Shown here: one piece after another, positions 1 to 64,000 of the stretch | Numbering within the stretch: the stretch's first letter is position 1 | Layout of the letters: every line of letters begins with the position of its first letter | Assembly (NCBI RefSeq): GCF_013314895.1 | Contig: NZ_JABTYE010000013.1 | Coordinates: forward strand, 62,001 to 126,000 | Reading direction: 5' to 3' | Origin: Cupriavidus gilardii | Lineage (GTDB): Bacteria > Pseudomonadota > Gammaproteobacteria > Burkholderiales > Burkholderiaceae | DNA: 64,000 bases | Translations under genes and position numbers: made by a program | Notes under the pieces: model-generated | The model's input: only the letters and a program-made list of their open reading frames with translations | Database searches by the model: none | What the model was told of the DNA's origin: nothing

Positions 1-8
1 AGGAATCG

Positions 9-41
9 AAAAGGAAGGCAAAAGGAAGGCAAAAGGAAGGC
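9..41. repeat. 11-bp tandem repeat, 3 copies
   Basis: Three exact head-to-tail copies of an 11-base purine-rich unit (aaaaggaaggc) lie downstream of the minus-strand NfeD-like gene. The unit is not a multiple of three and no gene covers it. Function unknown; copy number could vary by slippage. Confidence 0.85.
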
Positions 42-118
42 AGCACGCCAAAGGCGGCATGGGCTCGCGGCGTGGCGTTGCCCCGCGCGCCGTGGCCCAA
101 CGCGACGTCGGCGACAGG

Positions 119-544
119 CTAGCGCGGCACCACGACGAGCGTATTACCGCGGACTTCGACGATGCGATAGCGGCCCGGCAGCGCCTCGCCGGGGCCGCCC
201 AGTTCGACCTGCCACTGCGCGCCGCGATACGGCACCCGTGCGCGCCGATCGGCGTCCCAGGCCGGCACATCGAGCTCCTGTCCGATATCGAGATTGACGT
301 TGGGATCGGTAGCGGCCGCCCCGCGCCGCGCGCGGCCATAGCGCGAGCGCCGCAGCGCCGCGAAGCCGATCAGCGCGATCACCGCCGCGACGCCGAACTG
401 CGCCGCGAGGGCGAGCCCCGACAGCGCGGCGATGCCGGCGGCCACCGCCGCCAGCGCGACGATCAGCAGATACAGCGTCAGGCTGGCCAGTTCCGCAATG
501 ACCAGCAGTACCGCAAGGCCGAACCAGATGTGGTAGTCCGCCAT
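119..544 (-). CDS. NfeD-like integral membrane protein
   Basis: This 141-residue protein has the short NfeD architecture. Two or three hydrophobic helices fill about residues 5-65. A soluble beta-rich OB-fold-like domain follows at about residues 80-141, rich in short beta strands (for example VPYRGAQW and RYRIVEVRGNTLVVV). Such NfeD proteins are usually partners of SPFH/stomatin-type membrane proteins encoded next to them and are thought to act in membrane protein quality control. A partner, if present, would lie to the left of the window, because transcription runs leftward. The ATG start at 544 gives the full first membrane helix. There is no sign of truncation. The family call rests on topology and C-terminal pattern, so the exact subfamily is uncertain. 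Confidence 0.8.
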   Translation of the reverse strand: MADYHIWFGLAVLLVIAELASLTLYLLIVALAAVAAGIAALSGLALAAQFGVAAVIALIGFAALRRSRYGRARRGAAATDPNVNLDIGQELDVPAWDADRRARVPYRGAQWQVELGGPGEALPGRYRIVEVRGNTLVVVPR

Positions 545-636
545 GGCGATTCACCCCTCGATATCGTTATTGCTTTCTAGTTTTCTTGCGGGGCACGGCC
601 CTGTGCATCGACCGCGGCCATGTCCCGCCCAAAGCG

Positions 637-670
637 AAAAACCCCCGCGGCACCGAAGCACCTGCGGGGG
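637..670 (-). terminator. Intrinsic terminator after ppsA
   Basis: Read on the minus strand, a GC-rich stem (cccccgc / gcggggg, 666-670 with 642-648) is followed by a run of five T residues (complement of 637-641). It sits about 65 bases past the ppsA stop codon and before the NfeD-like gene. Confidence 0.85.
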
Positions 671-734
671 CATGGCCGCGCCCTACCGAAGCAGGGCCCG
701 GCAGACGGCACCGAACCTGTTGTCGTCGCTCAAA

Positions 735-3119
<2,385 letters not shown>

Positions 3120-3420
3120 AAAAGCCTCAAAACAAAGTAGGAAACCTGTCGCTCACGCCGGAATGTGATTGGAGTTCTGCTACCGGGCGGATCGCTTTGC
3201 TAAACAATCCGGGGCGCGGATCGGCCGTGACCGGTGGGCCGTCGCGGCTGATCGGGTCGATGAAATCGGCGGAAAGCTGTCGAGCCATTTTGTCGACAAT
3301 CCCGCCTCGAATCGTCCCGCGCGTGGCGCGCCGTGCAATTGCTTAGCGAAAAGATCGCCGCTATTCTACCGTGCCGCACCGCACTTTCGCGTGCGGCAGG
3401 CCCCAAATAATTGTTCAGAC
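3120..3420. other. ppsA/ppsR divergent control region
   Basis: This 301-base gap holds the ppsR promoter (3339-3367), a 7-bp hairpin in the ppsR leader (3372-3378 with 3392-3398), and a 10-base perfect palindrome ttgtcgacaa at 3290-3299, near the middle, that could be an operator. I see no convincing sigma-70 promoter for ppsA. An open frame runs from 3169 into ppsR but has no start signal. Confidence 0.5.
3339..3367 (+). promoter_or_regulatory. Promoter of ppsR
   Basis: TTGCTT at 3339-3344 and TATTCT at 3362-3367 are separated by exactly 17 bases. Transcription would begin near 3374, giving a leader of about 45 bases that contains the hairpin at 3372-3398. Confidence 0.65.
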
Positions 3421-4272
3421 ATGGATTCCCCCGCCGCGCCGCGCGCCGACAAGCCCGCCGTCCGCACCGTATTTATCGTCTCGGACGGCACCGGGATCAC
3501 CGCCGAAACATTCAGCCATTCGATCCTGGCCCAGTTCGAGATGCGCTTTCGCAAGGTGCGAATGCCCTTTATCGATACGCCGGAAAAGGCGCATATGGCG
3601 GTCGGCAAGATCAATGAGGCCTTCTATGGCGAAGGCGTTCCGCCGATCGTCTTCACCACGCTGGTCAATGCCGAGTCGAACAAGGCGCTGCGCCGCGCCA
3701 AGGGCATGATTCTGGACATGTTCCAGACCTTTATCGAGCCGCTCGAAAAGGAATTGGGCCTGAAATCGACCCACGCGATCGGGCGCTTTCACCAGAATGC
3801 CGATACCGAGGCGTACAAGAACCGGATCGAGGCGATCAATTTCTCGCTGGCCCATGACGACGGCCAGTCCCACAAGAATCTGGCCGAGGCCGACGTGATC
3901 CTGGTGGGCGTGTCGCGCAGCGGCAAGACGCCGACCAGCCTGTATCTGGCGATGCAATATGGCCTGAAGGCGGCCAATTACCCGCTGATTCCCGACGATT
4001 TCGAGCGCGGCAAGCTGCCGTCGGCGCTGTACGATTTCAAGCCGAAAATTTTCGGCCTGTCGATCGATCCGCAGCGGCTGTCCGAGATCCGCAATGAGCG
4101 CCGGCCCGGCAGCAAATACGCGTCGCTGGAAAATTGCCGCTATGAGGTCAACGAAGCCGAGATCATGATGCGCCGCGAGGGGATCAAATGGCTGTCGTCG
4201 ACGCACAAGTCGATCGAGGAAATCGCCACCACGATCCTGCAGGAGATCAAGGTCGATCGGGACAACTATTGA
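3421..4272 (+). CDS. ppsR: PEP synthase regulatory kinase/pyrophosphorylase
   Basis: This DUF299-family bifunctional protein inactivates PEP synthase by ADP-dependent threonine phosphorylation and reactivates it by Pi-dependent dephosphorylation. The 283 residues start with the family N-terminal signature (FIVSDGTGITAE near residue 17) and contain the P-loop GVSRSGKT at residues 163-170. The conserved C-terminal part (RNERRPGSKYASLENCRYE) is also present. I chose the ATG at 3421 because the in-frame extension back to 3169 overlaps the promoter region, is not conserved-looking, and would make the protein far longer than the usual 270-280 residues. It is divergent from its substrate's gene, the usual betaproteobacterial arrangement. 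Confidence 0.97.
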   Translation: MDSPAAPRADKPAVRTVFIVSDGTGITAETFSHSILAQFEMRFRKVRMPFIDTPEKAHMAVGKINEAFYGEGVPPIVFTTLVNAESNKALRRAKGMILDMFQTFIEPLEKELGLKSTHAIGRFHQNADTEAYKNRIEAINFSLAHDDGQSHKNLAEADVILVGVSRSGKTPTSLYLAMQYGLKAANYPLIPDDFERGKLPSALYDFKPKIFGLSIDPQRLSEIRNERRPGSKYASLENCRYEVNEAEIMMRREGIKWLSSTHKSIEEIATTILQEIKVDRDNY

Positions 4273-4325
4273 GGGGGAGTTTTTCCCCTCTCTGGTGACT
4301 CCCTCTCCCGCCGTGCGGGAGAGGG
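4271..4325. terminator. Double hairpin after ppsR; includes a REP-like palindrome
   Basis: A 6-bp stem (gagggg 4271-4276 with cccctc 4285-4290) with a T-rich loop overlaps the ppsR stop. It is followed by a perfect 11-bp inverted repeat, ccctctcccgc 4301-4311 with gcgggagaggg 4315-4325. It separates two convergent genes and can act as a bidirectional terminator. The same palindrome core recurs near 61302-61321, so it is probably a dispersed element. Confidence 0.65.
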
Positions 4326-4384
4326 GAGCCCGGTGTCGCAGGGAAAACCGCACCGGGCACTAGTTTCAAGCCCTTTTACCGACC

Positions 4385-5176
4385 TTATTCCCGCCCTACC
4401 CCCCGCCGCTGCCGCACCGCCTCGAACAGGCACACCGCGGTGGCCGCGGCCACGTTCAGCGACTCCAGCCCGCCCGGCTGCGGAATGCCGACCGTCCGTT
4501 CGACCAGCGCCATCCACTGCGCGCTGACCCCTGCCCCTTCGTTGCCGACCACCCAGCCGACCGGCCCGCGCAGGTCGGTATCGAACAGCGCCGTGTCGGC
4601 GTGCGACGAGGTCGCGAGCAGCGGCACGGCCAGCCGCGGCGCCAGCATCTCGACGGTGCAGTGCTCGACGATATTCAGGTGGAAATTGGCGCCCATCGCC
4701 GCGCGCAGCGTCTTGGTCGACCAGGCGAAGGCGCTGCCGGTAGCGAGGAACGCGTGCCCGATACCGGCTGCCGCGGCGCTGCGCAGGATCGAGCCGACAT
4801 TCCCCGCGTCCTGCACGCCGTCCAGCACGATGCAGTCGGTGTCGATGCGCGCCGGCAGATGCCCTGCCGGGGTATCGATCACCAGCATCAGGTCGATGCC
4901 GTTGACCACGCCGGTAATCTGAGCGAACAGCGCGTCGGCCAGCACCACCACGCGCTGCTCGTCGATGCGGGCCAGCAGCGCGGCGACTTCGGGATGGCCC
5001 AGATGGCGCTCCGAGACCACGCAGCTGACGGGCTGCCCCAGGGCACCCAGATAGGCGTCGGCCAGATGCACGCCGTCGAGCACCGACTGGCCGGCCTTGC
5101 GCCGCTGATGGGTCGAGCCGGTCAGGGCCTTCAAATGCTTGAACAGCGCGTTGTCGCGCGAGCTGACGTGCTTCAC
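4385..5176 (-). CDS. SpoU/TrmH-family RNA 2'-O-ribose methyltransferase
   Basis: The protein has 263 residues. An N-terminal RNA-substrate-binding domain (about residues 5-85, beginning VSSRDNALFKHLKAL) precedes a SPOUT knot domain with all three SpoU motifs: DGVQDAGNVGSILRSAAAAG, VVGNEGAGVS, and IPQPGGLESLNVAAA near the C terminus. Such enzymes methylate ribose 2'-OH in rRNA or tRNA using SAM; the exact target (RlmB-type 23S rRNA or other) cannot be read from sequence alone. The start is GTG at 5176, 37 bases after the rnhB stop, so it is likely the distal gene of the lpx-rnhB transcript. It converges on ppsR. Confidence 0.92.
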   Translation of the reverse strand: MKHVSSRDNALFKHLKALTGSTHQRRKAGQSVLDGVHLADAYLGALGQPVSCVVSERHLGHPEVAALLARIDEQRVVVLADALFAQITGVVNGIDLMLVIDTPAGHLPARIDTDCIVLDGVQDAGNVGSILRSAAAAGIGHAFLATGSAFAWSTKTLRAAMGANFHLNIVEHCTVEMLAPRLAVPLLATSSHADTALFDTDLRGPVGWVVGNEGAGVSAQWMALVERTVGIPQPGGLESLNVAAATAVCLFEAVRQRRGVGRE

Positions 5177-5213
5177 GTTAATCCACGTTGTTCTACGTTA
5201 TGCCGCAAGGGGC

Positions 5214-6155
5214 CTAGGAAAGTGCCGGGCCGGGGTTGATTGCCGCGCCGACCGCTTCGTCGATCGCTTCGTCGATCGCTTCGAGCGCGTCGAATGCGTC
5301 GATGGTCTCGGCCAGCTCGTCCGGCGACGGCCGCGGCCCAAAGCCGTCGATATCGCCCACCGGCACGCCCACCGGCAGGATGGCGTCGGCGCCCAGCGGT
5401 CCGCGCAACAGCGCCTCGCGCACCGGCGCGAACGAGCGGCGGTGATGCGGCGTCGCGCCGAAGCGGGCCAGTGCCAGCAAGTGCTGCGGCGTGCCGTAGC
5501 CGACGTGGCTGTCGAAGCCGTACTCGGGATACTGCGCATGCAGCGCGACCAGTTCGCGATCGCGCGCGACCTTGGCCAGGATCGAGGCGGCGGAGATGGC
5601 CTGCACCGTGGCATCGCCCTTGATGACCGCCTCGACCGGATACGGCACGTGCGGGCAGCGGTTGCCATCGACCTGCACCAGGTCCGGCGCGATGCCGCAG
5701 GCCGCCAGGCCGTGCACCGCCCGCTGCATCGCCAGCATGGTCGCGTGCAGGATGTTCAGCGTGTCGATTTCCTCGACCGTGGCGAAGGCGATATGCCAGG
5801 CCATCGCGCGCGAGCAGATCTCGTCGAACAGCGCCTCGCGCCGGGCGGCGGTCAGGATCTTGGAGTCCGCAAGGCCCTCGATCGGCCGCGCTGGATCGAG
5901 CACCACCGCGGCGGCGAACACCGGGCCCGCCAGCGGACCGCGTCCGGCCTCGTCGACGCCGCACAGTCGCTGCGCCATCGCGGCCGCGGGCGACAGCGAC
6001 AGGTCCAGTTGCGCGTCGGCGGCGGCCGCCCTGGCGGCCTTGCCGGACCTCGTCGCCTTGGCCGCCGTGGCGGCCCTGGCGGGCGCACCGGCCTTGCCGG
6101 TCTTGCCGACCTGGGCGGTGCCGGTGCCGGGCGAGCGCGCAGGCAGCCGCGCCAT
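5214..6155 (-). CDS. rnhB: Ribonuclease HII
   Basis: RNase HII cleaves RNA in RNA-DNA hybrids, including single misincorporated ribonucleotides. The fold is clear: [16 protein letters not shown] carries catalytic D68 and E69, followed by LADSK, the third acid in VQVDGN, and the [21 protein letters not shown] helix. The ATG at 6155 overlaps the lpxB stop by one base (TGATG), which favours this start and translational coupling. It gives 313 residues with an unusual Ala/Lys/Thr-rich, probably disordered tail of about 59 residues; an internal start at M60 would give a typical-length enzyme. The C terminus also has an acidic extension with a small direct repeat (AIDEAIDEA). Location after lpxB is conserved in betaproteobacteria. 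Confidence 0.95.
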
Positions 6156-7381
6156 CAGCCGGCCCTCCGGCTGCGCAGCAGATCGACCACCACGTCGGCG
6201 GCGATATCGGCAGTATTGCGGCGCAGGGTCTGGTGCATCTGCGTAAAGTGCTCGTACAGGAAGGCGGTGTTGTCCTGGTCGTTCAGCTGCAGCAGCGTCT
6301 CGCGCGCCAGCGCCTCGGGCGTGGCGTCGTCCTGCAGCAGCTCGGGCACGACGAAGCGTCCCGACAGGATATTCGGCAGGCCGACATAGGGCAAATAGCC
6401 CTGACGCTTCATGATCTGCGCGGTGAGCCAGGGCACCTTGTACGAGATCACCATCGGCTTCTTGTACAACGCCGCTTCCAGCGTGGCGGTGCCGCTGGCG
6501 AGCAGCACCACGTCGGCCGCTTCCATCGCCAGATGGGACTGGCCGTCGACGATGGTCACGTCGAGGTCGGGATACTCGCTGGCATGCGATTCGATCACCG
6601 CCCGCAGCGACGCATTGGCGGCCGGCACCACGAAGGCCAGCGCGTTGTCCATCTGCCGCATCTGGTTCATCGCGGCAAAAAAGGTCGCACCCAGATGCCG
6701 AACCTCGGACTGCCGGCTGCCCGGCAGCACCGCGACCACGCGGCGCCCGGCGGGCAGACCGAGCCTCGCCCGTGCGCCGTCGACGTCGGGCACCATCGGG
6801 ATCACGTCGGCCAGCGGATGGCCCACATAGGTCGCCGCGATGCCGGCCTTGGCGTAGATCTCCGGCTCGAATGGAAACAGGCAAAGAATATGATCGACCG
6901 CACGCGCGATGGTGCGGATGCGCCCGCCCCGCCAGGCCCAGATCGATGGGCTGACGAAGTGCACCACCGGAATGCCGGCACGGCGCAGCGGCACTTCCAG
7001 CCCGAAGTTGAAATCGGGTGCGTCGACGCCGATGAAGCATAGCGGCGGATCGGCCAGCAGGCGGTCGCGGATCGCGCGGCGGGTGGCCAGAATCTCGCGC
7101 AGCGAGCCCAGCACCTCGACATAGCCGTTGACCGACAGCGTCTCCATCGGCCAGTGCGAGACGAAGCCCTGCGACATCATGCGTGCGCCGCCGATGCCCG
7201 AGTAGGACACCGCGTCGCCGAGCCGCGCACGCAGCCCCGCCAACAGCAGCGAGGCAAGCAGATCACCCGAGGCCTCGCCGGCCACCATTGCGATCTCGCC
7301 CCGCAATTGGGGCAGCGCCGACGACGCGGCGGCGGCTTGGGATTCCAGTACCGGGATCGGCTGCATTTTCGCGTCGGCCAT
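6155..7381 (-). CDS. lpxB: Lipid-A-disaccharide synthase
   Basis: LpxB joins lipid X and UDP-2,3-diacylglucosamine to form the lipid A disaccharide on the inner face of the inner membrane. The 408-residue GT19 protein has the N-terminal [18 protein letters not shown] motif, [18 protein letters not shown] and the central LPGSRQSEV motif. The ATG at 7381 lies 14 bases after the lpxA stop; a second ATG five codons later is also possible. The far longer in-frame opening to 7834 is only a read-through shadow across lpxA. Last lipid A gene of the lpxD-fabZ-lpxA-lpxB run, and coupled to rnhB by a one-base stop/start overlap. Confidence 0.97.
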
Positions 7382-7395
7382 GGCGACGCCGGGCT

Positions 7396-8199
7396 TCAGC
7401 GCACGATGCCGCGCTTGGTCGCGGCGATGAACTCGAGGAAGGCCCGCAGCGGCACAGCAGTGCTCGCATCGGCCTGGGTCAGCATCTGCCCGATCTCGGC
7501 CTGGGCCTCGTCGAAGCCAAGGTCCGACTTGTACAGCAGCTTGTAGGCCTGGCGCAGCGCGGCGATCTGGCCCGCATCGAAACCGCGGCGGCGCAACCCT
7601 TCGACGTTGATGCCGTGCGGCGTGGCCTTGTTGCCGTTCTTGTCGCTGGCCGCGATCACGAACGGCGGCACGTCCTGCACCAGCGCCGAGGCGCCGCCGA
7701 GCATCGCATGGTCGCCGATGCGCACGAACTGGTGCACCCCGCTCATGCCGCCGAGGATGGCCCAGTCGCCGACCTGCACATGGCCGGCGATCTGCGCATT
7801 GCTCGAGAACACCGTGTGATTGCCGACGCGGCAATCGTGCGCGATATGGACGTAGGCCATGATCCAGTTGTCGTTGCCGATGCTGGTCACGCCCTCGTCC
7901 TGCACCGTGCCGGTATGGATCGTGGTGAATTCGCGGATGCGGTTGCGGTCGCCGATCACCAGCCGGGTCGGCTCGTCGCGGTACTTCATGTCCTGCGGCG
8001 CGCCGCCGACCGAGGCGTACGGCCCGATGCGGTTGTCCTCGCCGACAGTGGTATGGCCTTCGATCGTGGTGTGCGAACCGATCACGGTACCGCTGCCGAT
8101 CCGCACATGGGGACCGACGATGGAAAACGGTCCGACGCTGACGTCGGCCGCCAGTTCGGCCTTCGGGTCGACCAGGGCGGTGGGATGGATTTGCGTCAT
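7396..8199 (-). CDS. lpxA: UDP-N-acetylglucosamine acyltransferase
   Basis: LpxA adds a 3-hydroxyacyl chain to UDP-GlcNAc, the first committed step of lipid A synthesis, in the cytoplasm. The 267 residues are the standard length. The N-terminal two thirds is a left-handed parallel beta helix of hexapeptide repeats (for example [16 protein letters not shown]). It ends with the [12 protein letters not shown] segment and the catalytic-histidine region [11 protein letters not shown]-terminal helical domain includes the [20 protein letters not shown] block. ATG at 8199, 96 bases after the fabZ stop. Confidence 0.98.
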
Positions 8200-8295
8200 G
8201 CGTGAAAGTCCTATCGATCTTGTTGTGGGCGGCGCGCCCGCGTTCGCGCTTACGTTCGCGGGCGCCGCGTCAAGACGGCGCCAGGCGCCGTGTCT

Positions 8296-8748
8296 TCAGG
8301 CGTCGGCCTGCTTGACGGTGCACATCAGTTCGGCCTCGCAGGCGATCTTGTCGTCGACCGTCGCGTGCGCCTTGAATTTCCAGATGCCCCGGATGTAGCG
8401 CTCGACCGAGACATGCATATGCAGCTGGTCGCCCGGATAGACCACCTGCTTGAAGCGGGCGCCGTCGATGCCGACGAAGTAGTACAGCGAGCCTTCCTTG
8501 CGCTCCATGTCGGCGCCGAAGGTCAGCAGGCCGGCCGACTGCGCCAGTGCTTCGAGGATCATCACGCCGGGCATCACGGGCGCGCCGGGGAAATGGCCCT
8601 GGAAGTACGGCTCGTTGATGGTGACGTTCTTCAGCGTCTTGATGCGCTTCTGCGGTTCGAATTCGAGCACGCGATCCACCAGCAGGATCGGATAGCGATG
8701 CGGCAACAGCTTCAGAATCTGGCGGATGTCGATGTCGGTGGCGGTCAT
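8296..8748 (-). CDS. fabZ: 3-hydroxyacyl-ACP dehydratase FabZ
   Basis: FabZ dehydrates beta-hydroxyacyl-ACP in fatty acid elongation and competes with the Lpx acyltransferases for the same 3-hydroxyacyl-ACP pool, which explains its place in the lipid A cluster. The 150-residue hotdog-fold protein carries catalytic H52 in [12 protein letters not shown] and E66 in ILEALAQ, plus the N-terminal [14 protein letters not shown] block. Its ATG overlaps the lpxD stop by four bases (ATGA), so translation is likely coupled. Confidence 0.98.
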
Positions 8749-9851
8749 GATGATTTCTCTTCCGTATTCTTTGTCGTGGCGTCCGGGGCCTGCCCGCGCA
8801 GGCGCTTTTCGAGCTGCACCACGCGTTCGCGCAGCTTCGACAGCCCGCGCACGATGGCGGCGTTGCGCTCCCAGTCGCCATGCGGCAGGAACGGGAACAC
8901 GCTGGTGAAGTGCTGACCCGGCTTCGTGATCGATTTGGTGATCGAGGTACCGCCCGACACCGTGGTGCGATCGGCGACCTGCAGATGGCCGGCGAAATTG
9001 GCCGAACCGCCGATCACGCAGAAGCGGCCCACCTTGGTGCTGCCGGCGATCGCGGCGCAGCCGGCGATCACGGTGTGGGCGCCGACGCGCACGTTATGCG
9101 CGATCTGGACCTGATTGTCGATCTTGCAGCCGTCCTCGATCACGGTATCGCCCATCGCGCCGCGATCGATCGCGGTGTTGGCGCCGATCTCGACATCGTT
9201 GCCGAGCACCGCGCGGCCGGTCTGCGGAATCTTGACGTATTCAACGCCGTCCGGGCGGATGTCCGGCGCAAAACCGAAACCGTCGGCACCGATTACCGCG
9301 CCGCTGTGCACGATGCACCGCTGCCCGACTACGCAAGCATGGTAGATCGACACATTGGCGTATAGCAGCGTATCGTCGCCGATCTGCGCGCCCGCGCCGA
9401 TATAGGTGTTGGCCAGCACGCGCACGCGCTCGCCGAGCCGGGCGCCGGCTTCGATCACGACATTGGGGCCGATATAGCAGGAGGTGGGCACCACCGCGCC
9501 GTCGGCGACGCTGGCGCGCGGGTCGATGCCGGTGCGGGGGTCGTGGTTGGCGGCACGATCGAACTGCTGCGCGATGCGGGCGAAGCAGACGTAGGGGTTG
9601 CGCGCGACCAGCCAGTTGCGGCCGTCGGCACGGCCCTGCTCGCGAATGCGCTCGAGGTCGGCCGGCGAGACGATCACCGCGGCGGCCGAGGACGTCAGCG
9701 CCTGCGGCAGGTACAGCGGATTGGACAGGAAGGACAGCTGCCCTTCCCCGGCCTGATCGAGCGGCGCGAGGCCGCGCACGGCCAGCGTGGGATCACCCAC
9801 AACTTGCGCGCCGGTGTCCGTGGCGAGCTGACCCAGTGTGGGTGTCTTCAT
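8745..9851 (-). CDS. lpxD: UDP-3-O-(3-hydroxyacyl)glucosamine N-acyltransferase
   Basis: LpxD adds the second, N-linked hydroxyacyl chain in the lipid A pathway. The 368 residues show an N-terminal uridine-binding domain ([30 protein letters not shown]), then a beta-helix of hexapeptide repeats with the catalytic histidine in QIAHNVRVG, and a C-terminal helical tail with [16 protein letters not shown]. It lies 34 bases after ompH and overlaps fabZ by four bases. Confidence 0.98.
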
Positions 9852-9885
9852 CGCGGTACTTCCTGAAACGACGAACGCGGACGGC

Positions 9886-10413
9886 TTACTTGCCGCCGGC
9901 GTTCAGGGCCTTCATCACATCGTCGGTGATGTCGATGCGCGGATTGACGTAGACGGCTTCCTGCACGATCAGGTCGTACTTGCGCTGCTCCGCCAGTTGC
10001 CGGATCACCCGGTTGGCGCGCTCGAGCACCTGCGCCAGTTCCTCGTTGCGGCGCTGGTTCAGATCCTCGCGGAACTCGCGCTGCTTGCGCTGGAATTCGC
10101 GGTCCAGATCGGCCAGCTCGCGCTGACGGCGCTGACGGTCGGCATCGGCCAGCACGGCGGTGTCCTTGTCCAGCCGGTCGGCCATGCCCTTGATCTTCTG
10201 GGCCATGTCCTGCAGCTCGCGGTCGCGCTTGGAGAACTCCTGCTCCAGCTTGACCTGGGCCTGCTTGGCCGGCTGCGAATCGCGCAGGATGCGCTCGGAA
10301 TTGACGGCGGCAATGCGGGTTTCCTGCGCGCTGGCGGGGGCGGCCACCGCCAGTGCGGCCGCCGCTCCGGCCGCGACGGCGAAGGACTGGATGATGCGGG
10401 TTGTATTTTTCAT
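9886..10413 (-). CDS. ompH: OmpH/Skp-family periplasmic chaperone
   Basis: This Skp-type chaperone holds unfolded outer-membrane proteins in the periplasm on their way to the BAM complex. The 175-residue precursor has a typical signal peptide with likely cleavage after ASA near residue 29 (ASA-QE). A mature beta segment (RIAAVNSERIL) is followed by long charged coiled-coil arms (about residues 55-145), and a return strand (YDLIVQEAVYVNPRIDIT). AGAGG lies seven bases before the ATG at 10413. It sits 13 bases after bamA, the usual functional pairing. Confidence 0.95.
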   Translation of the reverse strand: MKNTTRIIQSFAVAAGAAAALAVAAPASAQETRIAAVNSERILRDSQPAKQAQVKLEQEFSKRDRELQDMAQKIKGMADRLDKDTAVLADADRQRRQRELADLDREFQRKQREFREDLNQRRNEELAQVLERANRVIRQLAEQRKYDLIVQEAVYVNPRIDITDDVMKALNAGGK

Positions 10414-10426
10414 GAATCGACCTCTG

Positions 10427-12727
10427 TCAGAACGCGGTACCGATCTGGAACTGGAAGCGCTGGGTGCGGTCGCCCTCTTCGCGCTTGAGCGGGAAGCCCA
10501 CGCTGACCTTCAGCGGTCCGATCGGCGACAGCCAGGACAGGCCGAGGCCGGTCGAATACCGCAGATCGCTGAAGCGCGGCGCCTCGCCTTCCTGGTACAC
10601 GTTACCGAAATCAAAGAACGTAAAGAGCCGCAGCGTGCGGTCCACGCCGGAGCCCGGCAGCGGGAAGATGAATTCGACGTTGCCGATCACCTTCGAGGCG
10701 CCACCGATCGGGTTGCCGTTCTGGTCCTTCGGGCCCAGCGTGCTGGTCTGGTAGCCGCGCACCGAGCCGATACCGCCGGCGTAGAAATACTTGAAGACCG
10801 GGAAGTCCTTGCCGGCATAGCCGTGACCGTAGGCGATTTCGCCGTTGAATGCCAGCGTGAAGGCCTTCGACAGCGGGTAGTAGTACTGCTGCTGCAGCGT
10901 GGCGCGGTAGTACTGCGTGTCGCCGATGCCAGGCAGACCGACCTCGAGGTTGGCCTGCGTGTACGGGCCCTTGGTCGGGATCAGCGCGCTGTCGCGGCGA
11001 TCGCGCGCCCAGCCGATCGTGAACGGGAAGTTGTTGGTGACGTCACCGTTCTCGCGCACCCAGCGCTGATACTGGATCGGCGTGTTGTTCGACACCGTCA
11101 GCTCGGTCCGCTCGTAGCCGATGCCGAAGAACACCGTGTCGTTCTCCGAGAACGGCACGCCGAACTTGAAGCTGCCGCCGGTCGACACGATCCGGTAATC
11201 CTGATCGCCGATGTAGTACAGCGGGCGCGAGGTCCGGTAGTAGATGTCGGTGGAGCGGCTGATGCCGTCGACGGTGAAATACGGGTCGTACTGCGTCAGG
11301 GCAATCGTGCGGAACGACTTCGCGGTGTTCACGTCCAGGCCCAGACTGGTACCCGAACCGAACACGTTGTCCTGACGCAGGCCGGCCTGCAGCACCAGCT
11401 TGTCGGTCGACGAGAAGCCCATGCCCAGGCTGATCTGGCCGGTCGGCTTCTCGGTGACGTTGACGTTCACATCGACCTGGTCGGGCGCGCCCGGCACGTC
11501 CTCGGTGGTGATGTTGGTGTCGGTGAAATAGCCGGTACGGTTGATGCGGGCCTGCGACTGCGTCAGCTTCTCGCTGTCGAACCACGAGCTCTCCATCTGG
11601 CGCATCTCGCGGCGCACCACCTCGTCGCGCGTCTTGCTGTTGCCGACCACGTTGACGCGGCGCACGTAGACGCGGCGGCCCGGGTCGACCATCAGCGTCA
11701 GCGCGACCTCGCGCTTCTCGCGGTCGATCTGCGGCTGCGGATTGATGGTGGTGAACGCATAGCCATAGGTGCCCATCAGGTCGGTGATGGCCTTGGTGCT
11801 CTGCGTCAGCTTTTCCGACGAGAAGATGTCGCCCTTCTTCAGGGTCAGCAGCTTCTCCATTTCTTCCTGCTTGCCGAGCAGCTCGCCCGCCAGGCGGATG
11901 TCGGACACCTTGTACTGGTCGCCTTCCTTGATGTTCAGCGTCAGGTAGATGTCCTTCTTGTCCGGCGTGATCGACACCTGGGTCGATTCGATCGCGAACT
12001 CCAGATAGCCGCGGTTCAGGTAGAACGAGCGCAGCGCCTCGAGGTCGGCGGTCAGCTTCTGCTTCGAGTACAGATCGTTCTTGGTGTACCAGGACAGCCA
12101 GTTCGGCGTCGACAGCTGCATCTCGTCGCGCAGCGTGCCTTCCTTGAAGGCCTTGTTGCCGACGATATTGATCTGGCGGATCTTGGCGATCGGGCCTTCG
12201 TCGACGTTGAAGACGACCGACACGCGGTTGCGGTCCACCGGCGTGATCGTGGTCTGCACCTCGGCCGCGTAGTAGCCGCGCGCGACATACTGGCGCTTCA
12301 GTTCCTGCTCGGCCTTGTCGATCAGCGCGCGGTCGTAGTAGCGCGCTTCGGCCACGCCGACGGCCCGCAGCGAACGGCGCAGCGTGTCCTTGTCGAATTC
12401 CTTGATGCCGACGAACTCGAGCTGCGAGATGGCCGGGCGTTCCTCGACGTGGACGACCAGCACGCCGTCCTCGGCGCGGATCTGCACGTCCTTGAAGAAG
12501 CCGGTGTTGTAGAGCGCGCGGATTGCGTCGGCGCCCTTGTCGTCGGTGAAGGTCTCGCCTACCTTGACTGGCAGATAGCCGAAGACCGTGCCCGGTTCGA
12601 CCCGCTGCAGACCTTCGACTCGAATATCCCTGACCACAAACGGATCCGCGGCCCAGCCCGCCGGTGCCCAGGCCGCGATGATGGCACTCGCCAGCATGCT
12701 AAGCGAGATGCGCTTATGTCTGATCAA
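10427..12727 (-). CDS. bamA: Outer membrane protein assembly factor BamA
   Basis: BamA is the outer-membrane core of the machine that folds and inserts beta-barrel proteins. After a signal peptide ending at GWAAD come five POTRA domains (about residues 20-420) and an Omp85 beta barrel with the hallmark VRGY motif and a final strand ending in phenylalanine (FQFQIGTAF). I choose TTG at 12727: a GAGGGG ribosome site (minus-strand 12740-12735) lies seven bases upstream and the product begins (M)IRHKRIS, a normal signal sequence. The in-frame ATG at 12751 has no ribosome site and would put eight extra residues before it. TTG gives 766 residues, ATG 774. It lies between rseP and ompH, a conserved envelope-stress-linked order. 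Confidence 0.96.
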
Positions 12728-12857
12728 TCTTGATCCCCTCTTTGATTCCATGCAGGATTGGGCTCTGATGCTTCGCCGGGCGGCCTCGCGACGAGGTCCG
12801 CAACGGTATGCCGTGGCCGGTGCCGCGGCAAGCCGCTACGTCGTTGCGCACCGGATT

Positions 12858-14261
12858 CTAGCTGCGCGCAAGAAACAGGCGGCTGACGTCGTTGAACAAG
12901 GCGAGCGAAGTCAGGAGCAAGATGCAGGCAATGCCGACCTTCTGCAGCACAGCCTGCCAGTGGTCTGGAACGGGCCTGCCAGTCAAAAATTCAACGCAAT
13001 AATACAGCAAATGCCCCCCGTCCAATACCGGAATGGGTAACAAATTCAATACGCCGAGGCTGACGCTGACCAATGCCAGGAAGCCGATGAACGGTTGCCA
13101 GCCGAGGTCCGCGGCCTTGCCCGCGTAGTCGGCCACGGTCAGCGGACCGCTGAGGTTCTGCAGCGAAGCCTGGCCGATCAGCATGCGGCCGAGCAGCTTC
13201 AGCGACAGCACGCTCGTGTCCCACACCTGCTGTCCGGCACGGGCGAGCGCCGCCAGCGGGGCATCGCGCACAGTTTCCATCTGCACCGCCTGCGCCAGCG
13301 CCGCGCCGAGCTTGCCGGCAGTGGCCGCTTTTGCCTCGCCTTCCCCCTTGCCCTCACCGTCGCCCGGCACCGCGTCGATCTTCACCGGCACCTGCAGCGT
13401 CTTTCCTTCCCGTTCGATCGACAGCGTCGCCTGCGCGCCCGGATTCGCGCGCACCGCGCGGATCAGCTGATCGGCCTGGCGGATCGGCTCGCCCTGCCAC
13501 GCCAGCACGCGGTCGCCCGCGCGCAGGCCCGCGCGTTCGGCGGCGGAATCGGGCAGCACTTCGCGGATCGTCACCGGGCCGCCCTTGAGCGCGAGCCCGA
13601 GCGTCGCCAGCGGATCGCGCTGCGGATCGCCGCCGGTATTGGGCAGACGCGCGATAGGCAGATCGCGCTCGGCGCCATCGGCCCCGCGCACGCGCAGCAC
13701 CGCCCCCGCGCCATCGAACCCCTGCGCCATCACGGCCATGCGCAGATCGTTCCAGGAACGCACCGCCTCGGTCTCGTCGTTGGCGGTCAGCGACAGCACG
13801 CGGTCGCCGTCGCGCACGCCGGCCTGGGCCGCGGCCGTACCGGCCACGGGCGCCGCCAGCACCGGCGCGGGCTCCTGCATGCCGCCGGCGAACAGCGTGA
13901 AATACAGCACGATCGCGAGCAGGAAGTTGGCGACCGGTCCGGCCGCGACGATGGCGATGCGCTTGCCGACCGGCTGGCGGTTGAAGGCGCGCGGCAGGTC
14001 GGCCGGGTCATAAGGAGGATCGCGCTCGGGATCGCGTTCGCGCTCGTCGAGCATCTTGACGTAGCCGCCCAGCGGAATCGCCGCGAGCGTCCATTCGGTG
14101 CGGTCGCGATGGCGCGACACCCAGCGCAGCAACGGCCGACCGAAGCCGATCGAGAAGCGCAGCACCTTGACACCGCAGGCGCGTGCGGCCAGGTAGTGGC
14201 CCATCTCGTGCACGTAGATCAGGATGCCGAGCGCAACGATGAAGGCGAGGATGGTTTGCAT
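12858..14261 (-). CDS. rseP: RIP metalloprotease RseP (site-2 protease)
   Basis: RseP is an inner-membrane zinc protease that cleaves anti-sigma factor RseA in the sigma-E response and clears signal peptide remnants. The 467-residue protein has HEMGH (H18, E19, H22) in the first membrane helix and the second active-site motif PIPVLDGGH near the C terminus. Two tandem periplasmic PDZ domains lie between (about residues 115-320). The ATG at 14261 is 14 bases after the dxr stop; the open frame continuing upstream to 15017 is an antisense-frame shadow of dxr. A Gly/Glu/Lys-rich low-complexity insert (GDGEGKGEGEAK) lies after the second PDZ. Confidence 0.97.
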   Translation of the reverse strand: MQTILAFIVALGILIYVHEMGHYLAARACGVKVLRFSIGFGRPLLRWVSRHRDRTEWTLAAIPLGGYVKMLDERERDPERDPPYDPADLPRAFNRQPVGKRIAIVAAGPVANFLLAIVLYFTLFAGGMQEPAPVLAAPVAGTAAAQAGVRDGDRVLSLTANDETEAVRSWNDLRMAVMAQGFDGAGAVLRVRGADGAERDLPIARLPNTGGDPQRDPLATLGLALKGGPVTIREVLPDSAAERAGLRAGDRVLAWQGEPIRQADQLIRAVRANPGAQATLSIEREGKTLQVPVKIDAVPGDGEGKGEGEAKAATAGKLGAALAQAVQMETVRDAPLAALARAGQQVWDTSVLSLKLLGRMLIGQASLQNLSGPLTVADYAGKAADLGWQPFIGFLALVSVSLGVLNLLPIPVLDGGHLLYYCVEFLTGRPVPDHWQAVLQKVGIACILLLTSLALFNDVSRLFLARS

Positions 14262-14275
14262 GGCGGCGATCCGGT

Positions 14276-15490
14276 TCAGCTGGGCGTGGCCGCGCCGGCC
14301 GTGGCGCCGATGCGTGCCCCGCCCCCTGCCTGCACCAGCGCGCGGGCCAGCGTCCGGGCCTGTTGGTCGGCCTGCAGCACCGCGTCGAGCGAATCGGCCG
14401 CATGGCGCGGGCCCTGCTCGAGCACGCGCGCCACCACGCCGGCGATATCGGTGAAGCGGATCTGGCCCTGCAGGAAGCTGTCGACCGCGACCTCGTTGGC
14501 GGCGTTCAGCACCGCGGGCGCCACGCCGCCGGCACGCAGCGCGTCGAAGGCGAGCGCCAGGCACGGAAAGCGCTGCAGGTCCGGCGTCTCGAAGGCCAGC
14601 GTGCCGGCCGCGACCAGATCCAGCGGCGACACCCCGGCGTCGATGCGCTCGGGATAGGCCAGCCCATAGGCGATCGGCGTACGCATGTCGGGGTTGCCGA
14701 GCTGCGCCAGCACCGAGCCGTCGGCGTAGGCGACCATCGAATGGACGATGCTCTGCGGGTGGATCAGCACCTCGATGCGTTCGGCCGGCGCGCCGAACAG
14801 CCAGTGGGCCTCGATCACCTCCAGGCCCTTGTTCATCATGGTGGCCGAATCGACCGAGATCTTGCGCCCCATCACCCAGTTCGGGTGCGCGCAGGCCTCG
14901 TCGGGGGAAATGTCGTGCAGCGAGGCCGGATCGCGCGTGCGGAACGGCCCGCCCGAAGCGGTCAGCACCACGCGCGCGACGCCGGCCCGATAGCGCGGAT
15001 CGTCGAACGGCAGGCACTGGAAGATCGCGTTGTGCTCGCTGTCGATCGGCAGCAGCGTCGCGCCGTGCTCGCGCACCGCGTCCATGAAGATGGCGCCGGA
15101 CATCACCAGCGCCTCCTTGTTGGCCAGCAGCACGCGCTTGCCGGCCCGCGCCGCGGCCAGCGTCGGCCGCAGCCCGGCCGCGCCGACGATGGCGGCCATT
15201 ACGGTGTCGGCCTCGCCGTCGGCGGCGACCTCGGCCAGTGCGGCATCGCCGTGCAGCACCTCGGTGGCCACGCCGGCCACGCGAAGCCGCTCGCGCAGCT
15301 CGGCCGCCGCGCTCTCGCTGCCGACCACGGCGCGCGCCGGGTGGAACTCTGCGCAGCGCTCGGCCAGCTTGTCGATCTGGCGATGCGCGGTCAGCGCATG
15401 CACGGCATAGCGCTCGGGATGGCGCCGGATCACGTCCAGCGTGCTGTCGCCGATCGAGCCGGTGGCGCCAAGGACGGTAATGCGACGCAT
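14276..15490 (-). CDS. dxr: 1-deoxy-D-xylulose-5-phosphate reductoisomerase
   Basis: Dxr makes 2-C-methyl-D-erythritol 4-phosphate with NADPH, the first committed step of the MEP isoprenoid pathway. It feeds the undecaprenyl-PP synthase encoded upstream in the same run. The 404 residues carry the NADPH motif [15 protein letters not shown] at the N terminus, LLANKEALV, and the substrate/metal region [10 protein letters not shown] and ASGGPFR. ATG at 15490, 19 bases after the cdsA stop. Confidence 0.98.
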
Positions 15491-15509
15491 GAAAGAGGCC
15501 TGGGGAAAA

Positions 15510-16331
15510 TCAGAGATACAGGATCAGCAGCGCGGCCAGCGGCAGCACCGGCAGCAGCGCGTCGATACGGTCGAGCACGCCGCCGTGCCCCGGCAGCAGC
15601 CGGCTGCTGTCCTTCTTGCCGACCTGCCGCTTGAGCAGCGATTCGAACAGATCGCCCACGACGCTGGCGATCACCATCAGCGTCGTCAGCAGCGCCACCG
15701 TCAGCAGGCCGCTGCGGTCGGCCACGCGGTCGAACCAGGTCGGCGCGAAGACATGGGTGGCGGCAAGCGACAGCGCCACGGCCAGCGCGAACAGCCAGCC
15801 GCCGATCGCGCCCTCCCACGACTTGCCGGGGCTGATCGACGGCGCCAGCTTGCGCCGGCCGATCGCCTTGCCGACGAAATACGCGCCGATATCGGCGGCC
15901 CAGACCAGCGCGGCGGCCGACAGCAGCACGCCGACGCCCAGGCCGCGCAGCAGCATCGCGGCGTGGCCGAAGGCGGGCAGGATCACCAGGCCGACCAGGC
16001 CGGCGACGATCGCGAAGGCCGGCGTGGCCTTGCGCACGCCGCGCGCCAGCAGCACGATGGCGACGCCCCAGGCGACCACCGAGGCCTGCATCAGCCACAG
16101 CATCGCGCCGCGCGCCGGCACGTCATGCCAGGCGATCATCGCGACCACGCAGGCGATCGCATAGATCCACGGGCCCGCGCCGCGCAGGCCAAGCAGGCGG
16201 CCGAATTCCCAGGCGGCCAGCGCCACGATCACCGCCATCAGGCCGGCCAGCGCCGCGGGCGGCGCCAGGAACAGGATCGGCAGGATCAGCAGCAACAGGC
16301 ACAGGGCGGTGATGACACGGGTAAGAAGCAT
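15510..16331 (-). CDS. cdsA: Phosphatidate cytidylyltransferase (CDP-diglyceride synthase)
   Basis: CdsA makes CDP-diacylglycerol from phosphatidic acid and CTP, the precursor of all membrane phospholipids. The 273-residue polytopic protein has about eight hydrophobic segments. Near the C terminus it has the full family signature: [11 protein letters not shown] followed by [12 protein letters not shown]. The ATG at 16331 begins a normal first membrane helix; the open frame up to 16985 is a shadow over uppS. It lies 44 bases after uppS. Confidence 0.97.
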
Positions 16332-16375
16332 GCGCTGCGAGTCCCGGTTGGTTCGATGGCTGGCGGCCGGCCCGC

Positions 16376-17146
16376 TTACGCGGTGCCGGACAGCCCGGAC
16401 GGCGCGACGACCTGCGCGCTGGTACGGCCAAAACGCCGTTCGCGCTGCCGGTACGAGGCGAACGCCTTGTCCAGTTCGGCCGCGTCGAAGTCGGGCCAGA
16501 ACACATCGGTGAAGTACAGCTCGGAATAGGCCAGCTGCCACAGCAGGAAATTGCTGATGCGCTGCTCGCCGCCGGTGCGAATGAACAGGTCCGGCTCGGG
16601 CGCGTAGGCCATCGCCAGGTGCGGCGCCAGCGTCGATTCCTCGATCGTCGAGGGGTCGAGCATCGGTTGCTGCAGCAGCATCTTGCGGACTGCCTGCAGC
16701 AGATCCCAGCGGCCGCCATAGTTTGCGGCGATGGTCACCGTCAGGCCGGTATTGCCGGCCGTGCGGCGCTCGGCGTCGGCAATCAGCTGCTGAATGCGCG
16801 GGCTGAAGCGGCTCAGGTCGCCAACCACCTTCAGGCGGATATTGTTGGCGTGCATCTTCACCACCTCGCGCCGCAGCGACATCATGAACAGCCGCATCAG
16901 GAAGGTGACCTCGTCGGCCGGCCGCCGCCAGTTCTCGGAACTGAAGGCGAACAGCGTCAGGTACCGGACCCCTCGCACCGCGCACGCCTCCACCACGGTA
17001 CGTACCGCATCGAGGCCGCGGCTATGGCCGGCGACCCGCGGCAGATGCCGCTGCGTGGCCCAGCGCCCGTTGCCATCCATGATGATGGCGACGTGGGCCG
17101 GTACGTAACCGGTTTCGGGGATGGCAAGTGTGGAACTGATGTGCAT
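16376..17146 (-). CDS. uppS: Undecaprenyl-diphosphate synthase (cis-prenyltransferase)
   Basis: UppS extends farnesyl-PP to the C55 carrier used for peptidoglycan and polysaccharide synthesis. Catalytic D24 lies in [10 protein letters not shown]; the downstream family blocks [40 protein letters not shown] and ELYF are all present. I use ATG at 17146, giving 256 residues, the usual length; a TTG 48 bases upstream would add an unsupported Gly/Arg-rich tail. The gap to frr is 78 bases. Confidence 0.96.
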
Positions 17147-17224
17147 GATGGTGGACGGGTCCCCGGCAGCGTCGCCGCGCCGCCCGCCCGGCAAACCGGT
17201 GGGCTGGCGCGAAGGCCGCGCGGC

Positions 17225-17785
17225 TCAGACCGTCATGATCTCCTTGTCCTTCTCGGCGACCAGCTTGTCGATCTCGGCGACATAGCGGTCGGTCAGCTTC
17301 TGCACCTCGTCCTGGCCGCGACGCTCGTCGTCTTCCGAGATGCTCTTGTCCTTGACCAGCTTCTTGAACTGTTCGTTCGCGTCGCGGCGCAGATTGCGCA
17401 CCGCCACCTTGGCGCTCTCGCCCTCGCCCTTGACCACCTTGGTCAGCTCCTTGCGGCGCTCCTCGGTCAGCGGCGGCATCGGCACGCGGATCACGTCGCC
17501 CATGGTGGCGGGGTTCAGGCCCAGGTCGGCGTCGCGGATGGCCTTCTCGACCGCGCCGACCATCTTCTTTTCCCACGGCTGCACGCTGATGGTGCGGGCA
17601 TCGGCCAGGCCGATATTGGCGACCTGGCTGATCGGCACCGGCGAGCCATAGTATTCGACCTGGACATGGTCGAGCAGACCGGTGTGGGCACGACCCGTGC
17701 GGATCTTGGCCAGATCGGCCTTGAACGCTTCGATGGTCTTCTGCATCTTCTGCTCGGCGCTCTTCTTGATGTCGGCGACGCTCAT
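17225..17785 (-). CDS. frr: Ribosome recycling factor
   Basis: RRF splits post-termination ribosomes together with EF-G. Two ATG codons are adjacent (17788 and 17785). The GGAGG sits only two bases before the first but five before the second, and the second gives exactly 186 residues, the standard length, so I choose 17785. Family blocks include [35 protein letters not shown] and the C-terminal long helix. It lies between pyrH and uppS. Confidence 0.97.
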
Positions 17786-17895
17786 CATAACCTCCGGAAA
17801 ACTGGCTGCGATGGCCCCGGCGGACGGGGCCGAAAACGAATCATTCTACTCTGTGCCGTTGCGTGCGCCACCTCGCGGCGGGCCCGCCCGGCGCC

Positions 17896-18606
17896 TCAAA
17901 CGTGGACCAGCGTACCTTCGTCCTCGCCCAGGATCACGCGCTTGAGCGCGCCCGGCTTGACGATCGAGAACACCTTGATCGGCAGCTTCTGGTCGCGGCA
18001 CAGCGCGAAGGCGGTCGCGTCCATCACCTGCAGATTGCGGGAGATCGCCTCGTCGAAGCTGATCGTGGTGTAGCGCGTGGCGCTGGGGTCCTTCTTCGGA
18101 TCGGCGGTATAGACGCCGTCGACCTTGGTGGCCTTGAGCACCACCTCGGCACCGATCTCGGAGCCGCGCAGCGCGGCAGCGGTATCGGTGGTGAAGAACG
18201 GGTTGCCGGTGCCGGCGGCGAAAATCACCACCTTGCCCTCTTCCAGCTGGCGGATCGCGCGCGGGCGGATATAGGGCTCGACCACCTGGTCCATGCGCAG
18301 CGCCGATTGCACCCGGCCTTCGATATTGGCGTGCCGCATCGCGTCCTGCAGCGCCAGCGCGTTCATCATCGTGGCCAGCATGCCCATGTAGTCGGCGGTC
18401 GCGCGGTCCATGCCGGCGGCGCCGCCGGCGACGCCGCGGAAGATGTTGCCGCCGCCGATCACCACTGCCACCTGCACGCCGAGCTTCACGATCTCGGCAA
18501 TATCATTGACCATGCCTTCGATCGTGGACCGGTTGATGCCGAAGGCATCGTCGCCCATCAGGGCCTCACCGGACAGTTTCAAAAGGACGCGCTTGTAGGC
18601 TGGCAT
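17896..18606 (-). CDS. pyrH: UMP kinase
   Basis: PyrH phosphorylates UMP to UDP in pyrimidine nucleotide synthesis and is hexameric in bacteria. The 236-residue amino-acid-kinase-fold protein has KLSGEAL at residues 10-16, [10 protein letters not shown], the [15 protein letters not shown]-type phosphate loop (here [15 protein letters not shown]) and [14 protein letters not shown]. An upstream GTG at 18612 overlaps the ribosome site; GAGG lies six bases before the ATG at 18606, so I use the latter, which gives the usual length. Confidence 0.98.
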
Positions 18607-18923
18607 ATTCACCCTCGGGCTGGTTCGAGTCTTCGATCTGGGCCTCGCCCCGGGGGGCGGATGCCGCCGGGACCAAGCCGGCTTTCCCCGTGGCCCGGGC
18701 GCGTCGGCAGGCCGCGGGGGCGGTGCCAGTCAAAACGGGCGACGGCGAAAACGGGCTCCGCGGCCGGCCTGCGGGCCGGCGCGCTGGACGCATGCGCCGG
18801 CCGTTCGGGCGGCACGCGCCATTGTTCTCTCTTCTTGTGCCGAGGGGCACCTCTCGGTGCCCCTCGCGATTATACGGCGGGCCGTCATGGCGCCAGACCG
18901 GCGCCAGCCTCCCGCCCGGGATA
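18607..18923. other. tsf-pyrH spacer
   Basis: This 317-base spacer inside the rpsB-frr run contains a strong hairpin at 18841-18866 (separate entry). A GC-rich region with two similar cccgtttt boxes (minus strand, about 18730-18760) lies between it and pyrH. I see no good promoter and no conserved reading frame. Confidence 0.4.
18841..18866 (-). terminator. Perfect 10-bp hairpin between tsf and pyrH
   Basis: The inverted repeat cgaggggcac (18841-18850) pairs perfectly with gtgcccctcg (18857-18866) around a six-base loop, about 58 bases after the tsf stop. No T-run follows on the minus strand, so it may attenuate, protect the 3' end of the tsf mRNA, or mark processing rather than fully terminate. 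Confidence 0.5.
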
Positions 18924-19802
18924 TCAGCCCTTCTGCGCGGCGGCGACCTGCGCGGCCACTTCGGCAGCGAAGTCGTCCTGACGCTTCTCGATGCCCTCGC
19001 CGACCACGAACAGCGTGAAGCCCTTGACCGTGGTGTTGGCGGCCTTGAGCATCTGCTCGACGGTCTGCTTGTCGTTCTTCACGAACGGCTGGTTCAGCAG
19101 CGAGACTTCCTTCAGGTACTTCTGCACCGAGCCTTCCACCATCTTGGCGGTGATCTCGGCCGGCTTGCCCGACTCGGCAGCCTTCTGCTCGGCGATGCTG
19201 CGCTCCTTGGCGATCAGATCGGCCGGCACGTCGGCCGACGACAGCGCCACCGGCTTCATCGCGGCGATGTGCATGGCGACGTCCTTGGCGGCGACTTCAT
19301 CGCCGTCGAACTCGACCATCACGCCGATACGGGTGCCGTGCAGGTACGAGACCAGCTTGCCGCCGCCGTCATAGCGGGCGAAACGGCGGATCGTCATGTT
19401 CTCGCCGATCTTGCCGATCAGCGCCGAACGGACCTGGTCGACCGTCTGGCCGTCCAGCGGCAGCGCCGACAGCGCGGCCACGTCGGCCGGGTTCTGCTTG
19501 GCGACCAGCTCGGCGACCTTGGCCGAGAAGCCCAGGAAGTCGTCGTTCTTCGAGACGAAATCGGTCTCGCAGTTCAGTTCGACCAGCGCACCGGTGGTGC
19601 CGTCGATGAAGGCAGCGACCACGCCTTCGGCGGTCACGCGCGAAGCGGCCTTGCTGGCCTTGTTGCCCAGCTTGACGCGCAGCAGCTCTTCGGCCTTGGC
19701 CAGGTCGCCGTCGGCTTCGGTCAGGGCCTTCTTGCACTCCATCATCGGCGCGTCGGTCTTCGCGCGCAGTTCAGCCACCATGCTTGCGGTAATTGCCGCC
19801 AT
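18924..19802 (-). CDS. tsf: Translation elongation factor Ts
   Basis: EF-Ts exchanges GDP for GTP on EF-Tu. The 292-residue length is standard. The N-terminal UBA-like domain has [12 protein letters not shown], followed by the core blocks [26 protein letters not shown] and [16 protein letters not shown]. It ends with the coiled-coil C module ([15 protein letters not shown]). A ribosome site (AGGAG) precedes the ATG at 19802. An 8-bp leader hairpin (19839-19860) lies about 37 bases upstream. It follows rpsB after an intrinsic terminator, so tsf expression depends on read-through or its own promoter. Confidence 0.98.
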
Positions 19803-19838
19803 TTGTCACTCCTTGATTGGTTCACGCACCGCCCGGTC

Positions 19839-19860
19839 CGCCGAGCCACGATGCTCGGCG
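19839..19860 (-). other. Hairpin in tsf leader
   Basis: cgccgagc (19839-19846) and gctcggcg (19853-19860) form a perfect 8-bp stem with a six-base loop, between the rpsB terminator and the tsf ribosome site. Role unknown. The rest of the 304-base rpsB-tsf spacer (19803-20106) holds only this and the terminator. Confidence 0.45.
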
Positions 19861-19990
19861 CCAGCCGGTGGCGTGGTGTTCAACGACTCATCCGCCGCGA
19901 TCGTAACCACGCCGGATGACAATCATTCCTGCTTGCCTGCTTCCTGTTGCTTGTCGCCCGCTTCCGGGCTCGCGCGAACCGCGCGCATTC

Positions 19991-20022
19991 AAAAAAGGGG
20001 GCGTACCATGTCGCCCCCTTTT
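19991..20022 (-). terminator. Intrinsic terminator/attenuator between rpsB and tsf
   Basis: On the minus strand, an A-rich upstream arm and a stem aaaagggggcg / cgccccctttt end in a run of six T residues (complement of 19991-19996). It lies about 85 bases past the rpsB stop and before tsf. The symmetrical A/T flanks could let it work on either strand, but its position suggests it sets the S2 to EF-Ts ratio. Confidence 0.85.
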
Positions 20023-20106
20023 CTGGTGGTCGCGCGGCCGGCGATGCCGCCGCGCGCCACGGGTCCGTCAGGGCCGTTCGGGCCGCTCAGACCTGGAGGC
20101 CCGGCC

Positions 20107-20850
20107 TCAGGCTTCCTCGACTTCGACGAAGTCGTCGCTGCCACGGACCGCTTCGACCACGTCCTGCACCGCGTTGGCGCGGCCTTCCAGGATCGCGTCG
20201 GCGACGCCGCGCACATACAGCGCAACCGCCTTGCTCGAGTCGTCGTTGCCCGGGATCACATAGTCGATGCCGTCCGGCGAGTGGTTGGTATCGACCACGC
20301 CGATCACCGGAATGCCCAGCTTGTTGGCTTCGGTCACGGCAATCTTGTGGTAGCCGACGTCGACCACGAAGATCGCGTCAGGAATGCCGCCCATGTCCTT
20401 GATGCCGCCGATCGACTTCTCGAGCTTTTCCATCTCGCGCTCGAACATCAGCGCTTCCTTCTTGCTCATGGTGTCCAGCGCGCCGGCTTCCTTGGCGGCT
20501 TCCATGTCCTTCAGGCGCTTGATCGAGATCTTGACCGTCTTGAAGTTGGTCAGCATGCCGCCGAGCCAGCGGGCATCGACGTACGGCATGCCGGCGCGGC
20601 CCGCTTCCTCGGCCAGGATCTCGCGCGACTGGCGCTTGGTGCCGACGAACAGGATGGTGCCGCGATTCGCTGCCAGCTGACGCACATACTTCAGTGCGTC
20701 CTGGAACATCGGCAGCGTCTTTTCCAGGTTGATGATGTGGATCTTGTTGCGATGGCCGAAGATGAACGGGGCCATCTTGGGGTTCCAGAAGCGGGTCTGG
20801 TGGCCGAAGTGGCAACCGGCTTCCAGCATTTCGCGCATGGTGACGGACAT
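20107..20850 (-). CDS. rpsB: 30S ribosomal protein S2 (uS2)
   Basis: S2 joins the 30S subunit late, near S1. The 247-residue protein has the S2 blocks [57 protein letters not shown] and [23 protein letters not shown] lies six bases before the ATG at 20850; the open frame upstream to 21039 overlaps the promoter and is not coding. It heads the long minus-strand run and is followed by an intrinsic terminator. The acidic C-terminal tail (DDFVEVEEA) is normal. Confidence 0.99.
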
Positions 20851-20878
20851 TGAATTCTCCAAAAGGGTTCGGTCTGAA

Positions 20879-20923
20879 GTCCGCCCCGACATTCCTGAAC
20901 AGGAACACCCCGGATGGACGGAC
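20879..20923 (-). promoter_or_regulatory. Structured rpsB leader, candidate S2 autoregulatory site
   Basis: Within the rpsB leader, gtccg (20879-20883) pairs with cggac (20919-20923) around an internal hairpin ttcct/aggaa (20892-20905). Gammaproteobacterial rpsB leaders bind S2 and repress rpsB-tsf translation; this is a positional analogue, and I cannot confirm that it fits the published leader motif. Confidence 0.45.
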
Positions 20924-20991
20924 TCGCGATTTCGCGGACGTGGCATACTGCGCCACCCCGCACCCGCCAGGCGAAGCCAAGCGAGCCCGCG

Positions 20992-21020
20992 ATTGTAGCA
21001 ACATCTCTGCCATCGCTCAA
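20992..21020 (-). promoter_or_regulatory. Promoter of rpsB
   Basis: On the minus strand, TTGAGC (21020-21015) and TACAAT (20997-20992) are separated by 17 bases. Transcription would start near 20985, giving a leader of about 135 bases before the rpsB ATG. This is the best sigma-70-like promoter in the window for a highly expressed operon. Confidence 0.75.
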
Positions 21021-21108
21021 GCCCGCCCGAGGCCGGCAAACTCGGGAGGCACCGTCACGGTGCGGCGCCGGCTTCTCTCCGCCGCGGGGTGCGGCCGGGT
21101 CCCGATGG

Positions 21109-21117
21109 TGCGATAAT
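21109..21117 (+). promoter_or_regulatory. Extended -10 promoter of map
   Basis: TG at 21109-21110, one base, then GATAAT at 21112-21117 forms an extended -10. There is no clear -35. It is divergent from the rpsB promoter 90 bases away and about 70 bases before the map ATG. The rest of the 337-base rpsB-map gap holds no gene. Confidence 0.5.
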
Positions 21118-21187
21118 TCCGGTTTGCCAATCCAGAAACGGGCGTCAACCCCACTTGCCGCCCGGCTCTCATTTTCCGCGTCGCAGC

Positions 21188-22006
21188 ATGAGCATCCATT
21201 TGAAGACCGCCGAAGACATCGCCCAGATGCGCGTCGCCTGCCGGCTGGCCAGCGAAGTCCTCGACTACATCACGCCGTTCGTGAAGCCCGGCGTCACCAC
21301 CGGCGAGCTTGACCGCCTGTGCCACGCCTATATGCGTGACGTACAAGGCACGGTGCCTGCGCCGCTGAACTATGCGCCGCCCGGCTATCCGCCCTTCCCC
21401 GGCGCGATCTGCACCTCGGTCAACGACGTGATCTGCCACGGTATCCCAGGCGAGCGCGTGCTCAAGAACGGCGACGTGGTCAACCTCGACATCACGGTGA
21501 TCACCAAGGAAGGCTATTACGGCGACACCAGCCGCATGTTCATCGTCGGCGAGGGTTCGATCCTGGCCAAGCGCCTGACCCAGGTGACGTTCGAATGCAT
21601 GTGGAAGGGCATCGCCCAGGTGCGTCCGGGCGCCAGGCTGGGCGACATCGGCCACGTGATCCAGCAGCATGCGGAAGCGGCCGGCTACAGCGTGGTGCGG
21701 GAATACTGCGGCCACGGCATCGGCAAGAACTTCCACGAGGATCCGCAGATCCTGCATTACGGCCGCCCCGGCACCGGCATGGAACTGCAGGCGGGCATGA
21801 TCTTCACGATCGAGCCGATGATCAACGCGGGCAAGCGCGACATCCGCACGATGCCCGACCAGTGGACCGTCAAGACGCGCGACCGCAGCCTGTCGGCGCA
21901 ATGGGAACACACCGTGCTGGTGACCGACACGGGCTACGAGGTGCTGACGGTCTCCGCCGGCACGCAGGCGCCGCCCGCCTTCATCACCGACACGCTCGCG
22001 GCCTGA
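21188..22006 (+). CDS. map: Type I methionine aminopeptidase
   Basis: MetAP removes the initiator methionine from nascent proteins, after deformylation. The 272-residue single-domain metalloprotease shows [21 protein letters not shown], the metal-binding aspartate in VVNLDITV and the next in YYGDTSRMF, then [18 protein letters not shown] and QWEHTVLV with its glutamate/histidine ligands. ATG at 21188; the open frame to 21089 lacks support. The gene is divergent from rpsB, as in many bacteria, and followed by glnD. Confidence 0.98.
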
Positions 22007-22009
22007 TCG

Positions 22010-22034
22010 CAGGGGGCGCCGGGAGGCGCCCCTG
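22010..22034 (+). terminator. Hairpin after map
   Basis: A GC-rich stem (caggggGCGCC / GGCGCCCCTG with one bulged G) starts four bases past the map stop and is followed by a short GTTTG stretch. It is a weak intrinsic terminator at best; some transcripts may continue into glnD. Confidence 0.4.
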
Positions 22035-22097
22035 TCGTTTGGGCCTTGCCGATCCCGCCCGCTCGCCGACATACGCTGCCCCCGCCCTCCTTCGCCC

Positions 22098-24707
22098 ATG
22101 TCGACCCAACCCGCCCAAGCCATGGACTCCTCTCCGGAACTGCTGCTCGCCACGCGCGTGCGCGACCGGCTCAAGGCCGACAAGCAGGCGCTGTTCGACG
22201 CCTTCACCGGCGGCGGCCAGGTCGGCACGCTGCTGACGCGGCTGCGTCAGGCGGTCGACCAGGCGCTGGTCGAATGCTGGCGCGGCCTCGGGCTGCCGTC
22301 CGGGATGGCGCTGGTGGCCGTGGGCGGCTACGGCCGCGGCGAGCTGTTCCCGCACTCGGACGTCGACGTGCTGCTGCTGTTGCCGGCCGAGCCCGATGCC
22401 GACACCGTGGGCCGCATGGAGAAGTTCATCGGCCTGTGCTGGGACCTGGGGCTGGAGATCGGCTCGTCGGTGCGCACCGTCGAGGACTGCCTGCGCGAGG
22501 CGCGCCACGACGTGACGATCCGCACCGCGCTGCTCGAAGCCCGGCTTGTCACCGGCAACCGCACGCTGTTCGCCGATCTGCAGGCGCGCTATCGCGCCGA
22601 GCTCGACCCGCGCGCCTTCTTCCAGGCCAAGCTGCTCGAACTGCGCCAGCGCCACGCCAAGTACCAGGACACGCCCTACGCGCTCGAGCCGAACTGCAAG
22701 GAAAGCCCGGGCGGCCTGCGCGATCTGCAGGTGATCCTGTGGATGACCCAGGCGGCCGGCTACGGCGACAGCTGGAAGGAGCTGCGCGACAAGGGCCTGC
22801 TGACCGAGCGCGAGGCGCAGGAGCTGACGCGCAACGAGCGCCTGCTCAAGACCATCCGCGCCCGCCTGCATCTGCTGGCCGGCCGCCGCCAGGACGTGCT
22901 GGTGTTCGACCTGCAGACCGCGCTGGCCGAGGCCTTCGGCTATCGGCAGAACGCCAACAAGCGCGCCAGCGAGCAGCTGATGCGGCGTTACTACTGGGCC
23001 GCCAAGGCGGTGACCCAGCTCAACAGCGTGCTGCTGCTCAATATCGAGGCGATGCTGTTCCCCAGCGAGTCGAAGGTCACGCGCGTGCTGAACGAGCGTT
23101 TCGTCGAGCGCCAGGGCATGCTGGAAATCACCAGCGACGACCTGTACGAACGCAATCCGCACGCGATCCTCGAAACGTTCCTGCTGTACGAGCGCACGCC
23201 CGGCGTCAAGGGCCTGTCGCCCCGGACGCTGCGCGGCCTGTACAACGCGCGCACGGTGATGGACGCGCGCTGGCGCAACGATCCGGTCAATCGCCAGCAG
23301 TTTCTGGCGATCATCCAGGAGCCGCAGGGCATCACGCACGCGTTGCGGCTGATGAACCAGACCAGCGTGCTGGGCCGCTATCTGATCAACTTCCGGCGCA
23401 TCGTCGGCCAGATGCAGCACGACCTGTTCCACGTCTACACCGTGGACCAGCACATCCTGATGGTCGTGCGCAACATGCGGCGGTTCGCCATCGTCGAGCA
23501 CACCCACGAATTCCCGTTCTGCAGCCAGCTGATGGCGAACTTCGACAAGCCGTGGGTGCTGTGGCTGGCGGCGCTGTTCCACGATATCGCCAAGGGCCGT
23601 GGCGGCGACCATTCGAAACTCGGCACTGCCGATGCCCGCCGCTTCTGCCGGCAGCACGGTATCGCGCGCGAGGACGCCAATCTGATCGCCTGGCTGGTCG
23701 AGCATCATCTGACGATGAGCCATGTCGCGCAGAAGCAGGACATGACCGACCCCGAGGTCGTCCATGCCTTCGCCCGCGTGGTCGGCAACGAACGCTATCT
23801 GACCGCGCTGTATCTGCTGACGGTGGCCGATATCCGCGGCACCAGCCCCAAGGTCTGGAACGCGTGGAAGGGCAAGCTGCTCGAGGACCTGTACCGCATC
23901 ACGCTGCGCGTGCTCGGCGGCGCGCGCGTCGATCCGCATTCGCTGTGGGCGCAGCGGCGCGAGGAAACCATCGCCGCGCTGCGGCTGCAGGCCTTCGATC
24001 CGGCCCGCGCGGAGGCGCTGTGGGAACGGCTCGACGTGGCCTTCTTCCTGCGCCACGACGCGCGCGACATTGCCTGGCTGACGCGCCATCTGGCCGACCG
24101 CGTCGACAGCGCGCAGCCGGTGGTCAAGGCGCGCGTGTCGCCGGCCGGCGAAGGGCTGCAGGTCGCGGTCTACGCCAAGGATCAACCCGATCTGTTCGCG
24201 CGCATCTGCGGCTATTTCGAGCGCAAGGGCTTCTCGATCCAGGAAGCCAAGATCCACACCACGCGGCATGGCTACGCGCTGGATACCTTCCAGGTGTTCG
24301 ATCCCGGCGTGGTCGGCGGCGGACGCGAAACCTACCGCGACATCATCGCGCTGGTCGAGCACGAGCTGTGCGAGCGGCTGACGCACCAGGCGCCGCTGCC
24401 CGAGCCATCGCCCGGCCGGCTGTCGCGCCAGTCGCGCAGCTTCCCGATCAAGCCGCGGGTCGATCTGCGGCCCGACGAGCGCGGCCAGTACTTCCTGCTC
24501 GAACTGTCGGCCAACGACCGCACCGGCCTGCTGTACGCGATCGCCCGCGTGCTCGGCCGCCACCATATCTCCGTGCATACCGCACGCATCAACACGCTGG
24601 GCGAACGGGTCGAGGACATGTTCCTCGTCGACGGCAGCCGCCTTGCCGCCGACAACCGGCTCGAAATCCAGCTTGAACAGGACCTGCTCGCGGCGCTCGA
24701 CATCTGA
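22098..24707 (+). CDS. glnD: Bifunctional PII uridylyltransferase / uridylyl-removing enzyme
   Basis: GlnD is the nitrogen sensor: it uridylylates PII proteins when glutamine is low and deuridylylates them when it is high. The 869 residues show a nucleotidyltransferase domain with [15 protein letters not shown] (residues 76-90) and a middle linker ([11 protein letters not shown]). An HD hydrolase domain carries the metal pair H495-D496 in [14 protein letters not shown]. Two C-terminal ACT domains (about 690-780 and 800-869) bind glutamine. ATG at 22098. Only 20 bases separate it from the pseudouridine synthase gene. Confidence 0.98.
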
Positions 24708-24727
24708 GCCGCGACACCATTGAAACC

Positions 24728-26554
24728 ATGAGCGATCAACCCTCCCCCAAGCGCAAGACCTTGGGACTGAAACCCGCCGCCGCCAACAACGGTACCGGCG
24801 CGGCGCGCAAGAGCGGCGCCACCCGGCCGGTGCGCGTGTCGGATCTGAACCGGCGCCGCGTACAGACCGTGGCCGAAGGGGTGCGCGCGGCCTACGAACG
24901 CGCCGAGGCCAGCGGCAAGCCGCGCAAGCAAGGCGGCGCCCGGCCGGCGCCGGATGCGCGCGGCCCGCGCCGCCCCGGCAGCGACGAGCGCGCTCCCCGC
25001 CGATTCGGCGACAACGAGCGGGCACCACGCCGTACCGGCGGCGATGAGCGGGGCCCGCGCCGCTTCGGCGACGATCAGCGGCCGCCGCGCCGCCTCGGCG
25101 CCGACGAGCGGCCGCCGCGTCGTAGCGGTGATGATGAGCGCGGCCCGCGCCGTTTCGGCAGCGACGAGCGGCCGCCGCGCCGACTGGGCGCCGACGAGCG
25201 GCCGCCACGCCGTACCGGTGGCGATGAGCGCGGCCCGCGCCGTTTCGGCGGCGACGAGCGGCCGGCGCGCCGCCTTGGCGCCGCCGAGCGGCCGCCGCGT
25301 CGTACCGGTGATGATGAGCGCGGCCCGCGCCGTTTCGGCGGCGACGAGCCGCGCGAACGGCAGGCGCGTTGGGGAGAGCGGAGCGAACGCGGAGAACGGT
25401 CCGAGCGCGGCGCGCGTCCGCCACGTCCCGAGCGCGGCGACCGCCCCGCCGCCGGCCCGCGCCGGGAATATGGAAGCGATCGCGGCGAACGCCCGGCACG
25501 CGGCGAACGCAGCGAATACGCGCCCCGCCGCACGACCGCGCCGCGCGCAGCCGAAGCCGACTCCCGCGAGCGCCCTGCCCGGCCGCGCCCTCCGCAAAAC
25601 AATGCTGGCGACCTCCGCCCGGCCCGCTCCGGCTTCGGCGCCGGCACCGGCCGCGCCCCCAAACCGGGCAGCGCACGCTCGCGCGACAACGCGCCACCGG
25701 CCGCCCAGACACATACCGCGATCCGCAGCCCGGCCCGCCCGCCATCGAGCGCGCATGCCGCCGGCGCGGCCCACGGCGACGATGGGCTCGTGCGCCTGTC
25801 CAAGCGGATGTCCGAACTGGGCTTGTGCTCGCGCCGCGAGGCCGACGAATGGATTCCACGCGGCTGGGTGCTGGTCGACGGCAAGCCGGTAACCGAGCTG
25901 GGCACGCGGATCCGTCCCGACGCGACGATCGAGATCCAGCAGGCGGCCCGTTCGGAACAGGGCGAGCGCGTTACCGTGCTGCTGCACAAGCCGATCGGCT
26001 ATGTGTCCGGCCAGGCCGAGGAAGGCTATCAGCCGGCGGCCGCGCTGTTTACCGCCGAGAACCAGTGGGAAGACGATCCGACTCGCAAGCGCTACGCACC
26101 GTGGCAGCACAAGGGCCTGGCGCCGGCCGGCCGCCTCGATATCGATTCGACCGGCCTGCTGGTGCTGACGCAGGACGGCCGCATCGCGCGCCAGCTGATC
26201 GGCGAGGACTCCAACATCGAGAAGGAATATCTGGTGCGGGTGGTCTGGGAGGACGCGCCCGATGGCCCCGTCGAGCGCAATATCTCGGCCGTGTTCCCCG
26301 CCGATCGGCTCGAGAAGCTGCGCCACGGCCTGTCGCTCGACGGCGAGCCGCTCAAGCCGGCCAAGGTCAGCTGGCAGAACGAGGAGCAGTTGCGCTTCGT
26401 GCTGCGCGAAGGCAAGAAACGGCAGATCCGCCGGATGTGCGAGCAGGTCGGCCTGAAAGTGGTCGGACTGAAGCGCGTCCGCATGGGCCGCATCGTGCTG
26501 GGCGACCTGCCGGTCGGCCAGTGGCGCTTCCTGGGGCCGTTTGAAAAGTTCTGA
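24728..26554 (+). CDS. rluB: 23S rRNA pseudouridine synthase (RluB/RsuA family) with Arg-rich repeat tail
   Basis: The C-terminal half is a normal RsuA/RluB-type enzyme. An S4 RNA-binding domain ([21 protein letters not shown], about residues 357-400) precedes the catalytic domain. That domain has [17 protein letters not shown] with catalytic Asp D471, and [15 protein letters not shown] near the end. RluB modifies U2605 in helix 93 of E. coli 23S rRNA; assignment to RluB rather than a paralogue is by family resemblance. The N-terminal 350 residues are unusual: highly charged, Arg/Gly/Pro-rich and likely disordered, with 13 decapeptide repeats at residues 77-206. Total 608 residues, about twice the core enzyme. 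It is likely cotranscribed with glnD. Confidence 0.93.
24956..25345 (+). repeat. Coding tandem repeat: 13 x 30 bp in rluB
   Basis: Thirteen units of ten residues, consensus ERxPRRxGxD, run without interruption. From 25046 they form a three-unit super-repeat of 90 bp (…PRRFG, …PRRLG, …PRRT/SG) present three times with few changes. This indicates recent unequal exchange or slippage. All changes keep the frame. Confidence 0.9.
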
Positions 26555-26591
26555 GTCAGTTGATGGCGGCGCGCGAGGCGCGCCGCTCTGA
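26555..26591. terminator. Bidirectional hairpin between rluB and the orphan gene
   Basis: An inner perfect 9-bp stem (gcggcgcgc 26566-26574 with gcgcgccgc 26578-26586) is capped outside by gtcag/ctgac (26555-26559 with 26587-26591). It lies exactly between the stop codons of two convergent genes. Confidence 0.6.
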
Positions 26592-26602
26592 CGCGTACGA
26601 AG

Positions 26603-27106
26603 CTACTGCGCAACGCGGACACCTTCCGGTTCGCGCCCGGTCACGGCAACAGCGGCCGGCGCGGTCGTGCTTCCACGGTCGATGCCGATACTGCACAAGG
26701 CGGCATGCCACTCGTCGCTTACCATTGGGCGCAGTAACAGGTGGGTCGCGGGCAGTCCGAACAGCAGATGGCACACCCATGCGATGGGGCCATGGTCCCG
26801 CAGCGGCAACGGATTCCAGCTCACCGCCAGCAAGACGTCCCCGGGATGAGTCTTGGCGTCATTGACATCGAGGCTGGCATGGCCGAACGCTAGGCGGGAC
26901 AACCTTTGGCCAATGCTCCCAACCTTTGATGCCAGTGCGGATGGTGCCCGATATCCGACCCGGAATGTGGCACCACGCCATTGCAGTTCGCCGGAATAGG
27001 ACTGGCCCGGCTCCAAAGCTTTGGCACTGGTCGCCGCGCCTCGCAGCAACCCGCGCACGTCGCTCCATGTTTGCGCGACGCCCAAATTGACGGAATGGCA
27101 ATTCAT
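26603..27106 (-). CDS. Hypothetical protein (orphan A)
   Basis: I do not recognise this 167-residue protein. The start is supported by AGGAG located nine bases before the ATG at 27106; the open frame to 27355 is not. There is no signal peptide or clear membrane helix; a hydrophobic stretch lies near residues 108-127 (IAWVCHLLFGLPATHLLL). The block WRGATFRVGY (residues 43-52) resembles [10 protein letters not shown] in the orphan encoded on the other side of def (27936-28436). Two sample lines counted by eye are 60-62% GC, below its neighbours, hinting at a different origin. It lies downstream of def on the same strand, 137 bases away, and converges on rluB. Confidence 0.65.
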   Translation of the reverse strand: MNCHSVNLGVAQTWSDVRGLLRGAATSAKALEPGQSYSGELQWRGATFRVGYRAPSALASKVGSIGQRLSRLAFGHASLDVNDAKTHPGDVLLAVSWNPLPLRDHGPIAWVCHLLFGLPATHLLLRPMVSDEWHAALCSIGIDRGSTTAPAAVAVTGREPEGVRVAQ

Positions 27107-27243
27107 GATCTCTCTCCTGATGGTCCAAACGAAACGCAGCTTTCCGCTGCGAAACGAGGACCATAGTGAGAGAGAGCTGTGGCGTCTTTCGGTATCTGGC
27201 GTCAAAAGTAGGCGCCGGACAGCCCGCCACGGCAGCGGCGCGT

Positions 27244-27780
27244 TCAGTCGTCGCCGGCTGCCGCTGGGAGATCGGGAAACAGCACCTCGGTGAAACCGAA
27301 CTTGCTGAAGTCCTTGATCCGCATCGGGTACAGGATGCCGCGCAGATGGTCGCATTCATGCTGCACCACGCGCGCATGGAAGCCCTCCGCCACGCGCTCG
27401 ATGCGCTGCCCCATCACGTCGTAGCCGGTATAGCGCAGGCTGGTATAGCGCGGCACCATGCCGCGCAGGCCGGGCACCGACAGGCAGCCCTCCCAGCCGT
27501 CCTCCATCTCGTCCGACAGCGGCGTCAATTCCGGATTGATCAGCACGGTCTTGGGCACCTGCGGCGCATCCGGATAGCGCGGATTGCGCTCGAAGCCGAA
27601 GATCACCACCTGCAGGTCGACGCCGATCTGCGGCGCGGCCAGCCCGGCGCCGTTGGCATGTTCCATGGTGTCGAACATGTCCTCGATCAGCGTGCGAAGT
27701 TCGGGGGTATTGAAGCGCTGGACCGGGCGGGCGACCTGCAGCAGCCGGGGGTCGCCCATTTTCAGAATGTCGCGAATCAT
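27244..27780 (-). CDS. def: Peptide deformylase
   Basis: The enzyme removes the formyl group from N-formyl-methionine of nascent proteins. The 178-residue metalloenzyme has all three motifs: [11 protein letters not shown] (about residues 45-55), [11 protein letters not shown] with the metal-binding cysteine, and [12 protein letters not shown] with the HEcDH metal ligands. GAGG precedes the ATG at 27780 by eight bases. It stands alone between two orphan genes and is not next to fmt, so it is probably an additional deformylase copy; the fmt-linked one would be elsewhere. The two copies of a 12-bp repeat at 27887-27910 lie upstream. Confidence 0.95.
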
Positions 27781-27886
27781 TGCTATGTCCTCTGCTCGCC
27801 CAGCCGGTGTGTGTACCGGCTGCCGCATGCGGCGGTTCTCGCCGAAATTCCGTCGATTATAGCCAGCGCCCTGCCTTCGCACTGTC

Positions 27887-27910
27887 GACGCATACGCCGA
27901 CGCATACGCC
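27887..27910. repeat. 12-bp direct repeat, 2 copies
   Basis: Two exact adjacent copies of gacgcatacgcc lie between orphan B and def, with the first six bases of a third copy after them. Confidence 0.7.
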
Positions 27911-27935
27911 GACGCCAAGGCCGGCAAGGCTGCGG

Positions 27936-28436
27936 CTACGGCGCAAAGATCCTGTCCACGTCGACATTGACCGATCGCAACCGCTCGAGCGGAACGTGCG
28001 GCGCCAGATAGCGCAACATCGTTTGCCCGCGCGACTGCAGAGTCCGGCAACCGAATACGCACTGCTTGTCGCCGTCCCACATGTCGAGCAGCGGCGAAAA
28101 CAGATTCGCGGCGGCCTGCCGGATGCGGGCGAACCACGGCGCCTGCGAAGGCGCGGCCGAAACCCGGCACAAGAGACGGCCAGCGGGCCGCTCGACACGG
28201 CTCGCGTGGCCCTTGATCCTGCGCAGGATGCCGGTATTCGTATCGGCGACATACTCGAGCCGGAAAACCTGGCCGCGAAACACGAATCCCTGCTCGTGCC
28301 GCTGTGCCGGCTGGTGCTCAAAGCCATCGCGCAGGGCGTCGAGCTTGACGCGGACGGCGAGCCAATCCTTGCATGGCGCCTCGTTGGCGGCCACGGTCGG
28401 CATGCGGGAAACGTTGGCGCTGGCGATCGAACCCAT
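27936..28436 (-). CDS. Hypothetical protein (orphan B)
   Basis: This 166-residue protein is not one I recognise. AAGGGG six bases before the ATG at 28436 supports the start. It is basic and soluble-looking, with no signal peptide and three cysteines. [10 protein letters not shown] (residues 53-62) and W25-x2-V28-R29 match, at almost the same spacing, W14-x2-V17-R18 and WRGATFRVGY (43-52) of orphan A, so the two may be distant paralogues. It lies between ligA and def, all on the minus strand, 155 bases before def and 172 after ligA. Confidence 0.6.
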
Positions 28437-28608
28437 GTGGAACCCCTTGTCGTGTGGAACACGTGGTGGAAGAACCCGCCGAGGCTAATCGCGCGGCATG
28501 GGCCGCCTCTTTCGAATTCGGCCCTGCATCTTTGCTTTGGCGACCCGCGATCGGCTGTCTCACTGGACACCGGCGCGGATCGCCGTCCTTCGGGTCAGCG
28601 TCCTGACG

Positions 28609-32152
<3,544 letters not shown>

Positions 32153-32201
32153 CACGCGCGCCCTCCACGGTTCAGCCCATGCGCCAATCCAAGCGATCCG
32201 G

Positions 32202-35200
32202 TCATGCCGCCTCCGCCATGGAAACGGCCGCGTCCATGTCGACGGCAACGATCCGCGACACGCCCTGTTCCTGCATCGTGACGCCGATCAGTTGGTGCGC
32301 CATTTCCATTGCGATCTTGTTGTGAGAGATGAAGACGAACTGGGTCTTGTCCGACATGCGCGCGACCATATTGGCGTAGCGCTCGGTATTGGCGTCGTCC
32401 AGCGGCGCGTCGACCTCGTCGAGCAGACAGAACGGTGCCGGGTTCAGCTGGAACATCGCGAACACCAGCGCGATCGCGGTCAGCGCCTTTTCGCCGCCCG
32501 ACAGCAGATGGATGGTCGAGTTCTTCTTGCCCGGGGGCTGCGCCATCACCTGCACGCCGGCATCGAGAATTTCCTCGCCGGTCATGATCAGCCTGGCCTG
32601 ACCGCCGCCGAACAGCTGCGGGAACAGCTCGCCGAAATGATGATTGACCTGGTCGAAGGTGCCCTGCAGCAACGCGCGCGTTTCCTGGTCGATCTTGTGG
32701 ATCGCGTCTTCCAGCGTCTGGATCGCGTCGTTCAGGTCGGCCGACTGTGCGTCGAGGAAGGTCTTGCGCTCGCGTGCCGCCGCGAGTTCCTCTAGCGCGG
32801 CCATGTTGACCGGGCCGAGCGCGTTGATGGCGTTGTTGATGCGCGTGACTTCGCCCTGCAGATACGACGGCTTCAGGTCCGCATTGAGCTTGCCGACCAG
32901 CGCCGCCTCGTCGACCTCGGCCGCGGCCAGCTGCTCGGCGAACTGCTCCTGCGCCAGGCGCGCGGCCTGCTCCTTCAGTTGCAGCTCGGTGATGCGGTCG
33001 CGCAGCGGCTGCAGGCTGCGTTCGGCGGCCAGGCGCTGCTCGTCGAACTGGCGCAGCTGCGCCGACAGCGCGTCGAGCTCGATGCGGGCCGTAGCCAGCT
33101 TCTGCTCGCGTTCGGCGCGCAGTTCCAGCGCTTCCTGCAGGCCGGTGTGGGCGGTCTGCTCGTTGATCGTTTCGAACTCGGCGCGCGCGTTTTCCAGCGA
33201 TTCGGCGATGCGCTCGCTCTGGTCGCCCGCCACCTGGATATTGCGGCGCAACTCGTCGATACGGGTCGCCAGATTGCGCTCGGCAAACACCGCCTCCTGC
33301 GCCGCGCGCTCCAGATCGCGCAGACGCTGGCGCGCCTCGGACAGCTTCGCGTCCAGCGCTTCGTAGGCCATCTGGTGGTCTTCGTGCGCGGCCTGCATCT
33401 CGGCCAGCTCGGTATCGTGCCGCTCGAAGTTGGCTTCGGATTCGGCCTTCAGCGCGCGCTGCTCGTCGATCTGCGCGGCGATTTCCTCGAGCTCCTCGCG
33501 GATCTGGCCGCTGCGCGCGGCATAGCGCTCCATCGCCTGCGACAGCTTGAGCACATCCATCTGCAGCCCGTGGACGCGCCGCGTCACCCGCTCGCTGTCG
33601 GCGCGCGCCTCCACCAGCTTGCGGCTGGCCTCGGTATACGCGGTCTCGGCGCGCACCGCCTGCGCCTTGGCTTCGTCGGCCAGCAGCGTCTGCGCGCGGG
33701 CCTGCTTCTGCAGATTCTCGATTTCCTGCTCGCGCGCCAGCATGCCGGCCTGCTCGGAATCGGCGGCATACAGATGCACCGAGCTGCGGCCGACCAGATG
33801 GCCCTCGGCGACGACAAAGGTCGCGCCTTCGGGCAGGCTGGCGCGAGCCGCCAGCGCCTGCTCCATGTCGTCGGCGGTATAGACGTCGGCCAGCCAGTCC
33901 TGCATCACCGCGCGGATGCCGGGCTCGGTGATCTGCAGCAGCGACATCAGCGGACGCAGTCCGGCCGGCGTCTCGCCGGGGCGTGCCGCGGGCGGCGGCG
34001 CGTAGAACGCGAGCTTGGCCGGCGGCGCGTCGGTCAGCAAACCCTTGATCCAATCGAGGCTGGAGACTTCCAGCGCTGCCAGCTTTTCACGGAGCACCGA
34101 CTCGAGCGCGTTTTCCCACCCCGGTTCGATATGGATCTTCTTCCACAGGCGCGGCAGTTCGGCCAGGCCGTGCTTGGCCAGCCAGGGCTGGACCTTGCCC
34201 TCGCTCTGCACGTTCTCTTGCAGCTGGCGCAGTGCGGCCAGGCGGGCTTCGAGCGCCGCGATCGCGGCGGCTTCGCGCTGCACGCGCTCCTGCGCGGCGC
34301 GGCGTTCGCCATCGAGCCGCGGCAGATTGTCCTCGGCCTCGGCCAGCGCAGCCTGGGCGTCCTCGAGCATCGCCTCGTGTTCGGCAAGCTCGGCGCGCAA
34401 TTCCTCCAGCCGGACGTCGTCGGGCTTGTCGAGACCCTTTTCCTCGCTGGAAAGGCGTTCGCGGCGCTGTTCGAGCTGCTGCAACAGTTGATCGGCGTTG
34501 CGCTGATGCGCGGCCTCGAGCTTGAGCGCCTGCTCGGCCTGCATGATGCCGGTGCGCTGCTCGTTCAGCAGCGTCTGCGCGTCGCGCCACTGCGCTTCGA
34601 GCGTCGGCAGGGCTTCGCTCTGCTGCTCGACCGCCTGCTGCGCCTCGATGGTGCGGCCCTCGGCCAGCGCCAGTTCCTCTTCGGCCTGCTCGAGCTCGTC
34701 GGTGGCCTGCTGGGCCTTGGCCTCCCACTGCTCGCGCTGCGCGGTCAGCGCCGCGATCTGGGCCTGCACGCGGTTGCGCGATTCGACCACAAAACGGATC
34801 TCGGCCTCGAGCTTGCTGACCTCGGTATTGGCCTCGTACAGCGCGCCCTGCGCGGCGTGCATGCCGTCGGAAGCGGCGTAGTGCGCGGCGCGCAGCGTCT
34901 CGAGTTCGGCCTCGACGTGGCGCAGCTGCGCGGTCTGCGCTTCCAGGTCGATCTGGGCCTGCTCGATCGCGCGCTGGTGGCGTTCCTGCTCGGCCAGCGC
35001 CTCGCGCTTGCGCAGCAGCCACAGCAGATGCTGCTTCTCCTCGCCCTCCGCCTGCAGCGCCTTGAAGCGCTGCGCGACCTCGGCCTGGCCTTCGAGCTTG
35101 TCGAGATTGGCCGACAGCTCGCGCAGGATGTCCTCGACGCGGGTCAGGTTCTCGCGTGTGTCGGACAGACGGTTCTCGGTCTCGCGGCGGCGTTCCTTGT

Positions 35201-35717
35201 ACTTGGACACGCCGGCCGCTTCCTCCAGGAAGATCCGCATGTCGTCGGGCTTGGCCTCGATGATGCGGGAGATCATGCCCTGGCCGATGATCGCGTAGGC
35301 GCGCGGCCCCAGGCCCGTGCCCAGGAAGATGTCCTGGATGTCGCGCCGGCGTACCGGCTGGTTGTTGATGTAGTAGGACGAGGTGCCGTCGCGCGTCAGC
35401 ACGCGCTTGACCGCGATCTCGGCGTACTGGCTCCATTGCCCGGCGGCGCGCCCTTCCGCGTTGTCGAACACCAGCTCGACGCTGGCGCGCCCGGCCGGCT
35501 TGCGCGCGGTGGAACCGTTGAAGATGACGTCCTGCATCGATTCGCCGCGCAGCTCGGAGGCACGCGACTCGCCGAGCACCCAGCGCACCGCATCGATGAT
35601 GTTGGATTTACCGCAGCCGTTGGGACCGACGATGCCGACCAGTTGGCCGGGCACTTGGAAATTGGTGGGATCGACAAAGGACTTGAAGCCCGCCAGCTTG
35701 ATCGAGGACAGTCGCAC
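32202..35717 (-). CDS. smc: Chromosome segregation protein SMC
   Basis: SMC forms the ring ATPase that compacts and segregates the chromosome, normally with ScpA and ScpB (not in this window). The 1171 residues have an N-terminal Walker A, GPNGCGKSNIIDAVRWVLGES, two long coiled-coil arms (about 170-500 and 670-1000) and a hinge near 510-660. The C-terminal head carries LSGGEKALTAIALVFAMF and the Walker B LLDEVDAPLDD. The start is GTG at 35717, giving the conserved (M)RLSSIKLAGFKSFVD; the upstream frame to 35828 is unsupported. Head of the smc-zipA-ligA run. Confidence 0.97.
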   Translation of the reverse strand: MRLSSIKLAGFKSFVDPTNFQVPGQLVGIVGPNGCGKSNIIDAVRWVLGESRASELRGESMQDVIFNGSTARKPAGRASVELVFDNAEGRAAGQWSQYAEIAVKRVLTRDGTSSYYINNQPVRRRDIQDIFLGTGLGPRAYAIIGQGMISRIIEAKPDDMRIFLEEAAGVSKYKERRRETENRLSDTRENLTRVEDILRELSANLDKLEGQAEVAQRFKALQAEGEEKQHLLWLLRKREALAEQERHQRAIEQAQIDLEAQTAQLRHVEAELETLRAAHYAASDGMHAAQGALYEANTEVSKLEAEIRFVVESRNRVQAQIAALTAQREQWEAKAQQATDELEQAEEELALAEGRTIEAQQAVEQQSEALPTLEAQWRDAQTLLNEQRTGIMQAEQALKLEAAHQRNADQLLQQLEQRRERLSSEEKGLDKPDDVRLEELRAELAEHEAMLEDAQAALAEAEDNLPRLDGERRAAQERVQREAAAIAALEARLAALRQLQENVQSEGKVQPWLAKHGLAELPRLWKKIHIEPGWENALESVLREKLAALEVSSLDWIKGLLTDAPPAKLAFYAPPPAARPGETPAGLRPLMSLLQITEPGIRAVMQDWLADVYTADDMEQALAARASLPEGATFVVAEGHLVGRSSVHLYAADSEQAGMLAREQEIENLQKQARAQTLLADEAKAQAVRAETAYTEASRKLVEARADSERVTRRVHGLQMDVLKLSQAMERYAARSGQIREELEEIAAQIDEQRALKAESEANFERHDTELAEMQAAHEDHQMAYEALDAKLSEARQRLRDLERAAQEAVFAERNLATRIDELRRNIQVAGDQSERIAESLENARAEFETINEQTAHTGLQEALELRAEREQKLATARIELDALSAQLRQFDEQRLAAERSLQPLRDRITELQLKEQAARLAQEQFAEQLAAAEVDEAALVGKLNADLKPSYLQGEVTRINNAINALGPVNMAALEELAAARERKTFLDAQSADLNDAIQTLEDAIHKIDQETRALLQGTFDQVNHHFGELFPQLFGGGQARLIMTGEEILDAGVQVMAQPPGKKNSTIHLLSGGEKALTAIALVFAMFQLNPAPFCLLDEVDAPLDDANTERYANMVARMSDKTQFVFISHNKIAMEMAHQLIGVTMQEQGVSRIVAVDMDAAVSMAEAA

Positions 35718-35861
35718 GGTTGGTCGTGAATTAGTCTGAATCCGTGGTGAGGCACGCCCGCGAGCGGCACCCAGAAAGGCCGGACAGCCGGCGCGACGCC
35801 CCGTGCGGACGTGCCGCCCGCACCGCATTCGCCGCGCACTTGTGCCCGAAAATTGGCGCTA

Positions 35862-35870
35862 ATCATACCA
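35862..35870 (-). promoter_or_regulatory. Extended -10 promoter of smc
   Basis: On the minus strand, TGG directly precedes TATGAT (35867-35862), an extended -10 element. No good -35 is seen. It lies about 145 bases before the smc GTG. Confidence 0.45.
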
Positions 35871-36004
35871 TCGGAGTGACGCCGCCCAGCCGGATTTACG
35901 GGGTGTTACGCAGGCGTTCGGCCGCGTTGGGGAGCCGTTCGAGGCCTATGGCAGTGTGCCCACCCGCGCCCCGCCGCAGTGGAGCCAAGCGCCCGGCGGG
36001 CCGC

Positions 36005-36994
36005 TTACTGCCCCTGCAGACCGCAAGCGCCCTCGCCCGCTGCCGGCGCCCGGGCCGGGCCTGTGCGGCGATGCACCAATCCCGACAAGGCGCCCGCCGC
36101 CACGATGCACAGCCCCCCGGCCGCCTCCTTCCAGCTCAGCGTCTCGGTTGCCAGCCACCACGACGACACCGCGGCGATCACGATCTCGAACAGCATCAGC
36201 AGCGAGACCCGGTTGGCGGGCAGATGCTGCAGCCCGTACTGGACGATGGCATTGCCGACCACCAGCGTGGCCGCCAGCCCCAGCACCAGCAATGGCGCCG
36301 CCACGCGGGCGTCCGGCGCGATCGTCACCGCGCCGGCATCGAGCCACAACGCCGCGATGCCACCCACCAGGGTGCCGCCGCCGAACACCATCAGCGTGCG
36401 CAGGCGCGCGTCCATCTCGGGAAAGCGCTGACCGGCGCGGCGCGACAGCACGTTATTGAAGGCGAAGGCGATGCCGGCGACCAGGCCGGCCCATTCGGCG
36501 GCATCGCGCGGCAGCGGCACGCCGACTTCCGGCGTCCACAGCATCAGGCCGGCGCCGAACATGGCCAGCGCGACCAGCAGCAGGCCCGCGGGGGAGACCC
36601 GCTCGCCGATCAGCAGCCGCGCCACCAGCACGGTCCACACCGGGGTCAGATAGAACAGCAGCAGCACCCGCATCACGTGGCCGTGCACGCTGCCCCAGAC
36701 GAAGCCGGCATTGGTGACGCCGGCCGCCAGCGCGATCGCGACGAACAGCCACGACCAGCGCAGGCCGCGCAATTGCCGCCGCAGCACCAGCAGCGCCAGC
36801 ACGGCGGCGACCGCGCTGACCACGGCCGCGGCCTTCATGCCGCCCAGGCCCCAGGCGGCCAGCAGGCGGTACGGATACCAGGCGATGCCCCACACGGAGG
36901 CGCCGAGCAGGATCGACAGGGAAGCCTTCAAGATATCGGCGTTGGGGTCGGCATTGGCGGCGCCGGGCCGCACGTTGGCGTTGGAATGGCTCAT
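36005..36994 (-). CDS. EamA/DMT-superfamily transporter
   Basis: This 329-residue protein has about ten membrane helices in two EamA repeats (about residues 20-150 and 165-305), the pattern of drug/metabolite exporters. Typical blocks are GASVWGIAWYPYR, LLFYLTPVWTVLVARLLIGERVS and LLMLFEIVIAAVSSWWLATETL, with the usual E-R/E-L after the fourth and ninth helices. Substrate unknown. I chose ATG at 36994; a GTG at 37021 is possible. It is divergent from dapC. Confidence 0.85.
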   Translation of the reverse strand: MSHSNANVRPGAANADPNADILKASLSILLGASVWGIAWYPYRLLAAWGLGGMKAAAVVSAVAAVLALLVLRRQLRGLRWSWLFVAIALAAGVTNAGFVWGSVHGHVMRVLLLFYLTPVWTVLVARLLIGERVSPAGLLLVALAMFGAGLMLWTPEVGVPLPRDAAEWAGLVAGIAFAFNNVLSRRAGQRFPEMDARLRTLMVFGGGTLVGGIAALWLDAGAVTIAPDARVAAPLLVLGLAATLVVGNAIVQYGLQHLPANRVSLLMLFEIVIAAVSSWWLATETLSWKEAAGGLCIVAAGALSGLVHRRTGPARAPAAGEGACGLQGQ

Positions 36995-37113
36995 GGAATG
37001 GAAAACACTGGCAGGCGGCACCCGGGAAACGGTGCCTGACTTGGCTCTGGGTGATATGGCGTGCTCGACCGGGGCCCGTCAAGCCGCTCAAGCCCGTTGG
37101 CCCGGATCGGGCT

Positions 37114-37149
37114 GAATGGGCCGAATGGGCTGAATGGGCCGAATGGGCC
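37114..37149. repeat. 9-bp tandem repeat, 4 copies
   Basis: Four copies of gaatgggcY are followed by two degenerate ones, in the EamA/dapC divergent gap, about 65 bases before the dapC -10. It is flanked by GC-rich, similar-looking sequence. Confidence 0.8.
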
Positions 37150-37215
37150 GGATGTGGCCGGATCGGGCCGGAACGCGCGCGGCCCGCCGGTCCCTCGGCG
37201 CGGCGCCTCGTCCCT

Positions 37216-37221
37216 TATAAT
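37216..37221 (+). promoter_or_regulatory. -10 element of dapC
   Basis: A perfect TATAAT at 37216-37221 lies 29 bases before the dapC ATG. No recognisable -35 is present at 16-18 bases, so an activator may be needed. Confidence 0.55.
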
Positions 37222-37250
37222 GCTGCGTTTCGACAGGCCTTCGACCCATC

Positions 37251-38462
37251 ATGAACCCGCGTCTCGATTTGCTGCAGCCCTACCCGTTCGAGAAACTGAA
37301 GGCCCTGTTTGCGGGAATCGGGCCGAACGGTGCGCTGCGGCCGATCAGTTTCGGCATCGGCGAGCCCAAGCATCCGACTCCGCGCTTCATCCGCGATGCG
37401 CTGGCCGAGTCCCTTGGCGGGCTGGCGAATTATCCCACAACGGCCGGATCCGACGCGCTGCGCCAATGCATCGCAGGCTGGCTGGAACGCCGCTACGGCC
37501 TGCCCCGCGTCGACCCTGCCAGCCAGGTGCTGCCGGTCACCGGCTCGCGCGAGGCGCTGTTCGCCTTCGCCCAGACCGTGGTCGACGGCACCCGCCCCGG
37601 CGCGCTGGTGCTGTGCCCGAATCCGTTCTATCAGATCTACGAAGGCGCCGCGCTGCTGGCCGGCGCGACGCCGGTGTTCGCCAACAGCGACCCGGCGCGC
37701 AATTTCGCCCCGGCGTTCGACCGGATTGCCGATGACGTCTGGCCGCGCGTCCAACTTGTCTATGTCTGCTCGCCCGGCAATCCGACCGGCGCGGTGCTGT
37801 CGCTCGACGACTGGCGCCAGCTGTTCGCGCTGTCTGACCGTCACGGCTTCGTGATCGCCTCCGACGAGTGCTATTCGGAGATCTATTTCGACGAAGGCAA
37901 GCCGCCGCTGGGCGCGCTGGAGGCGGCGCACCGGCTGGGCCGCGGCTTCGAGCGGCTGGTGATGTTCTCGAGCCTGTCCAAGCGCTCGAACGTGCCGGGC
38001 CTGCGCTCGGGCTTCGTCGCCGGCGACGCCGCGCTGCTGAGCCGCTTCCTGCTGTATCGGACCTATCATGGCGGCGCGATGAACCCCGCGGTGCAGAGCG
38101 CCAGCGTCGCAGCATGGAACGACGAGGCCCATGTGCGCGAGAACCGCGCCGCCTATGCCGCCAAGTTCGCCGAGGTCACGCCGATGCTCGCCGAGGTGCT
38201 GGACGTCGCGCTGCCCGACGCGGGCTTCTATCTGTGGGCCGATGTCTCGCGCACGGGCCTGAGCGATACCGAATTCGCCGCGCGGCTCTATGCCGAACAG
38301 CACCTGACCGTGCTGCCCGGCAGCTATCTGGCGCGCGAGGCCGACGGCATCAATCCGGGCGCCAATCGCGTGCGGATGGCGCTGGTGGCGACGCCCGAGG
38401 AATGCCGCGAAGGCGCGCAGCGCATCGTCGCCTTCTGCCGGGGCCTGGCGGGCCGCGGCTGA
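37251..38462 (+). CDS. dapC: Succinyldiaminopimelate aminotransferase
   Basis: DapC transaminates N-succinyl-2-amino-6-ketopimelate in the lysine/meso-DAP pathway. The 403-residue PLP fold-type I enzyme has IGEPKHPTP, the CSPGNPTG block, DECYSEIYF with the pyridine-nitrogen-binding aspartate, and the PLP lysine K244 in SSLSKRSNVPGLRSGF. R in GANRVRMAL is the substrate carboxylate arginine. Its place 96 bases before dapD supports DapC over other class I aminotransferases. Confidence 0.95.
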   Translation: MNPRLDLLQPYPFEKLKALFAGIGPNGALRPISFGIGEPKHPTPRFIRDALAESLGGLANYPTTAGSDALRQCIAGWLERRYGLPRVDPASQVLPVTGSREALFAFAQTVVDGTRPGALVLCPNPFYQIYEGAALLAGATPVFANSDPARNFAPAFDRIADDVWPRVQLVYVCSPGNPTGAVLSLDDWRQLFALSDRHGFVIASDECYSEIYFDEGKPPLGALEAAHRLGRGFERLVMFSSLSKRSNVPGLRSGFVAGDAALLSRFLLYRTYHGGAMNPAVQSASVAAWNDEAHVRENRAAYAAKFAEVTPMLAEVLDVALPDAGFYLWADVSRTGLSDTEFAARLYAEQHLTVLPGSYLAREADGINPGANRVRMALVATPEECREGAQRIVAFCRGLAGRG

Positions 38463-38558
38463 ACCGATCCGAGCCCGGGGCGCACCCATATCGGCCGCCG
38501 ACTGCTACCACGCGCGGCGGCCACGAATTCAACCACGACAACACGCGAAGAAACGCAT

Positions 38559-39386
<828 letters not shown>

Positions 39387-39387
39387 C

Positions 39388-39422
39388 GGCAGCCCGGTGG
39401 CGGCCCGCGCCGCCACCGCTGC
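39388..39422 (+). terminator. Hairpin after dapD
   Basis: A 10-bp stem (cggtggcggc / gccgccaccg) extended by cag/ctg across a two-base bulge begins three bases past the dapD stop. There is no T-run, so it is terminator-like or an mRNA-stabilising structure. Confidence 0.4.
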
Positions 39423-39490
39423 CCCGCCCGCCTGGTCGTCCCATCCTCGCCCGAGCCCCCATCGACACCGGCTCCCACGTGAGGTGACCC

Positions 39491-39898
39491 GTGCCCTCCC
39501 TTCGCAAGCGATTCATGGCCCTGGACCCCGCTACCGTCAGCACCGTGCTCTCCCTGCTGCCGACCATTCTCGAGCAGGCCAACAAGACCATCGAGAAATA
39601 CAAGAAAGGCAAGCGCAAGGACGAGCCGGCGGACGGCGGCGATGGCGCGCCCGTGGCCGATCCGCAGCAGCAGGTCCGCCTGTTGGCCGCGCGCGTCGCC
39701 GAGCTCGAATCGGCCGCGATGCAGCAGGCCGAGAATGTCAAGCTGCTGGCCGAACAGCATGCGATCACGATCGACGCGCTGCGCAAGGAAGCGGCACGGC
39801 TGGACCGCCGCCTGCGCCTGATGACCGCGGTGGCGATGGCCGGTTTTGCGCTGGGCCTGCCCGCGCTGGTGATCGCCATCAATCTGCTGCTGCGCTGA
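39491..39898 (+). CDS. Hypothetical tail-anchored coiled-coil membrane protein
   Basis: I do not recognise this family. The 135-residue protein starts at GTG (39491), with GAGG six bases upstream. An amphipathic N-terminal region (VSTVLSLLPTILEQANKTIEKYKKG) is followed by a charged linker and a predicted coiled coil at about residues 60-105 (QQQVRLLAARVAELESAAMQQ). A single C-terminal membrane helix (MTAVAMAGFALGLPALVIAINLLL) points to a tail-anchored inner-membrane protein facing the cytoplasm. It is inserted between dapD and the yffB-like/dapE pair, and is likely cotranscribed with them. Confidence 0.75.
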   Translation: MPSLRKRFMALDPATVSTVLSLLPTILEQANKTIEKYKKGKRKDEPADGGDGAPVADPQQQVRLLAARVAELESAAMQQAENVKLLAEQHAITIDALRKEAARLDRRLRLMTAVAMAGFALGLPALVIAINLLLR

Positions 39899-39971
39899 GA
39901 CCGGGCGCTCGGTGCCATCGCGGACCGCATCGCGCCTGCCTTCCCCGCCAACGTTTTCTCCTTCATTCGCC

Positions 39972-40325
39972 ATGACCGTCCAGCTCTACGGCATCCCGAA
40001 CTGCGATACCGTCAAGAAAGCCCGCACCTGGCTCGAAACCAACGGCATCGACTACGCCTTCCACGACTTCAAGAAGCAGGGCGTCGACGAGACGCTGCTG
40101 CGCCGCTGGCTGGCGCAGGTACCGCTGTCGCTGCTGCTCAATCGCAAAGGCACCACCTGGCGCGCGCTGCCGGACGCCGACAAGGCGCTGGCCGAGGACC
40201 CCGATGGCGCGATCGCGCTGATGCAGCGCAGCCCCTCGCTGATCAAGCGGCCGGTGCTCGAGCATGACGGCACGGTCGCGGTCGGCTTTGCCGCCGACCA
40301 GTACGCCGGACGTTTCCAGGGCTGA
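39972..40325 (+). CDS. Spx/ArsC-family (YffB-like) thioredoxin-fold protein
   Basis: This 117-residue protein has the ArsC/Spx fold: MTVQLYGIPNCDTVKKARTWL at the N terminus with one cysteine where ArsC has its catalytic Cys, then FHDFKKQGVDETLLRRWL and the conserved SLIKRPVLEHDG with cis-proline. Arsenate reductase activity is doubtful, because the arginine triad and second cysteines of true ArsC are not evident. Next to dapE it matches E. coli YffB, whose function is unclear (glutathione-dependent reductase proposed). ATG at 39972. Confidence 0.88.
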   Translation: MTVQLYGIPNCDTVKKARTWLETNGIDYAFHDFKKQGVDETLLRRWLAQVPLSLLLNRKGTTWRALPDADKALAEDPDGAIALMQRSPSLIKRPVLEHDGTVAVGFAADQYAGRFQG

Positions 40326-40330
40326 GTTCG

Positions 40331-41611
<1,281 letters not shown>

Positions 41612-41658
41612 GCGATCCCGCCTTGCCGCCCCTGACCGACCCTGACCACTTTTCCGCC

Positions 41659-42561
41659 ATGGCCAACGCCTCTCCCCTGTCCACCGTCCGCGATCTGCTG
41701 CGCCTGGCGGTGTCGCGCTTCACCCAGGCCGGCCTGTCGTTCGGCCACGGCACCGACAACGCCTACGACGAGGCGGTCTATCTGATCCTGCATACGCTGC
41801 ATCTGCCGCTCGATACGCTGGACCCGTTCCTCGATGCGCGGCTGCTGCCAGAGGAAATCGACGCGGTGATGGAGGTGATCCGCCGCCGCGTCGACGAGCG
41901 CGTGCCGGCGGCCTATATCACGCACGAGGCGTACATGCATGGGCAGCGCTTCTATGTCGACGAGCGCGTGATCGTGCCGCGCAGCTTTATCGGCGAGCTG
42001 CTGCAGGACGGGCTGGATCCGTGGGTCGGCGATATCGACGCGATCGGCCCGGTGCTGGAGCTGTGCACCGGCTCGGGCTGCCTGCCGATCCTGGCCGCGC
42101 AGGCCTGGCCGCATGCGACCATCGATGCGGTCGACATCTCGGCCGATGCGCTGGAAGTTGCGCGCCGCAATGTCGCCGACTACGGGCTCGAGGACCGCAT
42201 CCGGCTGTATCACGGCGACCTGTATGCGCCGCTGCCGGCCGGCGCGACCTATGACGTGATCTTCAGCAATCCGCCGTATGTCAACGAAGGCGCGATGCAG
42301 CGGCTGCCCGCCGAATATCTGGCCGAGCCGCGCATCGCGCTCGCCGGCGGCGACGACGGCATGGATGTGGTGCGCCGCATCGTCGCCGGCGCACGCGCGC
42401 GGCTCAATCCCGGCGGCGTGCTGGTGGTCGAGATCGGCAACGAGTTCGACAACGTCCAGGCCGCCTTCCCCGATCTGGAACTGATCTGGCTGACGGTCAG
42501 CGCGGGCGAGGAACAGGTATTCCTGCTGACGTACGAGGCGCTGGAGGCGGCTGGGCTGTAG
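41659..42561 (+). CDS. prmB: Ribosomal protein uL3 N5-glutamine methyltransferase
   Basis: PrmB methylates a glutamine of ribosomal protein L3. The 300-residue protein has an N-terminal helical substrate domain and a SAM-binding domain with ELCTGSGCLPIL and the NPPY catalytic tetrad N204-Y207 (FSNPPYVN). The CTGSGC form and length fit PrmB rather than the release-factor methyltransferase PrmC. ATG at 41659, 47 bases after dapE. It converges on the DUF2817 gene. Confidence 0.94.
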   Translation: MANASPLSTVRDLLRLAVSRFTQAGLSFGHGTDNAYDEAVYLILHTLHLPLDTLDPFLDARLLPEEIDAVMEVIRRRVDERVPAAYITHEAYMHGQRFYVDERVIVPRSFIGELLQDGLDPWVGDIDAIGPVLELCTGSGCLPILAAQAWPHATIDAVDISADALEVARRNVADYGLEDRIRLYHGDLYAPLPAGATYDVIFSNPPYVNEGAMQRLPAEYLAEPRIALAGGDDGMDVVRRIVAGARARLNPGGVLVVEIGNEFDNVQAAFPDLELIWLTVSAGEEQVFLLTYEALEAAGL

Positions 42562-42609
42562 GGCTTTTTGTTGGCGGACGCTGCTGGCAGAACGACCGCC
42601 GCTGCGGTC

Positions 42610-43701
42610 TTACTCCATCGCCGCCAACGCCACGGCCGCGGCGCGTACCGCGGTCGTGCATTGCTCGACGACCCCTTCGCGCCAGTCGTCGGCATCGCCG
42701 TAGAAGGCCCGCCACATGCCGTGGCGGATCAGCGCACGCTGGGTGTTGTCGGCGTCCGGATGCAGATGCAGCCAGTGATCGCCGCGCAGCGCCTGCAACA
42801 CGTCCGGCAGCGGCAAGGTGCCGAACTCCAGCGCGATGCCGGCAAAGTCGATCGCGGGCAACGTATCCGGGACGGCGTGCCACGCCAGCCCGGTCAGATT
42901 GGCCGAGGTCGACGAGCCGTCGTACATCGAGGTCACGTGCTGGCCCCAGATCGCGCGGGTCCGCTCCAGCTGCGGCACATCGTCGGGCCCCATGTAGATC
43001 GGCTCGCCATAGCCCCAGGGCCCCAGCCCGGTATGGATGTCGATCCAGCGCAGGCTCGTTCGTCCCGCGCCGTAGCGCGCGAGGATGCGGCGCAGCGTGT
43101 AGTTGCTCCAGGTCGCCACGCGCCCGCCATAGAACATGCCGTGCGGGTCGTCGTACTGGCCCGCGCTGACCGCCGCCTGATACCAGCTCATGCCGCGCTC
43201 GGCGATCGTGCGCGCCAGCGCGGCCTCGTCCTGCTCCGACGGCGGCCAGTGCGCGGGCAGCAGCAGCGGCGCGACTTCGGCATAGGCAGCGTTTTGCGGC
43301 AGCGGCCGCGTGAAATCCATGAAGTTGCGGTTCAGGTCGACGTTGTCCTCGTTGACCCGGCGCATATGCGAGAAGCCGTAGGGATTGACCGCATGCACCA
43401 GCAGCAGCGCCGCCCCGGCCTTCGCGCATTGCTGCAGCAGCGCGGCATCGTGCAGCAGCGCGATCTGCGCCCCGGAGCCGCAGAAGCCCTCGACGCCGTG
43501 CATCGCCGAGGTGACCAGGATCAGATGGCGCGCATCGCGCGGACCGATCCAGGCGACGTCCATCGCCAGCTCCTCGTCCTCGGCGCCGCGCCGCGTCGGA
43601 TGCGCGAACGGCGTGGGCACGTCGCCGACGTTCTGGGCCGCCAGCCTGAACCTGGCGCGCGCTTCCTCGTAGCGGCTTGAAAAGCAATCGTGCAGCTGCA
43701 T
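42610..43701 (-). CDS. DUF2817 / M14-like metallopeptidase-family protein
   Basis: This 363-residue protein resembles zinc carboxypeptidase-type enzymes of the DUF2817 family. Candidate zinc ligands are in TSAMHGVEGFCGS (His, Glu) and IDIHTGLGPWG (His); VNPYGFSHMRRVNEDNVDLNRNF is the typical M14-like substrate block, and a late glutamate in GIALEFGTLP fits the catalytic acid. No signal peptide is seen, so it is probably cytoplasmic. Substrate unknown. The ATG at 43701 is chosen; the longer frame to 43788 crosses the operator-like palindrome region. Confidence 0.85.
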   Translation of the reverse strand: MQLHDCFSSRYEEARARFRLAAQNVGDVPTPFAHPTRRGAEDEELAMDVAWIGPRDARHLILVTSAMHGVEGFCGSGAQIALLHDAALLQQCAKAGAALLLVHAVNPYGFSHMRRVNEDNVDLNRNFMDFTRPLPQNAAYAEVAPLLLPAHWPPSEQDEAALARTIAERGMSWYQAAVSAGQYDDPHGMFYGGRVATWSNYTLRRILARYGAGRTSLRWIDIHTGLGPWGYGEPIYMGPDDVPQLERTRAIWGQHVTSMYDGSSTSANLTGLAWHAVPDTLPAIDFAGIALEFGTLPLPDVLQALRGDHWLHLHPDADNTQRALIRHGMWRAFYGDADDWREGVVEQCTTAVRAAAVALAAME

Positions 43702-43753
43702 CGGCGGCTCTCCGGGGCGACCAGAATCGATGACCGCATTAAACGCCATTCCG

Positions 43754-43777
43754 CCGGCTGGCGCCAGCCGGTACAAT
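43754..43777. promoter_or_regulatory. 18-bp perfect palindrome abutting a -10 element
   Basis: A perfect 18-base palindrome (43754-43771) is immediately followed by TACAAT at 43772-43777, a plausible plus-strand -10 for the DUF2165 gene. A weaker minus-strand -10, TTTAAT (43743-43738), lies on its other side, toward the DUF2817 gene. A dyad at this position is where a repressor would block the promoter, but it could also be a hairpin. The rest of the 299-base gap holds nothing else I can name. Confidence 0.5.
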
Positions 43778-44000
43778 CCCGTCCGCACAAGGTTGGATCG
43801 ATCCGACGCGGCCGGCGCGGCTTCCCAGGCCCGCCACGCGTTTCAGGTAACACCAGTCCCGATCTCCAGCCGGATTTCCCCCGCGCCCGTCCCGGGTCCC
43901 GCCTCTTCCCTTCATTCCGACCGCCACGTTGCGCAACCGGCCGGGGTTGGCACGCCATCCCGCCGCAGGACTGGCGGTCATTGATCCTGAGACTGTCAAC

Positions 44001-44510
44001 ATGATCGTGCGTTATTCCAAGATCGCCGCGGTATTGGCCATGGCCCTGTTCGCCTCGCTGGTGTCGTTCGGCAACATCACCGACTACGGCACCAACTTTG
44101 CCTTCGTCCAGCATGTGTTCCTGATGGACACGACCTTCCCCGGCAACGGCATCATGTACCGCGCCATCCGGTCGCCGCTGCTGCATCACGCCGGCTACAT
44201 CGGCATCATCGCGCTCGAGACCGCCACGGCGCTGCTGTGCTGGGCCGGCGGCATCGCGCTGTGGCGCGCGCGCCGGCAATCGCCGCGTGCATTCCATCGG
44301 GCGAAGACCTGGGCAGTGGCGGGCCTGACGCTGGGTTTCCTGACCTGGCAGGTCGCCTTCATGTCGATCGGCGGCGAGTGGTTCGGCATGTGGATGTCGA
44401 AGGAATGGAACGGCGTGCCCGACGCCTTCCGCTTCTTCATCACGCTGCTGACGGTGCTGATCTACGTCAGCCTGCCCTACGACGACCTCGAGCTCGCCGC
44501 CGGCACCTAA
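44001..44510 (+). CDS. DUF2165 small integral membrane protein
   Basis: The 169-residue protein has four membrane helices: about residues 5-23, 63-88, 104-125 and 138-158. It carries DUF2165-type blocks (FGNITDYGTNFAFVQHVFLMDTTFPGN and GGEWFGMWMSKEWNG). Function unknown. The ATG at 44001 starts just before the first helix; the frame back to 43929 is unsupported. It follows a palindrome-linked -10 about 220 bases upstream. Confidence 0.88.
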   Translation: MIVRYSKIAAVLAMALFASLVSFGNITDYGTNFAFVQHVFLMDTTFPGNGIMYRAIRSPLLHHAGYIGIIALETATALLCWAGGIALWRARRQSPRAFHRAKTWAVAGLTLGFLTWQVAFMSIGGEWFGMWMSKEWNGVPDAFRFFITLLTVLIYVSLPYDDLELAAGT

Positions 44511-44511
44511 G

Positions 44512-44560
44512 TCGGCCGGTCCAATCGGCCGGTCCAATCAGCCGTTCCAATCGGCCGGTC
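44512..44560. repeat. 13-bp tandem repeat, 3.8 copies
   Basis: Units of tcggccggtccaa (two exact, one with two changes, one partial) fill the gap between the DUF2165 stop and the stop of the convergent unknown gene at 44559. Confidence 0.85.
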
Positions 44561-45356
44561 AGCCGTCCCAGTCGCCGTTCGACCCGGCGTTCCCGGCCCC
44601 GCCCGCGCGCCGCGGCACCGCTTCGAGCTGCCAGGCGCGCGGATGCAGCGCCAGTCCGGCGGCCTCGCCCTGCGCCCGGGTCAGTGTCAGATGGCGGGCC
44701 AGCCAGTCCATCACGCCGCGCAGGAAGCGCTGCTGCTCGAGCCGTACCGCCTCGCGCAGCTTGCGTTCCAGCTGCACGTAGGCAGTGTAGACGTCGAGCA
44801 GATTGGCGCTTTTCAGCGTGGCCGGCGTGGACGGGCTGCGCTCGATCGCCAACACGCGGCTTGCCTGCTGCGGCGTCAGGGCGCCTGTCTCGCGCCAGGC
44901 CGCATACAACGGCTCGAGCGGGGCGAAACGGACGCTGGGCTGCACGCGGGGCACGGCGGCGACCTTCTCCATGCGCAGCAGCAGGTAGCGGACCGCCGCG
45001 GCATGCAGCCGGGCCTGCTCTCGCTCCAGCCCGCCGCGTGCGCCGCGTGCGCCGCGAGCCGGCCGTGCATCGTCGCGCCAGGGTCCGGCGCCGGCAGCAC
45101 GCGCGGTAAAGTCCGGCACGCTGTCCAGACCGGCATTGCCGCCCAGCAGCCGATGCGCACAGTCCGGACCCAAAGCGTGCTCGTCGCCGTGCGCATCGCG
45201 CAGGATATAGGCATGGCCCGAGCCAATGCCGTGCCCCTTGCCGCCCGCGCCCGAGCCGGCGCAGCGCGTCCCCGGATCGACGAAGTCCTTGCGGACCGGC
45301 GTCCAGGGCGAGCTGGTGGTGTGCGGGACGGCGCGGGGAACAGGGTCGGCAGGCAT
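44559..45356 (-). CDS. Hypothetical protein with a possible zinc-ribbon-like N terminus
   Basis: This 265-residue protein is not one I can name. Residues 28-70 have the pattern RCAGSG…GHAYILRDAHGDEHALGPDCAHRL, two cysteines and histidines bracketing a beta hairpin, which recalls small treble-clef domains that recognise modified or labelled substrates, though a full set of four cysteines is absent. The remainder is helical and Arg/Glu-rich (VYTAYVQLERKLREAVRLEQQRFLRGVMDWLARHL). No signal peptide or membrane helix. The ATG at 45356 is the most upstream reasonable start; the frame to 45911 overlaps the ABC-F gene. The upstream gap has imperfect 13-14 bp repeats (about 45376-45430). Confidence 0.65.
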   Translation of the reverse strand: MPADPVPRAVPHTTSSPWTPVRKDFVDPGTRCAGSGAGGKGHGIGSGHAYILRDAHGDEHALGPDCAHRLLGGNAGLDSVPDFTARAAGAGPWRDDARPARGARGARGGLEREQARLHAAAVRYLLLRMEKVAAVPRVQPSVRFAPLEPLYAAWRETGALTPQQASRVLAIERSPSTPATLKSANLLDVYTAYVQLERKLREAVRLEQQRFLRGVMDWLARHLTLTRAQGEAAGLALHPRAWQLEAVPRRAGGAGNAGSNGDWDG

Positions 45357-45576
45357 GCGGTGGGGTGAAATAAGCGACGGCAGGCGGTGACGCCAGGCGA
45401 TGATGGCAGGCGACGACGGCAGGCGGCAGCTCCACCGGTAGCGGCACGGCGACCGATGGTCGGCGCCCGACCATGCAACCGGCAAGCAACGACGCGGGGG
45501 CGCATTGTCTCGCGAATTGCGGGCCGGCGCGACACCGGCGGCATGCCGCCCGCCGCCCCGGGCTAAAATGCGCCCT

Positions 45577-45595
45577 GCCCGGCTTCGTGCCGGGC
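45577..45595 (+). other. Leader hairpin of the ABC-F gene
   Basis: gcccggc (45577-45583) and gccgggc (45589-45595) form a perfect 7-bp stem with a UUCGU-type loop, 24 bases before the GTG start. A TAAAAT (45564-45569) just upstream could be the -10. Confidence 0.4.
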
Positions 45596-45618
45596 TCGAC
45601 TTTCCATAGAAGACTCTT

Positions 45619-47559
<1,941 letters not shown>

Positions 47560-47565
47560 CGGGAT

Positions 47566-47592
47566 CCCGACTGCGGCCCGGCCGCAGTCGGG
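47566..47592. terminator. Perfect 12-bp hairpin between convergent genes
   Basis: cccgactgcggc (47566-47577) pairs perfectly with gccgcagtcggg (47581-47592) around a three-base loop, seven bases past the ABC-F stop and 16 before the stop of the convergent exporter. No T-run; probably a bidirectional terminator or 3'-end stabiliser. Confidence 0.6.
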
Positions 47593-47607
47593 CGTGCCGC
47601 TGCCCCG

Positions 47608-49446
47608 CTATTCCTGCAGCGCCTCCTCGGTCAGGAAGCCGCCGCTCTGATGCGCCCACAGCCGGCCGTACAGCCCGCCACGCTGCAGCAGTTCGCGATG
47701 CGTGCCCTGCTCCACGATGCGGCCACGGTCCAGCACGACAATGCGGTCCATCGCCGCCAACGTCGACAGCCGATGCGCGATCGCCACCACGGTCTTGCCT
47801 TCCATCAGCCGGTACAGGCTCTGCTGGATCGCGATCTCGACCTCGCTGTCGAGCGCGCTGGTGGCCTCGTCCAGCAGCAGGATCGGCGCATCCTTGAGCA
47901 TCACGCGGGCGATCGCGATGCGCTGGCGTTGCCCGCCCGACAGCTTGACGCCGCGCTCGCCGACGTGCGCGTCGTAGCCGCGCCGCCCTTCCCGATCGCT
48001 CAGCGTGTGGATGAAGTCCTCGGCCTCGGCGCGCCGCGCAGCGGCAATCATCTCGGCATCGGTGGCATCGGGCCGGCCGTAGACGATGTTGTCCCGCACC
48101 GAGCGGTGCAGCAGCGAGGTGTCCTGCGTCACCATGCCGATCTGCGCGCGCAGGCTGTCCTGCGTCACGCCGGCGATATCCTGGCCGTCGATCAGGATGC
48201 GACCCGACTCGACGTCGTAGAAACGCAGCAGCAGATTGACCAGCGTCGATTTGCCCGCGCCCGAGCGGCCCACCAGCCCGACCTTCTCGCCGGGCCGGAT
48301 CGTCAGCGTGAAGTCGTCGAACACCGGCCGGCCGGAGCCATAGGAAAAGCCGACGTGCTCGAAGCGGATTTCGCCCTGCGTGACCCGCAGCGGTACCGCA
48401 TCGGGCCGATCCTCGATATGGCGCGGACGCGCCAGCGTCGACACGCCGTCGCGCACCGTGCCGATGTGCTCGAACAGCTCGGCGATCTCCCACATCGCCC
48501 ATTGCGAGATGCCGTTCAGACGCATCGCCATCGCGGTCGCCGCCGCCACCGCGCCGATGCCGATCTGGCCGGCGGACCACAGGAACAGCGCGAGTCCGGT
48601 CGTGGCGACGATCAGCATCATGATCAGCGTGTGGTTGACGATCTCGAACGCGCTGATCAGCCGGCCCTGCGCATACACGGGTTGCATGAACTCCTGCATC
48701 GCGCTGCGCACGTAGCTGGCCTCGCGCCGCGAGTGCGAGAACAGCTTGACCGTCGCGATATTGGTGTAGGCGTCGGTCACGCGCCCGGTCATCACCGAAC
48801 GCGCGTCGGCCTGATGCGCGGAGACGCGCGCCAGCCGCGGCACGAAGTACCACGACGCGCCGACATAGGCAATCACCCAGACCAGGAACGGCGCCAGCAG
48901 CCAGCCATCGAAATTGCCCAGCACCACCGCCGCCGACACCAGGTAGATCACGATATAGACCAGGATATCCGCCACCGTCATCACGGCATCGCGCACCGCC
49001 AGCGCGGTCTGCATGACCTTGGTGGTGACGCGGCCGGCAAACTCGTCCTGGAAGAAGCCCATGCTCTGGTTCAGCATCAGCCGGTGGAAATTCCAGCGCA
49101 GGCGCATCGGGAAGTTGCCGAACAGCGTCTGGAACTTCAGCATGCTCCAGACCGTGACCACCGCGATGCTGGCCAGCACGATGCCGGCCAGCAGCAGCAG
49201 GCGATCCGAATAGGTCGACCACAGTGCTTCGGGCTTGACCGCGGCCAGCCAGTCGACGAGGCGCCCGAGCATGCTGAACAGTACCGCCTCGAAGATGCCG
49301 ATCGCCATTGCGCACAGCACCAGCAGCAACAGATAGCGCCGCACGCCCGCCGTGCAATCGACGATGAACGCGATCCAGTGCGGCGGCGGCGTATCGGGGA
49401 GCGTATCCGGGTAGTTGTGGATACGCCTTTCAAACCAACGGAACAC
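47608..49446 (-). CDS. ABC exporter half-transporter (permease-ATPase fusion)
   Basis: The 612-residue protein has an N-terminal six-helix exporter domain (about residues 30-345) fused to an ATPase domain. The latter carries Walker A GRSGAGKST, signature LSGGQRQRIAIARVML, Walker B ILLLDEATSALD and the H-loop AHRLSTL. This is the MsbA/multidrug homodimeric type; the substrate cannot be told. The start is GTG at 49446 with GGAG nine bases upstream. It is followed on its 3' side by a shared hairpin and lies 45 bases after dsbB on the same strand. Confidence 0.93.
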   Translation of the reverse strand: MFRWFERRIHNYPDTLPDTPPPHWIAFIVDCTAGVRRYLLLLVLCAMAIGIFEAVLFSMLGRLVDWLAAVKPEALWSTYSDRLLLLAGIVLASIAVVTVWSMLKFQTLFGNFPMRLRWNFHRLMLNQSMGFFQDEFAGRVTTKVMQTALAVRDAVMTVADILVYIVIYLVSAAVVLGNFDGWLLAPFLVWVIAYVGASWYFVPRLARVSAHQADARSVMTGRVTDAYTNIATVKLFSHSRREASYVRSAMQEFMQPVYAQGRLISAFEIVNHTLIMMLIVATTGLALFLWSAGQIGIGAVAAATAMAMRLNGISQWAMWEIAELFEHIGTVRDGVSTLARPRHIEDRPDAVPLRVTQGEIRFEHVGFSYGSGRPVFDDFTLTIRPGEKVGLVGRSGAGKSTLVNLLLRFYDVESGRILIDGQDIAGVTQDSLRAQIGMVTQDTSLLHRSVRDNIVYGRPDATDAEMIAAARRAEAEDFIHTLSDREGRRGYDAHVGERGVKLSGGQRQRIAIARVMLKDAPILLLDEATSALDSEVEIAIQQSLYRLMEGKTVVAIAHRLSTLAAMDRIVVLDRGRIVEQGTHRELLQRGGLYGRLWAHQSGGFLTEEALQE

Positions 49447-49491
49447 GGCCAGTTTCTCCAGGAATGGTGTCGAGCGGCCGCGACGGGTCGC

Positions 49492-49977
49492 TCAACGGTA
49501 GTTACGTTCGCGGCGGATCAGTCCGACCGCCAGCACGCCGGTCAGCACCACCAGCCAGATCAGCGACCAGCCCGGAATCGAGATGCCGAGCACGGGCGGC
49601 AGCGGCGCGGAGCACAGACCGTCGGAATAGAACACTTGCGGCAGCACGCGCGCGGTCGGCAGCGCGTTGACCCAGTTCTCCAGCGGGTCGATGCCGCAGC
49701 TCGCCTTCGGATTGAGCAGCAGCGACACGTGGTAGCCGGCTACCGCGATGCCGCCGACGCCCGACAGCATCGCCAGCCCTTGCCACAGCGTGCGGGTGCC
49801 CTGCCCCAGCGCCGCCAGCAGCGAGAACAGGCCGATCGCGACGAAGGCGAAGCGCTGCATCACGCAAAGCGGACACGGCTGATAGCCCTGCGCGTGCTGC
49901 AGATAGAGGGCATAGCCGACCAGTCCGAACGAGACGATGGCGATCAGCAGGAAGTAGGCGCGGGAATTCGCTTGCAT
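49492..49977 (-). CDS. dsbB: Disulfide bond formation protein B
   Basis: DsbB reoxidises periplasmic DsbA and passes electrons to quinone. The 161-residue protein has four membrane helices, the first periplasmic cysteine pair C35-x2-C38 (QPCPLCVMQR) and the second pair C94 and C122 in the long second loop (ASCGID, GLCSAP). The ATG at 49977 fits the first helix; the open frame to 50430 is a shadow. Tandem repeats lie directly upstream. Confidence 0.95.
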   Translation of the reverse strand: MQANSRAYFLLIAIVSFGLVGYALYLQHAQGYQPCPLCVMQRFAFVAIGLFSLLAALGQGTRTLWQGLAMLSGVGGIAVAGYHVSLLLNPKASCGIDPLENWVNALPTARVLPQVFYSDGLCSAPLPPVLGISIPGWSLIWLVVLTGVLAVGLIRRERNYR

Positions 49978-50308
49978 GGCGGAATGGCGGTCGACAGAGC
50001 GGTGAACGAAGCGGTGAACAAGGTCCGGAATGGTCCGGAATGGTTGGGAATGGTTGGGAATGGTCCGGGTAGAACGGGGCATCGGCGATATGCGGTGGTC
50101 CGGTATCGCGACCAGGCGCCATCTTACCGATTTTGCCCAACACGCGCCGCAGCGTGCGACGGCGCATGCACGCGCGACCGCCACGATTGCGACCGATCGC
50201 CGCAGCGCCGCATGCCGGCATTGCCGATGCCGGCGAACGCGCGAACAATGCCGTTCATTGCGTCGGCGCACCATGCGTTCGCCCCATGATTCGTCGAGGA
50301 CCGTACCC
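49978..50308. other. dsbB upstream gap
   Basis: This 331-base divergent gap contains the 10-bp repeat array (50022-50069) and a perfect 8-bp hairpin gccggcat/atgccggc (50214-50221 with 50227-50234). I found no convincing promoter for either flanking gene. Confidence 0.4.
50022..50069. repeat. 10-bp tandem repeat, about 5 copies
   Basis: Units of tggtccggaa (variants tggttgggaa) repeat about five times upstream of dsbB. A short near-repeat (gcggtgaac twice) lies just to the left. Confidence 0.8.
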
Positions 50309-50776
50309 ATGAACAGCAATGCCCTGCGCGCCGTGCGCAGCACCGAATTCCGCCCGACCCGGCCAATCCGCCCGACCCGGCCGACCCGGCCGCCCTGTTT
50401 CCGCGCGACCGCAGAGGCCGCCAATGGCAACCGCGGCCCGGCGGCCGAACCGCGCCCGTCGCCGGCGCCGGTGGTGCCGGTCGGCTACCGCCAGGGGTTC
50501 ATCACTGCGATCTCGGTGCTGCTGGCCTTTACGCTGGCCTTCTGGCGCTACTGGAGTTTCGAGAGTCCGGGCCCGTGGAACGCGCTGTCGCTGGCCGTCG
50601 AGGTCTCGCTGGGTGTCGCCGCCGGCCTGCAGGTGGTGGCGCTGTTCCGCTCGCTGCGGGTCGAGGACGACCAGGTCCCCGAGTACCGCCGCACGCAGCG
50701 CTGGCTGTTCGTGTCGGCAGTGGTGCTGATCGCCGCGCTGCTCGGCGCGCTGTGCGAGGACTCGGTGTTCGGCTGA
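50309..50776 (+). CDS. Hypothetical membrane protein
   Basis: The family is unknown to me. The 155-residue protein begins at ATG 50309 with GAGGA nine bases upstream. Residues 14-30 are a low-complexity Pro-Thr-Arg tract encoded by 9-bp repeats. Three hydrophobic segments follow (about 65-82, 92-112 and 129-150), suggesting three membrane helices with a cytoplasmic Arg-rich tail. It converges on radA. Confidence 0.7.
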   Translation: MNSNALRAVRSTEFRPTRPIRPTRPTRPPCFRATAEAANGNRGPAAEPRPSPAPVVPVGYRQGFITAISVLLAFTLAFWRYWSFESPGPWNALSLAVEVSLGVAAGLQVVALFRSLRVEDDQVPEYRRTQRWLFVSAVVLIAALLGALCEDSVFG

Positions 50777-50797
50777 AAGCGCCGGTACGCGCGGCGC

Positions 50798-52162
50798 TCA
50801 GCCGTCGAGATGGCGCACGCGCTCGATCGCCTGCTCGATCCGTTCGACGGGGATCACCTCGAGCCCGTCGATCGGCTGCTTGGGCGCGTTGGCCTTCGGA
50901 ATCACCGCCTGCGTGAAGCCCAGCTTCGCCGCCTCGCGCAGCCGGTCCTGGCCGCGCGGGCTGGGACGGATCTCCCCCGCCAGGCCGACCTCGCCGAACA
51001 CCACCAGCCCGCGCGGCAACGGCTTGTTGCGCATCGACGAATGGATCGACAGCAGCACCGCGAGATCGGCCGCCGGCTCGGTGATCTTGACCCCGCCCAC
51101 CGCGTTCAGGAACACGTCTTGGTCGAAGCAGGCGATGCCGGCATGGCGGTGCAGCACCGCCAGCAGCAGCGCCAGCCGGTTCTGCTCGAGGCCCACCGCC
51201 AGACGCCGCGGATTGGGCACATGGGCGGCGTCGACCAGCGCCTGGATCTCGACCAGCAGCGGGCGCGAACCCTCCTGCGTGACCATCACGCAGGACCCGG
51301 ACACGGTCTGCTCATGCTGCGACAGGAACAGCGCCGACGGATTGCTGATGCCGCGCAGCCCGCGCTCGGTCATCGCGAACACACCCAGCTCGTTGACCGC
51401 GCCGAAGCGGTTCTTGAACGCGCGAATCAGCCGGTGCGAGGAATGCGTGTCGCCCTCGAAATACAGCACCGTATCGACGATATGCTCGAGCACGCGCGGC
51501 CCGGCCAGGCTGCCTTCCTTGGTCACATGGCCGACCAGGATGATCGTGGTACCGCTGCTCTTGGCGATCCGCGTCAGCTGCGCCGCGCATTCGCGCACCT
51601 GGGCCACCGAGCCCGGCGCCGACGTCAGCGCCTCCGAGTACAGCGTCTGGATCGAGTCGATCACCGCCACCTCGGGCTTGTCCGCGTCCAGCGTCGCCTG
51701 GATCTTCTCGAGCTGAATCTCGGGCAGCAGCCCCAGGCTCGGACTGTCGATACCCAGCCGCTGCGCGCGCAGCGCGATCTGCGCGCCCGACTCCTCGCCG
51801 CTGACATAGAGCACGCGCCGGCTGCCGGCCAGATTGGCGAGCGCCTGCAACAGCAGCGTGGACTTGCCGATGCCGGGGTCGCCGCCGATCAGCACCACGC
51901 CGCCGGCCACCAGGCCGCCGCCGAGCACCCGGTCGAATTCCTCGATGCCGCTGCTAAAGCGCGGCACGTCGGACGCCTCGATCTCGGACAGCCGCTGGAC
52001 CGTGCTGGTCGCCGCGAGCGGCTGGAAGCGCCGCGCCGACGGCGTCTCCGGCAGGCTCTCGACCAGCGTGTTCCATTGCTGGCAATGCGGGCACTGCCCC
52101 TGCCAGCGCGGCACGGAGCCGCCGCATTCGGTACAGGTGTAAATGGTCTTGGTCTTTGCCAA
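50798..52162 (-). CDS. radA: DNA repair protein RadA
   Basis: RadA is a RecA-like branch-migration ATPase that processes recombination intermediates. The 454 residues start with a four-cysteine zinc finger (C10, C13, C24, C27). A RecA core follows with Walker A GGDPGIGKST, the RadA-specific KNRFG motif and a C-terminal Lon-protease-like domain (ALLLAVLHRHAGI…GEIRPSPRGQDRL). The start is TTG at 52162: AAGGA lies six bases upstream and no ATG is available before the zinc finger. It lies 104 bases after alr on the same strand. Confidence 0.97.
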   Translation of the reverse strand: MAKTKTIYTCTECGGSVPRWQGQCPHCQQWNTLVESLPETPSARRFQPLAATSTVQRLSEIEASDVPRFSSGIEEFDRVLGGGLVAGGVVLIGGDPGIGKSTLLLQALANLAGSRRVLYVSGEESGAQIALRAQRLGIDSPSLGLLPEIQLEKIQATLDADKPEVAVIDSIQTLYSEALTSAPGSVAQVRECAAQLTRIAKSSGTTIILVGHVTKEGSLAGPRVLEHIVDTVLYFEGDTHSSHRLIRAFKNRFGAVNELGVFAMTERGLRGISNPSALFLSQHEQTVSGSCVMVTQEGSRPLLVEIQALVDAAHVPNPRRLAVGLEQNRLALLLAVLHRHAGIACFDQDVFLNAVGGVKITEPAADLAVLLSIHSSMRNKPLPRGLVVFGEVGLAGEIRPSPRGQDRLREAAKLGFTQAVIPKANAPKQPIDGLEVIPVERIEQAIERVRHLDG

Positions 52163-52266
52163 CGGGAATCCTTGGGCCAGGAACGAGAAGGCGCCGCCGC
52201 CGAAAGCCCCGAGGGCTGGAAGGCCGGGAAAGTCCGGAGGCCGGCAGGCGCCGCGAGGCGCCGATT

Positions 52267-53400
52267 CTACTTGGCCGGCGCGCTCTCGGCGACGTTGGGG
52301 GCGTCCGGCACGGTCAGCGTCGCGACGGTGACCGGCACGCGCGGCGCCAGCGCGCACATCAGCTCGTAGCCGACGGTGCCGCTGGCAGCGGCCACCTCGT
52401 CGATCGGCAGGCCGTGGCCCCACAGGGTGACCGGCGAACCGACCCGCGCCTTCGGGCACGGCGTCAGGTCGACGCACAGCATGTCCATCGACACCCGGCC
52501 GACCAGATGCGTGCGCACGCCATCGACCAGCACCGGCGCCGGCTGGTCGCCCCAGCCCGCGGCATGGCGCGGATAGCCGTCGGCATAGCCGCAGGCGACC
52601 ACGCCGATCCGCATCGGGCGGTCGGCCGTAAACAGCGAGCCGTAGCCGACCGTGTCGCCGGGCCGCAATTCCTGCACCGCGATCAGTTCGCTGTGCAGCG
52701 ACATCGCCGGCATCAGCCCGATGTCCGCAATGTCGGCCTGCCGGCCGCTGGGCGAGGCGCCATACAGCACGATGCCGGGACGGACCCAGGCGCGGTGCGC
52801 GGCCGGATGCCATAGCGTGGCGGCCGAGTTCGACAGGCTGGCCTCGCCCGGCAGATTGGCGGTGGCGGCGTCGAACACCTCCAGCTGGTGCGCGATGCCG
52901 CGCTCGCCGTCGGCGTCGGAGAAGTGGGTCATATGGACGATGCTGCCCACTCCGGACAGCGTGCGGGCGCGCTCCCAGGCGGTGCGGTACTGGTCCGGCG
53001 CGAAACCGAGCCGGTTCATGCCGGTATTGAGCTTGAGCTGGATCGCCAGCGGCCCCTTGGGCCGGGCCACCTCGAGCATGCGCAGCTGCTCGTCGTTGTG
53101 GATCGCGGTGGTCAGCCGGTATTCCTCGAGCAGCGGCACGTCCTGCGGCTGGAAAAAGCCCTCGAGCAGCAGGATCGGCCCCTGCCAGCCCAGTTCACGC
53201 AGCAGCACGGCCTCGTTCAGGTCCAGCAGGCCGAAGCCGTCGGCGGCGCGCAGGCCGGCGAAGGCGCGGCGGATGCCGTGACCGTAGGCGTTGGCCTTGA
53301 CCACGGCCCAGACGCGGGATGCCGGCGCGTGGCGACGCACCACCTCGAGATTGTTCGCCAGGGCGGGTTGATGGATGACAGCGTGAATCGGTCTTGGCAT
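52267..53400 (-). CDS. alr: Alanine racemase
   Basis: Alr interconverts L- and D-alanine for peptidoglycan synthesis. The 377-residue PLP enzyme has the cofactor lysine K35 in [11 protein letters not shown], the barrel blocks [12 protein letters not shown] and [16 protein letters not shown], the catalytic tyrosine in TVGYGSLF, and [15 protein letters not shown] at 53400. alr-radA is a conserved pair in betaproteobacteria, divergent from lplT. Confidence 0.97.
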
Positions 53401-53901
53401 GGGATCAGGGAAGGTTCGTCACAGCGGCATCGCGGCCCGCCGGGCCTGTGGCTTGCCATGGCCATGGGCGGGCGTGCCGAAGTGGTGCCCGGGGCACTGT
53501 CCCTGGGGATGACCAGGGGGACGACCATGGGCGTTCGGCACCAATGCGCGGCAGCACACCGAAGGGGCACCGCGTAGACCGTTATTTGACCACATTGGTT
53601 CGGCAATTCCCGGGAATCCGCTCCGCATCGAATGGTCAAACCCGGTCAATTTGCGGTCTTCCCTTCTTCGGAATTGAAAGACTTTCGTGATATAAAGCCG
53701 GACGTTCCGGCCATGTTTCAAAAGTGATTCAATATGACGGGTCCCGTCAGGTACGTACACGCCCCCGCCACGCCGAACCGGACCAGGCGCGGGCGTCCCG
53801 TTGGCAAGGCCGCCGTTCACCCCCTCCGCACGATGCCGACAGCCGTTGGCGCGGGCACGCCAGTAGCGCAAGGAAATCGCGATGGAGACAGAGTCCAAGG
53901 T
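53401..53901. other. alr/lplT divergent gap
   Basis: This 501-base gap has no supported gene. It holds the lplT extended -10 (53688-53696), a 12-base perfect palindrome attcccgggaat (53606-53617) and two similar ggtcaa boxes (about 53633 and 53644). Positions 53581-53730 are visibly AT-richer than the surroundings, as expected of a control region. An open frame from 53734 joins lplT but lacks a ribosome site. Confidence 0.4.
53688..53696 (+). promoter_or_regulatory. Extended -10 promoter of lplT
   Basis: TG (53688-53689), one base, then TATAAA (53691-53696). No -35 at the usual spacing. The lplT leader would be about 200 bases. Confidence 0.5.
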
Positions 53902-55221
53902 ATGAAGAAGGGTTTTTACACCATCATGGCCGCGCAGTTTTTTTCGTCGCTGGCCGACAACGCTCTGCTCATCGCCGCCATTGCCCTCCTCGCCGAATTG
54001 CATTCCCCGCAGTGGATGACCCCGCTGCTCAAGCTGTTCTTCGTGCTCTCCTATGTCGTGCTGGCCGCCTTCGTCGGCGCCTTCGCCGACTCGATGCCGA
54101 AGGGCAAGGTGATGTTCATCACCAACACGATCAAGATCGGCGGCTGCGCGATCATGATGTTCGGCCTGCACCCGCTGCTGGCCTACGGCGTGGTCGGCTT
54201 CGGCGCGGCGGCCTACTCCCCGGCCAAGTACGGCATCCTGACCGAACTGCTGCCGGCCGAACGCCTGGTGGCCGCGAACGGCTGGATCGAGGGCCTGACG
54301 GTCGGCTCGATCATCCTCGGCACGGTGGTCGGCGGCGCGCTGATCTCGGTCAAGGTATCGGCGCTGATGCTGGCGATGGACCTGCCCTGGATCGAGACCG
54401 GCATCGACACGCCGGCCGAGGCCGCGATGGTGGTCATCATGCTGTTCTACGTGATCGCCGCCCTGTTCAATCTGTTCATTCCCGATACCGGCGCCCGCTA
54501 TCCGCAGCAGGAGAAGAACCCGATCAAGCTGATCGCCGAGTTCGCCGACTGCTTCACGGCGCTGTGGAAAGACAAGCTCGGCCAGATCTCGCTGGCCGTG
54601 ACCACGCTGTTCTGGGGCGCCGGCGCGACGCTGCAGTTCATCGTGCTGAAGTGGGCGGAGAAGTCGCTCGGCCTGAACCTGTCGCAAGGCGCGCTGCTGC
54701 AGGCCGTAGTGGCGGTCGGCGTGGCCGTCGGCGCGATCATGGCGGCGATGCGCATTCCGCTACGCAAGTCGCTGTCGGTGCTGCCGTTCGGCGTGGCGAT
54801 GGGCGCGATCGTGATGCTGATGGCCTTCTACACCAAGGACGCGATGCCCGATGTCGCGCTCGACCTGCTGGGCATGCGGATGCCGCTGTATATGGCGATC
54901 GCCTACGTCTTCCTGATGCTGGTGGGCGGCATGTCGGGCTACTTCGTGGTGCCGATGAACGCGCTGCTGCAGCATCGCGGCCACGTGCTGCTGTCGGCCG
55001 GCCACTCGATCGCGGTGCAGAACTTCAACGAGAACGTCTCGGTGCTGCTGATGCTGTGCCTGTATGCGCTGCTGATCAAGCTGAACGTGCCGATCGGCAT
55101 CGTGATCATCGCCTTCGGCATGTTCGTCTGCGGCACGATGCTGCTGGTGATGCGGCAGCATCGCAAGAACGTCCGGCTGTACAACTCGCTGGCGATGATC
55201 GGCGAAGACAAGCACCACTAA
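53902..55221 (+). CDS. lplT: Lysophospholipid transporter LplT
   Basis: LplT is an MFS flippase that returns lysophospholipids to the inner leaflet for reacylation. The 439-residue protein has about twelve membrane helices and the family N-terminus (FYTIMAAQFFSSLADNALLIAAIALL). Further blocks are AFADSMPKGKVM and AAYSPAKYGILTELLP, close to LplT rather than drug exporters. I chose ATG at 53902; the extension to 53734 is basic, Pro-rich and lies in the leader. The usual acyltransferase/acyl-ACP synthetase partner (aas) is not adjacent here. Confidence 0.9.
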   Translation: MKKGFYTIMAAQFFSSLADNALLIAAIALLAELHSPQWMTPLLKLFFVLSYVVLAAFVGAFADSMPKGKVMFITNTIKIGGCAIMMFGLHPLLAYGVVGFGAAAYSPAKYGILTELLPAERLVAANGWIEGLTVGSIILGTVVGGALISVKVSALMLAMDLPWIETGIDTPAEAAMVVIMLFYVIAALFNLFIPDTGARYPQQEKNPIKLIAEFADCFTALWKDKLGQISLAVTTLFWGAGATLQFIVLKWAEKSLGLNLSQGALLQAVVAVGVAVGAIMAAMRIPLRKSLSVLPFGVAMGAIVMLMAFYTKDAMPDVALDLLGMRMPLYMAIAYVFLMLVGGMSGYFVVPMNALLQHRGHVLLSAGHSIAVQNFNENVSVLLMLCLYALLIKLNVPIGIVIIAFGMFVCGTMLLVMRQHRKNVRLYNSLAMIGEDKHH

Positions 55222-55273
55222 ACCAGGACGGCGCCGAACGCGCGCCGCCGCCTTCGCGCGAAAGACCAGCGGC

Positions 55274-56467
55274 TCAGCGCGGCGGCTGCGCGGCGCGCTG
55301 CCGCGCCCGCTCCTCCCAGCCCGGCGGCACGACGAATCCGCGCGAACGTTCGCGCCACCAGCCCGGGGCCGAGGCGCCGGCCGGCTCCATCTCGCAGATC
55401 ATCACCGGGGACTCGCGCCGCCAGGCCAGTTCCCGATGGGGTTCGGCGAACCGCGCCGCCAGCGCATCGTGCAAGGTCTCGAACGATTCGGTGTCGTGCT
55501 CGGGCACCAGTGCGGGCGACAGCCAGCGAGCCCGCGGCAGCCGATGCCAGCGTACTGCCAGCGCCGACGCGGAAGCGCTCAGTCCCGCCGATTGCGTATG
55601 GACGCGCTGGTCCCGCCGCACCCGCTGCGCCCACTGCTCGAGCGTCGACCACCAGCCGCGCAGATGATCGGGATTCAGCCCCAGACCGTCGAGTCCGGCC
55701 GGCATCCGTCCATCGCGATAGAACAGCCAGCCGAGCAGATAGATTTCGCTGCGATCGACGCGGGCGCCCAGCAGCGCCTCGGCCTCCGGCGTGCGCGACA
55801 GCGGCAGCTGCCGGCGAACGATATGCGACAGCTTGTCGCCGAGCCGGTCCACCAGATTGGGACCGACGAAGGCCTGCAGCCATGGGGCGCGCCCGATCTC
55901 CACGGGCGCCGCCGCGGTCGACGCATCGCTGCCGGGCTCCACCAGCAGATAGAACTTGGCGGCCATTTCCCAGTGCACCAGCTGACCGGCGCCGCCCGCC
56001 AGCTCGCGCCAGACGAAGTCCAGCTCGCCCAGCGTCTGCACGCCGTGGCCGCCATGCCGGCGCACCGGCAGGTTGGAGGCGACCAGCTCGATGCCATTGC
56101 CGTGCGCCAGCGCAAAATGCAGCAGCCGTTCGGCATGCCGGCCCAGGCGCAGGCTGCGCGCGGCCGGGGCCAGCGCTTGCACGGCGCCCGGCAAGGCAGA
56201 CAATTCCTCGATGGTGGGCGGCAGCTGGCCCGGGTCGGCGCCCGCCAGCCAGCGCTGCCATGCGGCAAGGGCCGCCGGCGGCCAGCTCGCCAGCGCGGCA
56301 CCGCCGGGGCCCGCCAGTGCGGCCAGATCGTCCGGCAAGCGGCTCAACAACGGTGGCGCCAGCGTGCACCAGGCCAGATCGCGCACGCGCGCCGACGTGG
56401 CGGCGCGCCACAGCGGCTCGGCCGTGGTCGCGCCGGCGCCCGCCAATTCAGTGACCGGCTCCCGCAT
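55274..56467 (-). CDS. DUF1853 family protein
   Basis: The 397-residue protein fits DUF1853: VRDLAWCTLAPPLL near the start, LRLGRHAERLLHFALAHG, then TLGELDFVWRELAGGAGQLVHWEMAAKFYL. The last block, with its E-x-D and E-x3-K residues, resembles PD-(D/E)xK nuclease-type cores, so a nuclease-like fold is possible; function is unknown. A C-terminal region has RSRGFVVPPGWEERARQR. I use ATG at 56467; a GTG at 56482 is possible. The start overlaps the udg 3' end by 20 bases, indicating cotranscription. Confidence 0.85.
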   Translation of the reverse strand: MREPVTELAGAGATTAEPLWRAATSARVRDLAWCTLAPPLLSRLPDDLAALAGPGGAALASWPPAALAAWQRWLAGADPGQLPPTIEELSALPGAVQALAPAARSLRLGRHAERLLHFALAHGNGIELVASNLPVRRHGGHGVQTLGELDFVWRELAGGAGQLVHWEMAAKFYLLVEPGSDASTAAAPVEIGRAPWLQAFVGPNLVDRLGDKLSHIVRRQLPLSRTPEAEALLGARVDRSEIYLLGWLFYRDGRMPAGLDGLGLNPDHLRGWWSTLEQWAQRVRRDQRVHTQSAGLSASASALAVRWHRLPRARWLSPALVPEHDTESFETLHDALAARFAEPHRELAWRRESPVMICEMEPAGASAPGWWRERSRGFVVPPGWEERARQRAAQPPR

Positions 56468-57341
56468 CGCTGCCGCCGGCACCGCCGGCCCGTGGAGCGT
56501 CGAGCTGACCGGCCGCGGCAGCCGGATCGTTCTGCCGGTAGACGTCGCGCGCCAGGCACAGGTCTTCCCACGCGCGCGCCTTGTCGGTGAGCGTGCGCAG
56601 CAGATAGGCCGGGTGGTAGGTCACGACCACCGGGATGCCTTCGTAGCGATGCACCGTGCCGCGCAGCTTGCCGATCGGCGTGGTGGTGCGCAGCAGGGTC
56701 TGCGCGGCGAAGCGGCCCAGCACGACGATCAGGCGCGGGCGCACCAGCGCGATCTGCCGGCGCAGGAACGGCTCGCACTGTTCGACTTCGGCGGGCTCGG
56801 GATTGCGGTTGCCGGGCGGCCGGCACTTCAGCACGTTGGCGATAAAGACATTGCGCCCCCGCGCCAGCTGCAGCGACGCCAGCATATTGTCGAGCAGCTT
56901 GCCGGCCTGGCCGACGAAGGGCTCGCCCTGCCGGTCCTCGTTCTCGCCCGGCGCCTCGCCGATCAGCATCCAGTCGGCCTCGCGATCGCCGACGCCGAAC
57001 ACCGTCTGCGTCCGCGTGCTGCACAACTGGCAGGCGGTGCAACCGGCGACGCGCGCTTCCAGCGCCTGCCAGTCGAGCGCGGCAATGTCGTCGGTGCGCT
57101 CTGCGGTGCGCTCGGCGGCGCGGTCTTCGGAGCGGTCTTCGGCGCGGTCTTCGGCGCGGTCTTGGGCAAACTCGGGCGCAGACAGCAGCAAGTCCTCGTC
57201 CGGCAGGATCGGGATGACAGGCTGGCGCGGTGCCGCCTCGGCCGATGGCGCATTCGGCGCGACGGCCGGCGCCGAAGCATGACGCGGCACCCATTCGGTG
57301 CCGATGCCCAGTGCCTCGAGAAACAGCGCGCGCCGGTTCAT
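56448..57341 (-). CDS. Uracil-DNA glycosylase, family 4 type
   Basis: This enzyme removes uracil from DNA. The catalytic domain (about residues 95-270) has the family 4 pattern: cysteines for a 4Fe-4S cluster (CTACQLC, KCRPP and a later Cys), motif [35 protein letters not shown], and YHPAYLLR. The N-terminal 95 residues are a linker with six four-residue repeats (RAED type). The total of 297 residues is longer than typical family 4 enzymes. The ATG at 57341 overlaps the rimI stop by four bases, so tsaB-rimI-udg-DUF1853 looks like one operon. Confidence 0.93.
57087..57158 (-). repeat. Coding 12-bp repeat, 6 units, in the glycosylase linker
   Basis: Six 12-base units encode [20 protein letters not shown] and RTDD in tandem. 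The result is an alternating-charge linker before the glycosylase domain; length changes would stay in frame. Confidence 0.85.
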
Positions 57342-57898
57342 GCCGATTCCTCCGGCGCCTGGTCCTGCTGCGCACCCCAGTGGCGGCGCAGCACCAGCGC
57401 ATCCTCGCGCGCGCCGCCGGCGGCCGGGTAATAGCCCTTGCGCCGACCGATCACCTCGAATCCGGCGGCCTCGTACAGCGCCAGCGCCGCGGTATTCGAT
57501 GGCCGGACTTCGAGCAGCACATTGGGCAGACGATGCTGATGCGCGGTCGCCAGCGCCACGGCCAGCAGCAGCTTGCCAAGGCCGCGGCGATGGCGCGCCG
57601 GTTCGATCGTGATATTGAGCAGATGCATCTCGTCGACCACCGGCATCAGCACCGCGTAACCGGCCAGCGCGCCGGCCGGGTCGCGCAGCGTCAGGCCGAT
57701 ATGGCCGGCCTTGACCGAGTTCTCGAAGTTGCCGCGGGTCCAGGGATGGCTGTAGGCGCGCTGCTCGATCTCGACCACCGCGTCGAGGTCGCGCGCGCTC
57801 ATGCGCGCCAGCGACCAGCCGCCCGGCAGGGTCGGCATATCGGGCACCGCGGGCCGCGCGCGGGTGCCGGTGCCGCTGTCGCCAAGCGTGGCGCTCAT
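57338..57898 (-). CDS. rimI: Ribosomal protein bS18-alanine N-acetyltransferase
   Basis: RimI acetylates the N terminus of ribosomal protein S18. The 186-residue GNAT protein has the acetyl-CoA loop RHRRGLGKLLL, the LLEVRPSNTAALALYEAAGF block typical of RimI, and GRRKGYYPA near the C terminus. An extra 25-residue N-terminal tail precedes the domain. It overlaps tsaB by four bases (ATGA) upstream and udg by four downstream; tsaB-rimI adjacency is widespread and supports the call. Confidence 0.94.
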   Translation of the reverse strand: MSATLGDSGTGTRARPAVPDMPTLPGGWSLARMSARDLDAVVEIEQRAYSHPWTRGNFENSVKAGHIGLTLRDPAGALAGYAVLMPVVDEMHLLNITIEPARHRRGLGKLLLAVALATAHQHRLPNVLLEVRPSNTAALALYEAAGFEVIGRRKGYYPAAGGAREDALVLRRHWGAQQDQAPEESA

Positions 57899-58692
57899 TG
57901 CCGCTCTCCGGTCGCCGCCAGCGAGGCGCGCCCCGCCGCCGCGGCCTGACGCTCGGCGACAGTCTGCGCGACCTTGTCGCGCAGGTACAGCGGCGCCGCA
58001 TCGGCAGCGGCCACGGTCTCGCCGCGCGCCAGCGCGCGCTGGGCGATCGCCACCACGGCAGCCGCATGCGGCATTGCACCCGATATCGTGCGAGCAGCCT
58101 GCGCGGCAACCTGCAGCCGCTCGCCATAGACCGTGACGCCGTTGCCGGCGAGCCAGAACGGCGCGGCGGGGTTCGGCACCGCCTCCGGGGGGATCACCCG
58201 CATCGGGCCGGCTTCCTGCCATTCGCCACGCACCGCATCCCAATCGAACAGCCCGGCATAGACTTCGTCCATGCGGGCGTCAAGGGCGACCAGCACCGGC
58301 ATGCCGGAGGGCAACACGTCGGCCGCGGGATCGCCCTCGCCTTCCAGGCCGGCACCGGGCACGCCGCGCACGCGTTCGGCGCACGCCATCAGGGTATTGA
58401 CCGGCACCACCGGCAGATCGGCACCGAAGGCCAGCCCCTGGGCGATGCCGCAGGCGGTGCGCAGGCCGGTGAACGATCCCGGGCCGGCGCCGAAGGCGAT
58501 CGCGGCGCAATCGGCCAGCCGGATGCCGGCCTCGGCCAGCAGTTCGCCGGCGGCGGGAAGGACCCGGGCCGACGAGCGCGGCCCGGTCTGTTCGTGGCGG
58601 GCCAGACAATGCAGGCCGCCAGTGGGCGTGGCGCGGCCAAGCGCAACCGAACACCACTCGGTGGAGGTTTCAACGGCAAGAATCCAGGACAT
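57895..58692 (-). CDS. tsaB: tRNA threonylcarbamoyladenosine biosynthesis protein TsaB
   Basis: TsaB supports TsaD in making t6A37 in tRNA. The 265-residue ASKHA-fold protein starts MSWILAVETSTEWCSVAL and has the family block GAGPGSFTGLRTACGIAQGLAF. The ATG at 58692 has no ribosome site. A TACAAT -10 lies only six bases upstream, so the message may be leaderless. First gene of the tsaB-rimI-udg run. Confidence 0.95.
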   Translation of the reverse strand: MSWILAVETSTEWCSVALGRATPTGGLHCLARHEQTGPRSSARVLPAAGELLAEAGIRLADCAAIAFGAGPGSFTGLRTACGIAQGLAFGADLPVVPVNTLMACAERVRGVPGAGLEGEGDPAADVLPSGMPVLVALDARMDEVYAGLFDWDAVRGEWQEAGPMRVIPPEAVPNPAAPFWLAGNGVTVYGERLQVAAQAARTISGAMPHAAAVVAIAQRALARGETVAAADAAPLYLRDKVAQTVAERQAAAAGRASLAATGERQ

Positions 58693-58698
58693 GCCGCG

Positions 58699-58704
58699 AT
58701 TGTA
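58699..58704 (-). promoter_or_regulatory. -10 element of tsaB, possibly leaderless
   Basis: TACAAT on the minus strand (58704-58699) ends six bases before the tsaB ATG, so the start site would fall at or next to the start codon. The -35 is poor. Confidence 0.4.
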
Positions 58705-58810
58705 TCCGCTGACCGCGGAACCGAAGCCGTCCTCGGTTTTTGCAGGGAGGGGTTCGGGTCCCGCGCAGCTATCATCGCGATTCGATCCCCCTCACTGCCC
58801 AGGAGTCACC

Positions 58811-59080
58811 ATGAGCGACCTGCAACAGCGCTTCGAGCAAGCGCAGAACGACGTCAAGCAACTGCCCGAGCGCCCCAGCAACATGACGCTGCTGCGCCTG
58901 TACGCGCTGTACAAGCAAGGCAGCGAGGGCGACGTCCATGGCGACAAGCCCGGCATGACGGACTTCGTCGGCCGCTACAAGTTCGAGGCCTGGGAGACGC
59001 TGAAAGGCACCAGTCAGGAAGAGGCGATGCAGAAGTACATCGAGCTGGTGGAAGAGCTGAAGTCGGGCGCGGCCAGCTGA
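58811..59080 (+). CDS. Acyl-CoA-binding protein
   Basis: The 89-residue four-helix protein binds medium and long acyl-CoA esters and buffers the cytoplasmic pool. The family signature is clear: RLYALYKQGSEGDVHGDKPG, FVGRYKFEAWETLKGTSQEEAMQKYIELV. AGGAG lies five bases before the ATG at 58811. Monocistronic, divergent from tsaB, followed by a strong hairpin. Confidence 0.96.
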   Translation: MSDLQQRFEQAQNDVKQLPERPSNMTLLRLYALYKQGSEGDVHGDKPGMTDFVGRYKFEAWETLKGTSQEEAMQKYIELVEELKSGAAS

Positions 59081-59090
59081 GCCCCACCGC

Positions 59091-59122
59091 CCTGTCGTCC
59101 CCACGCAGGCGGGGACGACAGG
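59091..59122. terminator. Perfect 12-bp inverted repeat between ACBP and MFS genes
   Basis: cctgtcgtcccc (59091-59102) pairs perfectly with ggggacgacagg (59111-59122) over an eight-base loop, ten bases past the ACBP stop and before the convergent MFS stop. It can terminate both ways. The sequence also resembles dispersed REP-like palindromes, but I see only one copy here. Confidence 0.6.
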
Positions 59123-59129
59123 ATCCTCG

Positions 59130-60623
59130 CTACTGTCCCACCTGCTCGGGCGCCTGCCGCGGCCGGATCCGCCAGGCGGCCAGGATCGCGGTCGCGATCA
59201 CCAGCCCCACCGCCAGAAAGGTCTCGTCGAAGGCGCGGATGCGTGCCGCGGCATCGGCCCCGGCCTGATTGCCGGCCAGCAGCGCGCCATGCGATTCGAG
59301 CCGCCATTGCAGGCCGACCCCGGCCAGGCTGACGCCGATGGCACCGCCGAGCTGGCGCACGAAGTTGATCACGCTCGATCCCTGCGCGATCAGCGAGAAG
59401 TCGACGCCCCGCATCGCGCCCAGCGACAGCGACGGCAGGATGCAGCCCAGGCCGATGCGGCCCAGCACCGCCAGCGCGACCAGCACGACATAGGGCGTCG
59501 CCAGCGAGCCCAGCGCCATCAGCAGGAACGATGCCGCCAGCAGCGCGAGGCCGACCGACACCTGGATATGCGGCGGCACGCGGCTGGTCAGGCGTCCCGC
59601 CAGGGCGATGGTCACCGCCAGCGCGATCCCGGCCGGCAGCAACACGAAGCCCGCCTGCGACGGCGAGTACTGCAGCGCCATCTGCATGTAGACGGGCAGC
59701 AGATAGGTCGAGCCGAACAGGCCGGCACCATAGATGAAGGCCACTACCGCGCCGGCCGAGAACTGCCGGTAGCTGTACAGCCGCATGTTCATCAGCGGGT
59801 CGGACGCGCGCAGCTGCCACAGCACGAACAGCACCAGCAGCAGCACGCCCAAGCCCGACAGCAGCAGGCCGGTGACGGTGTCCTCGCGCAGCTCGACCAG
59901 GCCGTTGAGCAGCATCACCGTGGCGACGCCGGCCAGCGCCAGGCCCTGCCAGTCGAGCGGTTTCCGCTCGCCCATCATCGCCGAATCGATCGCCATGAAG
60001 CGGCGCGCCATCAGCCCGGCGACGATGGTCAGCGGCACCACCACGAAGAAGATCGAACGCCAGCCGAACGATTCGACCAGGAAACCGCCGAGGCTCGGCC
60101 CCAGTGCCGGCGCCAGCACCACGCCGAAGCCGAACATCCCCATCGCCCGGCCCTGCTCGCGCTCCTCGAACACGCGCAGGATCAGGATATTGGGCAGCGG
60201 CTGCATGATGCCCGCGGCCACGCCCTCGGCCACGCGCATGCCGATCATCACGCCATAGCTGGGCGAGAAGCCGCCGACCATGCCGCCCACGCCCAGCAGC
60301 ACGGCGGCGCCGAGAAAGGTGCGGCGCAGGCCGTAGCGGTTCAGCAGCCAGGGGGTCAGCAGCATCGCCAGCGTCATCGCGATCATGAAGCTGGCCGCGA
60401 CCCATTGCGCGCGTTCCTGCCCCAGTCCGAAATGCCGGCTCAGGTCCGGCACCGCGACATTGACGATGGTCGACGACACGATCGACGACATCGTGCCGAT
60501 CATCAGCGTGATCAGCACCAGCCAGCGCAGCTTGTCGCCGTAGCGCTCGCGCAGGTACGCGCGCGTCGGGGCGCTGCGCGCCGGACCGTCGCCGGCGCGC
60601 GGCGGCAAGGAGTCCTCGCTCAC
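59130..60623 (-). CDS. MFS multidrug exporter, DHA2/EmrB type
   Basis: The 497-residue protein has about fourteen membrane helices and the DHA2 pattern: SSTIVNVAVPDLSRHFG in helix 1, WVAASFMIAMTLAML, LNRYGLRRTFL (motif A), and motif C (GFGVVLAPALGPSLGGFL). Substrate unknown. There is no adjacent EmrA-type membrane fusion protein. The start GTG at 60623 overlaps the DUF1857 stop by four bases (GTGA), so the two are translationally coupled. Confidence 0.9.
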   Translation of the reverse strand: MSEDSLPPRAGDGPARSAPTRAYLRERYGDKLRWLVLITLMIGTMSSIVSSTIVNVAVPDLSRHFGLGQERAQWVAASFMIAMTLAMLLTPWLLNRYGLRRTFLGAAVLLGVGGMVGGFSPSYGVMIGMRVAEGVAAGIMQPLPNILILRVFEEREQGRAMGMFGFGVVLAPALGPSLGGFLVESFGWRSIFFVVVPLTIVAGLMARRFMAIDSAMMGERKPLDWQGLALAGVATVMLLNGLVELREDTVTGLLLSGLGVLLLVLFVLWQLRASDPLMNMRLYSYRQFSAGAVVAFIYGAGLFGSTYLLPVYMQMALQYSPSQAGFVLLPAGIALAVTIALAGRLTSRVPPHIQVSVGLALLAASFLLMALGSLATPYVVLVALAVLGRIGLGCILPSLSLGAMRGVDFSLIAQGSSVINFVRQLGGAIGVSLAGVGLQWRLESHGALLAGNQAGADAAARIRAFDETFLAVGLVIATAILAAWRIRPRQAPEQVGQ

Positions 60624-61090
60624 CCCAGTCTTCCGAGGCTCGCCAGTTCACGGATCTTGCGCACCGTATCGAGATCGGCCTCGTGATAGGCGGACTTGAC
60701 GATCTCGGCGTAGCGGTCGTCGCCGCTGGCATCGACCGCCGGCATCGTGGTCTCGTAGGTGAAGCGCAGCAGCAGCGCGCCGGGGCCGGGCGTCTCGATG
60801 GTCATCGTCAGCGTGCCGCCGGCGTGGTCGGCGGTGGCGGCGGTCTCGTAACGAACCGAGCGGCGCGGTTCGAACACGACCCGGTCGCTGACCTCGGCCT
60901 TGCCGAAATGCAGCACGCGTTCGATCCAGTCGTCGCCTCGACCGGTGATTTCGGCGCGGTCCAGGCCGAGCACGAACAGCTCCGGCGACTGGCCGCGCAG
61001 CACCAGCCCCTGCCAGACCTGGTCCGCCGTCAGCGGGTCCAGCGACGGCGAGTTGGGGTCATTGATCTCTACCAGATGCTCGAAGCGCAA
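60620..61090 (-). CDS. DUF1857 (AtaL-like, START-fold) protein
   Basis: The 156-residue protein belongs to the SRPBCC/START-fold DUF1857 family: RFEHLVEINDPNSPSLDPLTADQVWQGL at the start, then VLHFGKAEVSDRVVFEPRRSVRYE and a C-terminal helix (SAYHEADLDTVRKIRELA). Such proteins bind hydrophobic ligands in a deep cavity. The start is TTG at 61090, with a GGGAG site about seven bases upstream. Coupled to the MFS exporter, it may bind or modify the same compound. Confidence 0.87.
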   Translation of the reverse strand: MRFEHLVEINDPNSPSLDPLTADQVWQGLVLRGQSPELFVLGLDRAEITGRGDDWIERVLHFGKAEVSDRVVFEPRRSVRYETAATADHAGGTLTMTIETPGPGALLLRFTYETTMPAVDASGDDRYAEIVKSAYHEADLDTVRKIRELASLGRLG

Positions 61091-61118
61091 CTTGATTCTC
61101 CCTCTTGCTCAAGCCGTC

Positions 61119-61124
61119 ATTATG
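61119..61124 (-). promoter_or_regulatory. Possible -10 of the DUF1857-MFS operon
   Basis: CATAAT on the minus strand (61124-61119), 28 bases before the TTG start. No good -35. Confidence 0.3.
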
Positions 61125-61157
61125 AGGGCCTCGCGCCGGCGCCGCATTCCGCAAAGC

Positions 61158-61180
61158 AAAAAGCCCGCGGATGCGGGCTT
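61158..61180 (-). terminator. Intrinsic terminator after aceB
   Basis: On the minus strand, a 7-bp stem (agcccgc / gcgggct, 61179-61173 with 61168-61162) with a four-base loop is followed by five T residues. It lies about 150 bases past the aceB stop. Confidence 0.8.
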
Positions 61181-61287
61181 GTCGAATGCATGCGAACCAC
61201 CAATGGGTTCTCCCTCTCGCCTCAGGGGAGAAAGGTTGGGGAGAGGTAGTCTTGACCCACGGCAGCGGCATGACCGCCGCGGCTTGC

Positions 61288-61325
61288 CCTCTCCCCCGCC
61301 GCTCTCCCGCGAGCGGGAGAGGGGA
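61288..61325. repeat. REP-like palindromic repeat, second copy
   Basis: A ccctctccc/cgggagaggg palindrome (core stem 61302-61309 with 61314-61321), closely similar to the element at 4301-4325. A further degenerate ccctctcgcc…ggggagagg copy lies at about 61211-61247. Located between aceB and its terminator. Confidence 0.6.
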
Positions 61326-61331
61326 ACCTCA

Positions 61332-62918
61332 TCAGATCTCTTCGTACAGCGGCAGCGTCAGGAATTCGGCGAACGATTCCGACGTCGACATCTGCTCGAA
61401 GATCTCCGCGGCGCGGTCGTAGGTCGTCGTGTCGCCACCGACCACTTCCTTGACCTTGGCCAGTTCCTCCGGAATCAGCGCGCGCACCATCTCGGCGGTC
61501 ACCTTGCGGCCGTCTTCCAGCACGCCCTTCGGCGAACGGATCCACTGCCAGACCTGCGAACGCGAGATCTCGGCGGTGGCGGCGTCTTCCATCAGGTTGT
61601 GGATCGGCACGCAGCCGTTGCCGGCCAGCCAGGCGCCCAGGTAATGGATGCCCACGTTGATGTTCATGCGCAGGCCGCCTTCGGTGATCGGCGTTTCCGG
61701 CTGGAAGTTCAGCAGGTCGGCGGCGGTCACGTTGACGTCCGGGCGCTGCTTCTCGAACTGGTTCGGCTTGTCGCCCAGCACCGCGACGAATTCCTTCATC
61801 GCCGGCTCGACCAGGCCCGGGTGGGCCACCCAGCCGCCGTCATAGCCATCGGTGGCGTCGCGGCGCTTGTCGCCGATGATGCCCTGCATCGCGATCTCGT
61901 TCTTCTCCGGATCGTTCTTGATCGGGATCAGCGCGCTCATGCCGCCGATCGCGGGCGCGCCGCGCTTGTGGCAGGTCTTGAGCAGCAGCAGCGCGTAGGC
62001 GCGCATGAACGGCGCGGTCATCGTGACCTTGGCGCGGTCGGCCAGGCAGAAGTTCTTGTCGGTCTTGAACTTCTTGATGCACGAGAAGATGTAGTCCCAG
62101 CGGCCGGCGTTCAGGCCCGCGCTGTGCTCGCGCAGTTCGTACAGGATCTCTTCCATCTCGAAGGCGGCCAGGATCGTCTCGATCAGCACGGTCGCCTTGA
62201 TGGTGCCCTGCGGCAGGCCGATCTCGTTCTGCGCCATCACGAAGATGTCGTTCCACAGGCGCGCCTCGAGATGGCTCTCCATCTTCGGCAGATAGAAGAA
62301 CGGGCCGGCGCCGCGCGCCACCTGTTCCTTGGCGTTGTGATACAGGAACAGCGCGAAATCCCAGATGCCGCCCGACACGCGCTGACCGTCGATGGTCACG
62401 TGCTTCTCGTCCAGATGCCAGCCGCGCGGACGAACCTGCAGCGTGGCGATCTTGTCGTTCAGCTTGTAGACCTTGCCCTTGGCCTCGAGCGTCAGCGTGC
62501 GGCGCACGGCGGCCTTCAGATTGACCTGGCCCTGCAGCTGGTTATGCCAGTTCGGGGTGTTCGAGTCCTCGAAGTCGGTCATGTAGCTGTCCGCGCCCGA
62601 GTTGAACGCGTTGATGACCATCTTCGCTTCGACCGGGCCGGTGATTTCGACGCGGCGGCATTCGAGCGCCTTCGGGATCGGCGCGATCTTCCAGTCGCCC
62701 TCGCGGATCGACCTGGTTTCCGGCAGGAAATCGGGGCGCTCGCCCGCGTCCAGGCGCTTGGCGCGCTCGACGCGCGCGGCCAGCAGCTGCTGGCGGCGCG
62801 GTTCGAAGGCGCGGTGCAGCTTGTCCACCAGGGCCAGCGCTTCCGGCGTGAGGATGTCTTCGTAGGCCGGCAGGATTTCGCCGGTGATCTTCATGCCCGC
62901 AGGCAACGTGATGGCCAT
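61332..62918 (-). CDS. aceB: Malate synthase A
   Basis: AceB condenses glyoxylate with acetyl-CoA to malate, completing the glyoxylate bypass for growth on acetate or fatty acids. The 528-residue TIM-barrel enzyme is of the A isoform: SYMTDFEDSNTPNWHNQL, RGWHLDEKHVTIDGQRVSG, YLPKMESHLEARLW, TVLIETILAAFEMEEILYEL and GRWDYIFS. ATG at 62918 has GGAG seven bases upstream; the TTG just before it does not. It lies 45 bases after a haloacid-dehalogenase gene on the same strand, likely one operon. Confidence 0.97.
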   Translation of the reverse strand: MAITLPAGMKITGEILPAYEDILTPEALALVDKLHRAFEPRRQQLLAARVERAKRLDAGERPDFLPETRSIREGDWKIAPIPKALECRRVEITGPVEAKMVINAFNSGADSYMTDFEDSNTPNWHNQLQGQVNLKAAVRRTLTLEAKGKVYKLNDKIATLQVRPRGWHLDEKHVTIDGQRVSGGIWDFALFLYHNAKEQVARGAGPFFYLPKMESHLEARLWNDIFVMAQNEIGLPQGTIKATVLIETILAAFEMEEILYELREHSAGLNAGRWDYIFSCIKKFKTDKNFCLADRAKVTMTAPFMRAYALLLLKTCHKRGAPAIGGMSALIPIKNDPEKNEIAMQGIIGDKRRDATDGYDGGWVAHPGLVEPAMKEFVAVLGDKPNQFEKQRPDVNVTAADLLNFQPETPITEGGLRMNINVGIHYLGAWLAGNGCVPIHNLMEDAATAEISRSQVWQWIRSPKGVLEDGRKVTAEMVRALIPEELAKVKEVVGGDTTTYDRAAEIFEQMSTSESFAEFLTLPLYEEI

Positions 62919-62963
62919 CAATGCTCTCCTGTAATCGATGGGGGTTGTGCCATGCCTGCCCTC

Positions 62964-63674
62964 TTATCCGTGCGCCACGGCGAGGCCGCGTGCGCGCACG
63001 AAATCGAGCAGGTCGTTCATGTCGTGCCCGGTTCCGGTCGGCTCGGCGTCGAGCCGCTCCGCCGGGTGGCCGGCACGGTTGATCCAGAACGTGGTGTAGC
63101 CGAACCAGGTCGCGCCGCATGCGTCCCAGCCGTTGGACGAGACGAACAGCATCTCGCGAGCCGGCACGCCGAAGGCCGCGGGACCGAGCGCGTAGGCGGC
63201 CGGTGCGGTCTTGTACTGACGCACCGCGTCGACCGACAGCACATGGTCGAACAGGCCCTGCATGCCCGCGCTCTTGACCGAGATATCGAGCATCTCCGGA
63301 TTGCCGTTGGACAGAATGCCCAGCGGCAGACCGGCCGCGCGCAGCCGGCGCAGCGCCCCCAGGTTCTCCGGGAAGGCCGACAGGCAGGCGTATTCCTTCA
63401 GCAGTTGCGCCTCGGCGGCCGTATCGAGCCGCAGATCCAGCCGCTGCGCCGCATAGCGCAGCGCGTCGACGGTGATCGCCCAGAACGGCTTGTACCAGGC
63501 GCCGTCGGGCGCGGCCATCGTGCGGATCCGCGTGTAATCGATCTGGCGATCGCGCCACAGCAGCGCCAGCGCCTCGCCCTTGCCGGGAAACAACTGCTCC
63601 GCGCGCGCCGTGACGGAGTACACGTCGAACAGCGTGCCATAGGCATCGAAGACGACGGCGCGGATCGGGTTCAT
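62964..63674 (-). CDS. Haloacid dehalogenase type II family protein
   Basis: The 236-residue HAD-fold protein has the nucleophile aspartate D10 in AVVFDAYGTLFDVYSV, LGILSNGNPEMLD, the lysine in QYKTAPAAYALG, and VSSNGWDACGATWFGYTTFWINR. These are features of (S)-2-haloacid dehalogenases. Being next to aceB, it may act on 2-halo or related short acids that yield glyoxylate-pathway intermediates, but the family also includes phosphatases. ATG at 63674. Confidence 0.9.
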   Translation of the reverse strand: MNPIRAVVFDAYGTLFDVYSVTARAEQLFPGKGEALALLWRDRQIDYTRIRTMAAPDGAWYKPFWAITVDALRYAAQRLDLRLDTAAEAQLLKEYACLSAFPENLGALRRLRAAGLPLGILSNGNPEMLDISVKSAGMQGLFDHVLSVDAVRQYKTAPAAYALGPAAFGVPAREMLFVSSNGWDACGATWFGYTTFWINRAGHPAERLDAEPTGTGHDMNDLLDFVRARGLAVAHG

Positions 63675-63794
63675 GGAAGGCAAGGATCGGAACGTCGGTG
63701 ACCGGGGTTGCGGGCCGCGGCCGAGGGCCGGCGTACCACGAATTCCGAGCATTGTAGGCAGGCGCTGCAGCGCGGCATAGCCGGCCCCGGTCAC

Positions 63795-63823
63795 TTGATC
63801 TTTTACTTTTGCCCTACTAATCT
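63795..63823 (+). promoter_or_regulatory. Plus-strand promoter of the gene at the right edge
   Basis: TTGATC (63795-63800) and TAATCT (63818-63823) are separated by exactly 17 bases. Transcription would start near 63830, about 155 bases before the GTG at 63984. The rest of the 309-base gap (63675-63983) holds no gene I can support. Confidence 0.45.
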
Positions 63824-63983
63824 TGGCGAACCGTCGGAAGATCCGAAACCAATATCGGTTCCGGCACTTGCCGCCGCTGGTCGGCACGTATCGCCAAGGC
63901 CGCTTTGCGTCGCGCGAGCCGCACCGGCCGCGCCAGCCGTGCCACCCGCAAGAAGCCGGACCGCCCCCATACGTCGGAGACAC

Positions 63984-64000
63984 GTGGATCATTTCAAGCA
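63984..64000 (+). CDS. Start of a truncated CDS, probably a LysR-type regulator
   Basis: Only five codons and two bases are inside the window: GTG then DHFK. A CGGAGA ribosome site lies three bases upstream and a good promoter further up. Burkholderiaceae LysR regulators divergent from aceB often begin MDHFKQLETF; this is from memory of the family, and the fragment is too short to prove it. Confidence 0.4.

Follow-up and report, generated by a model that had tools for sequence, protein, structure and literature searches.

A clade-restricted gene between ligA and def in Cupriavidus and its probable distant paralogue beyond def

Genes and features of the locus

The locus lies in a window of 64,000 nucleotides, which is the whole stretch of Cupriavidus gilardii DNA that was analysed. 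The minus-strand order of its genes is ligA, orphan B, def and orphan A, and an rluB-like gene converges on them from the opposite strand (Table 1). The original prediction placed two unrecognised proteins of near-equal length on either side of def and on its strand, and this arrangement was found as described, with 167 residues for A and 166 for B. The A ORF is nested in a longer frame, open from 27355 onwards. The def product is an ordinary peptide deformylase (PF01327, 178.3 bits against a cut-off of 22.8), and neither A nor B matched PF01327, their link to peptide deformylase being positional.

Table 1. Features of the ligA-def-rluB neighbourhood in the window
Feature	Position	Strand	Description	Basis
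Orphan B	27936..28436	-	166 aa, slot gene restricted to one clade	ORF
Orphan A	26603..27106	-	167 aa, probably a distant paralogue of B, constraint possibly relaxed	ORF
def, peptide deformylase, ligA-linked copy	27244..27780	-	178 aa	PF01327, E 1.1e-52
Slot	27781..28608	-	828-nt ligA-def stretch	
ligA, DNA ligase	28609..30768	-	Upstream neighbour	Reading frame; name from protein reading, no family search
rluB-like pseudouridine synthase	24728..26554	+	Convergent neighbour	Reading frame; name from protein reading, no family search
Leader hairpin of A	27109..27175	-	Pairs the ribosome-binding site AGGAGA (27113-27118)	

A had also been described as lower in GC than its neighbours. It is indeed the lowest of the five genes, clearly so at third codon positions and slightly so overall, with total GC contents of 63.5% for A, 65.0% for def, 66.1% for B, 70.3% for ligA and 73.9% for rluB, and GC3 values of 0.71 for A, 0.83 for B and 0.86 for def. 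The N-terminal part of rluB (window ~24930-25500) contains a long run of DERxPRR-type repeats with GC up to 79%, and the opposite strand also has long open frames there.

The ligA-def slot in the genus and orphan B

A close def gene was found in 59 of 60 Cupriavidus genomes, and each of the ten genomes tested for copy number (10/10) carries two def genes; the ligA-linked def is one of two in the genome of the window. A midpoint-rooted tree of def and ligA was built from 58 genomes; of the 60, G006 was left out for want of a def match at E 1e-40 and G012 because its match was partial. In all 58, the upstream neighbour of def is ligA, with an insert or with none. The ligA-def gap measures -4 to 34 nt in 51 of them and 668-1316 nt in the other seven, where it holds B or a highly diverged counterpart. 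These seven genomes form one clade with a support of 0.999, which includes C. cauae MKL-01, C. gilardii CCUG 38401 and the metagenome bin Cupriavidus sp. RH59_bin.035. It is in this one sampled Cupriavidus clade alone that the insert occurs, so a single arrival is the simplest history, and by parsimony the slot segment arrived once, at the base of the clade.

Since ligA precedes def in genomes of both kinds, the extra DNA is the insert and def itself is not an arrival. The original prediction had suggested that def was acquired or kept between A and B, a suggestion that has the physical adjacency of the three genes in its favour. A survey of their co-occurrence separated them: A-locus matches were found in 2 of the 60 genus genomes and relatives of the slot gene in 7 of the 60, against 59 of the 60 for def. 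With ligA upstream of def in 58 of 58 tree genomes, acquisition or retention of def as a unit with A and B is scarcely credible.

Some loci differed in other ways. At L035, L056 and L060 (genomes G337, G340 and G023) about 1.34-1.46 kb separate def from the rluB match, and at 18 further loci no rluB match was found within the 1.5-2.1 kb examined beyond def; these spacings, noticed in passing, point to other insertions or rearrangements of the same neighbourhood. At L047, in G021, identity to the window is 85% for def and only 55% for the ligA match next to it, and the genome sits on a very long branch, which possibly reflects a replaced ligA or a mixed assembly.

Orthologues of B that are 70-74% identical to it were found in G032, G034 (C. 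cauae) and G020 (C. gilardii), giving four carriers among 60 relatives, the genome of the window included; in that survey the other three matched at 73-74%. Across the four genomes (150 aligned codons, six pairs) every frame but that of B is interrupted in at least one, and differences by codon position are distributed 135/105/231. Of the differing codons, 42% are synonymous in the B frame, compared with 12-33% in the remaining five, and the six pairs gave dN of 0.088-0.182 and dS of 0.296-0.529 (NG86). Amino acid identities among the same four genomes are 0.72-0.82 for B, whereas ligA, def and rluB reach 0.94-0.99 over the stretches compared. B is a real coding gene whose sequence changes rapidly among these four closest genomes, yet remains subject to purifying selection.

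The other three clade members have intact ORFs in the slot, and the distant counterparts of B are 20-24% identical to it. Pairs of slot proteins were scored against 500 shuffles and against decoys, which were 1000 drawn from the 1,711 frames 100-400 aa long in 455 kb and cut at 230 aa. B and the G001 slot ORF scored 83, and G208 and the first ORF of G016 scored 77, both with none of the 500 shuffles and none of the 1000 decoys on either side as high. G001 and the first G016 ORF scored 61 (0 of 500 shuffles; 1 and 0 of 1000 decoys). Other pairs were not significant or weak: B against G208 directly (score 32; 406 and 458 of 1000 decoys as high), G001 against G208 (score 39; 204 and 101 decoys) and B against the first G016 ORF (score 42, weak; 51 and 38 decoys). 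Two other B orthologues scored 50 and 54 against G208, with 0-6 of 1000 decoys as high. Significant pairs link the slot proteins, and the slot ORFs are read as one fast-changing gene. In G016 (L079) two ORFs share the 1316-nt slot, and the second had a borderline score of 58 with the B of G020 (2 and 19 of 1000 decoys), suggesting that it is perhaps a tandem copy.

Orphan A and its relationship to B

A was found in two of 60 relatives (36 of which belong to the genus), namely the genome of the window and G032. Among the 60 genus genomes the same two gave A-locus matches, located between def and rluB, with a profile that includes A. Over the 154 codons that they share, the two A sequences show 21 differences, distributed 8/7/6 by codon position, with dN of 0.042 and dS of 0.061 (NG86, two sequences), and in G032 the loss of 1 nt near the end of the gene shortens the product to 154 aa. 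The flanking genes of the same genome pair have dS of 0.17-0.26, above that of A. The entire def-rluB stretch has 27 differences in 696 nt, and the last 240 nt of rluB beside A have 5, a region in which other genome pairs also dip (10-14 differences). Given this low divergence, a recent exchange of the A segment is probable, or else every position in it is constrained, as judged from two sequences; the low dS of A fits either of these over simple decay. No direct repeats flanking the insertion of A were found.

The leader of A folds into a stem of -39.2 kcal/mol (88 nt folded; z -5.4), and the G032 counterpart also forms a hairpin (z -3.8), and in neither case did any of 200 shuffles reach the same stability. 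Pairing within this hairpin takes up the ribosome-binding site, directly ahead of the ATG of A, suggesting that the hairpin lowers translation of A, and it could act as a translational switch or as a guard against read-through from def. Its sequence has one match in its own genome and none in 39 other genomes, G032 not being among them. In scans of 26500-28800 the inner hairpin was flagged as terminator-like, where 2 such elements were found against 1.6 expected, and no promoter match was obtained, which proves nothing.

The codon evidence for A as a real gene is weak, and no clear purifying selection is seen between the two sequences. A could be a non-coding element, with its hairpin and sequence conserved as RNA or recently exchanged, as would fit the even spread of differences over codon positions, the low divergence of the whole def-rluB stretch, the strong hairpin, the low GC3 and the shortened G032 product. 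We consider this improbable, however, since AGGAGA precedes the ATG of A and the protein shows in-frame similarity to B. Among the six frames of the window's sequence, that of A is the sole one to run through the first 154 codons uninterrupted by a stop, and its replacements are the mildest (mean BLOSUM62 0.00), a small sign of coding. A search of Rfam over 26400-28700 at E up to 1 gave nothing on the strand of A and a single match, below its gathering score (E 0.068), on the opposite strand and outside A.

As originally described, both proteins carry W-x2-V-R followed 28-29 residues later by an aromatic-RG-x2-FR block. In A these are W14 and WRGATFRVGY at 43 (spacing 29), and in B they are W25 and a ten-residue RG block at 53 (spacing 28). 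Among 15,001 frames of at least 80 aa (2.43 Mb, ~44% of the same genome), A and B themselves are the only two with the strict motif; as the motif was drawn up post hoc on this very pair, the count measures rarity and is no test.

The proposal that A and B are distant paralogues of one family received divided support. Against the B of G020 (C. gilardii), A reached a score of 64 that none of the 500 shuffles and none of the 1000 decoys on either side equalled, ranking 4th of 15,001 frames, and against the B of G034 the score was a borderline 52 (1 of 500 shuffles; 2 and 0 of 1000 decoys; rank 45). The score with the window's own B, however, was 39, a value attained by 19 of 500 shuffles and by 72 and 87 of 1000 decoys (rank 1377 of 15,001); it was not significant, and neither was that with the B of G032 (score 35; rank 2419 of 15,001). 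Profiles built without A placed it second of 2,734 frames (A2, E 0.023), at E 1.1 (A3), and at ranks 39 and 30 of 15,001 (four- and seven-sequence profiles; E 8.8 and 4.5), so that three of the four gave weak results. In the profile-profile comparison by hhalign, A and B aligned with E values of 0.0006 and 0.005, but with probabilities of only 28 and 7%, respectively.

Structure prediction likewise gave agreement in outline from poor models. The AlphaFold model of A, made with its G032 orthologue (mean pLDDT 47), has a strand at 3-11, a helix at 14-29 and strands at 36-43 and 46-53; that of B (pLDDT 55), made from an alignment without A that included the L095 ORF described below as a row, has a strand at 20-22, a helix at 25-41 and strands at 47-53 and 56-62. 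The strand-helix-hairpin order, with the helix starting from the shared W, is predicted for both N termini.

A and B might instead be unrelated orphans, the motif having arisen by convergence or chance in two arginine-rich proteins. The high scores that decoys reach at the level of A and the window's own B, together with the low hhalign probabilities, are what this would lead one to expect, and profile A5 produced a spurious match at E 1.5e-4 to a frame antisense to a cytochrome-b-like gene, which makes weak scores unsafe. The score of 64 with the G020 B, unmatched by any shuffle or decoy, speaks against it, as do the matching predicted strand-helix-hairpin order and the limitation of the strict motif to these two frames, one on either side of def. 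We regard unrelated origins as somewhat unlikely; A and B probably form one undescribed family.

A 224-aa ORF with a block-like LRGNTYRITY was observed elsewhere in the genome of the window, beside a chemotaxis-receptor-like gene (L095:1126-1797, minus strand, contig C40). It was first matched by profile A1 (E 0.0025), and a seven-sequence profile without it ranked it second of 15,001 frames (E 0.086); it is a row of A3 and A5, and a strong hit of those profiles by construction. Strong matches to it were found in 1 of 60 genomes, its own, with one more at E 0.002. It is a possible third relative that found no pairwise support, 15 of 500 shuffles being as high in the best case (with G208).

Searches for relatives and the proposed role of the family

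No match to A was found in Pfam or NCBIfam at E up to 1, nor in PHROGs or PADLOC at E up to 0.1, and B had none in NCBIfam at E up to 1 and none in PHROGs or PADLOC scans. The single Pfam match of B is a weak likeness to EspG (PF14011) over residues 24-102 (E 0.0016; 18.5 bits, below the 27-bit cut-off), which was taken as chance, with one of the ten A5 members matching. The addiction module component TIGR02574 was also rejected, as it matched one of the ten A5 members (E 0.0052) and neither A nor B.

Among 299 family genomes, strong matches to B were found in three, all within the genus, together with 14 weaker ones at E 0.0016-0.0093, of which the sole one examined (G001) is located at the slot. 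An order-wide profile search of 399 genomes, with at most 8 candidates scored per genome, returned the window's own genome and an antisense artefact; the profile searches covered the genomes of half of the GTDB species. No relatives were detected with A and B by tblastn in plasmids and phages (E up to 0.1), nor in viral contigs. Sequence searches of the PDB gave only ribosomal L19 chains, at E 0.13 or worse. Literature pairing Cupriavidus gilardii with peptide deformylase was not found, and a broader literature search gave no mention of Cupriavidus among the matches listed. In the libraries and collections searched, no convincing relative outside the clade was found.

Structure comparisons started from the same poor models. 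For B, the best Foldseek match had E 1.5 and the best VIA-align match Z 2.6. For A, whose model has a pLDDT of 47, the best VIA-align match was a methyltransferase (Z 7.8, rmsd 2.9, 82 aligned), Z values below 8 being common. With the same caution, the list for A contains several CE-type proteases and injected effectors, at Z 4-6.6, among them RavZ (Z 6.6, rmsd 4.1, 105 aligned), SseL (Z 5.5, rmsd 5.0, 104 aligned) and XopD (Z 5.2, rmsd 4.5, 107 aligned). These would point to a CE-clan or YopJ-like protease fold. The three are absent from the match list of the B model, and no function was read from the list.

The ten A5 proteins are basic, with pI values of 8.8-11.3 and mean hydropathy of -0.75 to 0.11. 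Our preferred reading, held with moderate confidence, combines one arrival in the slot, a B gene under selection, A as a relaxed duplicate repressed by its hairpin, and an accessory binding role. A segment with an intact small ORF would have entered between ligA and def once, at the base of the clade, and B would be read through from the ligA-def transcript. Its product is predicted to be a small, basic, cytosolic alpha/beta protein, most likely an accessory binding protein specific to the lineage and not directly involved in deformylation. A would be a diverged duplicate of the B family beyond def, its translation lowered by the hairpin in which the ribosome-binding site is masked, and may be under relaxed constraint. 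That A and B represent a new fast-evolving family tied to replication or to the start of translation, with the hairpin of A as a conditional switch, appears distinctly improbable.

B resembles the taxonomically restricted (orphan) genes of bacteria in being short and fast-evolving, with measurable purifying selection and with no convincing relative outside a narrow clade. It differs from them in its position between two otherwise adjacent conserved genes, with one arrival by parsimony, and in the probable second copy, A, beyond def in two genomes. def, in contrast, is an ordinary member of its family, whereas A and B are without a family match. B and its relatives, probably A among them, are a lineage-restricted gene family of modest interest. 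B offers a clean, tree-placed example of a gene limited to one lineage that came to lie between two core genes, and the slot gene changes so fast that its distant counterparts are recognised largely by position, a point of relevance to the way in which orphan genes conceal where they came from. The finding would be of greater importance if it were true that B touches DNA ligation or N-terminal processing.
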